DNA of 64,000 nt. Origin: Phorcus lineatus. Lineage: Eukaryota > Mollusca > Gastropoda > Trochida > Trochidae. Made by a program: the position numbers and the translations under genes. Under the pieces are notes generated by a model, which was not told the origin of the DNA, did not search any database, and was given only the letters and a program-made list of their open reading frames with translations. Positions 1 through 64,000 of the stretch are shown here, in pieces. The first letter of the stretch is position 1. Each line of letters starts with the position of its first letter. The stretch lies in the NCBI GenBank assembly GCA_921293015.1, contig OV121084.1, positions 24,738,946-24,802,945 on the forward strand, given 5' to 3'.

Positions 1-1508
1 ATCTTTGCTTCTATTAGGTCAATGCACTTTGCGCATGCACCTATTACATGGATATCGCGCTTTATAAATAACTTGTGCCCGAATAACTAATACTTACTTT
101 TATGACTAGCATGGTACTAACGATTGAATGGAGAATTACTTATGTTGTAAATATGATACGAACTAAATCAAACTTTAATCAAAAGATCAAAAAAAGGAGA
201 GAGAGTCCAAATACCCTTAGTCTCTTACATCAGCCAATCAATAGCTATGGTGTCGATTTATCGAATTGGTTTTATTACCCTGAAAGTAGACATTCGCCCG
301 ATAGAAAAGGAATCGTTTTGACCCAAGACAGTGACTATGTAAAGAAGATGTGAAGGTGAATATGACAAATATGATCATTTTCTTGAGCTATACAGATTAA
401 TACACATTTAGACTTTATTTCACAAAAATTGTACTGGATGTATAATTTCAGTATACACAGTCGCAATCTAAAACCATATAAAAAGTCATTTATCCAACAT
501 CAATTCTGTTTAAAGGGTAATGGCGGAACCGGAAAGGAGTCAGTACTTTTACAGTTTTTAAATTTTCAATCTTTACTTAAAATGAAAAAATCAAAAATCT
601 TCAAAATGAATATAAAAGTTTAAATCTTCGTATGGGTTCTCGGTTTCTACAAATAAGAACAATACACCTGACCTTTGACCATTATCTAGTTTTCGATCTG
701 TCTTATTTACATTGTGCATCATTGGAAAATCGTTTTCTTTTTATCCTTGTGAGCTTTATGAGTTACTCTGCATGCATGGTAATGGCAGCGGACAAGGAAG
801 TGAACCTTGTATGACTGCTAGTGCTCTTGGCATATTTCAAGCAAACAGCAACATATTTATATGCAGCGGCTTACTTTATTGGACAGTAAATGTGCATGTG
901 TTTGTAATTATAAGTGCCTGTATGGTAACGTTGGTAGTGATCTACAAGTTTAAAGCATAACTATGAAAAGCATTAAAATTCACTAACATTTATTCATGCA
1001 ATAAACAAACCAATTCAACTGTAAGCATTAACAAAATACATATTAAAAACAGATTGAGCCATTGTTGTACTTTTAAAACTTGTATCAATTTCATGATAAT
1101 TCGAAAATTCAAAAAAGCGTTATGTTTGATATATTCTAAGAAGACATATTTAATGGACGACCTCTTACTAGACATTCTCGATCAAGATCATTTTTTTAAG
1201 AGTAATAGGTTCTATTTGTGAACTTAACTCGGCCAGATTAAGCCTTTTTAAATTACATCGGCATTTAAACGAAATATCAGATTAATTGTCAATTCTTTGT
1301 TCTATCGAGTTTGGTGTCCGTTGTCATTGAAGCCAGTTTAGCCAGGTACTATTTTGCTTATTTGCTCAACTGCCTGATGTTTAACATTTACTTTGACTCC
1401 CGTGTCATGTTTGGAAAATGTAAATGCAATTTCATCAAAAATATTCCTGATGTAAATCTATAACTTTATATCAGAACGTTACACGGCATTAAATCGCACC
1501 AGTTTCCG
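1..1508. other. Non-coding stretch, no gene recognised
   Basis: AT-rich sequence with only short open frames that lack splice sites or recognisable motifs. I see no repeat or gene here. Confidence 0.5.
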
Positions 1509-1660
1509 TCACTGGGTGATTACAACCTTGCTGCTAAAGGCCAAGTTGGGGAATGTTAGGCCAATGCTTTTCGGGGATAGTTGATGCACGATTTCTTTAT
1601 ATTTCTGTACAACAGGGTGCGTCAGGAACATGTCGTTGTCGGTGAGCATCCCCGGGTTCA
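1509..1660 (-). CDS. Terminal coding exon of an unidentified gene (minus strand)
   Basis: On the minus strand a pyrimidine-rich acceptor (ttttctttcag, AG at 1662-1661) is followed by two bases that complete a split codon, then 49 sense codons and a TGA stop at 1511-1509. The peptide starts NPGMLTDNDMFLTHPVV and ends AFSSKVVITQ. Codon use and GC content are clearly higher than in the surrounding sequence. The rest of the gene would lie at higher coordinates; I could not find a convincing preceding exon, so it may be an isolated copy or follow a long intron. I do not recognise the family. The exon call rests on the acceptor, the exact phase and the sharp composition change. Confidence 0.5.
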
Positions 1661-3343
1661 CTGAAAGAAAACAGGTTTATTAGCTTGAATATCGTCCAAA
1701 AACATATTTATTAGATAGTTATTTATCTTTAGCAATCACAAGACTTATCTTTGAGTTTTGGTCTGACACTAAAATGGTTTAGAAATTTGTACCAAAAAAA
1801 TCACGTCTTTGTTATACTTAACCCGGAATGGCGGACAAAGATATACCAGTATTGTCTGTGGGTATCAAGAGCGAACCCAACCAGACATACACGACATAAC
1901 ATAAAAGATGAATTGTTTGGTCTTCATAAAATTCTTATAATTTCCGTGCTTCTTGTATTAAGTTTTGCAATTCCATTTTAAATATTTAAGAAGTCTAATA
2001 TGTTGTTTTTCGAATTGGTTCTGACAATTTTAGAAGAATTTGTAATTCTTTCTAAAAATGAAAGAAATTTTAAAGGTAAGATCTTTTGACGCCATTCTCA
2101 CACGAATGTTAAACAACAACTTACCAACTACCCTTGTTATATGAATATATTTGAGAGGAAGATGTTTAATATTTGAAATATAGTAAAAAAAATTATTCAA
2201 AAATCCTCTTTGATTGCGTTTTTAACTGATGCCATAGTTAAGAAAATAAGTGTTCGATAAACAAGGACACGAGAATATCAGTCTCTAATCCAACTCTTAT
2301 ATCTCATCCATGTCTGACCCAAACTGTCGGCATAAAAGAATACCTCGCCCTGTCAATTTTGAGGAAAGAAATGTACGTGATAATCCTCTTAATGCATTTA
2401 AGATATCAATATAAAGATAAAAAATACCACACAATTTGCAACCTGAATTTTAATTGCAACTATTAGTATCATATTAATAGCAAAACATAAATATGTTTCA
2501 CTATGAACATTTTGATCGTCCTGTACATCCAATATTGTCACGGGTTCGAGGAAAAGGGCATCTTCTCAACAAAGTTACTAAAAGGCATTCTCGGTTCCAC
2601 GAGATATTATCCTTGAACAAATTACAATGAATATGCGCAAGGCTCAGTTAGTGATGAAACCAAATGTCATTGACCTAGCTAAGTCATGTCAGGTTTTAGT
2701 AAATCTTCACCAAGGTAGGTTAGTCAACGATTAGTGAAATAATGCGAACTCAGCTCACGTTATCAAGTAATCATTTATAACATGTTCATTGTAGGTTAAT
2801 ATTTCGTCTCTGAAAAGAATATTTCACATACAAATATATCTGATGATTTAGAATTCAAAACGGGTTCCAACTAGATACGAGAATTGTGGCAATGTATACA
2901 TTTTCAAATCTGGTTTAAACTTAAGTAGGATCATAGTAATAATTATATGTTCCAATGTATTGAGAAAATACTATGTGAGAAAAACATAAGTGTTTCATAT
3001 GATAAATGAGCAAGCTTGTAATACTATTCATACGCAATGATTGGGGGCACAAAAGGCGAACAGAACAAAAATTGGTAAAATAAGTAACTAACCCTTATAT
3101 TCTATTTGATTCGTGTAAAAAGTCATCAAAACGCTATAAGGTCTTCTAAAAATGCTAATAGCGTAATATAAATTTTGTGTAATGATAAAAATGAGGTTCG
3201 GTTGTTCTTTGAAACTGTAATGTATTCTCGATTATTTCCCGATGGTATGGCGTAAAAAAGACACACTTTCAGAGACAACGGTCACCATGCAAATGATAAA
3301 TGGCATACAATGCAAATATTAAATATATTGCACACTTAATGGT
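1661..3343. other. Non-coding stretch, probable intron or intergenic
   Basis: No supported gene. If 1509-1660 is a last exon, this interval would be its upstream intron on the minus strand. A short GC-richer patch near 2500-2630 is open in more than one frame but has no convincing splice sites. Confidence 0.4.
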
Positions 3344-3347
3344 TTAA

Positions 3348-3815
3348 AGAGCCAGTCCGTGATTTCCATAACATATTATTTGGCTTTGATACGAACCTAA
3401 ATGTCATATGTTATGATATAAATTCAAAACATCTTAACTTTTCCTCTCCAAAAGACAAAAATATGACGAGTATTGGTTTTCCATGAAAATCTAAAAACAG
3501 CCTTATAATTCACAGAGGCGGAGATCACACGTTCAATTTACATGGATACTAGTTATATAACCTAACAAACACTATCAACTCCAAACTGACCTCCGGGGGG
3601 CTTTAGATAAGTCTCAAAAATTACGTTTGGCTGTTTGACGCGCGCCACTGGCCGGTTTTCGATCATAATTGCGACTTTCTATCTTCGTATTTTCACTGCA
3701 CAAAACCAATTAGCTTTAAAATGAATCTTTTTGGTAACAGTCGATACTTCGTGATCAAATGACACCATTGATTAAATTTGGCATATGTGACTCCATCAAC
3801 TCACGGAGTGGCTCT
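3348..3815. mobile_element. TTAA-target inverted-repeat element, family A, copy 1 (MITE-like)
   Basis: The element is flanked by TTAA at 3344-3347 and 3816-3819. It starts AGAGCCAGTCCGTGA and ends TCACGGAGTGGCTCT, which are inverted repeats of each other apart from one base. It has no transposase. TTAA duplications and short inverted termini are typical of piggyBac-type non-autonomous elements. Related copies are at 22452-22885 and 59373-59828, with half-copies at 7515-7728 and 22016-22193. Internal landmarks shared by the copies include ACTAGTTATATAAC and TTTCCATGAAAATCTAAAAA. Confidence 0.8.
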
Positions 3816-3819
3816 TTAA

Positions 3820-4690
3820 CTTTATTTAAATGAAGGTGTATTATTCATATGATACAAGGTCAAAGAAAGTATGGTCTATAGAGGTCGTCAAACAGTATAT
3901 ATATGGAAAAATCACTCAATACATCTGACTTTAAATTTAAGTATTGCCTATTGAAGTTATGAAACAATCTTATTTCTTTACATCCAAAGCGCAGTACTTC
4001 TTTTTCGCCTCCACATTCGCCCTTGTATTCCCCTCCCCGCTGACTCTTTCTGACCCCCTCTGTACGGAGCCTGGGAAGATGAGCGAAAGACGGACTCCAA
4101 AACAAGACTGAGTTCCGTCGCTGCGCAGGTGTCGGGCGCAGACAGGCACATCAAAACACCACATCGCCAGGGCAGATTGTTTGGACTTATGTTACTTCAC
4201 TTTGTCATAACATCTTTCTAGGGCTGTCTTCATCGTGTTGCTAAACAAAAGTGATGTAGATTTCACACGTGCTTCACGCATGTCAAGAGCATCATTGCGG
4301 TATGTTGTCATCTGCGTTGTCAGAAATATCATCAAGTTTTATTTTTATACTGTGTTTATGTAAACAAGGATTAGAGAGAATGAGTTCAATCTTCTCAATG
4401 TTTGTCCCCGTTAGACTGATACTGAGAGATTCATGTAGCGACTCTACTGTAAATTCTAATAAACCTACAAACTTAGCTTTCCTGTTGGACTTGTGGTGGC
4501 TACGTTAGTCTAAATAATTTGTTTGTCATTTAGTTGATAATAATACAATTAATAATACTAATAATTATTATTATAATGATGATGATAATTTATTTACGTG
4601 TCATGTGTTACATTTATAATAATAATAATAAAAACCTTAGTAACAACACCGGACCTCCAAAGGTCGAAATTTAAAATAAATCAGATGCCA
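3820..4690. other. Non-coding stretch with a GC-richer island
   Basis: The interval 3980-4170 is noticeably richer in GC than its surroundings and has overlapping open frames on the minus strand. No frame has a clear acceptor or a recognisable domain, so no gene is called. The rest is AT-rich. Confidence 0.35.
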
Positions 4691-5100
4691 AATATCAATC
4701 ATACTATACATATATACACACATTATAGCGTCCATAAAGATATACATACATACCCAAATGCATACATACATAAATACATACATAAATACAAACATACATA
4801 CATAAATACACACACAAATACATACACACATACATTCATGAATAAAAAATACATACAAACATACATAAATACATACATACATCGAAACATTCATAAATAA
4901 AACATACATACCTAACATACATTCATAAATGAAAAATACATACAAACATATACAAATACATACATACATATTTACATGCATAAATTAAAAAATACATACA
5001 AACATTCAAACAAACATACATACAAACATACATACATAAATACATACATACATAAAAAATACATACAAACATACATAAACACACACACTTCCACTCACAG
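4691..5100. repeat. CATA/ACAT-type microsatellite
   Basis: Imperfect tandem tetranucleotides of the cata/aata type run for about 400 bp. The open frames across it on both strands are low-complexity by-products of the repeat and are not genes. Confidence 0.9.
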
Positions 5101-5109
5101 AAATACATT

Positions 5110-7510
5110 CATTGCAGGGTACAGAGGATCTTTTAATAATAACCACACAAAAAAACATCTTTCGTACTAATTGAAACATCAGGTTGTTAGAGACTGAGAA
5201 GCATTCTATAATTTGTTTGAATTTTATTAGCTATAAAAATTTAAACAAAATTATTGCCATTGCCATTAGATATATAGTGTCATACTTGATGTCATTTCAC
5301 GATTTCACAGCTGGAGAAATGGAGAATTTTCCTTCACCCTTGAGTCATATGAGTTAATAGTTATGAAGGGTGGTGTTATTTCTTGTTCTGAATTTCATGA
5401 TTGAAAGTTAAAACTCAGAGTGTAAAAAGCGGAGGGTTGGAGGACCACGGGGTATTTTGGGTTAGTCCAGGACAGATCATCTTTGAAGTTTGTCGTTGAT
5501 CTTTTACATCTATGGAAACCTTTCCTCAATATCATTTGTGTGTGAGAGGTGTGTGTCTGCAACTTTACAACTAGATTTGTGAAATTAAAAAATCATATTA
5601 CTATTGCATAATAATCGTGTAGGCTATAAACGCTGTTCTGAATTATTTAGTTCCCACGAACATTTAGAATATATATTACACATTCTTTAAAATAGTTTTA
5701 AGAAACATCCGTTAAGTTAAAAGATATATAATGAAGTGAATTTTTCAGAAAACAGTGGTTTGATAAAATGTCATTTCATATAATGCTTCATTCTTTCTGG
5801 ATAATTTCATATTTCTGAAAAACTATTATATCATAATCATCACTACCGGTAACTGGAAAAGGGAAGTAAATTCTGGTTGCTGTAATATGAGTAATGTCAT
5901 TCTTTTAAGTGAACTTAGGTGACTCTTTCGGTAGCCTTTCTATTAGATTTTGTCTATCAACATTTATCAACGATAATCATAACGTTCAGAAATATTTTTT
6001 CAATCTTCTTAATAAATAATGTATCGATCTTCTGTAAACGTTGTGCCCTTATCGTGTACATGAAAATAACGTATGGTTTCGTTTCTTTTGAAACATGTAT
6101 TTAAAGAAATTTGTACAGGATTATCCCTCTTTTCATCATTTTGAGGCACCAAAATAAGCTATTCCGGCCGCGATGTTCATTTGTTGATCAGTGTTTGCGA
6201 TTGTGCCTTTCAGAGTCTAGCATTTAGGCCATACTTTATGAAAACCGTAATAAAAATTAATAATTCAACTTCAACAAAGTTTTTGTAAATAAAGAAATTA
6301 TCATGGATAACGATTAGTCTAGTAACGACATAAATTCTGTTTCTTTTTTTAATGAAACTATTAAATTGTCGTTGGAATCTTTTTCCAGGGATTTCATGAA
6401 AATCTCAAGCTTCGTTGGAAGGGAGATTACTCTTGTTTATAGAAGTGTTATAAAATCTCACAACAATACGCTCTTTCGCAAATGCTTTTGGAAGAAACTT
6501 TTACATCCCGCGTTAATTGGTTACACCAATCTTGTCATTTAGAGACATAGCGTCTACACGGTGAATATTTGACGATACATCATATTTATCATAATTATGG
6601 CTATCAAATATTTAGATCATGGCTATCAGATATATAGCTTTCATATAATGGCTTTTATATCTATCGGTCATATCTTTCATATTTCCAATTTTCCTCTCAC
6701 AATTTTATCAATACTCATGTATTTAATGGTTGTCTATAAAAAGATTAAATTTATTGTAAATCTGTTCGAGCTGTTTTATGTCAAAATGTCTGGATGCTAA
6801 AACCGAGATTGATAATTCCAAAAAACAAACCCTTCATTTTTATGGAAAGTCTTTCTTTTAAAAAGACACCGTGGACGACAAAAATGAGCAGAGATCACAT
6901 ATTCAGTTATGACTGTCAAATTTATGTTCACTAATAATATCATACATCTGACAAAATATGTCAGACACATAAAATGTTTAAGAATGCTCACGGAAGGACA
7001 GACGGGCGTACAAGCTGACCGCTTGTTATACCTCAACTATACTTTGTAGGTTCGGATATAATTACAATTTTGTAAGGAATAGCGATCGTTTATTTATCGA
7101 TGTGATTATCGCCTACGGCACGGTCCAAGAAAATAGACAGTAAGTATATTTGATTGACACACTTAATCGCATTTAATCACACTTAATGAGAAGATTGCAA
7201 TTGTCAGTTATTTGTTTATATCGCGATCTCTCAGGAACTTGCGGTTATATAAGAATATGATTACCGGTTCTTGTAAGATCTGTTAGCGATATTATCACAA
7301 CGCTCCAATCATCTGAGTTTGATATGATGAATTGATATAAGACTATGATCACAAAATCTTGCCGGATCTATTATTGTAATTTTCACCCTAAGTCTGACAA
7401 TCAAATGGCGATAATGAATATTACAGTAATGAAACAAGTACAAACTATGCACGTTTTCTTAATATCGTGTCCTTTCAAATCTACGACACAGGAACATGCT
7501 CACCAAGTTT
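5110..7510. other. Non-coding stretch, no gene recognised
   Basis: AT-rich sequence. The short open frames show no splice context, signal peptide or family motif. Confidence 0.5.
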
Positions 7511-7514
7511 TTAA

Positions 7515-7728
7515 AGGGCCATAGAGTATGTCATTGGAGTCAAATATGTCAAACTTCATGAATGGTGTTATTTGATCGAGAAGTAGTGATTGTTTCAGAA
7601 AATCAGAATCACAATCTTTATCAGTTCAGTATATTTACAATAAACGGATTAATGTCGTGATTTGTGATCGAAAACAGGACAGTGACGCGCTTCAATTATT
7701 CAAACGTAATTTCGGAAACTAATTTGCA
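7515..7728. mobile_element. Diverged half-copy of TTAA element family A
   Basis: TTAA at 7511-7514 is followed by AGGGCCATAGAGTATG, then family-A landmarks: ATTGGAGTCAAATATGTCAA, a TTTGATCGAGAAG segment, and a GATCGAAAACAGGACAGTGA segment. The second half and the far terminus are missing. It lies in the opposite orientation to copies 1 and 2. Confidence 0.55.
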
Positions 7729-8399
7729 GAAGGCAGTAAGACAAACATTAGTTAATACTGTGGGTACAAGGTTTTCTGAGATGGAACTTATTATGTAACC
7801 CTTGTAGAGAAAAACACAACGCAAAGGCTAGGGTTAACATCAGGCTTTAATTCCTTGGATTAAAGAGATTAAAGCTTAAATGTAATTATTTGGGACGGTC
7901 AGATAATTAGCTCTCTTGGGTAATTTATTCAAGGCAATATAGTAGTAAGGAGCAATGTTGTTTCATGAAACTGTGATATGCAGCTAGAAAGATAAGAAAA
8001 TATTTCACTGTTAAGTTGAGGTTTAGGTACTTGTAAGGTTAAGAGAGGAGAACCCAGAGGAGATAGGGTGGGGAAACGACAGTTGGTGCCTCCATCCATC
8101 AGTGGATGCAATGATTCAGAAAGCCAGCACGACTGCGGGAGATGATCGGTTTGGACCTGGGAGATCGAGAACCCATGGAGAACGTCGGTGTGGGAACAGC
8201 AGTTGGTCAATCCAGTAACATGGCCGGTGTCTGCTAAAGCAGGAGACGTGGGGAACGTCAGTAGATGGAATTCATCTGTGCCTCCATGTAGGATGACCAA
8301 TGTTTCTGGAAAACAGTGGAAATTAAGCTGTACCCGACGGTGGGCTCCGTTTACCAGGACTGAACCGGGACTCTACGAACCCTATCTCACCATGTGGTG

Positions 8400-9135
8400 A
8401 CTTTGTTAACTGATTGTTAAATTTTAAATGATCACATTAGTATTTCTAATGTATTGTATTATTGGAATGATGTATTTGTGTGCCATTAATGATCGATATA
8501 TGTTTATAAGCGCGATGATGTATATTCTCTTGTATGTATGATAATATGATGATGTATTTGCATGGGCGCTTAAAAGTGTGTAGATCTTTAACGGAAAATA
8601 ATTGTTGTAAGTTTGTTATGTACGTTTATTTATAGATTTATAATGTTGTTATCCTTGGCTAAACAGACTGAAGAAATCTTTGTCAATATTTCTTGTTTGG
8701 TGATGGAGTAATGTAACATAGTTGTTATACTCTGCTAATCCCATCCCCAAGTAATCCCTAAGTATGTAATAATCATTAAGCTGTTGTCAAGTGACAATGT
8801 TTTGACAACTGAGTCTGTTGGGTATATAAGACCCAGGTTTGACTTCAAAGGTAGTCCATTCTCAGCCATCAACCTGGAGAGAGGGTTGAGTCTCAGCCAC
8901 GGGACTGAGGAGCTGTGTCTCAGCCAGGACTCAGCCCTGGATTAGTGACAGTCACGACCAGCCATGTGAGCGGAGACCCGCTGGGTGTCGTGAGGGTGCC
9001 TAGGAGAAGCGGGCTGGAAGTGTCGACGGCCAGATTGGTTCAAAGTACTTAGAGGAAATAAAATGCCAAGAAAATCAACGTCTCGTCTTCTTGTTTGAAT
9101 CTTTCGAAGTGTGTGCCTGGTGATTGTGCTACAGG
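8400..9135 (+). mobile_element. LTR-like promoter/polyadenylation segment (possible solo LTR)
   Basis: A TATA box (gggtatataagacc, near 8820) is followed about 240 bp later by an AATAAA signal (9057-9062), and the segment ends ...gtgctaca. A TATA-to-polyA arrangement over a few hundred bases ending in CA is what a U3-R-U5 long terminal repeat looks like. I see no second LTR and no reverse transcriptase next to it. The 5' edge is not defined; the GC-richer sequence at 8000-8395 could be the decayed internal end of the element or unrelated. Confidence 0.35.
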
Positions 9136-9214
9136 GAGTCGATTTTACGTTAACTCAGGTCATAAGGTAGTTTGGCTCTTACTAAAGCCAAATTAAAAAT
9201 CATGAAACATACTC

Positions 9215-9322
9215 TGTGTCAGTTTAAGTGCACCACAACTGTAAAATTTACATGACAATTAAATGTTGTCTCTTAAATGTACCATAGATATCAAAATTTA
9301 CACGATGATACAGTGAAGTCTC
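9215..9322. repeat. Left remnant of the 50-bp satellite array
   Basis: Two diverged units with the same landmarks as the main array (aaatgttgtctcttaaatgta, caaaatttacacgatgatac). They are separated from the main array at 12772 by two insertions and a short stretch of array at 10038-10132. Confidence 0.65.
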
Positions 9323-9326
9323 TTAA

Positions 9327-10033
9327 GGATGTCCGCTCGTCAAATTTAAAGTATTAAACTTTTTTTCTAACTTGTTTTTTTCAAAAGTTTAGTGTGTTTG
9401 CTTGAAATATCAACCCAAAAAATGGGGGTTAGTGTTGGTTTTTTCGAGATATATTAAGACAAAGATCCCTATGTCAGTCAGAGATTTAACATGGGAGTCA
9501 AACGGGAAATGATGACCTTTTTTGAAAAATCTTAAATTTAAATTAGTTCCTGTATTAAACTTTTTTTAATATGAAAACATGTTTGAGTTCAGATAATTTT
9601 CTTAGAGAAAAAAATATAAAATTTCTATGCTACTGTGGGTTTTTAGCCGCTACGGCACAACATGTATTCAAACATTTCAATTAAATTATCAATATTTCAG
9701 CTATTTTTGTACTAAAAACATGCTTTCTCCCACTCATTATCTAAAAATAATACCTGAACGAATACATACAAATCATATTCTTTCAAAAACATCTACTTTC
9801 TAAGAAAAACAGACAATAGAACTTGCTCAAATGATAGTTACAATTAAAATTGCTGAGTCAGCAAAATTGTGAATTATTTCAAAATGAAAACTACTACGTT
9901 TCTTAATTTTGATGAATATTTAATCAGAAATTATCAAAATTGAGAAATTGCCGCTTCATTTTGGTTATTATATAAGAACATTATGATTTATGGTTATTTG
10001 AGTTTTGTCACTGTGACTGAGGAGCGAACATCC
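9327..10033. mobile_element. TTAA-target inverted-repeat element, family B
   Basis: TTAA at 9323-9326 and 10034-10037 flanks a 707-bp segment that begins GGATGTCCGCTCGTC and ends GAGGAGCGAACATCC. The terminal inverted repeats match at 13 of the first 15 positions. The interior is AT-rich and has no long open frame, so the element is non-autonomous. It sits inside the 50-bp satellite, whose units continue on both sides. Its termini differ from family A. Confidence 0.75.
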
Positions 10034-10137
10034 TTAAATGAACTATGACTATCAAAATCAAACTGATACAATGTTATCACCTAAGGGTACCATTACTGTC
10101 AAAATTATCATGATGATACAATGTTGTCTCTAGAGAA

Positions 10138-10911
10138 AGATTAAAACTAGAAAATGAATACAATAAAACTCTTGAAACCCTGGAAGAAAATTTAGATACC
10201 ACTGACAATGAAAAAAACAAAATCAAATTGTTAGAAGAAATAAATATACTAAAAGACCAGCAACTTGAATTGAATAAATACAAAACAGAGGGGATTTTAC
10301 TTAGGTCTAAGGCAAAATGGTATGAAAAAGGAGAAAAACCAACAAAAAAGTTCTTATCTCTTGAAAAACAGAATTTTCTTAACAAAGCAATAACAAAACT
10401 AGAAACAGACGACGGACAAATAAGCGAAACAAAAGACATTATCAACCATACAAAGACATATTTTCAAAAATTGTATACCAGTAAACCTGTCGTAGATGTT
10501 AACCTAGAGGACTTATTCAAAGATAAGAAAATACCAAGACTATCTGACAATGACGCATATTCTCTTGAAGGTGAATTGCAATACGAGGAAGTCCTTTCAG
10601 CATTAAAAAATATGAAAAACGAAAAAAGCCCTGGCAACGATATCGATAACGATATCATGGACTACACAGACTACATGAATAAACCTGGACTTTTGATATT
10701 GATAGATTTCGAAAAAGCATTTGATTCTGTAGAATGGCCTTTTATCGAGGAATGTTTCGATTTTTTAAATTTCGGACCATCTATCAAACTTTGGTTAAGA
10801 ACTTTCTACAATAATATAAATTCTAGTGTTCTTGTAGATTTCCATCAGAATTTTTCAAAATTACACGTGGTTGTAGGCAGGGTGATCCTCTTTCTCCATA
10901 TATCTTCCTAA
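10138..10911 (+). pseudogene. LINE reverse transcriptase, N-terminal part, internally deleted
   Basis: The frame is open from the truncated 5' edge. It holds a helical linker, the motif SKAKWYEKGEKPTKKFLSLE, and the start of the reverse transcriptase domain. At KNEKSPGND (about 10630) the sequence jumps straight to DIMDYTDYMNKPGLLILIDF. In related LINEs about 100 residues of the fingers and palm lie between these points, so a block has been deleted. LIDFEKAFDSVEW carries the first catalytic aspartate. Near 10845-10860 the frame shifts, and the RGCRQGDPLSPYIF motif continues in the frame of the next entry. The copy is non-functional. Confidence 0.85.
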
Positions 10912-12659
10912 TTGTTGCCGAAATTCTGGCCCACATGTTAAGAAATAATGAACAAATAAAAGGAATTAAAATGGTTGACTTAGAATATTTATTGACACAA
11001 TTTGCAGATGAAACAACTATAATTCTAGATGGATCTGAAAGCTCGTTTAAAGAAACTTTACATGTACTTGAATTATATGCATCCTTTTCTGGACTTAAAA
11101 TGAACATAGACAAAACTAAAGTTGTCTGGATAGGTTCAAAGCAGTTTTCAAGTGTGCAATATTGCAGAGAGTTTAACTTAGATTGGACACAAAAACCCTT
11201 TGTTTTATTAGGTATACTGTTTCAACACAACAAAGCAGAAATGGTAGAGAGAAACTACAAAGATAAGCTCAAAAAAGCAGAAAAAGCCATGACAATGTGG
11301 TCTCTCAGAGACCTTACGCCATTAGGAAGAATAACAGTCTTAAAGAGTCTGATACTACCATCACTTAACCATTTATTCGCATCACTAGCAAACCCAAAAT
11401 TCGATACGATTGTGAACTTTCAAAGAAAATGTTTTTCCTTTTTATGGAGAGGCAAACCCGACAAAATTAAACGAAGTCTGTTAACAAAATCTTATAAAGA
11501 AGGCGGGTTAAAAGTTCCAACAATACTAGAAACAATTAAAGCGCAGAAAATATCATGGATTAGACGACTATTTGTACAGGATTCTAGATTAAGTAACCTT
11601 TTGTTTACCTCACACCCAGTAAGCCAACTTAACCCAGTAGAAATGGGACCATCTTATCTAAAGACACAATACATCCCTAAACTCATTAGTCTATTCTGGA
11701 AAGACGTATTTCACGCTTGGTCTGAATTACAAGAAAACTGTAAATATGATAATATCAATCTCAGTAGACAGTACATATGGACAAATGACAACATCAGAAT
11801 AGGAAACAAACCTGTTATATATGACCATTATATGCAATCACATATCAAATTTGTAAATGATTTCCTAGCAGATAATGAAACATTTCTGTCCTATAACGAC
11901 TTTGTAGAACGATATGGGGTTAAAACAAATTTTCTTGAATATGCTAGTCTGATATCCTCTTTGAAATCATTTATAAAACAGAACTCGACCAATATCAGTA
12001 AGCAGACAGATTTGCCTTTCATGCCGCCTAATTTAGAAATACTATTTAAGGCTGAGAAAGGATGTAGCATGTTTTATAACCTTTTACATAGCGATATTTC
12101 AAATAAAAAACTAGCTTATCAAAGTAAATGGGAAAAGGAACTGAATAGTTTGAATCTATGGAAAACATTTAATTTTATACCTATTCGAGCATGTTATAGT
12201 GCAAAACATAGATGGTTCCAGTATCGAATTCTCCATAGAATCCTCACAACAAATAAAGATTTACATAGATATAACCTCATAGAATCACCACAATGTACAT
12301 TCTGCAATGTTGAAGCAGAATCAATTATCCATCGTTTTTATGAATGTAAATTTGTAAAAACGCTGTGGCAAGATCTACTAAAATGGATCGAAAATGAAAC
12401 AGACACCCATTTGAACCTAAAGGCAGAGACAATTCTTTTTGGATTCAGTGAAAGAAGAAATGATGTTCTAAACTTCCTTTTTATCCTAACTGAGGAATAC
12501 ATATATGCTAGAAAACGAGCAAGCATTCTACCGACTCTAGCAGCCTTAAAACCAAAATTAAATTATAATTATCAACTACACAAAGCAAATGTTTACACAC
12601 AATGCAAATACGATAAGTTTGTCTCATTTTGGTCGTCTTGCCACAACTTGTTTATTTGA
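10872..12659 (+). pseudogene. LINE reverse transcriptase, C-terminal part and Cys/His domain
   Basis: In this frame the RT motif RGCRQGDPLSPYIF (from about 10872) leads into a 574-codon open stretch starting at 10935. The usual FADD/YADD box reads FADETT, so the second catalytic aspartate is replaced by glutamate. Then come the thumb-type motif LGRITVLKSLILPS, the FLWRGKPDKIKRSLL box and the GGLKVP box that are usual in L1/Tx1-like proteins. Near the C-terminus (12290-12355) a CTFCNVEAESIIHRFYEC cluster gives a CX2CX8HX4C zinc-finger-like motif. The stop is at 12657-12659. With the deletion and frameshift upstream, this copy cannot make active enzyme. Confidence 0.85.
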
Positions 12660-12771
12660 AATGAATAGATATGATTTAACTTGTTTACCTGAATTGTTTC
12701 ATAGTTTACATTGATGTCATGAAAAAGCTGTACCCCACTCAAAAAGAAATAAAGTGATAAAAAAAAAACCC

Positions 12772-14415
12772 ATGTTGTCTCTAAAGTGTATCATAGCTAT
12801 CACCATTTACATGACGATACAAAATCACCTCCTAAGTCTAGGATAAGTATAAAAATTTACATGACGATACAATATTGTCGCTTAAGTGAACTATAACTGG
12901 CATAATGAACCTGATAATACAATGTTGTCTCTTTAGTGAAGTATAACTGACAAAATTAACCTGACAATACAATGTCGTCTCTTTCGTGAACAATAATTGT
13001 CCAAATTAACCTTACAATACAACGTTGTTTCTTTAGTGAAGCATATTTGTCAAAATTAACCTGACAATACAATTTTGTCTCTTTAGTGAAGTATAACTGT
13101 CAAAATTAACTTGACAATACAATGTCGTCTCTTTAGTGAAGTATATTTGTCAAAATTAACCTGACAATACAATGTGTTTTTTTTAGTGAAGTATAATTGT
13201 CAAAATTAACCTGACAATACAATGTTGTTATTTTAGTGAAGTATATTTGTCAAAATTAACCTAATAATACAATGTTGTCTCATTAGTGAAAAATAATTGT
13301 CAAAATGAACCTGACAATACAATGTTGTCTCTCAGGAGTACGTTAACTGTCAAAATTTAGGTGTCGATTAAATACTGTCTTTTAAGTGTACAATAACGGT
13401 CAAAACTTACATGACTACACTATTCTGTCTCGTAAGTGTATGATAAATATCAAAATTTTCATGACGATACAATGTTTTCACTTAGGTGAACTATAACTGT
13501 CAAATGAACATGACAATACAATGTGAGTTTTAGGAGAACGATAACTTTTAAAATTAAATGCCAACACAATGACAATACAATGTTGTCTCTAAAGAGTACT
13601 TTTGCTGTCATATTAACATGACGATACAATTTTGTCTTTTAAATGTATATTAAGAGTCAAACTTTACATGACAATCCAATGTTGTCTCTTATGTGCACCA
13701 TAACTGCAAAACTTTGCATGACAAATAAAATGTTGTCTTTTTCGTGAACTAAAGCTGCCAGAATTAACCTGACAATACAAGGTTTCTTTTTAAGTGAACT
13801 ATAACTGTCAAAATGTACATGTCGATACAATGACAATACAATGTTGTCTCTTAGGAGTCCCATAGCTGTCCAAACTTACATGACGGTACAATGCTTTCTC
13901 TTGAGTGAACTATAAATCTCAAAATAAAACTTGATAATAGAATGTGGGTTTTACGCGAACGATAACTGTAATAAGTTAAATGCAAATACTATGGCAAAAC
14001 AATGTTGTTTCTAAGTAGTACATTAGCTTTAAAATTTTACATGACGATACAATGTTGTCTCTTTAGTGGACTATAACTGTCCAAATTAACCTGACAACAC
14101 AATGTTGTCTCTTAAGTGAAGTATAATTCTCAAAATTAACCTGACAATACAATGTTGTCTCTTTAATAAACGATTTCTGGCAAAATATACTGACAATACA
14201 ATGTTGTCTCTGACGAGAACGATAACTGTCAAAACTTACATGCCGATACAATGTTGTCTATGAAGTAAATGATTAATATCAAAATTTAGATGACGACACG
14301 CTGTTGTCTCTTAAGTGAACTATAACTGTCAAAATTAACATAACAACACAATGTTGTCTCTTCAGTTTACCAACACTGTTATAATAAACTTGGCGATACA
14401 AGGTTGTCTCTTAAG
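12772..14415. repeat. Main 50-bp tandem satellite array
   Basis: About 33 imperfect units with period 50 bp, clearest from 12921 to 13330. Each unit reads roughly aatgttgtctctttagtgaa, then gtataactgtcaaaattaac, then ctgacaatac. Units are adjacent, with no conserved-repeat plus unique-spacer pattern. Divergence rises towards the right end. Confidence 0.9.
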
Positions 14416-14495
14416 AACAATTGATTTTACAAGAAAACAAACATCGATTTGGGTGTCAAATTAAATGACACAGTACGACTTAATGAAAAATTCCT

Positions 14496-14751
14496 TCATA
14501 ACAGACCCTGGACTATATTTGCTACAGCAACTCTCACATCCGGGTTTTTCGAGGCGAGTCCATCTAGCATTTCCTGAGTTACTCGGATCAAATGTAATTT
14601 TCGAGGCTTGTAATGTATATGAGGTTGTACGGTATTGAAAGCTGCAGAGTGCATACTGTATTTCCTCGAATACAAACCGGGTATCGAATCTCGTTTTGAG
14701 ATGAAATATTCAGCGTACGGGTCCATTGTAACAAACATTCGTGTTGTAGGC
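14496..14751 (-). CDS. Possible terminal exon of an unidentified gene (minus strand), partly repeat-like
   Basis: On the minus strand an acceptor (tttatttgcag, AG at 14753-14752) is followed by one base that completes a codon, then 84 codons and a stop. The peptide contains MFVTMDPYAEYFISKRDS and ends VAVANIVQGLL. I do not recognise it. Against a real gene: the stretch encoding PGLYSRKYS (about 14660-14695) matches a short motif that recurs near 14985-15015 and 16445-16616, so part of the frame may be repeat-derived. No preceding exon was found. Confidence 0.3.
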
Positions 14752-14984
14752 CTGCAAATAAATTTCATTTAACAATGCAAGTCGATAGAAGCTTTAACCC
14801 CAACTCTACATTTTCAACTGACTGTCCTGTCCTATTAATAGATCACTAACCACTACTCACTTGTCCTCAATATTTCACTCCTAGAAGACTTTATTTAAGG
14901 TGAAAAATATCACCCGGTCTGGAAAACAACCCTGGTCTCAAATAGAACCCATAGGATACAAATGTAAGAGGGTGTTGAACGTAA

Positions 14985-15015
14985 TACCCCGGGGTTGTCT
15001 ACGAGGAAATATGGT
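14985..15015. repeat. Short dispersed repeat motif
   Basis: The string ccccggggttgtctacgagg followed by aaatatggtaa matches the pattern cccgg...tattcgagNaaataNggta seen on the minus strand at 14660-14695 and in repeated form at 16445-16616. Confidence 0.4.
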
Positions 15016-15315
15016 AATTTTGTCAAATGTGTTGTTGTCAAGTTCACGATTCATAGGTATTCGCAGGTATATAACCTCACACCTTTGAAGCCAGCGCATT
15101 ATTTGAAGAAAGATTTGCACCTAACATTGCTTCGCAAAGTAACCTGATCCCTAACTTGGCGACATCGGAAAACGCTCTAAGGGAAAAAATATGTGTATGT
15201 CACGACGTAATAAAATGCAATTGGTTGAGAGTATGTTATAGGATTACCTGTTTAGGGACGGCATTCTAACTGTTAGGAAGGCTATAGCAAGACGCATCTC
15301 TTCAGGACTGGAACG

Positions 15316-18172
15316 ATGTCCAAGTTAACATGGCTTATTCTCCTCGGTTGTGTGACCGTCTCTGTACTTAGCTATACCATCTTTACAGGAAAAGGTTTGT
15401 CAATTTTAACACATTTAATAGAACAAGTTTGATTGTGACAAAAACTAAGTAACATATAATAATGCAAATAATCTCGTTTTTTCTCATACCAACAACTAGT
15501 TTATCATTTACTTATCACATGTGCATGTTAATGGCAGTTTTTTTGGCAGATTTATTTCTTCAAATTCCTCCCAATAGACAATAGTTTATGCCAAATTTAT
15601 TATCTTCTGGGAGTGAAAACATCTCATTACTGAACCGAAGCATCTGTAGTCTGAGAAAATAATCAAGCGAATACCACTGACGACCATTTTTTGTGTGAAC
15701 TTTTTTTTATCCAATATGAGTTCGCTGTAGTTTTGCGATTCAAATACCCCTAATCAAATGATAACAAGGTTCTCACAATAAAATGGCCGCATGCAGTTTT
15801 AGCTGCAGCCGTGAAATCTTTTTCTTCGACAAGCGATGATGAGGTTGAGGCTGTGAAGATAATAATTTTGCATAAACTTCTATTAAATGATGATATATGA
15901 AGACATACAAAAATACAAACGCTAGCTCTACCATATCTCCGTTAATAGTATTTTAGAGAGGGCTCTCATGTATAATGCTGACTATCACTGTGCAAAATTT
16001 TACATAGAATATTTTGAAAATTCGACTATCTTGATATCTAAACTTGATGTCATGGATTTCTGATAAAGCTTGAAATACAAATTATGTCTTAATATCAATT
16101 TGGCATCGCAATTATGCTAGTGTAGGTTTTCAGATCAATTATAAAATTTTGAAGACAATGAAAACATATTCTCGTCACTAATAATGCTGAGCATAACATA
16201 TCAAATACATCCAAATGTTGTCCTGGAGTAAATTTGTAACTTTACTTCAGAGAGCAACTGCCTTCGGGTGCGCCAAATACATATAAGGTGCTTATGTACA
16301 ATGGGATAGATGAGTGAGATTTTCCCGCACAATTTATAGATACATAATACGTAGTTTGAGTAATATGCTATCGTGATATTTTCTTCTTCTCACTCAAAAG
16401 TAATTGTTCATGAACATAACCTTCTTAAGCAGTCAGATTAAAATTGGCCGTGTTCCGCGGGATACCGTATATTCTCAAATAGACACCTCCGGCGTCTATT
16501 TTTTCAGACCCCCTTTACCCCCGGCGTCTATTCGAGGCCGGCGTGTATTTACTTAAAACAGTCATACCCCCGGCCTCTATTCGAGGCCCGGCGTCTATTC
16601 GAGTAAATACGGTATTTGTTTTCAAAATATTGCCTCTGATGAATACGAACTCGTTTGGTTATTGTCGTGCAGAAGAAACGTTCCGATTGAACGAGTTTGT
16701 ATCCCGGCATCATTTGGACACTCAATCCCCGGGAAATTGTTGATTTGAATCTGATTTCTGAAAGAAAAGCAAGAAATTCACACTATTTCGTAATGTATGA
16801 GAAGAGGTCGCACGTGCCACCCGTGCAAATGCTGAGGTCTGTGAAAATGAACAGTCTGATTAAATCAGCCCTGTTCTGAGGAATACAAGTTTTTAAATAC
16901 TGACTCAAGCGGGTTTCGAACGTTCTCTATCGTTGCTCGCACGTTCTGACACCAGTTTAGCGCAGACAGAACGTAGTCATAAACAGACCAATCACATCAT
17001 CGTGTTAAAATAAAGATAGTTGATCAAGGTTAACAAATGGTAAATAGGAGTTACTTCCTGAAGGCTTTTGTCGGAGACATTGTGATTGTCTAGTTGAGAT
17101 TGCGTCAGAACGCTACCTGAAGAATATACCCTCAGGTTCGAATCCCGCTAGTGTAAATTTTAACAAACTTTATTCCTCGGAACATGGTCGATTTTAATCA
17201 CACTGTGAATATGAATGAAAAAATTCCACGTGTATCTCGTGCAAACTCAAAGTTTCTAGAATGTATTGGACACAATGGCACGTGCAGCTCGTGCTTTCAC
17301 AAACGTAAGTGGTCGGTCAACTCGGAACTTGAACTCAATGATAATAGGATTGGTTAACTGCATAGGCGGAGGAACACTTCAAAAGTCATATCTAACCACA
17401 TTCACCCTTTCTCTTCACAGAAGACACAGAGTGTGCAGACTTCCCCGGCGCCGCAGTGGTACAGCCGGGCTCAGGGTGCAGACAGTTTCTGCTCTGCGAC
17501 CTCGGAGGTCTGGCTTACGGACCTCAAGACTGCGCCCATGGGACGCTGTTTGACGAGGTCAATAAGACATGTATTTGGGAAGAGCATGTCAACTGCTCAG
17601 AGGCGCCTGATGACACCCTTTCACCGGGTAGGTATTTGGTATGAGTTAACAGGATTCCTTCCCGCAGAGGTTACTAAAGTCATTCTTTCCTCATAACCTA
17701 TGTCACTAAAGGGCTATATTTCTCGGTTCATTCTACTACGGATGCGATCAAAGTAAGTTGTGCAATCAGCGACTCTGTTGAGGAGATTGGTTCCTTCACT
17801 TCTGTGATATGCACATATTTTTTCAAGATGTAGGTCGGATTTAAAATGATATTTGTTAGAATTTAAATAGGGACGTTATCCGAATTGCAATTATTTATAA
17901 GTTGAGGGTTTTGAAAGGACCAAGAAATATGGCCTACTTGTAGCTTAAAAAGAATCGAATTACCTGTTGGCGGAGTATATAGAATGATGAACTCTCCCTC
18001 AGATTGTGTGACTGAGGCTGTTCCTGGGGACTGTCAGCGGTACCGCCAGTGTGTGATGGGGGTGCAGTTCCACCGGGCCTGCAGCAACCTGACTCTCTAC
18101 TCCTCCTCGCTTCACGTGTGTGTCTACCTGGAGGATCTGAAGGACTGGGAGCGGGAGGACTGCGGCCTTTGA
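15316..18172 (+). CDS. Secreted protein with two chitin-binding type-2 (CBM14) domains
   Basis: Three coding exons: 15316-15394, 17421-17627 and 17976-18172, giving 160 aa. Exon 1 encodes a signal peptide (MSKLTWLILLGCVTVSVLSY) and ends in phase 1. Exon 2 (phase 1 to 1) encodes a six-cysteine domain: ECADFPGAAVVQPGSGC, FLLCDLGGLAYGPQDC, TCIWEEHVNC. Exon 3 encodes a second six-cysteine domain (DCVTEAVPGDCQRYRQC, then RACSN, HVCVYL, EDCGL) and stops at 18170-18172. The cysteine spacing is that of peritrophin-A/CBM14 domains, which bind chitin outside the cell. The acceptor of exon 3 is the weakest point: only a cut at 17975/17976 keeps the frame, and its pyrimidine tract is poor. Possible roles are shell or cuticle matrix, gut lining or immunity; the sequence does not decide. 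Confidence 0.8.
16445..16616. repeat. GGCGTCTATTCGAGG-type dispersed repeat
   Basis: Several short copies of cccggcgtctattcgaggcc lie in both full and partial form between 16445 and 16616, ending in cgagtaaatacggta. It lies in the first intron of the chitin-binding gene. Confidence 0.6.
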
Positions 18173-19419
18173 GCAGAGCTAACATTTCTTCCACTAGTAC
18201 ATTTACGGGGTCTTTGTTCAACAGAAACCCCAGGTTGAATCAGCAAGGCTGTAACAGGGAATAACAACTGTCTTTGAATATCTCGTTTGTCAGTAAAAAA
18301 GAAACAAAGTTTAAACCACACGCGTCAGTTTTTCTTTGTTTGGCAATGGTATTGGAAACTTGGACAACGCTGTCAAAGTTTTTGAATCTCACTGAATATC
18401 ATGTCGAGAGATTAATAAGCTTCGTGGGAATCATTCAGGGTTAATACTAAATGAGTTTAAATAATGTTGACACAATTTCGAGACAGTACCATGTTGAAAT
18501 TCTAGCAACCGATCAATGAAACAGCAAACGATCTATGTTCAGAAAAAAAGCAATCATGTTTCTAGTGGCATTGGACTATTCAAGGTGAGCCCACGTTTCC
18601 GCCTTATGGCATATTGTCAACACAACACAGAGATAAACCAAAACGCTACTGCCCAAGGGACACAAATCAAGGGTTTATTCACAGATGAGTCAACCTCCTT
18701 ACCAGGGACGATCGTCTATCTTAAAAAAATCACATTCAGAAACCGTCCACGTCAGAACGCAATACAGTCTGTGAGACCCTATGATTCTGTGTTTGCTCTG
18801 TAGGCTACTGCGACGGAACTCAATAGACCAATGAGAAATGTCTGTAAGATTGCTTTTCGCCAAACAGAGCGCTTAAACCACGAATTGGAGCTAGCAAGCA
18901 AGGTTCAAATAATCCAATGGCTGTGAAATACAGGGAAATTTGAGTCCCCTGATGTTGACGTATTCCGGGGCAATTAATGATGGGATGCGCAGGGGTCCTT
19001 ATTTCACTGTTTGTAGATTAAATGTAGACGCGAACACAGCTGAAAATAACATGTCAAAGAAATTTCCAACAGGCTAATCAATGTTTTTGGTCAACTTCCC
19101 TTGCAAGGTACAACTCTTTAGCCGGTCAATAAACTAATTATTCAGATATTGGCGTTATTATTTGATGGGAAGTTACGGTTTTGATGTAAATATTCATTAA
19201 GTTGGTGAAAGTGAAGTTTACCGTTTAACATGTCTTTTGTTTGAGTTGAGTTTGAAATGTTCTCACGTTTGATTTTGACATTAAAAATCATTTGTATAAA
19301 TATAAGTCGAGAGGAATACATTTTGCACACATCGATCGCAGGGGCGAAACTGGTGTATCTTTTATCTCTGTAGCGAGGTGATCAATAAGTAGTGATACTC
19401 CATTTGGAAAATCTTGCCA
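18173..19419. other. Intergenic stretch
   Basis: This runs from the 3' end of the chitin-binding gene to the edge of the minus-strand acidic repeat exon. An open frame at 18516-18803 has no signal peptide, splice context or known motif. I looked on the minus strand for ApeC-domain exons continuing the decayed paralogue and found none. Confidence 0.45.
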
Positions 19420-21260
19420 CATAATTGTGAAAAATGATTCTTCTTTCTTACCTTCGAATGATTCCTCTTTCTCACCTTCGGATGATTCTTCTTTCTTACC
19501 TTCAGATGATTTCTCTTTCTTCCCTTCGGATGATTTTTTTTCTCACCTTCGGATGATTCCTCTTTCTCACCTTCGGATAACTCCTCTTTCTCACCGGATG
19601 ATTTCTCTTTCTTCCCTTCGGATGATTCCTCTTTCTTACCTTCAGATGATTCCTCTTTCTCACCTTCGGATGATTCCTCTTTCTAACGGGATGATTTCTC
19701 TTTCTTCCCTTCGGATGATTTTTTTTTCTCACCCCCGGATGATTCCTCTTTCTCATCTTTGGATGATTCCTCTTTAACACCTTCAAATAAGTCTTCTTTC
19801 TCATCTTCGGATGATTCCTCTTTCTCACCGGATGATTCCTCTTTCTCACTGGATGATTTCTCTTTCTTCCCTTCGGATGATTCCTCTTTCTTACCTTCAG
19901 ATGATTCCTCTTTCTCACCTTCGGATGATTCCTCTTTCTAACGGGATGATTTCTCTTTCTTCCCTTCGGATGATTTTTTTTTCTCACCCCCGGATGATTC
20001 CTCTTTCTCATCTTTGGATGATTCCTCTTTAACACCTTCAAATAAGTCTTCTTTCTCATCTTCGGATGATTCCTCTTTCTCACCGGATGATTCCTCTTTC
20101 TCACTGGATGATTTCTCTTTCTTCCCTTCGGATGATTCCTCTTTCTTACCTTCAGATGATTCCTCTTTCTCACCTTCGGATGATTCCTCTTTCTAACGGG
20201 ATGATTTCTCTTTCTTCCCTTCGGATGATTTTTTTTTCTCACCCCCGGATGATTCCTCTTTCTCATCTTCGGATGATTCCTCTTTCTTACCTTCAGATAA
20301 TTCCTCTTTCTCACCTTCGGATGATTCCTCTTTCTAACGGGATGATTTCTCTTTCTTCCCTTCGGATGATGTTTTTTCTCACCCCCGGATGATTCCTCTT
20401 TCTCATCTTCGGATGATTCCTCTTTCTTACCTTCAGATGATTCCTCTTTCTCACCTTCGGATGATTCCTCTTTCTAACGGGATGATTTCTCTTTCTTCCC
20501 TTCGGATGATGTTTTTTCTCACCCCCGGATGATTCCTCTTTCTCATCTTCGGATGATTCCTCTTTCTTACCTTCAGATGATTCTCTTTCTCACCTTCGGT
20601 TTATTCCTCTTTCTAACGGGATGATTTCTCTTTCTTCCCTTTGGATGATTTTTTTTCTCACCCCCGGATGATTCCTCTTTCTCACCTTCGGGTAATTCCT
20701 CTCCTTGACCTTTTATTAATTCCTCTCTCACATCTCCACGTCCAGGGAATTCTTTTTGACCACTTTGGTTATGAAATCCATTCGAAGTATTAAATGGGCT
20801 TCCTGAAACGATGCAGTTTATACACAGTTGCAAGGTAATGCAGGAAAAGACAAGATTTCATGGAGTTCTTTCTTTTTTTTTTAGAGTATTAATTCATTAA
20901 CATAATCAATTCTTCGTGATCAAGGCGATTACATTTTAGCAATCTGGAGACGTACAGATAGAAATACATAGATACAATCTATTATAAAAAAAGATAAGCT
21001 AATATATGATATTGCATATGCATGTTTGTTTGTCATTCAAATAAAAGGTTTCAGGTTATCAAGAAAAATTTTCGAAAACATTTATTTATTTGTTCCATTC
21101 TATTCAAACGACCACTATAGTACAGTAACAACAAAAGCCAGTTATTTGCCACCAAAATCAGTGTAGAAATAATGGTAACAGACATGCTGTAATATTAAAA
21201 ACTGGACTCACCTGTGCACAAACGCATGACGGCTATATAAAGAACACCGATTTTCCAGCA
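19420..21260 (-). pseudogene. Decayed paralogue of the ApeC-repeat gene (signal exon and acidic repeat exon)
   Basis: Exon 1 is at about 21260-21212 and exon 2 at 20802 to about 19420. The last 22 coding bases of exon 1 match the last 22 of exon 1 of the plus-strand ApeC gene at 18 positions, ending ...TTTGTGCACAG before a GTGAGT donor. Exon 2 begins after the acceptor CATCGTTTCAG (AG at 20804-20803) in the same phase 1, reads GSPFNTSNGFHNQSGQKEF and then enters EGEKEESS-type octads. The intended frame meets a TAG in each long repeat block (minus strand of the ctaacggg strings near 19684, 19939, 20194, 20335, 20475 and 20614). Changes in A-run length shift the frame as well. Exon 1 also lacks an in-frame Met at the expected place. 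No ApeC domain follows. A long open stretch in another frame (VRKRNHPK type) is a by-product of the repeat. Confidence 0.65.
19430..20700. repeat. Nested minisatellite: 24-bp units in 255-bp and 141-bp blocks
   Basis: The basic unit, on the minus strand, is gaggaatcatccgaaggtga plus gaaa (24 bp). Higher-order copies are spaced 255, 255, 141, 140 and 139 bp, as measured from the ctaacggg landmark on the plus strand (19683, 19938, 20193, 20334, 20474, 20613). The array coincides with exon 2 of the decayed paralogue. Confidence 0.9.
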
Positions 21261-22015
21261 ATGAAAAAATATGAATTTGATTTGATCACCTGTGTGAAAC
21301 TCATTTTCCGGACAAGAAACAGAAGCCCGCAAGACATATCGGGTATTAGGTATATTGGTATTTTGAACATTCATTTATTGTAGTGATGCTTTAAAATTCT
21401 ACCTACTTATTTGGGAGTTGATTTTATGAAAGTTTAACATGGTATGGCGTTTTCGGACCAGAAATCGAAATCCATTAGGCGTCTTGGAAACTTTGTAAGT
21501 GGACCACGAGCCATGTGTCTTTTTGGGTTTTCAACTTGTGCATTTTTATTTTGGCTGTTTTTCCGAAAAGGAGGCAGAACTTTAAAAGCATCATTGAGAC
21601 TAAGGATGTTGAAAAATTCTCTTATGTAGTGGTGCCTTTTCAGGCTTTCTTCCGAAGTTTATATATTTGTAGCTGTTTCACGTCAGCTTGTTCTGATAAT
21701 AGACAGTATGGACCATCAAAATTTTCTTACAAACATCGTCTTTTTATTCGTTAATAAAATGTCTTCAAATCTTAAAAAATGGAACATTACTGAAGACAAA
21801 ACTTTATCTGTTTAAACTGCATAAAGAAGTATAAAACGTTGAACGTACACTTCATTCAATATATTGCAATACACACAAGCTGTATACCGGAATATATTGC
21901 AATACGAAATTTGATGCAATTCTCAGCCCATGTATTGTGAAGCGTTATGTAATGATAACATTTGGAAATATATTTTTCAAAGAGACTATGGTTTTGACTC
22001 CATTTCATCCTTTAA
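21261..22015. other. Intergenic region between the divergent ApeC-type genes (left part)
   Basis: AT-rich. It contains no supported gene. The frames near 21444-21754 have no known motif. Confidence 0.45.
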
Positions 22016-22193
22016 AGAGCAACTCCGTAAGTTGTTGGAGTCATATATGCCAAACTTTATCAATGGTGACATATTTAAAAGCCTATTTGGGTTTGTTTTT
22101 TTACAGTGACAATATGAAGGTAGAACGTTGCAATTGTGATCAAAAAACGGACAGTGGCGCGCGTCAAATAGTCAAATGTAATTTTGGAGACTA
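22016..22193. mobile_element. Half-copy of TTAA element family A
   Basis: TTAA at 22012-22015 is followed by AGAGCAACTCCGTAAGTTG, then TTGGAGTCATATATGCCAAA and further family-A landmarks up to AATTTTGGAGACT. The other half is missing. It lies in the reverse orientation to the complete copy that begins 260 bp downstream. Confidence 0.65.
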
Positions 22194-22451
22194 GAAGAAG
22201 AAGAAGACGTTTGCCTCTGACGGAATAAGCACCACCCACTTAACGCGGGAAAAAACATGGCGGAAGTGTAACTAATGACTTGGCCACGCCTCCTTCACCG
22301 ATAGTTATCTCCCCTTTTGCTGGCTGTTCCAAAAGAAGTCACTTGACGCATTTTGGATAATCTTTCATATCAGTCTCGATTTTGAAACAACAACGACATC
22401 AATTTTATCAACAAAGTAGTCATCACGGTCAAGGTAGTGTTAATTTCTTAA

Positions 22452-22885
22452 AGAGCCACTCCGTGATTTTCATAACATATTATTTACCTTTGATACGAAC
22501 CTAAATGTTATATGTGGTGATATAAAATCAAAACATCTTAACTTTTTATGCCCAAAAGACATATATAAGACAAATACTGGTTTTCCATGAAAATCTAAAA
22601 ACAGCCTTATAAATGGACAGAGGTACAGATATCACGTCCAATATACATGGATACTAGTTATATAACTTAACAAACTCTATCAATTCCTAACTGCCCTCCT
22701 GGCTGTTTTATATAAGCCTCCAAAATTACGTTTGACAAATTGACGTTCTACCTTCATATTGTCACTGTAAGAAAACCAACAAGCTTTAAAATGTGTCTTT
22801 TTGGTAACAGTCGATACGTCTCGATCAAATGACATCATTGATTAAGTTTGGTATATATGACCCCAACAACTCACGGAGTGGCTCT
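22452..22885. mobile_element. TTAA-target inverted-repeat element, family A, copy 2
   Basis: TTAA at 22448-22451 and 22886-22889 flanks termini AGAGCCACTCCGTGA and TCACGGAGTGGCTCT, which are perfect inverted repeats over 15 bp. It is 434 bp long, has no coding capacity and lies between the two divergent ApeC-type genes. Confidence 0.85.
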
Positions 22886-22889
22886 TTAA

Positions 22890-24029
22890 ATATTTCATGT
22901 ACATATGTGGATAAATCTATAGTTGTAAAGAAGGTAATTCACTCAACAGAAACTAAAATAGGTTAATTGAAATAACCTCAATGGACGATTACATTTCGCA
23001 CAAGTCTGAGAGCATGAATTTTTCTGAAAATAATCTTCACGTGACGTTTTTTTAAACATCGGCCTATTTACATATAGGATACGTAACTATAAATTTTCCA
23101 ACAGCACTCTGTTCAACTCATATCCGTTTCTATATATACATATACATATATATATATTTAAACTGTCCTGAATGACTACAATCCTTTGCAATCTTCAATA
23201 AAAGCATGGCTTTCCTCTGCTTATCAGTATTCTATGACAGGTCCTGTTATATTAACCCCACACAGATTTTATATTGATAGACATATTTGCTTACAATTAT
23301 TTGTAATCAAAGGTGTTTCTTATAAACTTGAATAAGCCTTGCTTTTGTGTTTTTTCAAAAAAGAAATATTTATTTAAAATTCAAAAAGAGTTATGGTTTC
23401 AGTATATTTAACCTAATTCAATTTGATATTGCGATGCTTATCATTTGTTTGACAGTGCCAAGGATGAAGATGCTAATAACGTGTGTGACAGGAGCTGTCA
23501 GGTGTGACATGTGGACAGGTGCGAATGCAGGTAAGTTCCAGTACACGCCGATCAGAGTGTACAGGTGGGAACAGGGAGAGATGTGAGTATTGAACCAGTC
23601 TCTATACGTAAGGGTCGATAGTCTATCGAGAAAAAAGAACATTGCGACATTTTCATTTCTCTTTTCATAACAAAATTATGTAAGGATAAACGTAGAATTC
23701 AAATTTTCAATAACATTCAACATATTTTTGGGCTGATTGACCGTGTTTATCAGCAAAAATAGTTTCAATATAAAGCCTTTACCGGGATACCAAAAAATCA
23801 CCAAAAGTTCGAGTTCGTATCCCGGTAGGCAATATTTAGATTGTTATTCTTTAGAACCGGTCAAATTCAATCAGACAAAATCTTAAACAAAGTATAATGA
23901 GATATAAAAGATAAAACAACGTTCGCAAGGTTGGGTTTGTACCAAACCTCTTCTTTAAACTTTGGTTTAAAAATAGTATTATATGTTGTGCTATAAGTCG
24001 TATAATTCATTGATTAATGTGCTTCACAG
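22890..24029. other. Upstream region of the ApeC gene
   Basis: AT-rich. A short GC-richer stretch at 23460-23540 ends in a good donor (gaatgcag|gtaagt) and could be a 5' untranslated exon spliced to the acceptor at 24029/24030. This is a guess from splice signals only. Confidence 0.3.
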
Positions 24030-24033
24030 GAAA

Positions 24034-27000
24034 ATGGCGGTTATTCATGTACTTGTGGCTCTGGCAGTCGTGGGTTTGTGCACAGGTGAGTGCAATTAAT
24101 TTTCACTGAATTGTGCAAGGTTTTGGGTTCGTAACTAACATAATTTAACGATAAAGATAAAGTTGAACGAAATCGCTGAAACATATTTTTGATATACTAG
24201 TAGATTATAGTACTTCCATATTGATCAGAAAACAGGAGTAGCCAAGAGTATCTAGCACTTGGTTTCATATTTAAGTTTATATTTAATAAAACAAGAGCTC
24301 GACTGACTTTGATGTGTAGATCGAGCAAATAGCCTATCATCATTAACAACCTTTGTGTGTCTCCTAACAGGAAGCTATATGTTCTTTAACCGTATCTGTT
24401 TCAGGTTTCCCTTATGATACTGAAAGTGGACTGCAAGACCAAGACAACTCGATACAATCCTTGCCACTAGGGCAAAATTCGCCTATCGGATTGGGAAGTA
24501 GTCCTGAAGTTGGCGAACCAGGAATCCCTGAGGGTGTTAAGGAATTTACTGAAGGTGACAAAGTAAAGGAATTTCCTGAAGTTGGAGAAGAAGAATTCCC
24601 TGAAAGTAAAGGTGAAGAAGAATTCCCTGAAGTTGGAGAGGAAGAATTTCCTAAAGTTGGAGAAGAAGAATTCCCTGAAGTTGGAGAAGAAGAATTCCCT
24701 GAAGTAGTAGTAGAAGAGTTACCTGAAGTTGGAGAAGAAGAATTCCCTGAAGTTGGAGAAGAAGAATTTCCCAAAGTTGGAGAAGAAGAATTCCCTGCAG
24801 TAGGAGTAGAAGAATTGCCTGCAGTTGGAGAAGAAGAATTCCCTGCAGTTGGAGAAGAAGAATTCCCTGAAGTTGGAGAAGAAGAATTCCCTGAATTTGG
24901 AGAAGAAGAATTCCCTGAAGTTGGAGAAGAAGAATTCCCTGCAGTAGGAGTAGAAGAATTGCCTGCAGTTGGAGAAGAAGAATTCCCTGAAGTTGGAGAA
25001 GAAAAATTACCTGAAGTTGGAGAGGAAGAATTTCCTAAAGTTGGAGAAGAGGAATTCCCTGAAGTTGGAGAAGAAGAATTGCCTGAAGTTGGAGAAGAAG
25101 AATTCCCTGAAGTTGGAGAAGAAGAATTCCCTGAAGTTGGAGGAGAAGTATTCCCTGAAGTTGGAGAGGAAGAATTCCCTGAAGTTGGAGAAGAAGAATT
25201 CCCTGAAGTAGTAGTAGAAGAGTTACCTGAAGTTGGAGAAGAAGAATTCCCTGAAGTTGGAGAAGAAGAATTCCCTGAAGTTGGAGAGGAAGAATTCCCT
25301 GCAGTAGGAGTAGAAGAATTGCCTGCAGTTGGAGAAGAAGAATTCCCTGAAGTAGGAGAAGAAGAATTCCCTGAAGTAGTAGTAGAAGAATTCCCTGAAG
25401 CTGGAGAGGAAGAATTCCCTGAAGTTGGAGAAGAAGAATTCCCTGAAGTAGGAGAACAAGAATTCCCTGAAGTTGGAGAAGAAGAATTCCCTGAAGTTGG
25501 AGAGGAAGAATTCCCTGAAGTAGGAGAACAAGAATTGCCTGCAGTTGGAGAAGAAGGAGGTTTCCCTGAAGGTGGCGCAGGAGCAATATCTCCAGGGGAA
25601 CAACCGGAGATCAACACTATGTCGATGTGGCCAGTTGGCGCGTACGGTCTCGTGAAGCCGTTGGGTGGTTGTCCGGAGGCTGGCTGGCAGCAAGGAGTCC
25701 TATATCAAGACACAGAGGATGACAACAATCAGAACGCCTGGGTCAACAACATGCCCCTAGCCGGTAAGATGCTTTGAACATTTTCCTTCTTTGAGTAAAC
25801 ATTCCTTACTCCTTGCTTGTGAGAAAACGTTAAAAACCATCAATCTGTCACTCACATATGCATTTTAGTCTCATTTGAATCAAGGAAATATAGCCCTTGA
25901 AAAAGCAAAATGAAGTATACGTAAATTGTAAGTCTCTATTCAGGTTCCCGAAGCAGTTTTGGAATCAGCACAGAATTCTGTATGAAAGAGGAACCCAATG
26001 GAATGGGGGCGTGGCCTGCAGGATCTTACTGTATTCTAAAGAGTGCGCGCGCACCTTGTCCTGAAGGTGAGCGTTGTCATACCATTCAGCTTACAATTAC
26101 TCTGTCTTGTGATAAAGACGTGCAAGGGAATCATTCTCGTTCGGACTTCCATGAACTCACCAAGTATAAACACATCTAAAGACTGAATGTGTTTTTTCAA
26201 CAATCGGGGTATTAAGAAAGGATTCATGGCTCGTCTTCGGCATTAAATGGACAGGACGTGTTAAAGGCTTAACCAATCCGGGGTTTTCTAATGATCTGGC
26301 ATTACTTTCAAATTGTAATCTTAAATTCCAAATAACAAACAAACATTTAAAGAAGGTATTTTGATCTCGAAAATATTACGCAAAGGAAAAATCCTAATAG
26401 ATATATCGTTTCCACAAACACACAAAAATCGGACGTTCCTTTAAAAGATAAATCATATTCACTTCTATCACATTCGCTTGGTGTATACCTTGCAATTCCG
26501 CGCTGCAACGTCAGCGACTACGATTTGAAGTTGTAACTTAAATAATATCCTATTTATCCGGCATTCTATAATCAGAAAGATTAAGTAATAAATTAGATTT
26601 CTCTTTATTGCAAATCATTAAGTTTCTAAGAAATAACGGTATTGCACGGTATTCGTGTTGTATACTCGTTTTATTCTTGAATATTGATTTTAATGTTTGC
26701 AGGATTCTCGGAGGGAAGTATCACGTGGGATGACGAAGACAGTGGCAACCGGAACTCCAGATCCGGCGTGCTGCCTGACGGCGTCTACAACCACGACACA
26801 ACTATCCGCTTCTGTTGCAGGTACTTCCATTGCCAGGCAAAACTCTCCCACATGCCTTAGTTAAAGCTTTGCTTCATTACGATATCGGCGATTTAAAGAA
26901 GCTCATGGATATTTCTGCCAGGGCTATAAAGTCCAACTGCAGTGTGCTGAAGAGCTGATACAGAAACCTTGCCGAAATTCAGCATGCCAGTGATTAGCGT

Positions 27001-27621
27001 GTGTTATACCTTTCGGGGAAAGTTGCTACGGGTATTATAGGACATCCAAAAATGTTTTAAATAGAATGATTCATCAAATTTAGAAAAAAGGAGAAACACG
27101 AATAGGTAATTATTACTAAATAACCAGGTACTTGGTCCTCATTTTGGAAATCCATCTTTCGTATAGTGCAAAAGTCTGGTACAAAAAGAAATTCATAAAT
27201 TGTAATCTTAGCTTAAAAAAATACTAGATCTGATACCTGATCAAGAAAAAATTCAATAAAATCTCATGATTAACAAGCAGTACAACCTCAAGATACACTG
27301 CGATTACATCAGGTCACAAACAAATAATCGAACATCTCAAATGTAATCACTGCCAATCCTTTCTCCAGATCCGACGCTCCGACGTTCGTTCCAGTAGAAC
27401 TGCCAACCTCGACGCCATTTGTTCTTCTGCGTTATGCTAACACATACGGGTGTCAACTTGTCAGCAACATGGAGACTCAAGAATTTGACGTTAAATGGGA
27501 TAACGAGGATTCTGGAAATAGTGACGCCATCGAGGGAAGTGTTTCAACCAACATGGCGTCGCCCCTTGGCATCACCATAGGCTTCTGTTATTACACCCCG
27601 TTTAACGGAGTTCCTCAATAA
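24034..27621 (+). CDS. Secreted ApeC-domain protein with acidic octapeptide repeats
   Basis: Five coding exons (24034-24085, 24405-25763, 25944-26066, 26703-26820, 27369-27621) give 634 aa with every phase consistent. An acceptor (gcttcacag) lies four bases before the ATG, so there is an upstream untranslated exon. Residues 1-17 are a signal peptide (MAVIHVLVALAVVGLCT). Residues about 74-403 are some 41 octads of the EVGEEEFP type, strongly acidic. From about residue 425 (MWPVGAYGLVKPLGGCPEAG) to the end lies an ApeC (apextrin C-terminal) domain, with WPAGSYCILKSARAPCPEGF, TWDDEDSGN, IRFCCRSD and a second KWDNEDSGN box. ApeC proteins of lancelets and molluscs bind bacterial peptidoglycan and act in mucosal defence; others are egg or larval matrix proteins. 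The acidic linker suggests cation binding or a matrix role (inference). Polyadenylation signals overlap the stop (27617) and lie at 27638-27643. Confidence 0.88.
24571..25560 (+). repeat. Coding 24-bp minisatellite (acidic octads) in the ApeC gene
   Basis: Tandem gaagttggagaagaagaatt-ccct units of 24 bp occur with variants (gaagtagtagtagaagagtt, gcagtaggagtagaagaatt). Unit length is a multiple of three, so the frame is kept. Most units contain GAATTC. The repeat also leaves other frames and the opposite strand open for hundreds of codons, which is not evidence for genes there. Confidence 0.95.
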
Positions 27622-27637
27622 AATTGACATGTGTGAA

Positions 27638-27643
27638 AATAAA
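27638..27643 (+). terminator. Polyadenylation signal of the ApeC gene
   Basis: AATAAA lies 17 bases after the TAA stop, in a short 3' untranslated region. Confidence 0.7.
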
Positions 27644-27649
27644 GTCTGA

Positions 27650-28720
27650 AATGCATTATATTGTTGTCCTGGTCTTCAATAAGCTGCTTCATGTTATTAG
27701 ATTAGATTAGTCAAGGTTGTTTTGATATTCAGGAATGCACTTAATCGAAATAGTGAAATATGGTTTGCCTACAAGGAAATCAACAGTGATAACGAAGCCC
27801 CGGTGGGTGAGTCGTTGAGGACGTCAGTGCTGGCAATGGGCGTCAGGATTTTAGAGAAGGTTTGAAACCTGCAACGGATTTTTCACAGAAAAGTACAAGA
27901 ATCGGTGCGGTTGAAGATAGTGCGATATAGAAATGTAAGCTTCAAATCGGATTTTGAAACAGTATCGTTGGTATGTTTGTGATTATTGATGCGGAATATC
28001 GTCAAAAACTTTTGAATTATTTTTAAATCTTGCTTTATTTTCAAATTTTAATTGTTCAAGTGAAGACTTCCTTGGAGGTTACGTTAGCTATTTTGCCCAT
28101 ATCGATAGGGAATGATGCCTACATGTGTGCATATGCTGTTTGAATTCCTCTCTTACATGTACATCTGTTGACATTCTGTCGTTTCATTTATTTAATATTC
28201 TGTTTGAAGCAAAGAAATGTATTGATGTTGCCTTAGAAACTTTCACAAGAATTGATCCAGTTACTACTGCAGGCTCTTAACCGAATATTGTTACATAGAA
28301 TATGAATAAATATTAATTAAAAACAACTTTAGATTTTTGCCTTGAATACTCAGAGTATATATACATGCAAAGAAGCTCATGTAAATGGAGCGATCAAGTT
28401 ATTCTTATACTGATAGCCCTTTGTTGACGTAGACACGTGATGTGCAAAATTATACACGCAACGCCTTGTAAAGTGAAGCAATGTATTCTAGTAACATAAT
28501 AGCCCGCAGGATGAACTGAATATTGAAGAAAAGCAATATTTTCTTGATAACAACTTCTTTTCTATGAAATTCACGACGTATCGGAGAAAACATTTAGTCC
28601 TTCATCCGGTGGGAAATATCAAAATTGGATGTTGATGATGATGATGGATATTTCTTGTGCGCCAGTGTCCACCAACTAGTGCATGCTCATGGCGCATTTA
28701 AAACTATGTACAAGGAGAAG
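27650..28720. other. Intergenic stretch
   Basis: No gene recognised. The AT-rich sequence leads into the LINE remnant on the minus strand. Confidence 0.5.
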
Positions 28721-28724
28721 GGAG

Positions 28725-29245
28725 AATTTCAGTTGAAAGCTTTTTTTAAGAGGTGTGTTTTCAGAGCTGTCCTGAAAGCATTCCATAGGACAGGGGCAAC
28801 ATATTGGAAGCTTCTCTTTCCGAACGCTGACAACTTGGCATGGGGAACTGTCAAAAGATATTGATCCTGGGAACGGAGAGTTCTGGAAGGCACGTACTGG
28901 GACAAGAGAGTTGAGAGATACGAGGGAGCAACATTGTGGAGGCACTTGAACACAATGCACAGAACTTTGAATTTTATCCGATATTGGATAGGAAGCCAAT
29001 GTAGAGATTTTAAAACGGGAGTTATATGCTCAAATTTGGAAGTTGGTGAAATAATTCTAGCAGCAGTGTTTTGAACTTTTTGTAGCTTTTTCATTTGATC
29101 TTTGGATAGTCCAGTGAGCAGGCTGTTACAGTAGTCAAGACGGGAAGATACAAGACATCTGACAGGAATATGCGCAGTTTCTTTTGTGAGGTATTTCCTG
29201 ATGGAAATTGCAAAACTTGCAGAAACCCAAAGCGCTTAATCAGCT
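28725..29245 (-). pseudogene. 3' remnant of an L2/CR1/Jockey-type LINE reverse transcriptase
   Basis: Reading the minus strand from about 29245 gives ISIRKYLTKETAHIPVRCLV, SSRLDYCNSLLTGLSKDQ, then LQKVQNTAARIISPTSKF, ITPVLKSLHWLPIQYRIKF, LSQYVPSRTLRSQDQYLL and PVLWNAFRTALKTHLLKKAF. These are the conserved C-terminal boxes of this LINE group (LDYCN, LQ..QN.AAR, LHWLP...RI, SR.LRS, LWN). A short block after LWN is missing, and the upstream reverse transcriptase is absent. It is a dead 5'-truncated copy. Confidence 0.85.
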
Positions 29246-29249
29246 GTGG

Positions 29250-29700
29250 TTGCATACTTCTATGGATTTGGGAATCCGTCTTCCCCAGGGCCCTTAATTA
29301 ATAGTAAATTACTCAAAAGTTTTATTTGACCTTCGAAATAATTTCAAGGTTACCAGAATAAGAAACGTGGTGATGGATATGAAAAGACGATAGTGAATGC
29401 TCTTGAGATATGACAATGACAAGCACAACATTTCAGGTTTTCATACTAAAACATTCAAAGCTTAGCTCAACATATTGTATAAATGTCAAGGTCAACCAAA
29501 TCCAACCCCAAAATAAACTTCGTATAAAATCCAGAGCCCTCGGAATCCAGTAAATGGTTCTGACACACTGACAAGGTCAGCATGCAGGTTATCATGCTAA
29601 TAAATTCAAAGGTTCGCTGTGACCTCGACATCTTCACTGTCACCTCAGTCGACTGGGCCCTAGGTATTCCCTTAATTTGTAAGCTATAAAGATAATCAAG
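29250..29700. other. Intergenic stretch
   Basis: No gene or recognisable repeat. Confidence 0.45.
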
Positions 29701-29714
29701 TTAATGGTTCTTCA

Positions 29715-29975
29715 GTGAGGTGAGTTGGGGTTTAACGCCGCTTTCAAGATTATTTCACTTATATCGCGGCTGCTAGTATTATTGCAGGGAGAAAGCCCGC
29801 AACACTGTAGTGGCTATGCATTGCGGTGAAACCTGCGAGCATCGGCTGGAACTAGCGAACCATGGGTGGTACTGCGCTGAATTTCAGTGTAACATTGCAC
29901 CCAAACCTGACTGCGTGTAGAACAGTTCTCTACTGCAGACAAAGTTGCCGAGCCCCTGGCGGGATTCGAATGGTT
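29715..29975. repeat. SINE-like dispersed repeat
   Basis: It begins gtgaggtgagttggggttta followed by acgccgctttcaagattatt, a motif I recognise as widespread in mollusc genomes. It ends with ggcgggattcgaa, whose complement resembles a polymerase III B box. Boundaries are approximate, and assignment to a named family is not possible from this window. Confidence 0.4.
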
Positions 29976-30900
29976 CTTCAGGAAACAAGATGAAAAGAAT
30001 TCTGTTAACAGGACTAAATCTATCCCATTTAGTACGCGCTTACTTAATGTATGATTTACAACAAATCTCAATCTAATTAAAACTAGCTGTAATGATCCGT
30101 CATTACACAGAGCGGCTGTCCTGCGATGCACTCTTTGTTTCGACACTCCAGTTGATGCAAATTAATTACCAAATCTTCTGGGTTCTTTGATTGTCTATTT
30201 TTTCTTAACACTATACAGTCTCATCATGGCTATCTTGTATACCCTTTTTTGTTAATAGTAGTATCTTTTTAAACGCTGTGTATGTGTGAATGAAAGACGT
30301 AGAAAAGGGTATTCTAGAATATTTTGCCATCCACCTTTAATGTTGATTAAGTTAAGAATTGTTGAACAAAAAAGTTATTGTAAAACATCAAATTGGCATG
30401 ATTTCCCTTGAATTATTTTCTTCAATATAACTCATGGAATCTGAAAATAATTATTGTCAATTACAGAAAACAAAATCATGTAAATATCAAGTGGCATCAC
30501 TTGCCATCAATGAAATATAAAACTGACATAGGGTTAGAAAGAAAAGAGAATGCCGATCTAAGTTTGATAGTTATAGTTTCTTAACATTCTATATATAGCT
30601 GCAAATGCCAAATAGAAAGCCGCTCAGTTAAATCATCTTCATTTCTTTCTCCGTGGTGAATGAAAAAGTCGGCCAGAAGATCTTCTTGATGGGCTGAAAA
30701 GTGTCCCTTTAAAATGGATTACGACAACATACTAATAAACTATTTCGTCTTATTTAGTTATTCATATGATAATATTTTTTATTTATAATGCCCGGACAAT
30801 CATACATCTAGCACAGGGATATAAAAATCAAATTTAGGGAATCTTTAAATAGGTAGATCTTTTACGACATGCGGCATTTCACGAATTCGTTTATGGCAAT
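29976..30900. other. Intergenic stretch upstream of symplekin
   Basis: AT-rich, no gene recognised. Confidence 0.5.
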
Positions 30901-30902
30901 TC

Positions 30903-30914
30903 AAAATGGCGGCC
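30903..30914 (+). promoter_or_regulatory. YY1-like site in the symplekin promoter region
   Basis: AAAATGGCGGCC lies about 130 bp before the symplekin start codon, in a short GC-richer patch. It matches the YY1 core (AANATGGCGGC) often found at or just after transcription starts of housekeeping genes. The function here is inferred from the match and position only. Confidence 0.4.
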
Positions 30915-31040
30915 GATTTCATGCCGTTTGGTGAAAGCGATTGTTAAATGATGTTAAAATAAACCTTGTAAATTAAGATAGGCAAGGAATGATATCCCGA
31001 CTTTCATATTAACAATTTCTTAACATCCCAAAACGAAGAA

Positions 31041-34000
31041 ATGGCTGCAGAAAGCAGACGATCAACTGCAGCGCAGTTTTTCATTGAAGAAGAAGAGGCT
31101 GCAGAAAGAGAAAATGAAGAATCGACCTCAACTTATGACAAGGTGAAGATTTACTGCTTCTTAAGAGGAATATTTTATTGTTCCACTTCTATTTACCTTA
31201 AGTAAAATCAATTTTAAAAGATGGAAGTCATGAATTTTTATCTTGTTTCATCTTTCTTTATCAATTTCGATAATCTGTAACTGCATGTTTTCAAAATATT
31301 TTCCTAAATCCAAGTTCTTGACCACTGATGATCCTTAACACAATATTGCAATCATATCAATTCCAAAGTACCCTTAAAAATGTTTTCAAATATTTTACAA
31401 TGTGTAATTTGTGTAATGCATATACCTTTCTATTCTTTATATTCTTCATTTTATTTTTCTGACAAAAGGTCGTAGATTTGTTAAACCAGGCTTCTTTAGC
31501 GACAAAAGATGCACAGAAAATTGCCAACTTGAGACAGGTAATCAAATCCAGCATTATGAGCATAGTACAAGTTAACAAGTTTATAAACATTAAGTTCGAT
31601 TACAGTTCACCAATAATTATGTTATGTTCATATTCAGCATATTGTTTCAAAACTTTAAAAAGAGTTCATATATTGAAAATTGATAAATAATATTCATTAT
31701 GACATTACTAAGTCAGTAAGTTATGAATTTTTACTTGCATATTTTAATATTGGTCTTGTAGATATGGTTTAAAAACACTCACTTGACGAGTGATATGTTA
31801 ATACTGTCTTTCCAGGCAATTACATACAGTTTCAAAAATTACTAGTAAAGTGTCACTTTTATGGCCTTTAATGTAAATGAAATGGTTTTGGATATATTGA
31901 AAACGATTGGCAGTATAGTACAATTTTCTCAAATCATGCTTTTATTTTTAGGTTCAGGAGCTTATCGTCCACAAAGATCCGACTCTTCTGGATAACTTTC
32001 TTGATGTAAGTTATTGCAAGTGAAAAAAAATCCCAAAGTGTAACACATTATTGTGTATCTACAATCAATGCACATACAGTCCAACCTTGTTTATCCAGAC
32101 GATTTGGTTACAGGTGAAAATCGTCTGGATAGCAAGTCGTCCGGTTATATGAATCAGATTTCAGCACAAATGTACAAACATTGTTTGAAAAATCAGCGTC
32201 CAGATAGCAAGGTTTCCGGTTATCCGGTGTCCGGGTAAGCGAGGTTAGACTGTACTTGTGTACCAATTACAGGCATTCATGAGTGCAAACCAATTAGTTA
32301 GTTGCTGAAATACAGGAACCAGATTGAGAATCCACTGTTAAATATTTTGAGTTTATCAGTTGCCATACAGAGAAAATAAAAATGAAATATTTAGCAGTAA
32401 GGTTACAGACATGAAGCACTTTACGATCATCTTTGATTAGCAGTGTTGAATTTAGAAATCAAGTATTTTAGGATCATGTAGATGCTTTTGATTATCTGGA
32501 ATACATTTGAGCTACGTTTTTTATTAATACACCCTTCAAAATGGCTATTATGTTTATAAGCTTATTTGAAACACTACTCTGACAAGAGTTTGAGATTTGG
32601 ATAATGATTGGCATCAGTAAGAAAATTGTTTGGTCTGTGTTTCAGGAAATGTTGGCTTTCCAAAGTGACCGTTCCGTGGACGTAAAACGTTTTATCATTG
32701 GCTTCATGGAGGTTGCCAGGTGAAAGAAATTTTACATGTGTTTTAAGATTTAACTTGAAGTGAAAATCAAATCATATCAAATTCTTATTTTTTTTGGCCA
32801 AACTGTAAGTTCTCTTTATTTAGTTTTAAAGAATGCTTTTCAGTTTTTAGCAAGGATATATCATTTACGCTGAAGAACAGTCCTAACTTATACATCTGGG
32901 GTGAAAATTATTTATTTTTAGGCTTTTCAGCAAAATGATAATAAAGTTTAAAGTCTTTGATGAAAAAAAAATGCAATTTCATCTCATAATGTTTTTTATT
33001 TGAATTCTTTTAAACCAATAAACCAAGAATTTAATCATTCAAAGCCTTTAACATCTCAATAATAATTTCCTTCACATTTTCAGTGGAAAGGATCCTGAAG
33101 TTCTATCTAAGGTGCTACCGAGTCTAAACATGCTGCTCTCTGATGAAAATGTCAACGTGAAAAAAAAAGTGATCCTGGCATCCTTGCAGATGTTCAAGTA
33201 CACTATCCAGGTAGAGTGATAGTAAATTAAAGGTTTATGGATAGTCAACTTCATTTGATGTTTATTGGACATGCTTTGCTGTCTATGGGTTAAATGTAAA
33301 TTTACAACCCAAATTCTTTTTAGTGTCATTCCTAATTAAAAAATTCATTTTGTCTATAGTGATGATTCTGTTTGTATTCTTTTCTCCTGGTCTTGTCCAT
33401 TCCCTACTTATTTTGAATAGAAATGAACGTCCTATCAGTATTGATGAAGGTTTTTCTTTTCAGTGGCTGAGCAAGGCCAAAAATCCCACACCTGAGAAAA
33501 CAGCATCTTGGGAACAAATGTACACTTTGAAAAATCGTTTATTTGAGATGCTGGATTCAGAAAACGATGGGTAAGTGGTATAAAAGAAAGTAAAATACTA
33601 AGGTAAAAAAGTTTGCAAATTATTAGTTATTTCCCTTTCTGATAATTTTTCAAAAGATTTATAATCTAGCGCTTGAATGGGGTAGAATACATTTTGTTGT
33701 CTTCAAACAAACTCATAGTTTACCTGTTGATTTGATTGGTGCCATACTTTTCTGAGTGGTAAATGAACAGAAATTAAGGAAAAACACAGATTATTCCCAA
33801 GTTCCAGAGAAGCTATTCCTCAATGACGCAAATCATGCAGGCAAAGATGAACAATTATTTTCTCAAAGAATATTTCCTTTGATTGTGCTTATCTGAAGTA
33901 CATGAAGCATGATAGATTGAATATTTCTCTCTGATATGCTCCCTTTGACATCATCCTTATCTTTGTACATTTCATTTTATTCCAGTATCCGAACCCATGT

Positions 34001-37000
34001 TGTCAAGTTTCTTGAAGCCGTGGTTCTTGTCCTTTCAAAGCGGTCAGCAGTGAGTAAAATAATGGCTAAGAGTTCCTTAGGTTTTTATGATTTTAGCTCA
34101 TTGTTTGTGAAGTTATGGCAAAGACCCTCTTGCACATAGCTCCCTTAGGCTAGGGTAAAAGTAACATATTCAACGATTGGCTAAGTGAGCTTCATGAAAT
34201 TAAGGTCCAACCCCATCAGAAGGCTAAGGTGACCTTAACAAATGTTTATAACCATGGACAAAGGCTTAACTGAGAAGGGACCTTTATGAAAATAGTTTGT
34301 GGTTAACACAAAATTTAGTCTTAAGTAAATAGTAAAAGTTTGTGGAAGATATGTCTGTATCTACCCTGAAATGACTGCTATGATAGTAACAAGTCTTGTG
34401 CCCCCCCCTCCCTCTCTCCAGGATTCGGACCTCCAGAAGCAGAAGGAAGGCGACTTCTCCCTGGACATGGTGCCCGAGGGTCGGCATTACCTCAAGATCA
34501 AGAAGCTGGAGGACCAAGCCATGAAGACCTTCGAGATGATGCTGCACTTCCTCGGCTCACCCCACATCTCCAGGTATGGTAGATAAAGGTTACTACATGA
34601 GTAAGTGTAAGATACAATCCTTTATAAGAGTTTTACTTGTAAACTGTTAAAATGGTGACATTGTTATCTGAAATATGTTTGCTGTGCCCAGTGTTTGCAT
34701 TAAAATAAATTGCCAGTTGGCCATCAGGGCCTGCAGGTTTTAAAAACTACAGGCCCTTGATAAAACCTGCAGGGCCATAGATTGTGTACTTTTTAGCAAA
34801 CTCGAGCTGATGTCACGAAATCTGCTTTGCATACACTCCATCAATTTCCTCACACTCAAAGATGGGTACGCAAAGTTTCCTATAAGTTCTTCCCTCTCAT
34901 AGCAACACTTTACAGTCATATCAACTTGGTAACACTTCTGATAAGAAATGATCAGGCCTGTTGGAATTTAATTTTATGTTCAGTGAACCTCAATGAACAT
35001 ATGTTGCACAAATAATATCCAGGACTCAATTTAGAAATTTGTTAATTGTTCTGTTGCAACCTCATACTTTGAAACATCACAACTCAATTTATATAGTTGC
35101 ATTACTTCATTAATGTATCATAGATACATAGATAGATATCATAGATCCAACTTCATCCAACAGTTTAACTGTAAATGTTTGCTCATTAAACTCAAAAGAA
35201 AACATGAATGAATCAGTGAATAAAAGTTATTTAGAATGAATTAGTCCTACTACTTTTAGATATAAGTTAGATATTATAAACTGTCAAGATCAGATAACCA
35301 TACCAGGTCTGAAAGGGCCTATTGTTATAGGCTATGGCATGAGCACTAAAAAGCAGAGTTAATTTATTAAAAACAGCTGCATTCAATTACTGTATTGATT
35401 GCTCTGCTGCACTTTTTCCAACTGGGGCCTGGCGACTTTTCAAATGATCTACAGCAATTTTATGTCTGACTGGTTGCTCATGGTATGTCAGAGCATAGTG
35501 TTTAAAGTTAGAGCAACCATTTATAAAAGGTCCTTTGGAATATGTTCTGTAGGCACCTTGATCAGGAAGTTTGTCAATTGACAGCTGTCCATATGCCGAC
35601 CGACATGGTCTGCAAAAATCTCTTTTCCATCAACGAGAAAGGTCAATCATAAGCTCCCCACACCACTAGCCCTCGTGTGACAAGTAAGATATATTACCGA
35701 ACCCTACAGCGCAGAGAGGAGAGGTTCATTGTTTTAGCTGGTGTTAACATTCATATGCGCATTATGCTTAAATACCAGGAAGTAAAACGAAGTTCACGGC
35801 AACTTGTAAATTTTAAGCGAGAATCTATGACTTATAATGATAACCTGTCAGACATATTTGAGTTAAGAAATAAACAATAAAAATGTAGAGGATAATTTAC
35901 AGAAGGCCATAAGGGCCTTCAAATAATTGAAACTGCCAGCCCGATGCAATTACTGCCGGCCTCGGGCCCACGGGCCAGCGACTATTTCGAACACTGGAGC
36001 CTGTGCCACAAATTGTAATGAAATTCAATAATCTCTATCAATCTATCCATAGATATATAGTGACAATTCATAAATGTGTTATTCAACATATGGCTTTATT
36101 CCCTCAATACATATTTGGGAGATATTTGCCATTGCCTCTCTGTAAGCTTTCCATCTGCTAGTAGTAAAATGAAAATCGTGTTTCTACACAGCATCAATCT
36201 TATGACTGTGATGGGATCACTCACCAACGTTGCCAAGCAGAGGCCGGCTTTCTTTGATCAGGTCGTCCAGGCTTTTGAAGCGTTGCATGGTCAGTATGGA
36301 TGGTTTTATCACCAAGTTTTGATTTCACTTTAATTCTTAAGTTTATCAAACAAATGCTTATCTTTTTGAAAAATAACTACCCATATCGTGGATAACAAAG
36401 ATAATAAAGACTATATATGAAAATTAATCCAAAAGGTGATTTTGATAATATAATGATTATTATTACAGTCAACTTGCCGCCGACACTTGCCAAGTCGCAG
36501 GTAGCTAGCGTTAGGAAGAATCTGAAGATGCATATGATGAGTTTGTTGAAACACCCGGCCGCGGTCGACCACGCTACACAGATCACAACTCTCCTCACAG
36601 ATCTTGGAGCATCTCAGTCGGAGGTAAGGGAGATAACTGTAACTGTACTTCCTCCAAACATACATTCAGCTTCTTTTTCCTTCAGCATTCTTTCTATTCA
36701 TGACTGGGTTTTACTCAAATTAAGTTTTCATAAGTCATAACTCTCTGAGAATTTTTAAATGATCTTTGAATTAATATAATGTCTTTGTTTATGTATCACA
36801 TGTATGTTCAAGCTATGTAATGATGCAAACTGAATTCCTTTCGAGGTAATAAAGTATATTATTATTACTATTGTTCAAAGGCCAGAATGAATTTGAGAAA
36901 TGATTGTAGTCTTGAGGAAGATATCTTTATTATCCTAGGAAATGGAGGAGATCATTGTTACTTTGAGTTACCAATCTTGGTTGGTGCAATATACAAAAAT

Positions 37001-40000
37001 CTTTAAAGTCTCTTTTTATCTTAGATATTGGTTTTCTTACTTCTTTGGAAATGACCTCAAACTTTAACGTTAGTAACTATTTTAGAGTGAGGAATTCCAG
37101 AGGAATCCAAATGACTTTGATCAACAAATAATGATTACTACATGAGTAACTGTATCATACCACCTTGGCAAGAAGTGAGAGTATTTGTAAGTAGAGAGAA
37201 AGATTGAGTGATATACTCAAATCGTAGGAGTGAAAGTCTATGAACACATTAAAGTTATCAAAACACTTTTTAACAATTATTTTTGTGTGCAGGTTGCGAA
37301 GTACCTGCCCAAGGTGGACGAGAGTAGGAAGAGAAAGAGTGAGGAGCCCTCGACGTCCAGCAAGAAGGCCAAAGTTGAGGAGGTCAGTTTGTGGCAGTAG
37401 TGGTCACTCACGTGACTTGTGTGAAATATCTCTCACTTCAGTCACTTGCTTTGAAGTGATAAACACTTCTTGAACTTTATACAGCTCTTGATAATAAAAT
37501 CTCTTAAAATAACTATTGCCTATTTTTCACATATCTAACTCCTACACCCAAATTTGATTTCTTTCTTTCATTCTTTTGTGTACAATAAAAGTTTAGGTTC
37601 ACTTACAGCAAAACATTCATGTTATTTGTATGAACTAAACAGTTATATACAGATGCTTTTTATCAGATAAAAACAATGTTGCTTGAAATAAGAAAATGAT
37701 GTGAATATTTAAAAATTCCAAAAAGTGCAATAAATTCATCTTATTTAGGATTGCACACCATACGTGTGACACACATAACTCATTCACACCTTTTATTGTT
37801 AGAAATATTGGTATCTGCAAATTCAATTAGATCTTGAAAGCAGAAGAACAATTTATTTATCCCCCAACCCCTGCCAGGGAAATGAAATAGTGCATATCAC
37901 AGACAACCTATCTTTAGTCTTTCCATATGTTTTGCCCACCAGGAGGACATCGCTGACGACGATGATGACGACATTGGTCTGACTCCGTGGACCAGCAGGA
38001 CTGACACTCGGCCGACTGGAGCATCTCGTCAAACTGCTATCGACATCACTGCAGATGACCTCCGACCTCGACTCACACCCCAGAATGTTGCGGATTTAGT
38101 CTTACTCAGCATGGTAGGTAATTGTTCCTAGAATTAAAGTCTTATGGACCTAAATTAAAATGAGGTTTATGAAACCATCTTATATTTCGAGTATACACAA
38201 TGAGTGTTCCTGGTCACTAGGTGATGCTCCCAGACACTGCCCCGGCCCAGTTCCAGGCCACATACACCCCGATTGCTGCAGCCGGCACAGACTCCCAGGT
38301 CCGCCATCTTGCTCGACTCCTCGCCACACAACTCACCATGGCAGGCATGGGCAGAGGGCTCGGGGAACTGCAGAGGACAGTGAGTAGAGGAGCCTTAGTA
38401 GAATTTATGCCTTGTTTTTACTTGTTAAACATTCTCTCAGTTCTGTTGAACTTTTTTAAATAACACACATTGATTCATTGATTGACAGATTTTGAAATTA
38501 ACTTTTAAGAAATAATGACTATCGTAAAAAAGTATGTCATATAATTGCTATGAAAGTAATAAGGGTAAAACCATCACTTTCTCTGGTGTAATACAAATGT
38601 TACATTTGTTTTTGTAAAAGACATATGACACAATGCTTGGTCATCTATCAGTCGCCATATCTCTTTGTTTCCACTTCACAGGCCATGGAACAAGGAATAG
38701 TGGAAGCCGGGGATACCTCGCCATCATCACCTTCAAACTTTGAACCTACATCACCTAAACAGGTCATCCAAACTCTAGTCGGTGAGAAAATATTTCATCA
38801 ATAAGCAAGAATCAGTCAAACTTAATACAGAGTAAAGCAAGTATTTTGATAAAAACTTTATGATAGTGAAAAATGAATTTTTGCAAAGCTTATCATTCTC
38901 TCATGTAAGAAGTTAACGGGATCTCTCATCACTAGTAATATCCTGATTGAATCCAATCAAGGTTAGTTATGCAACAAATGAACTCGTTTCAACCAATCAT
39001 TCAGTCTCTTCATGTTACCATTAACCAAGGAGACTTGAATTCCTTAGTAAGTACATCAAATTTCATTTTAATAAGGAAATTTACTAGATTTAGCTAATCA
39101 TCATCTTTCCATGTGTTTATTCAAATGAGATGAAATGAAAAAATTTAATATTCATGCTAGTTAGATAATGAACAAATATCACATCAAGAAATGAGTTAAA
39201 AAGACTGGCACATAAACTCCTTTTTTTGTGTTCTGTCACATGTCAAAGTCTCAGTGGTAGAGCTGTTAAGCTGTTGGGAAAGTCATTGATTAAAATAAGG
39301 GCCTGGCACTGAAGGTTTTGGTATGAATTTGTATCTTCAGTGATATTCTTTTTTTAATTTTGCAGGCGGTACAGTGAGCTTCACCGACTCTGATGAGTTC
39401 AGGAAACCAGAGCCAATAGCTGCACCAGTGGTGAGTAGATGTTTGAGAAATTAAGAAATCATGTCTTCATTATAGATGATCTTTTGCCTGCCATGAATTG
39501 AAACAATTAGAGGCCTACTCAAATATCAGATCGTCTTCACAACTCTAACTTCTCACTGAACAGCTCAAGGTCTTCACACGAGCACTATGGACCATGCATC
39601 AATGTAAGAGTGATAAATTCGCCTATTTTCATTGAAATTTATCATCAACTTCTTAAATGTCTGAGAACATTTTATGTAAAAAAACCAGTCAGCCCTAAGA
39701 TTTATTAAGAATAATGAAAAGTAGCCAAGGGAAACCCTGACATATAAACATTGTAACATAAGCTGACAGCATTTGGTAATCAACAATTGGACTTTTACTT
39801 GCAGGTACAACCACGTAAAGGAGTTATCCGCCAGTTCAAGCTGTCGTCCGTCACTCACCCGCTGGACTCTGAGAAGCTTGACAGTATGACTCTCTCGACT
39901 GTGAAGAGAATTTTCAATGCCGAAAGTGAGTTGTTTCCCATTCACCTGTTGTAGTACTACACATGTTTTTTATTAGTACAGCATAGCAATATCAGACCTA

Positions 40001-43000
40001 TAGTCATTCTATGTTACTCTATTTATTACTGTATAGTACAATTCTGAAAAGCAAGAACATTTTAGGACAAAGCAGGTTACATCATTTCTGAAAAGGAAGT
40101 TGATTATATTGTTTAAGTCATATTTCAAACATGAAAATTATTTCATTATGTCTAATAGGACTGTTTTTTCCTTTAAATTGCTTACATACTACTAATTGGG
40201 TCAGTGAATGGGCAATTTCAAGGTTAAGTCTAGATTTGTGATGAGAACACTTGACAATCTATTTTGGATGGTTGCACCAGTCAGTCAAATGAATTTTGTA
40301 ACTAATCTATAGCTTACAAAATGTTAAGTCACAACTGTATTTACAACTATTTTGACCCTTCTTTTTCAAATTTCCAAATCAAAACACTAATTGACCTTTG
40401 ATGTTACTATAACCATGTCCCGAGGTTATAGATACATAAAGAATATTTAATGAGAAACAGCAACTTTTCTGAAACATGAGTTACCCTTCTTTCCATGGTC
40501 CCGTCAGAGATCGCCATTCAAGCCCATGTTCCTAACGCACGGACCAAGATCCTATCATGTCTGACAGCAGCATTTGGGGGAGAACTCAAAGACAGTAAGT
40601 TTGGAGCAGGCTTATAAAACTTTTCAACATTAGTTTAAAACTTGTGCTAATCAGATTTGTCTTACTGGGTTATTTGAGTATGTACAGAAAGTAACATCAT
40701 ACAAAAGGCTTGACAACGTTATATTACCATTTATTAACTTATTTATATATTTTAAATGGACATTGTCTTTTAGTTCATTACATTGAGTTATTTATATTTG
40801 ATCTCCAAGTTATCTACTTATGCACTTCAAACAGCTGTAAAACGTCTGTGACATCAGTTAAATTTGTGCCTGTGAAAAAAGGTCCTAAACTTCTAACCAA
40901 TAGATTTGAAATGCAACTACAAATAGCAGTAAAGGAATTGTGTGAAATTGTCGTAAAAGTATTTTGTTTCTTGTGTTGAGTTTCCTTCTGCATTATTGAA
41001 ACATATTGGATACCTTTATTATGTCGTCACTTTTACCTTGTTACCAATAAGTTTCAGAAAGTTGTGACTATATAACATTATTCTCCACCCCATTACAGTG
41101 ATGCAGACATTTGTGTTCGAAGACCTACGTAACCGGTATGAACTGGCGTTCGCATGGCTCTACCAGGAGTATGCTAACTGTCAGGGGTTTAGTGTGGCAA
41201 CGCCAGTGGGGGAAAGACCAACACTTCACAGCTATGACGAGTGTCTCACCCGGCTGCTTACAGGGCTGCTTGAGGCACAGGATCAGAGAGATGGGTGAGT
41301 GATAAACCATTAATCTGTAGATTGTAGAAGATTGTGGCTAGTCCTGGTTTTTATATCTGTGGATGAGTTTCGATTCCTGTTAATAAGTGAGAAAAATTGT
41401 TTAGTTGGTAACTTCTCACCTGATTTTGCAAAATTTGGGGGGAAATGTCTATCTCTCTTATCTTATCAAGGTCTCTTAGTGCTGAGGTAGTCGTAAGTAA
41501 CATACATCAATCCCTCTACATCCCTCTACAAGATCTTAAGAAGATATCGTTTGATCTCACACAAGCAATATCTCCTTAGAACAGTTTTTTCATGATGATG
41601 GACAAATGGTTGATGCATTACATACCTGTTGGGCTTTTTTGTCATATGTATGTCAATTTTTTTGCCTCCCAGGTTATTCAACAAGCTGATGTTAGAGGCT
41701 CCAGTCATTACAGACAACGCTGTACATATACTGAAGAGATACTGCCAAGATGTGGTACGTCAACTTTAGAATGCTTTTCATAGATTCAAATCATATAAGA
41801 TATGAAATAAATAATTTGTGGCAATAACATTATGCTGACATTATGTCAAGAATTTCATTCAACTTTTGGTTTTTTATTTAAGTAAAAGAAATATGTGTAA
41901 AGTGTTTTGAGATTAACTGATTCCTGTCCAAGCCTCTGCATTGTCTTAGTGATCTTTGTCTGATCCAGGAGTTTTGATGTATATATGCAATTGAGCACAG
42001 GCCAAATCAACAATAACTGAGAATTGAGAGCATGTATGAGAGAGTGTGACATCACAAGTCACAATGTGATAATCACCTGGGACAAATCCCTTTAAAGTAT
42101 ATTTCACTTCTTCTAATGACCATAAATGTTAAGAACCTGTGTAGACTTACTTTTACCAATCATTGCAATCGGAAGACCTATCATTTGAAAGGGAAAATTT
42201 AAAGAGCTGCAGAGTCAATGGCTCTATTGAGAAGTTGTCCTTTACTTGATTAATTAAACATGGATTAAATCAGTAAAGAATTCTGCTTATCCACTTATTA
42301 AAATACCTGGAATTATCCTAATTTATTTTTCTTACCTATTTGAACACGTCAATAAGATATTTACCTGCTTGTTGTTTTGTTGTAGGGTCACCTTGACCTG
42401 GGCATGTCGGTGTTGAAGGATTTGATCATGATGCGTCCATCTCAACGACTCCGCTTCCTTGACGTCCTCCTGGACCTCACATCACACTACGAGGCAGATG
42501 TAAGTACCAGCGTTTGATGCATCACTCATGATGAGACTTGTTAGCATAAGGAACTGTCTTAAAGTAATAGCATGTCATCCTGGTTTGTTAGTACCATACT
42601 CTCAGGTTTCACTGCAATGCAGAGTCATAATGTGATTGAAGCCTTTTTCTTGGCAATAATAACGGCTGCTGCCAAATTTTTTGTGGTAACAGAAGTACAG
42701 TGAGATATCACCCAACCTTTAACTAGTATGCTTCACATTCAAATTTGAACAAATGTGAATCTGCCTTAACAAACAATTACAAGAATTGAAAACAGAAATA
42801 TTCTCTCATCCTGGATTTTCTTACCCCTCTGACAGAGGCCATTTTCTACTTGCAGCATTTCTTAATGGCAATGTTCAAATCTTAATTTGTAGTTCTTGTA
42901 GAAGAATCTTCTTGACCTAACTTGATATTTCTCCCCTTCAGGTTAGGAATACGGCTATAGAAACTACCAAAGAACTCTACAACAAGGGAAGTCTTCAAGG

Positions 43001-46000
43001 TACAATAGAGGTAAGTCATATATTGTGAAAAATGTTCTGTGCAATTTACTAGGATAAATGGCAGGTCCAAGAGGGATGTTCTGACTTTGATAGATAAAAA
43101 GGAACAGAATTGTTAACACTTTTTTTAAATTTCTGGATCCGCCACCAACAGTGACTGAGTTCCTACTGGCGCTTGTACACTACTGTAGCTTAACTTGATG
43201 GTACTTTTAAAATTTTTATGAAGGTTGCAACTTATCCCCCAAGAAGACGCATCACTCATACCGTAAGTGTTGATTCTAGGAAGCAAGGCTTTTATCACCT
43301 AGTTATGCCTTGTGGGGGAATTTGTGTTTGAACTTGAACAGATGATAGCTCTATAACCAATTTTATCATTTCAGAAATTTGCAGTAGTGCACCTGAAGAA
43401 GTTACTGTTGCCTCGTCCCCCGCTGTCTGACACTAACCAGGCAATCAGAGTGCTTCGTTCCACCCTCTCAGGTAGGTAGGAGCTAATAATGGTTTTATGA
43501 ATTATAGTTTTGCATTGCATTGACAACATTCTAAAAGAATTTGTCTTCAGCCAGTGGTCAGTCCCGTTTTATTTTCCTTTGTGTAGATAGTTCGGGTTGA
43601 TTGTCTTCTCAGAAAGGCTCGACATTACTACAGCTAAATTCTATCAAGATCATTAGAGCCTTTAAAAGTATTTATGTTTTGAATACATAATAAAGAAAGA
43701 GGATAATTTCTTACAATTCAGAACACATTTCCAACATATTTCAAAAAACATTTTCTCATAAATTTTGAGTTTTGCAAATTAATAAACTATTGAATGCTCG
43801 AAAAACATGAATTTTACATAGTTTGGATACATATACACCAATGTATGAGTTTATGTCCCTCTGTGTTTCAGTTGACCTCGCCGATACGTGGACGGAGGAG
43901 GTGATAAAGTCCCACCTGTATTTGTACCTGGGTCTACTGCCCTCCAACCACCGACTCATACACGAGTGAGTAGCTCAGGGAATGAGACTTATCTATCATT
44001 GAAATGTAACTCTTCATGGGTTGGCCCAGGATTATTTGGTTAACCTCAAACTGGTGGGAAAAACAGTTTTACTGAACTTGTCTAGATAAAGCACAAGATC
44101 ATGTGAACACTATTTCTTTTCTAGCTTTTCAATTTTAACCAGTGTTCCTTATTGTGCAACCAAACTGAGGAAAACTTAACTTAAAACTTAACTTTAAAAA
44201 AAAGTAAATGTTTAATTACAATATCAAGTAGGTAGTTAATTAAACTTTTGCTGTTATATATATACTTTATTTATTCATGATAATATAAATGAAGTAATAG
44301 GCAGCAAGCTTGTTAGAACTTAATAGCCATCTATTGGCTCTACGAGAAGATATTTGCTCTGTACTCTTTATAGATGTTATTTGGTGCTTGTTGTGTTAAT
44401 CAGTAAAGGCTTGCACTGATGAAATTAGCTAATTTTTCACATTTTACCACTTTGTACTTTTAGACTGGCTAATGTTTATACTGCAACCTCAGCAGACATC
44501 AAGCGAACCATTCTCAGAGTCCTTGAGGTCCCGGTAAGTTGAACAACTGTCACGTTATTAGTCTTGTGGCTTGGACTCTCACAAGAATTGCTGACATTCA
44601 TCAATCATTTAATAAAGGGCAACACACTCTTGTGCTCCATTTTTTATTTTGGCATGAGGTAAAAAAACTTCAGCAAAACTTCTATTTATTTTACAATTGA
44701 AAAAGAGATACACTACACTTATTTAGATTATCCGCAAACGGCAAATAATTGACAATGTCTCTCACGCCCTAGCCCAGAGGCAATGACGATTAATGTCTTC
44801 ATTTCTAAATTTTTTTATTTTTGAGTGAATGTTTGCTATTCTTCAAATTGTGAAATCTTCAGCAACCAAAATGAAAAAATCACATATTAAAGATATATGT
44901 ATTTACTCAGAAATGTACCCTCTTATTCTATCTCTACAAAAAATCTGTGACATAAATTTGGTCATAGCATAACAAGACACTGTAGATCAGTTTAAGTTGT
45001 AGAATTGTGAGCTCCCTGTAGCAGCGTCTGACTATGCCTATAATGCTTGGTGCAGGTGAAGGGGATGGGTATGCAGTCCCCAGAGCTGCTCACCATGGTG
45101 GAGAACTGTCCTAAAGGGGCCGAGACACTCGTCATGAGGGTCATTCACATCCTCACCGACAAAAGTAGGTCATTGTGCGACTCTTCACTGATAGAAGGCT
45201 GTGATAATGGCATTGACAATGGACGAAAAGAAAACGGCCTTACTATTTAATGTGATAGTTGTAATCATTGTGATGATTCTAGTAATATAGTAGTTTTCAG
45301 TTGCAATTGTCAGCCATGATATAAAAATTCCTTCTTGCATTAAAGGTTTCGAGGTTCCACTGCTTAGTGAATGGTGAACCACGAATTACTATCGAGAAAC
45401 TGTAGCACTTGCTTAAACAATGACAACCTTGTCAACAATCAACAGTTTATGATTGTTCAGGTGACTCGCTTTTGGAAATGTTATCAATTGCTAGGGATTT
45501 AAAGCAGGCAAACCTTGCCTGTTGTGGGATACTATCTCATCATATATTTCAAAAACAAAAGAAAAGAAATTCTAGTCTTCTAGTCTTCTCTAGAATGTAA
45601 CAAGTGAATGTCACCTTCACAGCTCTGCCCTCCCCGGAGCTGGTGGAGAGGATCCGAGACCTGTACCAGAAGCGAGTCCCGGATGTCCGCTTCCTCATCC
45701 CAGTCCTCACCGGACTCACCAAGGTAGGGATCTACAATCTAGTTTGAAGTCAGTTGAACAGAGAGGATCGTGTAAGTCTGAATAAGTTTTCGGAGAATTG
45801 CTACATAGTGGAACAGAAATCATATTCTTTTTCAGGAAGGGATCCTCCTTGGGGTACTACTGCATAAAATCTGTATATTTTTGCTACATGACAGGTTGTG
45901 ACTATTTTTTCAATAAAAAATATAAAAAAAACCACTCAAAACGTGTTTTTGTACTTTCCACCACCCTAACAGGGCCCCTTCCCTGGCGATAACTGGTCCG

Positions 46001-49000
46001 CCAGGGCCGGTAACTCCATTAGCAAACCACTTATCAATCTGTCATTGAAGAGGAAAGACGTGTTCTCTAACCTTCACAAGTTGCTAAGTTTCTCTAAGAA
46101 ATAAGGACAATGGAAAAAGGTTCAAATGTATGGTAACCTTTATTGCTAAACGTAGTTTAGAATAGGTTCGCATTATCGCATTCCATCGCGTTGTGACTTA
46201 GGCTTTTCCCAAGCAGTTCGGGCCACGTGCTTCGTCTTTGCGCGGGAAAAGAGACAAACATGGCTGATTCTCGAAGATTGTTTTTCCCGACTAGGTGGAA
46301 AATAGATATCTTTCGTTTGGAATCAGTCGTTGTTTGGCACTTGATGTTATTATTATTATTATGTATTAATAAGCATCTTTTACGTCGATGGCGATTGTTT
46401 TCACCTGGTTTTTAACTTGATGAAAACTTCCGTTAATCGGTGGGCAAGCCATGTTGTGTACATGCTTTTTTTGTTTCAGGCTGTGATTGTAGTGCTTGCT
46501 TTTGGATGCTTCTCACTATTATATCGCGGCCGTCATGTTCTCTATAGTTTTATATATACATTTATATATTAACTTAGATTACACTTGCACTTCCCCTTCC
46601 CCCTTTAGTTCTTTCAACTGTTTCTTTTATGTTTGGCTTACAGTCATTCAAGAAATGCGTTGATTGCGGGGTCAATATCCCCCAGGCGGACGGCCATGAG
46701 GCCTGTTTGCCGTGTCTGGTGACCAGGGGTCACGTGGACAGCGACTGCTCTCTTTGTAACGGGTTCTGCGCCAAGACAAAGAAGAAGAGGCAGGTTGATA
46801 CGATCTTCTACAAGGGGATGTTGGAGGCGGGGCAGGAGCTGAGAGGACTGACCCCCCCGTCTAAGTCAGGTGGCACTGCTCGCCCTCCCGTATGAGCTGG
46901 GTCAAACCCTGTTCCCGGGATCGGCGACAGTGATCAAAGACTTCGCGGAACGGCTAGATAGGGCCAAAGCTGCCAAAGGCGGCTCTGGTTCTGCCGGGAA
47001 GCGCAAGTCCCCCCTGGAAGGCCTCCCGCAGGGACCGCCGCCCAAAGTCGGAACTTGGTGGCTGGGATCCGTTGCCTCTGTCCAGAATTACCAGTAGGGG
47101 GCAGACTCTCCCACTTCCTGTCAGACTGGGAGAGGGTCACGTCAAATCCCTGGGCCCTGTCCACACTCAGGGACGGACATTTGCCTCTTTGGAAGCATGG
47201 GCCACCTTCGTTTACCGGAGTGAGGCGCACCCCGGTGCCATCCTCCCCGGAGAAGGCGAAAGTCCTCAGCCGAAGTCGCAGCTCTGCTCGACAAGGCGGC
47301 CATAGAGGCGGTCCCGAGGGGCCAGGAAGAGACCGGTCGCACAAGAGATGGAACTGCCACGCCTCCTGGAGGAGAGCTGGAGACACCGTTCCCCCCTGCT
47401 TTGCGATATAAGTCATGGCAGTCTGGTTGTCCATCTCCAGACGCACCACCCGACCTCTTACCAAGTGGAGGAGTTGGTCGAATACCTTCCTCACCGCCCT
47501 CAGTTCCAGCACATTGATGTGCTCTTTGGACTCGTCCGGAGACCACAGGCCCGAAGCTGAGTGATCCCCCAGGGCTCCCCCCCAACCTGAGAGGGAAGCG
47601 TCTGTCTGAACTGTTACCTCGGGCATCGGCGTCACCAAAGGTAGACCCCTGGCGAGGTTGTCCTCCTTCAGCCACCATTCCAGATGAGTGGAAAGCCACT
47701 CCGGAATGGCCACTGATTCCTCTAGACTCCCGGCATGCGACCATCGTCCCGCTAAAGCCTGCTGGACTGGTCTCATCCTCAACCGAGCTCTCCAAACCAC
47801 GTCCACCGTCGCCGCCATATTCCCCAGCAAACGAAGCCATGTCCATGCGGAGTGTGCGGGTGACAGCAAGAACTGCTGCGTGGTCTGAATTACCTTGGTC
47901 ACTCGGGCGGGGGCTAGTGCAACTAGTCCCCTCGCCGTATCGAACTGAGCCCCCAGGAACACTAAGTCCTGGGTGGGAGTGAGGTCTGACTTTTTCATGT
48001 TTATGATCCAATCCAGCCTGAGCAGAATGTCTAAAATCTCCTGGGTGGCCTCCTGATTCCCCACTTGCGACAGGGCCCTGATTAACCAATCGTCCAGGTA
48101 CGGGTGACAGCACCTGCCCTTGGACCTGGCCACCTGCGCAGGAATCAGCGTCAGTTTGGTGAACACCCTTGGCCCCGTTGAGATGCCGAAGTGGAGCACA
48201 CGAAACTGGTAGCACACCCCGTCGAAGGCAAACCTTAGGTATTGCTTGAACTGGGGGTGCATTGGGACATGGAGGTATGCATCTTTGAGGTCGATTGACG
48301 ACAGCCAATCTCCCAGCTCTACCGATGCTATCACCGACCTCAGAGTTTCCATCTTGAACGATGTACCTTCCGGGAGTGGACAACGTCCGAGCGGACGCCT
48401 TGTCCCGGCGCATCCTTGCACCGCACGAATGGATGCTCCACCGGGAGATATTCGGGCTTATCTCCCAGTTGTACGGGTCGTTCCAGGTGGATCTGTTTGT
48501 GTCCGGAGTGACGAATCAGACACCGGTGTTCTGCTCCAGGATACCAGACCCAAACGCTCTGGCGTCAGTCGCCTTCGCGATAGACTGGACCGGCAGGGTG
48601 CTATGGGCGTTCCCGCCAATGCCTCTGATTCCCAGGGTTCTGTCGCAGGTAGGCAAGCAGCCTCCACAGCTGTTGGTCCTCATGACACCGCTGTGGACGG
48701 CCCAGAGTTGGTTTCCATCAGTACTCGGATATCTGGTTCAGCCTCCTGTACTGTTACCATGTCTGCCAGATCTGCTGACGCAGGAAGGGGCGCCACACCC
48801 GAATCCCAGGATTCAGTGGGTGGCCTGGCCTCTGTCCGGAATCGCCTCCAGGAGAGCGGTATTCCTGCACGAGTTGCAGACACAATACTGGCTTCGAGGA
48901 GGGATTCAACGAACATTCAGTACAAAGATAGATGGGCCTGTTATGCGCGCTGGTGTGGCAGTTGAGGGATTCTTGATCCCTTTTCTGCGGGCCTAGTGAC

Positions 49001-52000
49001 GGTATTGGAGTTTCTTCAGTCCCGGCTGGATGCAGGTTTAGCAGCCTCTACGGTTAGGGGGTACTCTACCGCTATTTCGGCATTTCATGTACCGGTGGAT
49101 GGCGCCCTCTTAGGGGGTCATCCGATGGTCCAGCGCTTCCTAGCAGGTGTGGACAGGATTAGACCGCCTATTCGGCGAGTTAGTCCTACTTGGGAGTTAG
49201 CACATGTACTGGACTGGCTGTCAGGGCCGTCGTTCAGGGACCCTAGTGCTGTTTCCTTGCAGTTGTTGACGTGGAAGGCGGCCTTTTTAGTGGCGGTCAC
49301 GTCGGGCAGGCGGGTAGGATCCCGAGCTGACTGTCTTTCACAGAGACAGAGTCAGCATTAGACTGCCAGACTCGTACCGGCCAAAGGTTGATCATTCCTT
49401 CCATGTCTCGGCCCCGATAGAGCTGCCAGCAATGATGCAGCCAGCAGTCTCAGGGGTGAGGTCGGCGCAACCCCACATCTTAGATGTGCGTCGCACCCTC
49501 AAGTTATACATTAAAAGAACTAAGGAAATCCGTAAGGATAAACAGCTGTTCTGTTGCTACGGTGGAAATAAGTCCGGCCTACCGGCCTCAAAGCAGACCA
49601 TCTCAAGATGGATTGTTTCGGCTATTTATCTGGGGTACGTCCACAAGGGACTGCAGCCCCCAGAGGGATTGAATTCCCCTTCGGTTAGAGCGGTGGCAAC
49701 ATCGAAGGCTTACGCGGCGGCTCTGCCCATTGAAGAGATCTGCTCCGCCGCCATTTGGAGCCGGCCTAGCACGTTCGTAAGACATTACCAGTTAGACAAG
49801 CACTCAAGTGAGCGTGCTCGGTTTGGCAAGTCGGTTCTTTCCAGTGGGCAGAGTCGTGCACCCTCTAGCTGAGCGGGCTTTCGGGTGATGTTTTTACGGT
49901 GGTGGTTGTACTAACGTACTAACTTCTAACAGTGAAATGCACATTATGGGCCCTGGCGGCAGACACCCGAAGGGTGTTGTCTGCAGGGATAATGATTGTT
50001 TTAAAGAAGTCCCCTAGTACCTTCTTTCAAAAAGAGGAGGGGGGGGGGGGGGGGCGTTTTGGCTAAATGTCGTAAGCAGGCTTGTTTAGCCAGTATGAGT
50101 AGGTCCCAGGGTCAGTGCCTGGAGGTAGTCCCGGCGGCAGATTTACCCATGAGATCTGGTAAGTGTAATTTACGCTTTTTCCCTTGTATAGGGGTTAGTT
50201 GAGCTGCAGACAGAAGACCACTACCATGAAATTGTCTCTGGGAGTCTCTTTTTATGCAGTAGTACCCCAAGGAGGATCCCTTCCTGAAAAAGAATCGAAC
50301 AAACCTGCAGAGGTTTCTGATTCTTTGAAGGGGATCCTCCTTGGGGTAAGGCCACCCACCTCCCCTTATTCTGTCTGGTTATGCTAGATTGATAAGTGGT
50401 TTGCTAATGGAGTTACCGGCCCTGGCGGACCAGTTATCGCCAGGGAAGGGGCCCTGTTAGGGTGGTGGAAAGTACAAAAACACGTTTTGAGTGGTTTTTT
50501 GTATATTTTTTATTGAAAAAATAGTCACAACCTGTCATGTAGCAAAAATATACAGATTTTATGCAGTAGTACCCCAAGGAGGATCCCCTTCAAAGAATCA
50601 GAAACCTCTGCAGGTTTGTTCGAATTTTTTATACTGACCCCACTTCTGGGATGCAGTATAAGAAGTGGGGTAAGTATTTTAGATATCTAACATATTTAGA
50701 TTTTAATAATTTTGAGAATACAACATATATATGGTAATATATTTCAATATGTAGGAAGTTGATGAGATCTCTCAACATGATATGAAAAGGCTCTTATTAT
50801 GTAAGGAAGATCTTTCTTGACAGATGCATGTTATGAATTACAGAAAGAGGTTATCGGTGCGCTGCCCAAGTTGATCAAACTGAACCCAATGGTGGTGAAG
50901 GAGGTGTTCCACAGACTGATGGGCGGATATGGTACGTGTTGGCTCGATTTGTTGTCTGTGAATACCATTTATCAATCCTTCAGTGGACTTCCACAACAGT
51001 TGAGGAACGTTATCTCTAATAACACCTTCAGAAAAGCTGATAATACCCATCTATTCCAGCAAACAATCACAAACTAGACTGAAGTCTATATTTGTGCAAA
51101 GCGCCTTAGATTAGAGTCTGATTAACAACAAAGTTTGTATAAAGTTGTGATTTTTATGGCATTAATATTGTCTTAGAAGTGCTCAACGGGAACATAAAAA
51201 AATGTTGTAAATTCAACTCCGATGTCAAGTTTGAGTGTCTTTTGTTGAATCAAGGAAATGACTGCCCAATACACATAGCTGAAAATAATGTCAAAAGAGA
51301 CACTTCTAAGACACTCCTTTACTGTTTGAGGACTGATGTCGTAGAGGTGCTGTTTATAGAACAGTGTCATGCCAGGGCAGTTGTCTTATGATGTATAGCA
51401 TTAATGCACAAATCTGCACATGGCTTAGGATTTACTGTTATTTCCGACTAAAAAAGGAATGGTTAGACATATTAATATATTCTAATCTAATATTCTGTTG
51501 GGCCTATATGTGGACATTTGTATCAATCTTGTTCTGAAATTTTGTATTGTAGTTACTCTTGTATGAATATGTTAAACTATTCAATATTCTGTATGACAGG
51601 AGACAGCACAGCGAGCTACACGTCCCCACTGACTCCCGCGGAGCTGCTAGTGGCCCTACATAACATCGACCCTGTCAAGTGTGACATGAAGACTATCATC
51701 AAGGGTATGCTAAGTGCTTTTGTGTTTTCAGTGTAATTAAGTTTGTAGAAAATTAATTGTAATTCAGCTTTTGGCCTCAGTATGCTTTATATAAGAATAG
51801 AAGGTTGAAACTTTATGTCCTTAACCTTTTGGCCTGCAGGTCTGTTTTTGATATCCTTAGTTGCTGGTGACCAAGACTGATGTATTTCTGTTGTCAATGA
51901 GAAATGATTTCTGTAAAAAAAAATTTAGGCTTAAAGTTAAGTTTGATTAGAGAAGAGTTCTAAATATATATATATTTATGTAAGTAAAATGTTTTTTAAA

Positions 52001-55000
52001 AATTACATTCCCTTCTAGCGGCGAACCTGTGCTTCAGTGAGAAGGCAATCTACACACAGGAAGTGCTGGCCATTGTCATGCAGCAGTTAATGGAGCAGAC
52101 TCCTCTCCCCACCTTGCTGATGCGTACAGTGCTGCAGAGTTTGTCTATGTATCCCAGACTCCTCGGCTTCGTCATGAACATCCTCAATCGGCTCATTACA
52201 AAACAGGTGCAGTTTATGTTTGAAACTTTAAAAACTTTATCAATGTTTTGTGATTTTAAATCAAAATATCTAATTTCATGAATTAGCCAATTTTGAGTTG
52301 TCTTTATCCTTGCAGTCAAGTAGATAGAATTAACAGTTAGAGATATCTGCAATATACTTGAGAACTCCCTGTCCAGTGACTATATTGTCATTCATAATCC
52401 GACATTTCTCTTGTACAGGTATGGAAGCAGAAGAAGGTTTGGGAGGGGTTCGTCAAGTGCTGTCAGCGCACCAAGCCCCAGTCCTACCAGGTTTTGCTTC
52501 AGCTCCCAGCATCCCAACTCAAGAACGCCTTCGAGATCTGCCCCGACCTCCGCGAACCTCTCCTATGCCATGTCAAGGCCTTTACCTCCCACCAGGTCAG
52601 AGTTCATCTCGCATATTTTACTCAATGTTTTATTGTGGAGAAAAGGAGTTTTGCTCAGAGTAACACAGCACATGGGTAATAGTGAGGATAAATATGTTTA
52701 GTATTTTTCTTCATCAAATGAACCCTGCAGTGTTCATGATAAAAAGTTATACGTTACAGAAAGATAAAGGTGTTTTGCTTACCTTTTAAATATTGAAAAT
52801 TACAGTAAATTAACCTGCTACCTGATGGTCAAATTATGTATTAGTATATATGTTTTACCTGTGGCCGAGATATTATTCATGTAAATGAGCCAATCTGAAT
52901 GGTCTTGTATTTAGTAATAAAGAGCTTAAAGATAAAACAAATGAAAACTTATTTAATTTACTATAGACAAAGTGTAAAATAGTAGCAGAAGATGATATTA
53001 CAGAAACAATATAGCTTTTTTCAAAATCTTTGTATTGCTACATTCTTTTGATTTCATAGCTAGGAATTCCGAGTAAATGAATATTCTACTTCCTTTACAG
53101 CAAGCCCACATTCCGAAGGCCATAATGACTGTTCTCGAGACAGACCCGGCAGAGGAACTGAGGAAAGTGGAGGCCGCTCGTCTGGAGGCAGAGAGGAAAG
53201 CAAAGGAGAAAGAAGACGAGGAAAGATTCCAAAAGTTAGAGGCGGAGAGAATAGCTCGGGAGACAGCAGAAAAGGAGAGACAAGAGAACTTAAAAGCTCA
53301 GCGAGAGGAAAGAGAGAAGGCAAAGAAAGAAAAGGAGAAATTAGAAGCCGAGAAGAAGGAGAAGGAATTGAAAGAGAAGGAAAAGTTAGAGGCTGAAAAG
53401 AAAGAGAAGGAAAGAAAGGAAAAAGAAAAAATAGATGCTGATAAAAAAGAGAAAGAAAGGTTAGATGCCGAGAAGGAGAAAGAAAAAGATGATCGGTTAG
53501 AAGCAGAAAGGAAGGAGAAGGAGATGAAGGAAGAGGCAGCAAGAATCAAGGAGGCAGAGGAGAAAATACAGAAAGAAAGAGAAAAGGAGGCACAGGAAAA
53601 GGCTGAATTGAAGCTGAAGGAAGAATTGGAAAATGAGAAGCGGGAGAGTGAAAAGCTTGAAAAAGACAGACTTGACAAAGAGAGACTAGAGAAAGAAACA
53701 GTGGAAAAGGAGGAAAAACAGAAAGAAGAGAAGATGAAAGAAGCGGTTACAAAGGAGACGAGTGAGAGTGAAGAAAGAGAAGGAATGGAGGAGATGGAAG
53801 TGATTGATGAAGTGGGACTGACGGACGAAGCCCCAGAACCAAGATCTGAGGTGTGTGTTAACTTTTACCAGGGAGGTGGAACATAACATTCCCCAGCAGT
53901 AATGATTGTTATTGTAATTTTGTGATGTAATCATTAGACTGGTAAGTATTCTTATTCAGGATATCAATGGCATGCCTCCCATATTGGTGGCCAAACTACA
54001 TAAATCACAGTTAAGTTGGGCCTGCAATTTGAGTTTAAGTGCCAGTTAAAAGTAAGGTGGCACTGTTGCAGTAGATGATTTTATAGCTTTTGGCTTATCT
54101 GCACAATCAATAAAGAACAATGTTATCCAAAGAGATCCCAAGATTAGATAATGAATTCAAAACCTAATCCTTAGCTCTCCTTACAACTTCACTCCTTTCA
54201 CTTTTTAATAAAATTGTATTCCTTGCATTAAACACTGGTGAGTAAAAGCTCGTTTTGTTGGATTTTAAGAAATGGGTTAGCACCATGTGATTGAAAAGGT
54301 CAAAGGTTAAGAAAAATGAAATATTGTTAATGTAATGAAAGTAACCTTAAACAATTTACACTTATTAATGGCACTTTGATTTTTACCTTTTGCTACAACT
54401 TTGACTTAATTTAACCAACCAGTTTAAACTTGTATAAGCACAGAGGATTATAGTATATATTCGGTGCTTGTAGTAGAGTGAATGTTTTTATTGATGAATT
54501 GCACCAACCCCTTTCCTCATTCATTTGTAAACCAAACCCGGTCTCCCAACCATTGAAAACTCCTAGATCTAGAACTGTTGTATATCTATAAGATAGTAAA
54601 CATCTGCCTATGTGTTTCTACAGTTGTCTGAGGAAGGTGTAAGCACAGAGACAGAAGCAATGGAGACTGCAGAGAGTTCTTTCGGAGACACTTCTGTGGA
54701 AACTGCAGCAGAAGCTGAAGAGGAGCCAGCAGCCCAGGACGAGGAGGAGGAGGAGGCAATGGAAGAGTCTGGGGAGCAGGTGGGTGTCTCCTTCTTACAC
54801 GTCGGGTCCTCATCATGAGCTTTCAGGACCTCTGGGCTATCTTAGTACTTGTCTGTGGTTTTGGAATCATGTGATCCTCTTGGTTGAGTTGAGACTCTGT
54901 GTCTTGTTGTGGCAGCTCATATGTTAAAGTCATAGTCTCATTTTTGTAAGGCAACTAAACTGAACAAATTATTCTTCACGAACAAAATCTGATCACTAAC

Positions 55001-56294
55001 ACAAATATTTCCTGTCGCGTTTGCAAAGATTTTCATTTTATGCCAGTTTTACAGTTTTGGATGAAGCAGCTTATTGGCGTATGCCGTTTCAGACCGATGA
55101 GGTATCGAATCAAGTGCAATTGCATCGCGAGTGCGAAACACTGGAACTCTAGTAATTGCAGCGCCAATTCTTATGACAGACACATTCTTCATTGAGTTTA
55201 CCATCTTTTTGTTATTTCTGTATTTGAAAAAAGGTAAATTAATAGCTATTTTCATTGGATAGTCAGCTGCGAAATTTTATGTGTTCTTCGTCACGGCCTT
55301 AGCGAAATGACGTGGTAAGGACTAACGCTCGCCAAAGACGTAATATTAGGGTAGGGTAGGGTAGTTTGAACTTCATTATTGAGGGCTAGAATGCCTGCAG
55401 AGTTCTGAAAATTGTTGCAAACGTCAGGGGAAAGTTTTCTGTGAGTGGTGAACTATTTGCATTACAATTTGCCTTGCAAAAATGAGACTATGACTTTAAG
55501 GTCATTATCTTGGAAGATAAAGAGTTCTGGATTGGTCTTGAGTACCCAGTTTGCTTGAATTAATGCCCCTTTAACCTAGTTTTCAGACCACTTTCAGACT
55601 TGTGTCTTTAAGAGAGTATGATTATCCATCTAAGATTTTTGTTAAGTCATTCCATCATATCATCACCGATTATTTGAGACACTGCATAAGTCATACCCCT
55701 TGGATCTGTTTGAAATGAGTACTCATTTCAAAACCAAGCTTCACTTCAAGGAAATAAAATAGTCTGGAAGCTTGAGGGAACACATGAGGAGGACGAGGGG
55801 TCAACAAAACCTATTGGGGGGAGGATTCTATTATGGTTTTCAGGATTCTTGACTATTCTCAGGGTGTATCTAGAGGCTGGTTCTTTGCGATAATGAATGA
55901 GATCAATTCCTAATCTTCTACCATGTTCTCAATATTGTAGTAAGTCAATAAAATTATACTAATAAAGTTCTAAAAACTAATTGTCTTGGAACTGTAGCTA
56001 AGAATATTCCCATTCTGAAGTAGAATTTCCATCAGTGTATCTGCCCATGACTCCTTCAATCTCTGTATTGTCGTGTCACCGATTGTGCGATATTAAAATC
56101 CTTGTACAGAATTTTTTTTTTTTTTATATAGATCCACAAGCAGGACGTGCTTGAACATTGTACATGTGTTTTTGCTTCTCTCTTTCCAGGAGTCCCAGTC
56201 CCCAAAGAAAGGTGCGCGTGGTCGACGCGGGCGTGGAGGGAAGGCTGGAGCCAAATCTTCTGGGACTAGGCGCAGCTCTCGGACGCGGAAATAA
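31041..56294 (+). CDS. SYMPK: Symplekin, mRNA 3'-end processing scaffold
   Basis: Symplekin holds together CPSF, CstF and the histone pre-mRNA cleavage complex in the nucleus. Coding exons: 31041-31142, 31469-31537, 31952-32005, 32646-32719, 33084-33210, 33464-33570, 33986-34049, 34422-34573, 36192-36289, 36469-36623, 37293-37382, 37943-38113, 38221-38379, 38682-38781, 39366-39430, 39805-39925, 40508-40594, 41099-41294, 41673-41754, 42386-42499, 42942-43010, 43375-43471, 43872-43965, 44464-44533, 45056-45164, 45623-45723, 50844-50931, 51600-51704, 52019-52206, 52419-52595, 53101-53850, 54624-54779, 56190-56294. They sum to 4,296 nt (1,431 aa), all with GT-AG borders and matching phases. Residues about 30-335 are the HEAT-type N-terminal domain that contacts Ssu72. 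About 875-1095 is the symplekin C-terminal domain ([39 protein letters not shown]). Residues 1096-1431 are a Lys/Glu-rich tail ending [13 protein letters not shown]. The human protein is 1,274 aa; the excess is mainly the tail. Start [22 protein letters not shown]. Confidence 0.93.
32075..32254. mobile_element. Pogo/Tigger-like MITE in symplekin intron 3
   Basis: A 180-bp segment begins TACAGTCCAACCTTGTTTATCC and ends GGGTAAGCGAGGTTAGACTG followed by TA. The ends are imperfect inverted repeats with TA at the borders, and internal sub-repeats read cgtc(t/c)ggatagcaag. These features fit non-autonomous pogo/Tigger elements. Confidence 0.65.
34689..35996. mobile_element. hAT-like non-autonomous element in symplekin intron 8
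   Basis: The left end is CAGTGTTTGCATTAAAATAA and the right end, reverse-complemented, is CAGTGTTCGAAATAGTCGCT, a 10-bp near-match typical of hAT termini. The expected 8-bp duplication is only approximate (gctgtgcc on the left; gcctgtgcc, displaced by two bases, on the right). Short ggcc-rich segments lie just inside both ends. No transposase was found inside. Confidence 0.4.
45839..46040. repeat. Left inverted terminal repeat of the DIRS element
   Basis: It begins gggatcctccttggggtact and ends ccacttatcaatct. Its reverse complement is found at 50386-50587 with the same length (202 bp) and almost no visible differences. The extra terminal bases attctttttcaggaa lie just outside, on the left. 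Confidence 0.92.
46629..46895 (+). CDS. DIRS gag-like N-terminal zinc-finger frame (truncated)
   Basis: This 88-aa frame starts [20 protein letters not shown] and carries a Cys/His cluster ([26 protein letters not shown]) followed by a basic KKKRQ. Such clusters open the gag-like protein of animal DIRS elements. The frame ends soon after LTPPSKSG, and the following sequence ([20 protein letters not shown], 46870-47097) continues in another frame, so central gag sequence has probably been lost. Confidence 0.6.
   Translation: MFGLQSFKKCVDCGVNIPQADGHEACLPCLVTRGHVDSDCSLCNGFCAKTKKKRQVDTIFYKGMLEAGQELRGLTPPSKSGGTARPPV
46870..47335 (+). pseudogene. DIRS remnant between gag and reverse transcriptase, frame-broken
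   Basis: Three frames in turn carry element-like protein: [20 protein letters not shown] (46870-47097), then [20 protein letters not shown] and [12 protein letters not shown] (from about 47077), then [20 protein letters not shown] (47268-47330). The last two are the standard lead-in to the DIRS reverse transcriptase. The sequence breaks off at EETG, where FYSRLF-like residues would be expected, because the neighbouring segment is inverted. Confidence 0.7.
47335..48371 (-). pseudogene. DIRS reverse transcriptase and RNase H, inverted segment
   Basis: On the minus strand the order is [35 protein letters not shown], the catalytic box HPYLDDWL, and [14 protein letters not shown]. The RNase H boxes follow: [24 protein letters not shown] and [12 protein letters not shown]. 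The segment stops at QFHLLCDR. The next expected residues ([16 protein letters not shown]) are on the plus strand at 48364. So this block of about 1.04 kb is inverted within its own element. The first reverse transcriptase motif, before FKMETL, is missing. The open frame runs on to 46934, but that part is antisense to the lead-in region. Confidence 0.88.
48364..48996 (+). CDS. DIRS RNase H C-terminal region
   Basis: It starts [20 protein letters not shown], continues [56 protein letters not shown] residues and [15 protein letters not shown], and stops at 48994-48996. This is the usual post-RNase H tail of DIRS polyproteins (EWxLH, VDLFA, DPxA...DW, HPNP boxes). It overlaps the start of the tyrosine recombinase, which is read in another frame, as is common in DIRS elements. 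It is cut off from its reverse transcriptase by the inversion. Confidence 0.75.
   Translation, partial: YLPGVDNVRADALSRRILAPHEWMLHREIFGLISQLYGSFQVDLFVSGVTNQTPVFCSRIPDPNALASVAFAIDWTGRVLWAFPPMPLIPRVLSQVGKQPPQLLVLMTPLWTAQSWFPSVLGYLVQPPVLLPCLPDLLTQEGAPHPNPRIQWVAWPLSGIASRRAVFLHELQTQYWLRGGIQRTFSTKIDGPVMRAGVAVEGFLIPFLRA
48837..49872 (+). pseudogene. DIRS tyrosine recombinase, one nonsense codon and one frameshift
   Basis: The N-terminal SAM-like core reads [20 protein letters not shown] and [14 protein letters not shown], then hits an in-frame TGA at 48963-48965, and resumes [20 protein letters not shown] and [19 protein letters not shown]. The catalytic domain has TSGRRVG (first Arg) at about 49300. 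A one-base shift near 49317 moves the frame to [32 protein letters not shown], and the C-terminal box [20 protein letters not shown] with the nucleophilic Tyr. The box around [14 protein letters not shown] corresponds to the HxxR region but lacks the usual histidine. The stop is at 49870-49872. Confidence 0.85.
50039..50054. repeat. Poly-G run
   Basis: About 16 consecutive G residues lie in the DIRS 3' non-coding part. They are prone to length errors in sequencing and could affect assembly here. Confidence 0.9.
50251..50347. repeat. Internal complementary region of the DIRS element
   Basis: The first half (ttatgcagtagtaccccaag to ctgaaaaagaat) is the reverse complement of the element's left end (from attctttttcaggaaggg). 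The second half (cgaacaaacctgcagagg to ctccttggggta) is the reverse complement of the right end (taccccaaggaggatccc to ctgcaggtttgttcg). This junction lets the two ends be bridged during replication through a circle. Confidence 0.9.
50386..50587. repeat. Right inverted terminal repeat of the DIRS element
   Basis: It begins agattgataagtggtttgct and runs to aaggaggatccc. It is the reverse complement of 45839-46040. The right end then extends to about 50622 (ccttcaaagaatcagaaacc, ctctgcaggtttgttcg) beyond the repeat. Confidence 0.92.
54928..55495. mobile_element. TTAA-target inverted-repeat element, family C, in symplekin intron 32
   Basis: TTAA at 54924-54927 and 55496-55499 flanks termini AGTCATAGTCTCATTTTTGT and, reverse-complemented, AGTCATAGTCTCATTTTTGC; the match continues through AAGGCAA. 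The inverted repeats span about 27 bp with one mismatch. It is 568 bp long and has no transposase. The termini differ from families A and B. Confidence 0.85.
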
Positions 56295-56509
56295 GGAACT
56301 TGACCCTCTGTGACTTTAAAAGTGCTTTTTGTGGCTATGAGAGACGCTATTATCGTTGGTGATTACATTGGAGTTTGCTTTTGTTTACAACATGAGAATC
56401 TAGATTCCTTACGTGATGTTTGGATTTCTTTGTGGGAAGATCACAAAAACCAAATAAGATTTCATGAAAAGACAAGGTTTTGTTAAGAGTATATGTATGA
56501 ACATTGAAT

Positions 56510-56515
56510 AATAAA
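56510..56515 (+). terminator. Polyadenylation signal of symplekin
   Basis: AATAAA lies 216 bases after the stop codon, in a 3' untranslated region of ordinary length. Confidence 0.65.
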
Positions 56516-56539
56516 GTCCTACATCTGATGTTTCATCAT

Positions 56540-57900
56540 TGAAAGTGCTTATTGTACAACTTTGTTATTATGTTTGTTAACAAGAATATTTTTGTTTCGA
56601 GACAAGTAATTACAGACACTTTAACAGAGTTTTGGAGACATCTCCAACAAAGATGTTGATAGTGGAGATTTTGACTCTGAGTTAGTGGTTATGATTTCTT
56701 CTTCTATTGATAAGGGAAGTTTTGTTTCATTTATGGAAGCAAATTTTGTTTGCTATAAATGATAGGATTATGAAAGATTTAAGTACCTTTGAATGAATGA
56801 TAGTTAAGAAAACATAGTATGTTAATGACAGTTATATTGAAATTGTTATTATAAGTGTTGGTCTTCAACAGTGTCTTGCAAATATATAGCTTTGCAGCGG
56901 GTAAGATGAGTTGAAAAAAATAAATGATTTGAAAACATTGCCATTGCAGGAGAAAAGGTTGTACAATACTCGAAGTTCAAGGTTTTGTGTCTAACTGAAC
57001 ATGTTGTACACTGTAAATGTATGTCCATGCTGAACATTTCATAAATCGTGAACATCTTGTAAATAATTCAACAATACGGATTAAACTGTATGAAACACTA
57101 CTGTCTTGAGTGTGATTCTTACTAACAGCAATATGTAAACGAGCTGTGTTTATATAATCTACAAAACTGTTTTCACCGCAAGAATAAATCATAAAACAAA
57201 AAATGGAGGAAGACCTAAGGTATGCTATGAGGAGTGACAGTTCCTGAACATATGTGCCTCCACTAAAGGATAGGTAAGGATGGCTATGTTTAAACTAAAT
57301 GTCTTGGAAGGATACACCTCATTTCCTATTAACAAGAAAATTTCAGCGCCACACGAATATGCTTTATTTGCATGATACCGAATATTATGGAAAATAGAGA
57401 ATCAGCATAACTTATTTTCATAGTATACAGTTATGCACTGATGATGATGATGATGCCCCCCAAAAAATAAGACTTGGCATAAATAACCATACTGTTAATA
57501 GTTTTGTAATTAAGTTGAAAATTATCATTTATACCAATCTGACCATCAGTAAAACTTCCTTTCATAATGATGATCATTAAAAATACAGATTTAATGCTTA
57601 CTGTCTGGAGATACAGCCAGCTTTGCACGTGCAAGATGGGTCATCAATATCACATTGGCTTTCTTATAAGCCAATATGTCTATATTTATGTATGATAGTA
57701 GTCTATTTCGGCAATCTTGTATCAAAGATTTATTTCTTTTTATCTGATGTCTTGAAATGATTGGTCAAGGAAGACGACATACTAGGCGTTTTCTGCTGAA
57801 AAAGTTTGCTAAGAGCTAGTCAAACAAGCAGAAAAGTGAGCCCACGACCGTATATCATCAGTCGGACAAATATTTGAGCTAAGAAATACTTCAGAATTTA
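56540..57900. other. Intergenic stretch downstream of symplekin
   Basis: AT-rich, no gene recognised. Short open frames lack splice context and motifs. Confidence 0.45.
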
Positions 57901-57902
57901 AG

Positions 57903-58250
57903 AGTCATGAAACCATCGAACAAAATGTCCCACACTTGATCAATCGGATTAAGATCCGGACCGATGGATGGCCATGGAACCACTGGCCTCAACCGCATTT
58001 CTTCCAAGAATTGGACATCACGGGAAATGTATGGCAATGCATTCTCATCCATAAAGACAAGTTTTGTAGCAAAAGGATAGTTATCAAGATGTGGGATAAT
58101 AGCCCAATCAAGGATCTCCTATTTGGACCGAAGTCCATTAAGTTTTCTGTGAACGGTAATGATGTCCATCCTGCAGGTCCATGCAAGCTCATAGCATTAT
58201 TGATCCTTCTCAGAGGAAACCGTCTCCTTGAAATCACAGGAAACAAAAGC
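57903..58250 (-). pseudogene. Tc1/mariner-type transposase remnant
   Basis: On the minus strand: TCRMDIITVHRKLNGLRSK, a stop codon, EILDWAIIPHLDNYPFATKL, then VFMDENALPYISRDVQFLEE and PWPSIGPDLNPIDQVWDIL. These are the second and third catalytic blocks of Tc1-like DDE transposases (usual forms QDNAPxH and WPxxSPDLNPIE). Here the DN block is DEN and the final acidic residue is Asp. The DNA-binding half and both termini are not evident. Confidence 0.75.
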
Positions 58251-59372
58251 TGAATAACTTTGCCTCTAGATACACACGTGTATGACCGTTGTTATAAAAG
58301 TCCACCCTCCTCCATAATGTGGTGTTCCAACAAACACGCTTATTACACAAGGCAAGCTATTTACCTGCTTTATGGGCTGAAGACAGATTGGGTCGCTAAA
58401 AGGTCTTCTCGCCCTTTGGCTTTAACCTGCCGCTTTCAGTCGATATCGGACAAACTTACAGGAGGTGGTTCTCCCTGGTACTCATTGTTGCCTTTACAAT
58501 TTGCTTGAATCCCGCGATCAGCCCCGTATAGGCAACAACTGGGCTCGATCCTCACGTATAGTTGCCTATCGGGATCTACCAGGTCTTTAACATCTTTAGT
58601 AGCCCTGACATATATTATCATGACATAAGTATGCCTATTCTCTCCAAACAGAGGTAGTTCAGTCATTAATTCCATTAAAACCTCTGTCTTAATTCGAAGG
58701 TTTCTTGGTCACGAAATCAAAGTTAGTTGTGCAATCAACGACACCGTTTCAACAGTTATCATTCAAATCGCCTTAGTTATTTCCGTTACCTTTCCAAAAG
58801 CTTAACTTTATTCGAATATGCACCTTGCACTTTGAGTTGTCTTTAAAGAACACAAACGCCGCATTTTGCGAATGCACAGGCCTTTGTGACAACAAATTTG
58901 TTATTCATGCATTCGTTGTTTTCATTGACTGAAATATAGCCAGGTAGTATAAGTTTTAATATTGTCTCGCTAGGGGAAACTGCCGAACCATCGTAGTAAG
59001 ACAGAAGTTGTATAGAAATTTAGGACGGAGCTACCTCTGTCGGGAGAGAATGAAGTATGCCCGGAATTTGATAATTAGTCCTATAATGTTTCAGCGTTAC
59101 TATGTCTGAACACCGTACAATAGGTGTAATTTTCGAAGATACAGGGAGTTCATGTAAACTGAAAATCAAAAGAAAGTTCTCATTAATTGTTTGATCATTA
59201 TTTTAAAACAACGAAAAAAATTAGAAACCTGGCATAAATTTCCACTTTTAAATGCAGATTTCCTTAGAATGCTGAAGCACTGGATTTGACGTTGATAAAA
59301 CCAGCTTTACAAGAACACCATCCAAAGACAGCAGAGATTCAAATACCCGTTTTTCATGTACCGTTTTACATG
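58251..59372. other. Intergenic stretch
   Basis: No gene recognised. The part next to the Tc1 remnant may include decayed upstream transposase sequence that I cannot align. Confidence 0.4.
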
Positions 59373-59828
59373 AGAGCCACTCCGTGAGTTGTTGGAGTCA
59401 TATATGTCAAACTTCATCAACGGTATCAATTGATCGCGAAGTATCGCCTGTTACCAAAAAGACACATTTTAAAGCTTATTGGGGTTTTTTTTACAGTGAC
59501 CATTTGAAGGTAGAACGTCTCAATTATGATCGAAAACCGGACAGTGGCACGAGTCAATTTGGAGACTTATCTAAAACAGCCAGGAGGGCAGTTAGGAGTT
59601 GATAGTGTTTGTTAGGTTAAATAACTAGTATCAATGTGTATTGGACGTGATATCTACATCTCTGTGCATGTATAAGGCTGTTTTTAGATTTTCATGGAAA
59701 ACCAGTATTTGTCATATATGTCTTTTGGACATGAACAGTTAAGATGTTTTGATTTTATATCACCACATATGACATTTTGGTTCGTATCAAAGGTAAATGA
59801 TATGTTATGAAAATCACGAAGTGGCTCT
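59373..59828. mobile_element. TTAA-target inverted-repeat element, family A, copy 3
   Basis: It starts AGAGCCACTCCGTGAGTTG and ends AAATCACGAAGTGGCTCT, followed by TTAA at 59829-59832. The left flank reads catg instead of TTAA, so that copy of the target site has mutated or been lost. The interior is the reverse complement of copies 1 and 2. Confidence 0.8.
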
Positions 59829-59832
59829 TTAA

Positions 59833-60235
59833 GTGTCTTTCATCTTCTTTAAACTGCGTTACTTCATTACTTGGAAATGTGAACTCGTGCTTCATCAAAT
59901 CTAAACACGCAGTGTCTGATCGACAATATAATACTAGGGATGACGTCACCTGACGTCGGCTCCAGTCCAAATGTAAAGATGAAAGTTACACAGACAGACA
60001 GACGGACAATTGTTTATTACGTCTCACATTTAAACAACAAAACATAAAAAACATAGAGGCATAAAACATGGGTAAGCGAGTACAGAACCACTCAATATGA
60101 GTTATTAGAGACATGCAAATCGTAAAATTCAGTCAAATACTGAAAGACATAAAATGATAAAGAAAAGAAAATACTTCCGTAGTATTATAAAGAAGGTTTT
60201 GGCAAAATAGTGACCTGATGGGCTTATGGCATGGC
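59833..60235. other. Intergenic stretch
   Basis: No gene recognised. Confidence 0.45.
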
Positions 60236-60290
60236 ATGGCGTCCGGCGTCCGTCCATCCGTCCATCCGTCCGTCCGTCCGTCCGTAAACT
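60236..60290. repeat. CCGT/CCAT-type microsatellite
   Basis: A run of ccgtccgt and ccatccgt units follows atggcatggcatggcgtccg. It leads directly into the 145-bp satellite, and the two probably belong to one composite repeat. Confidence 0.85.
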
Positions 60291-60299
60291 TTTCACATT

Positions 60300-61290
60300 T
60301 TCGACTTCTTCTCCAGAACCAATGACTCTAGAGAGCTGAAATGTTATGTGCATACTCCTTGGCAAATGGGGATTCTAAATTGTAGATTTCGTGACCCCAT
60401 GACCCCAAATGGGGTCACAAGGGTCAAAACCTTAAAAATCTATTTTGATCTTCTTCTCCAGTTCCAAAAGGTCCAGAGAGCTGAAAAGTTGTGTGTAGAC
60501 TTCTTGGCCAATGGGGATTCTAAATTGTAGTTTTTGTGACCCCATGACCCCAAATGGGGTCAGAGGGGTGAAAACATGAAAAACCTATCTTCATCTTCTT
60601 CTCCAGTTCCAAAAGGTCCAGAGAGCTGAATAGTTGTGTGTAGACTCCTTGGGCACTAGAGATTCTAAATTGTAGGTTTGGTGACCCCATGACCCCAAAT
60701 GGGGTCACAGGGGTCAAAACCTGAAAAACCTATTTTCATCTTCTTCTCCAGTTCCAAAAGGTCTAGAGAGTGGAAAAGGTGTGTGTAGACTCATTGGCCA
60801 ACGGGGATTCTAAATTGTAGGTTTGGTGACCCCATGACCCCAAATGGGTTCACAGGGGTCAAAACCTAAAAAACCTAATTTCATCTTTTTCCCTAGTTCC
60901 AAAAGGTCTAGAGAGCTTAAAAGGAGTGTGTAGACTCCTTGGCCAACGGGGATTCTAAATTGTAGGTTTGGTGACCCCATGACCCCAAATGGGGTCACAG
61001 GGGTCAAAACCTAAAAAACCTATTTTCATCTTCTTCTCCAGTTCCAAAAGGTCCAGAGAGCTGGATAGTTGTGTGTAGACTCCTTGGGCACTGGAGATTC
61101 TAAATTGTAGGTTTGGTGATCCCATGACCCCAAATGGGGTCACAGGGGTCAAAACCTGAAAAACCTATTTTCATCTTCTTCTCCAGTTCCAAAAGGTCCA
61201 GAGAGCTGGATAGTTGTGTGTAGACTCCTTGGGCACTGGAGATTCTAAATTGTAGGTTTGGTGACCCCTTGACCCCAAATGGGCAATGGG
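60300..61290. repeat. 145-bp tandem satellite with an internal palindrome
   Basis: About six and a half units with a 145-bp period. Landmarks in each unit are cttcttctccagttccaaaa, gagagctg, tgtgtagactccttgg and gattctaaattgtag. Each unit also has gaccccatgaccccaaat followed by ggggtcac. The last part contains the inverted pair GACCCC/GGGGTC and could form a hairpin. The minus-strand open frames of about 65 codons repeat with the unit and are not genes. Confidence 0.9.
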
Positions 61291-61544
61291 CCTTTTTTAT
61301 TTGATTGTGAATAACTCGGACGTTGGGACAGGCTATCTTTCCTACACTGCCCATGACCCCATGGTCTAAACCCAAACACCTATTTCTATCAAAAGTCTGA
61401 TGAGCTACAGAGCCCATGGCTCTATTTTTATCAATTTAACATAGTAAAAGTTTTTCTCAATCCGTTGAAATATCAAAATCAACAACATTGGTGGATGAAA
61501 ATTTAGAAAGGTTTTTTCTAATGTCTTTGGAAATATTACAGTGA

Positions 61545-61547
<3 letters not shown>

Positions 61548-61612
<65 letters not shown>
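61548..61612. repeat. AT dinucleotide microsatellite
   Basis: An uninterrupted (AT)n tract of about 60 bp. A shorter (AT)n tract lies at 61785-61802. Confidence 0.95.
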
Positions 61613-61615
<3 letters not shown>

Positions 61616-61802
61616 TGTATATCAATATGTATACTATATTGTGTGATGCATATTTTATCATTATATTCATTGTTACAGGGTGTCAACTCAAATCAACAAG
61701 TTTCACGTTAGTCCAAGGAAATAAAAGTTCCCACACCAAGCAGAAGTGTTGTCATCCTTTTGACCCACGTTCACCCTGCTACAAATATATATATATATAT
61801 AT

Positions 61803-63166
61803 AAATCGCTCACGATGGTCTTAAAAAACAACATTATAGGCCTTCGTGCGGCTTAGAACCATAGTTTTCTTCTATTCTGGGATTGTCCACTATCCTTACA
61901 GCCAGTATTTATTGCTACAACATATTGTCTAAGTTAAATCAAGAAGAACGTCAATTTCTCATGGTTAGATATTAAAACTCCATTGGCTCTGTAGATCATC
62001 AGTCTTTGCATGGTTTACCATCTGATTATAAATCTGACGAAACGTCTACAGAAGATTTCAGCATTAAAGTGGATTTTAGTAACTAGACAGTTTTTACGGG
62101 AGAAATACCTCAGTAGTTCATTTGATTAAATGCTATTATCCCTCATATATTTACTCTCTTATCTCAAATCTTGTAAAAATGGTCACTTCCATACACAACA
62201 AGTGTAACTACGTTTCAAACTTTTAAGCAGCTGTAGTTGGTAGAGGTTTGGTTGTGACCCTGGCCTTGGCTTTGAATCGTATAAAATACATTTTATTTCA
62301 CTTATTTATGGAACTACAGCCAACAGTCAAGTTTCAGGATTAATATTTTATCATAGTCCTTATAGATGATTAAATTACATAAATTGCACGTGTATGTTTT
62401 GAGTGTAAGACAATATTTATTAATCTTAATCTCCTTCCAACAAAGATGGGTGTTCTGGAAAATTAATCTAAATTAAAGTATCTACTGATTTTGGAGAAGT
62501 CGTTATAAAGGCGTTCAAGCGGGCTTTACACTGTGCCGAATTTGACAAAAGATGGAAATACGAATTTGAATAAAGGCAAAATCATAAAGAATCGTTAGCA
62601 ATCGGGCCAATCGTGAATGCATATCAACCATCGTGTGTCCACCATTCGGAAGCCAAATCGGTATACCTTATTTTTCTCAGTGGTAACACCATTCCATCTT
62701 ATTTTTAATGTCTAATTTTCTAATGTTCTAAAATCTTTTTGTTTTCCTTCCTTTTATTTTCAAAGCATTAGCTTTTGTTAATTTCGATCACGGGTAAACC
62801 TATTGCAGTTAATTATAGAGTAAATCGTTTTATAAAATCGATTAAACATCTCCTACATTGAAAACGAAAACCTCTGAGCTATAGACTATAGGCCTACTAA
62901 CGAATACTGGTATTTCTTTTATCGACCCTGCATTCATACAGCACAAATAAGGCATCAAGAGTCGATAACGCCGCAGTAGTGTTATTGGGCCCACCAGTAG
63001 TAATTACCTATTCATGAACATTGCCCATCTCACCTTGACCTCACCTTCATTCGTCCTTGAACTTGATCACTTCCGTATTTATTTATTAGCCGAGTTAGTC
63101 GGTATTCTGTTTCAGAAGAATCAAACACGCTTACGTTTTTAAAGTTTTCACGTGTATAATATTAAC
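61803..63166. other. Intergenic stretch
   Basis: No gene recognised until the putative start at 63167. Confidence 0.45.
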
Positions 63167-63213
63167 ATGTCAGTACCGGCTGTTGGCGGGGCGGATCCGG
63201 AAGGGGTTCAAGG
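63167..63213 (+). CDS. Possible first coding exon of an unidentified gene
   Basis: ATG followed by 14 codons (MSVPAVGGADPEGVQ) and a good donor (GG|GTAAGA) gives a 47-nt exon ending in phase 2. The patch is GC-richer than its surroundings and follows about 1.3 kb of AT-rich sequence. The next exon was not recognised before the window ends, so family and function are unknown. Confidence 0.3.
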
Positions 63214-64000
63214 GTAAGATATATATACGTTTATAGATTATCTTTTACTTACATTCATGTTTACACAGAATGTTTATCACCGGTCTATTGATTGCAAAAT
63301 CAAGGTTTACAATTTACAATATATAAGCTTATAACCTACCTAAGGTAGATATTGAATTTAAATGACGGTGAGTTGAAATGAAAATTGGAACATTGTATAT
63401 ATATATATGTCTACCAATCTTTGAATATATTATAATATCATGTATACATTGTCCACATATATCTGTACTACGTGACGTATAAACAATGTTTAGATGAACG
63501 AAGGATCAAGGTTATCAAGTGCTTTAGTCTTTTAGTTTAGAGGTTAAAAGGTTGTTATTTATTTGTTGTATTGTCACTTATAATATCTTATGTTAAACAT
63601 TGTATTACCTACAGTGTCATTACAGAAACTGAAAACAATGGGAAACTATCCAAACTAAATAAGCTTTTTTTTAAAAGAAAGGAAATAACTTTCAGTTGTT
63701 GCAATTATGAGATTTATTTTTTAAATCAAAAGAAATGTCTTTTCCCCACATATTTATCCATTCACTAATCTGAAGATATCACCAAGGATGTGTATATAAA
63801 CCTTTGATATCACTAAAATATTTGGGAAAGATAAATTTAATTCATTCATTTATTAAACCAGCTTTTTTTTCATTAACAAATTTTCATAAAGCTTTGGATA
63901 TTTGAATTTTCTGTTCTATGCTTTTTCTACTAAAATTTTACTTTTTTTCAATTTTAAGTAAAATATATTAAATGACTCTGAAGTCTTACACATAAGTAAT
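63214..64000. other. AT-rich tail, probable intron
   Basis: Strongly AT-rich. If 63167-63213 is real, this is its first intron and runs past the window edge. Confidence 0.35.

Follow-up and report, generated by a model that had tools for sequence, protein, structure and literature searches.

Several kinds of retroelement bear comparison with the element described here. DIRS1-like elements are known from molluscs, among them AcaDIRS and LgDIRS; according to the available part of PMC3266345, four of five mollusc elements have an ATT left end and an AAT circular junction, and the method used there demands co-oriented domains. The same part of that paper describes the PAT-group (such as kangaroo), which has split direct repeats and parts of the coding region on opposite strands; it is the recombinase region that can be inverted there. 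Twin-primed L1 insertions are also retroelement copies with an inverted piece, which the available part of PMC2837659 ascribes to a copying variant.

The family to which our element belongs resembles the mollusc DIRS1-like elements of PMC3266345 (as far as the available part describes them) in several respects: its terminal repeats are inverted, it has an internal complementary region, it begins with ATT and its circular junction is AAT, no target-site duplication is visible, and it encodes gag, reverse transcriptase (RT), RNase H and recombinase. The copy studied here differs from them in that its RT/RNase H is reversed, its gag is largely deleted and its right end is AAT. Like PAT-group elements, it carries parts of its coding region on opposite strands, but the inverted part is RT/RNase H, the inversion concerns a single copy, and the terminal repeats are inverted. 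Unlike in a twin-primed L1, the inverted piece lies in the interior of an element that has both of its ends. Twin priming is a form of target-primed reverse transcription, a process that DIRS elements are not known to use. Among the literature titles and abstract openings that we screened, none announces an inversion inside a DIRS element, which does not prove that none is in print.

Genomic context and structure of the element

The window, a stretch of 64,000 nucleotides of Phorcus lineatus DNA (OV121084.1: 24738946-24802945), comes from a genome of 958 Mb in 74 contigs. The element is surrounded by symplekin-like exons (window 45056-52206) and lies on the same strand as the gene. Translated pieces upstream of it match PDB symplekin residues 803-837 and 840-871, and pieces downstream match residues 873-898 and 936-998, with the 840-871 and 873-898 matches in the exons immediately before and after the element. 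Because symplekin matches occur on both sides, the element is intronic. A Symplekin_C match is found farther downstream. Also downstream of these exons is an open frame of 269 aa (window 53077-53886) that is rich in lysine and glutamate and had no match in a Pfam search at E 1.

Table 1. Features of the DIRS1-like element and its inverted block (window positions).
Feature	Position	Strand	Evidence or remarks
DIRS1-like element, whole, including terminal trinucleotides	45824..50625	+	End motifs, inverted repeats; in intron of symplekin-like gene
Left inverted terminal repeat	45824..46045		207-nt pair 45839-46045 / 50381-50587, 99%
Left arm: gag remnant and pol lead-in; deletions after 46873 and 47061	46046..47334	+	Sister-copy alignment
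Left junction of the inversion, with microhomology of 5 bp; lacks 94 bp of L009 order	47332..47336		Sole end-to-end probe match
Inverted block: RT and RNase H core	47335..48363	-	RVT_1 E 3.5e-15; collinear in sister copies
Right inversion junction, 2-bp microhomology, adjoining right arm; 26 bp of L009 order absent	48362..48363		Sole end-to-end probe match
Right arm: RNase H tail, methyltransferase-like region, tyrosine recombinase; frame-broken here	48364..50249	+	Weak Dam, L016 integrase matches
Internal complementary region	50250..50348		Pairs with the outer end of each terminal repeat
Right inverted terminal repeat with extension	50381..50625		Inverted-repeat pairing, end motifs

The features of the element are listed in Table 1. 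As in DIRS1-like elements, the terminal repeats are inverted (99% complementary), and both outer ends are matched by an internal complementary region towards the 3' end. Split direct repeats of the PAT type were not found: the element ends are inverted repeats, and the single internal direct pair of at least 25 nt (31 nt) has one member in the internal complementary region and the other in the right repeat. The left-end, right-end and internal complementary motifs were each present in 19 of the 20 other copies fetched with 4-kb flanks, the internal complementary motif being absent from L018. The left anchor was found in 19 other copies; ATT precedes it in 17 of these (the exceptions are L010 and L024) and in the window, while the right anchor is followed by AAT in the window and by A-any-T in all 19 of the others that have it. 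The internal complementary region also contains AAT. No longer target-site duplication was seen in 14 flanking bases, and the terminal trinucleotide corresponds to the circular junction.

RT and RNase H are represented by matches in a 507-aa minus-strand frame (46934-48457) to RVT_1, above its cut-off, and to RT_RNaseH, which is weak (E 0.012) and below its cut-off. The closest species-named relatives of the RT frame are from Haliotis (abalone). A tyrosine recombinase is recognizable in the collinear copy L016, where the frame matches a phrog_1 integrase (E 1.3e-4) and no Pfam family; in domain searches, the window's own recombinase-region pieces had no recombinase match. Matches of the methyltransferase-like region to Dam are weak in both the window (E 0.0089) and L016 (E 0.0066), and under the curated cut-off. 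The domains are not co-oriented in the window copy. Because the block and its flanks are co-oriented in all 39 other copies fetched, the family qualifies as DIRS1-like, with the window copy as a rearranged member.

Inversion of the RT/RNase H block

A first-pass annotation had noticed that the RT/RNase H core lies on the minus strand between plus-strand parts of the element. The 507-aa frame, its RVT_1 match and the alignment with sister copies all bear this out: a pol lead-in precedes the block on the plus strand, and the RNase H tail and recombinase region follow it. When the parts of the element were compared one by one with the fetched copies, only 47335-48363 proved to be reversed. The annotated interval (47335..48371) is thus correct at its start, but its last 8 bases are part of the plus-strand right arm. 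The lead-in ending in EETG, which had been taken as Gag-like, looks instead like the beginning of the pol frame, as the matching stretch in the relatives P0001-P0003 shares one open frame with RT. The two halves of the coding sequence had also been said to fit each other at both junctions. The order does switch at both ends, but 94 bp on the left and 26 bp on the right are absent.

The reversed RT block is free of stop codons, as is the block in 35 of the 37 other aligned copies, and an uninterrupted frame fits a recent event. With the block antisense, the window copy would be expected to make no pol protein of its own.

Arrangement of the block in other copies

A whole-genome search with 47335-48371, in which the best 40 of 311 candidates were scored, gave 41 rows that represent the window and 39 other copies, one of them split in two. 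All 39 were fetched, 20 with 4-kb flanks and 19 with 0.5-kb flanks, and the block was collinear with its flanks in every one (20/20 and 19/19). This is visible through both flanks in 38 copies and through the right flank only in L030. The collinear copies include L009-L012, which have approximately 98% identity to the window over the block. The first-pass annotation had proposed looking for further copies with the inverted order, and none recurred among these 39 from the best 40 of 311 candidates. An inner inversion of at least 60 bp was likewise absent from the 18 other copies that were mapped.

The junctions themselves were used as probes. Among the best 40 of 389 candidates, a 200-bp left-junction probe matched end to end in the window only; the 39 other matches were to its block half (35) or its left-arm half (4). 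Similarly, among the best 40 of 379 candidates, the right-junction probe matched end to end in the window only, with 34 of the other 39 matches to the right-arm half and five to the block half. Pairing of half-matches revealed four more collinear copies (C1 5.64 Mb, C19 11.81 Mb, C29 29.59 Mb and C41 0.61 Mb). As far as tested, the inversion appears private to the window copy; its absence elsewhere is likely rather than proven, because each search scored the best 40 candidates.

We also considered whether the block was derived from another subfamily. This was not supported, as the copies nearest to the block (L009-L012) are also nearest to the left arm piece 46046-46873. The three copies nearest to the right arm are L012, L010 and L009, with L011 left out because it is deleted there.

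Breakpoints

Relative to L009, 94 bp are absent at the left junction; L015 gives the same value and L010, which is itself shortened there, gives 76 bp. At the right junction, 26 bp are absent relative to each of these three copies. The inversion is non-conservative, with 94 + 26 = 120 bp lost, and these edge losses exclude a clean, reversible flip. The left junction has a microhomology of 5 bp (ACCGG) common to both sources and the right junction one of 2 bp. In a simulation of random inverted joins in L012 (n=200,000), 0.54% reached 5 bp and 16% reached 2 bp.

In L009, no long inverted repeat, nor one of recombination-site length, was found at the block edges. Three short inverted pairs are located around the block in this copy, one of which (12 nt, 92%; L009:3862-3873 and L009:5085-5096) lies within approximately 50 bp outside both breakpoints. 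This pair, which was examined post hoc, was equalled or exceeded in 0.8%, 1.2% and 3.4% of random 50-, 60- and 100-bp window pairs, respectively, fractions that are slightly too low as pairs less than 300 bp apart were skipped yet kept in the denominator. Such a repeat could draw both breakpoints together.

Other damage and age of the copy

Compared with L012, 1315 bp are absent from the window copy after 46873 and another 183 bp after 47061. The joins of these deletions have 1 bp in common by eye, with an imperfect overlap of up to 5 bp for the second, and neither junction is present in any of the 20 other copies with 4-kb flanks. The inversion and these two larger deletions all fall within approximately 1.5 kb, while a private 20-bp loss near 49316 is outside this cluster. 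Deletions of at least 15 bp were found in 7 of the 18 other mapped copies, nine in total: eight with 0-4 bp overlap and one with 5 extra bases. This map counts deletions that break the alignment, so that smaller or bridged ones escape; in addition, L018 is short at the reference 3' end and L026 is short by 26 bases at the 5' end.

The terminal repeats of the window copy have 1 mismatch in 202 positions, compared with 0-4 mismatches (and 0-44 gap positions) in the 19 other copies measured, so that it is about as young as its sisters. Following alignment with 37 of the 39 other copies, 11 private substitutions were counted in the block (1029 bp) and 17 elsewhere (3397 bp), a weak indication at best that the block is more mutated than its flanks. 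Three of these 28 substitutions are within 15 bp of the four junctions, compared with 0.76 expected (p 0.04). This enrichment is weak, with p values of 0.06, 0.36 and 0.38 at distances of 30, 60 and 100 bp, respectively.

Origin of the inversion

The first-pass annotation had offered a real internal inversion as one option, and the collinear same-genome relatives and the detection of both junctions in the window only argue for it. We interpret the window copy as a young, defective DIRS1-like copy whose block was inverted once and imprecisely, most likely by polymerase template switching, an account in which our confidence is about evenly balanced. The copying polymerase may have been the element's own reverse transcriptase acting on cDNA, or a host polymerase acting on a DNA form. 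It would have jumped to the complementary strand at the 5-bp microhomology, copied approximately 1.03 kb backwards and jumped back at the 2-bp microhomology, leaving out 94 bp and 26 bp; similar jumps would explain the two neighbouring deletions. Template switching during copying, presumably before integration, is favoured because the young copy has an inversion and two deletions packed into 1.5 kb, and its nearly identical terminal repeats leave little time for separate later events. Several points weigh against this account: repair of a chromosome break gives the same kind of joins, the 2-bp join and both deletion joins are near chance level, the 20-bp loss near 49316 falls outside the cluster, and the private substitutions are no more than weakly enriched at the junctions. 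Furthermore, the deletions in the window copy may be independent events, since deletions are common in the family.

The replication of DIRS elements is poorly understood. It is quite possible, if somewhat short of an even prospect, that the inversion arose in this process through strand switching between complementary strands, at a cDNA or circular stage. If so, DIRS replication can yield inverted blocks, and DIRS copies in large genomes would be expected to show inversions at a measurable rate, with joins at short microhomologies.

An explanation that is nearly as likely as template switching, and that we likewise hold tentatively, is that the element inserted in the normal order and was later flipped in the chromosome, through two breaks, trimming of the ends and reversed rejoining by microhomology-mediated or non-homologous end joining. 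End losses and short microhomologies are the usual marks of break repair, and both are seen here; 7 of the 18 other mapped copies bear deletions of their own. This would, however, require several separate events, three of them within approximately 1.5 kb, while the terminal repeats of the copy show a single mismatch in 202 positions.

It is improbable that the block was placed backwards during assembly. Such an error could be favoured by the high copy number of the element (311 first-look candidates) and by the run of 16 G that it carries towards its 3' end, but the element, 4.8 kb long, sits inside a 62-Mb contig, the 5- and 2-bp shared joins are far below the size of an assembler overlap, and the block has the 11 substitutions that are absent from the 37 other aligned copies. 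It is still less probable that a subfamily is characterized by the inverted order. An inverted relative could escape detection when the best 40 of 311, 389 and 379 candidates are scored, but a copy with the same junctions should outrank half-matches, and the 39 fetched copies and the four recognized from paired half-matches are all collinear; as a trait of the family, the inverted order is rejected as far as tested. A switchable segment, as had also been suggested, flipped by a site-specific recombinase such as the tyrosine recombinase of the element, is the least credible of these explanations, for although the family encodes a recombinase-like protein, conservative recombination between inverted sites is lossless and 120 bp are gone, the block edges have no long inverted repeats (the sole far-spaced pair is the 12-nt one, 92% and outside the breakpoints) and the second state was seen in none of the 39 other copies tested.

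Whether the inversion arose by template switching or by break repair, the window copy looks like a broken copy rather than a new kind of element, given the normal order of the other copies examined, and it looks ordinary for a decaying retrotransposon copy. It is of slight importance in that its breakpoints are clean and close relatives in the same genome give the normal order base by base. An odd-looking RT frame within its own element should first be compared with sister copies.

Variation within the family

At least two subfamilies can be distinguished: the right arm is approximately 97% identical to that of the window in L009-L012 and approximately 90% identical in most of L013-L028. The RT block is at least 96.5% alike to that of the window in all 20 copies L009-L028. 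Three copies, L018, L019 and L027, are broken by extra insertions of approximately 2.4, 1.2 and 1.4 kb, respectively. The tract of 16 G (window 50039-50054), located before the internal complementary region, differs in length between copies, and a simple pattern picked up a tract of this type in 5 of 20 other copies. The Gag frame of the collinear copy L016 (L016:5456-6832, minus strand) matches Pfam LAP2alpha (E 1.6e-07), which the title of PMC4495291 connects with transposable elements.
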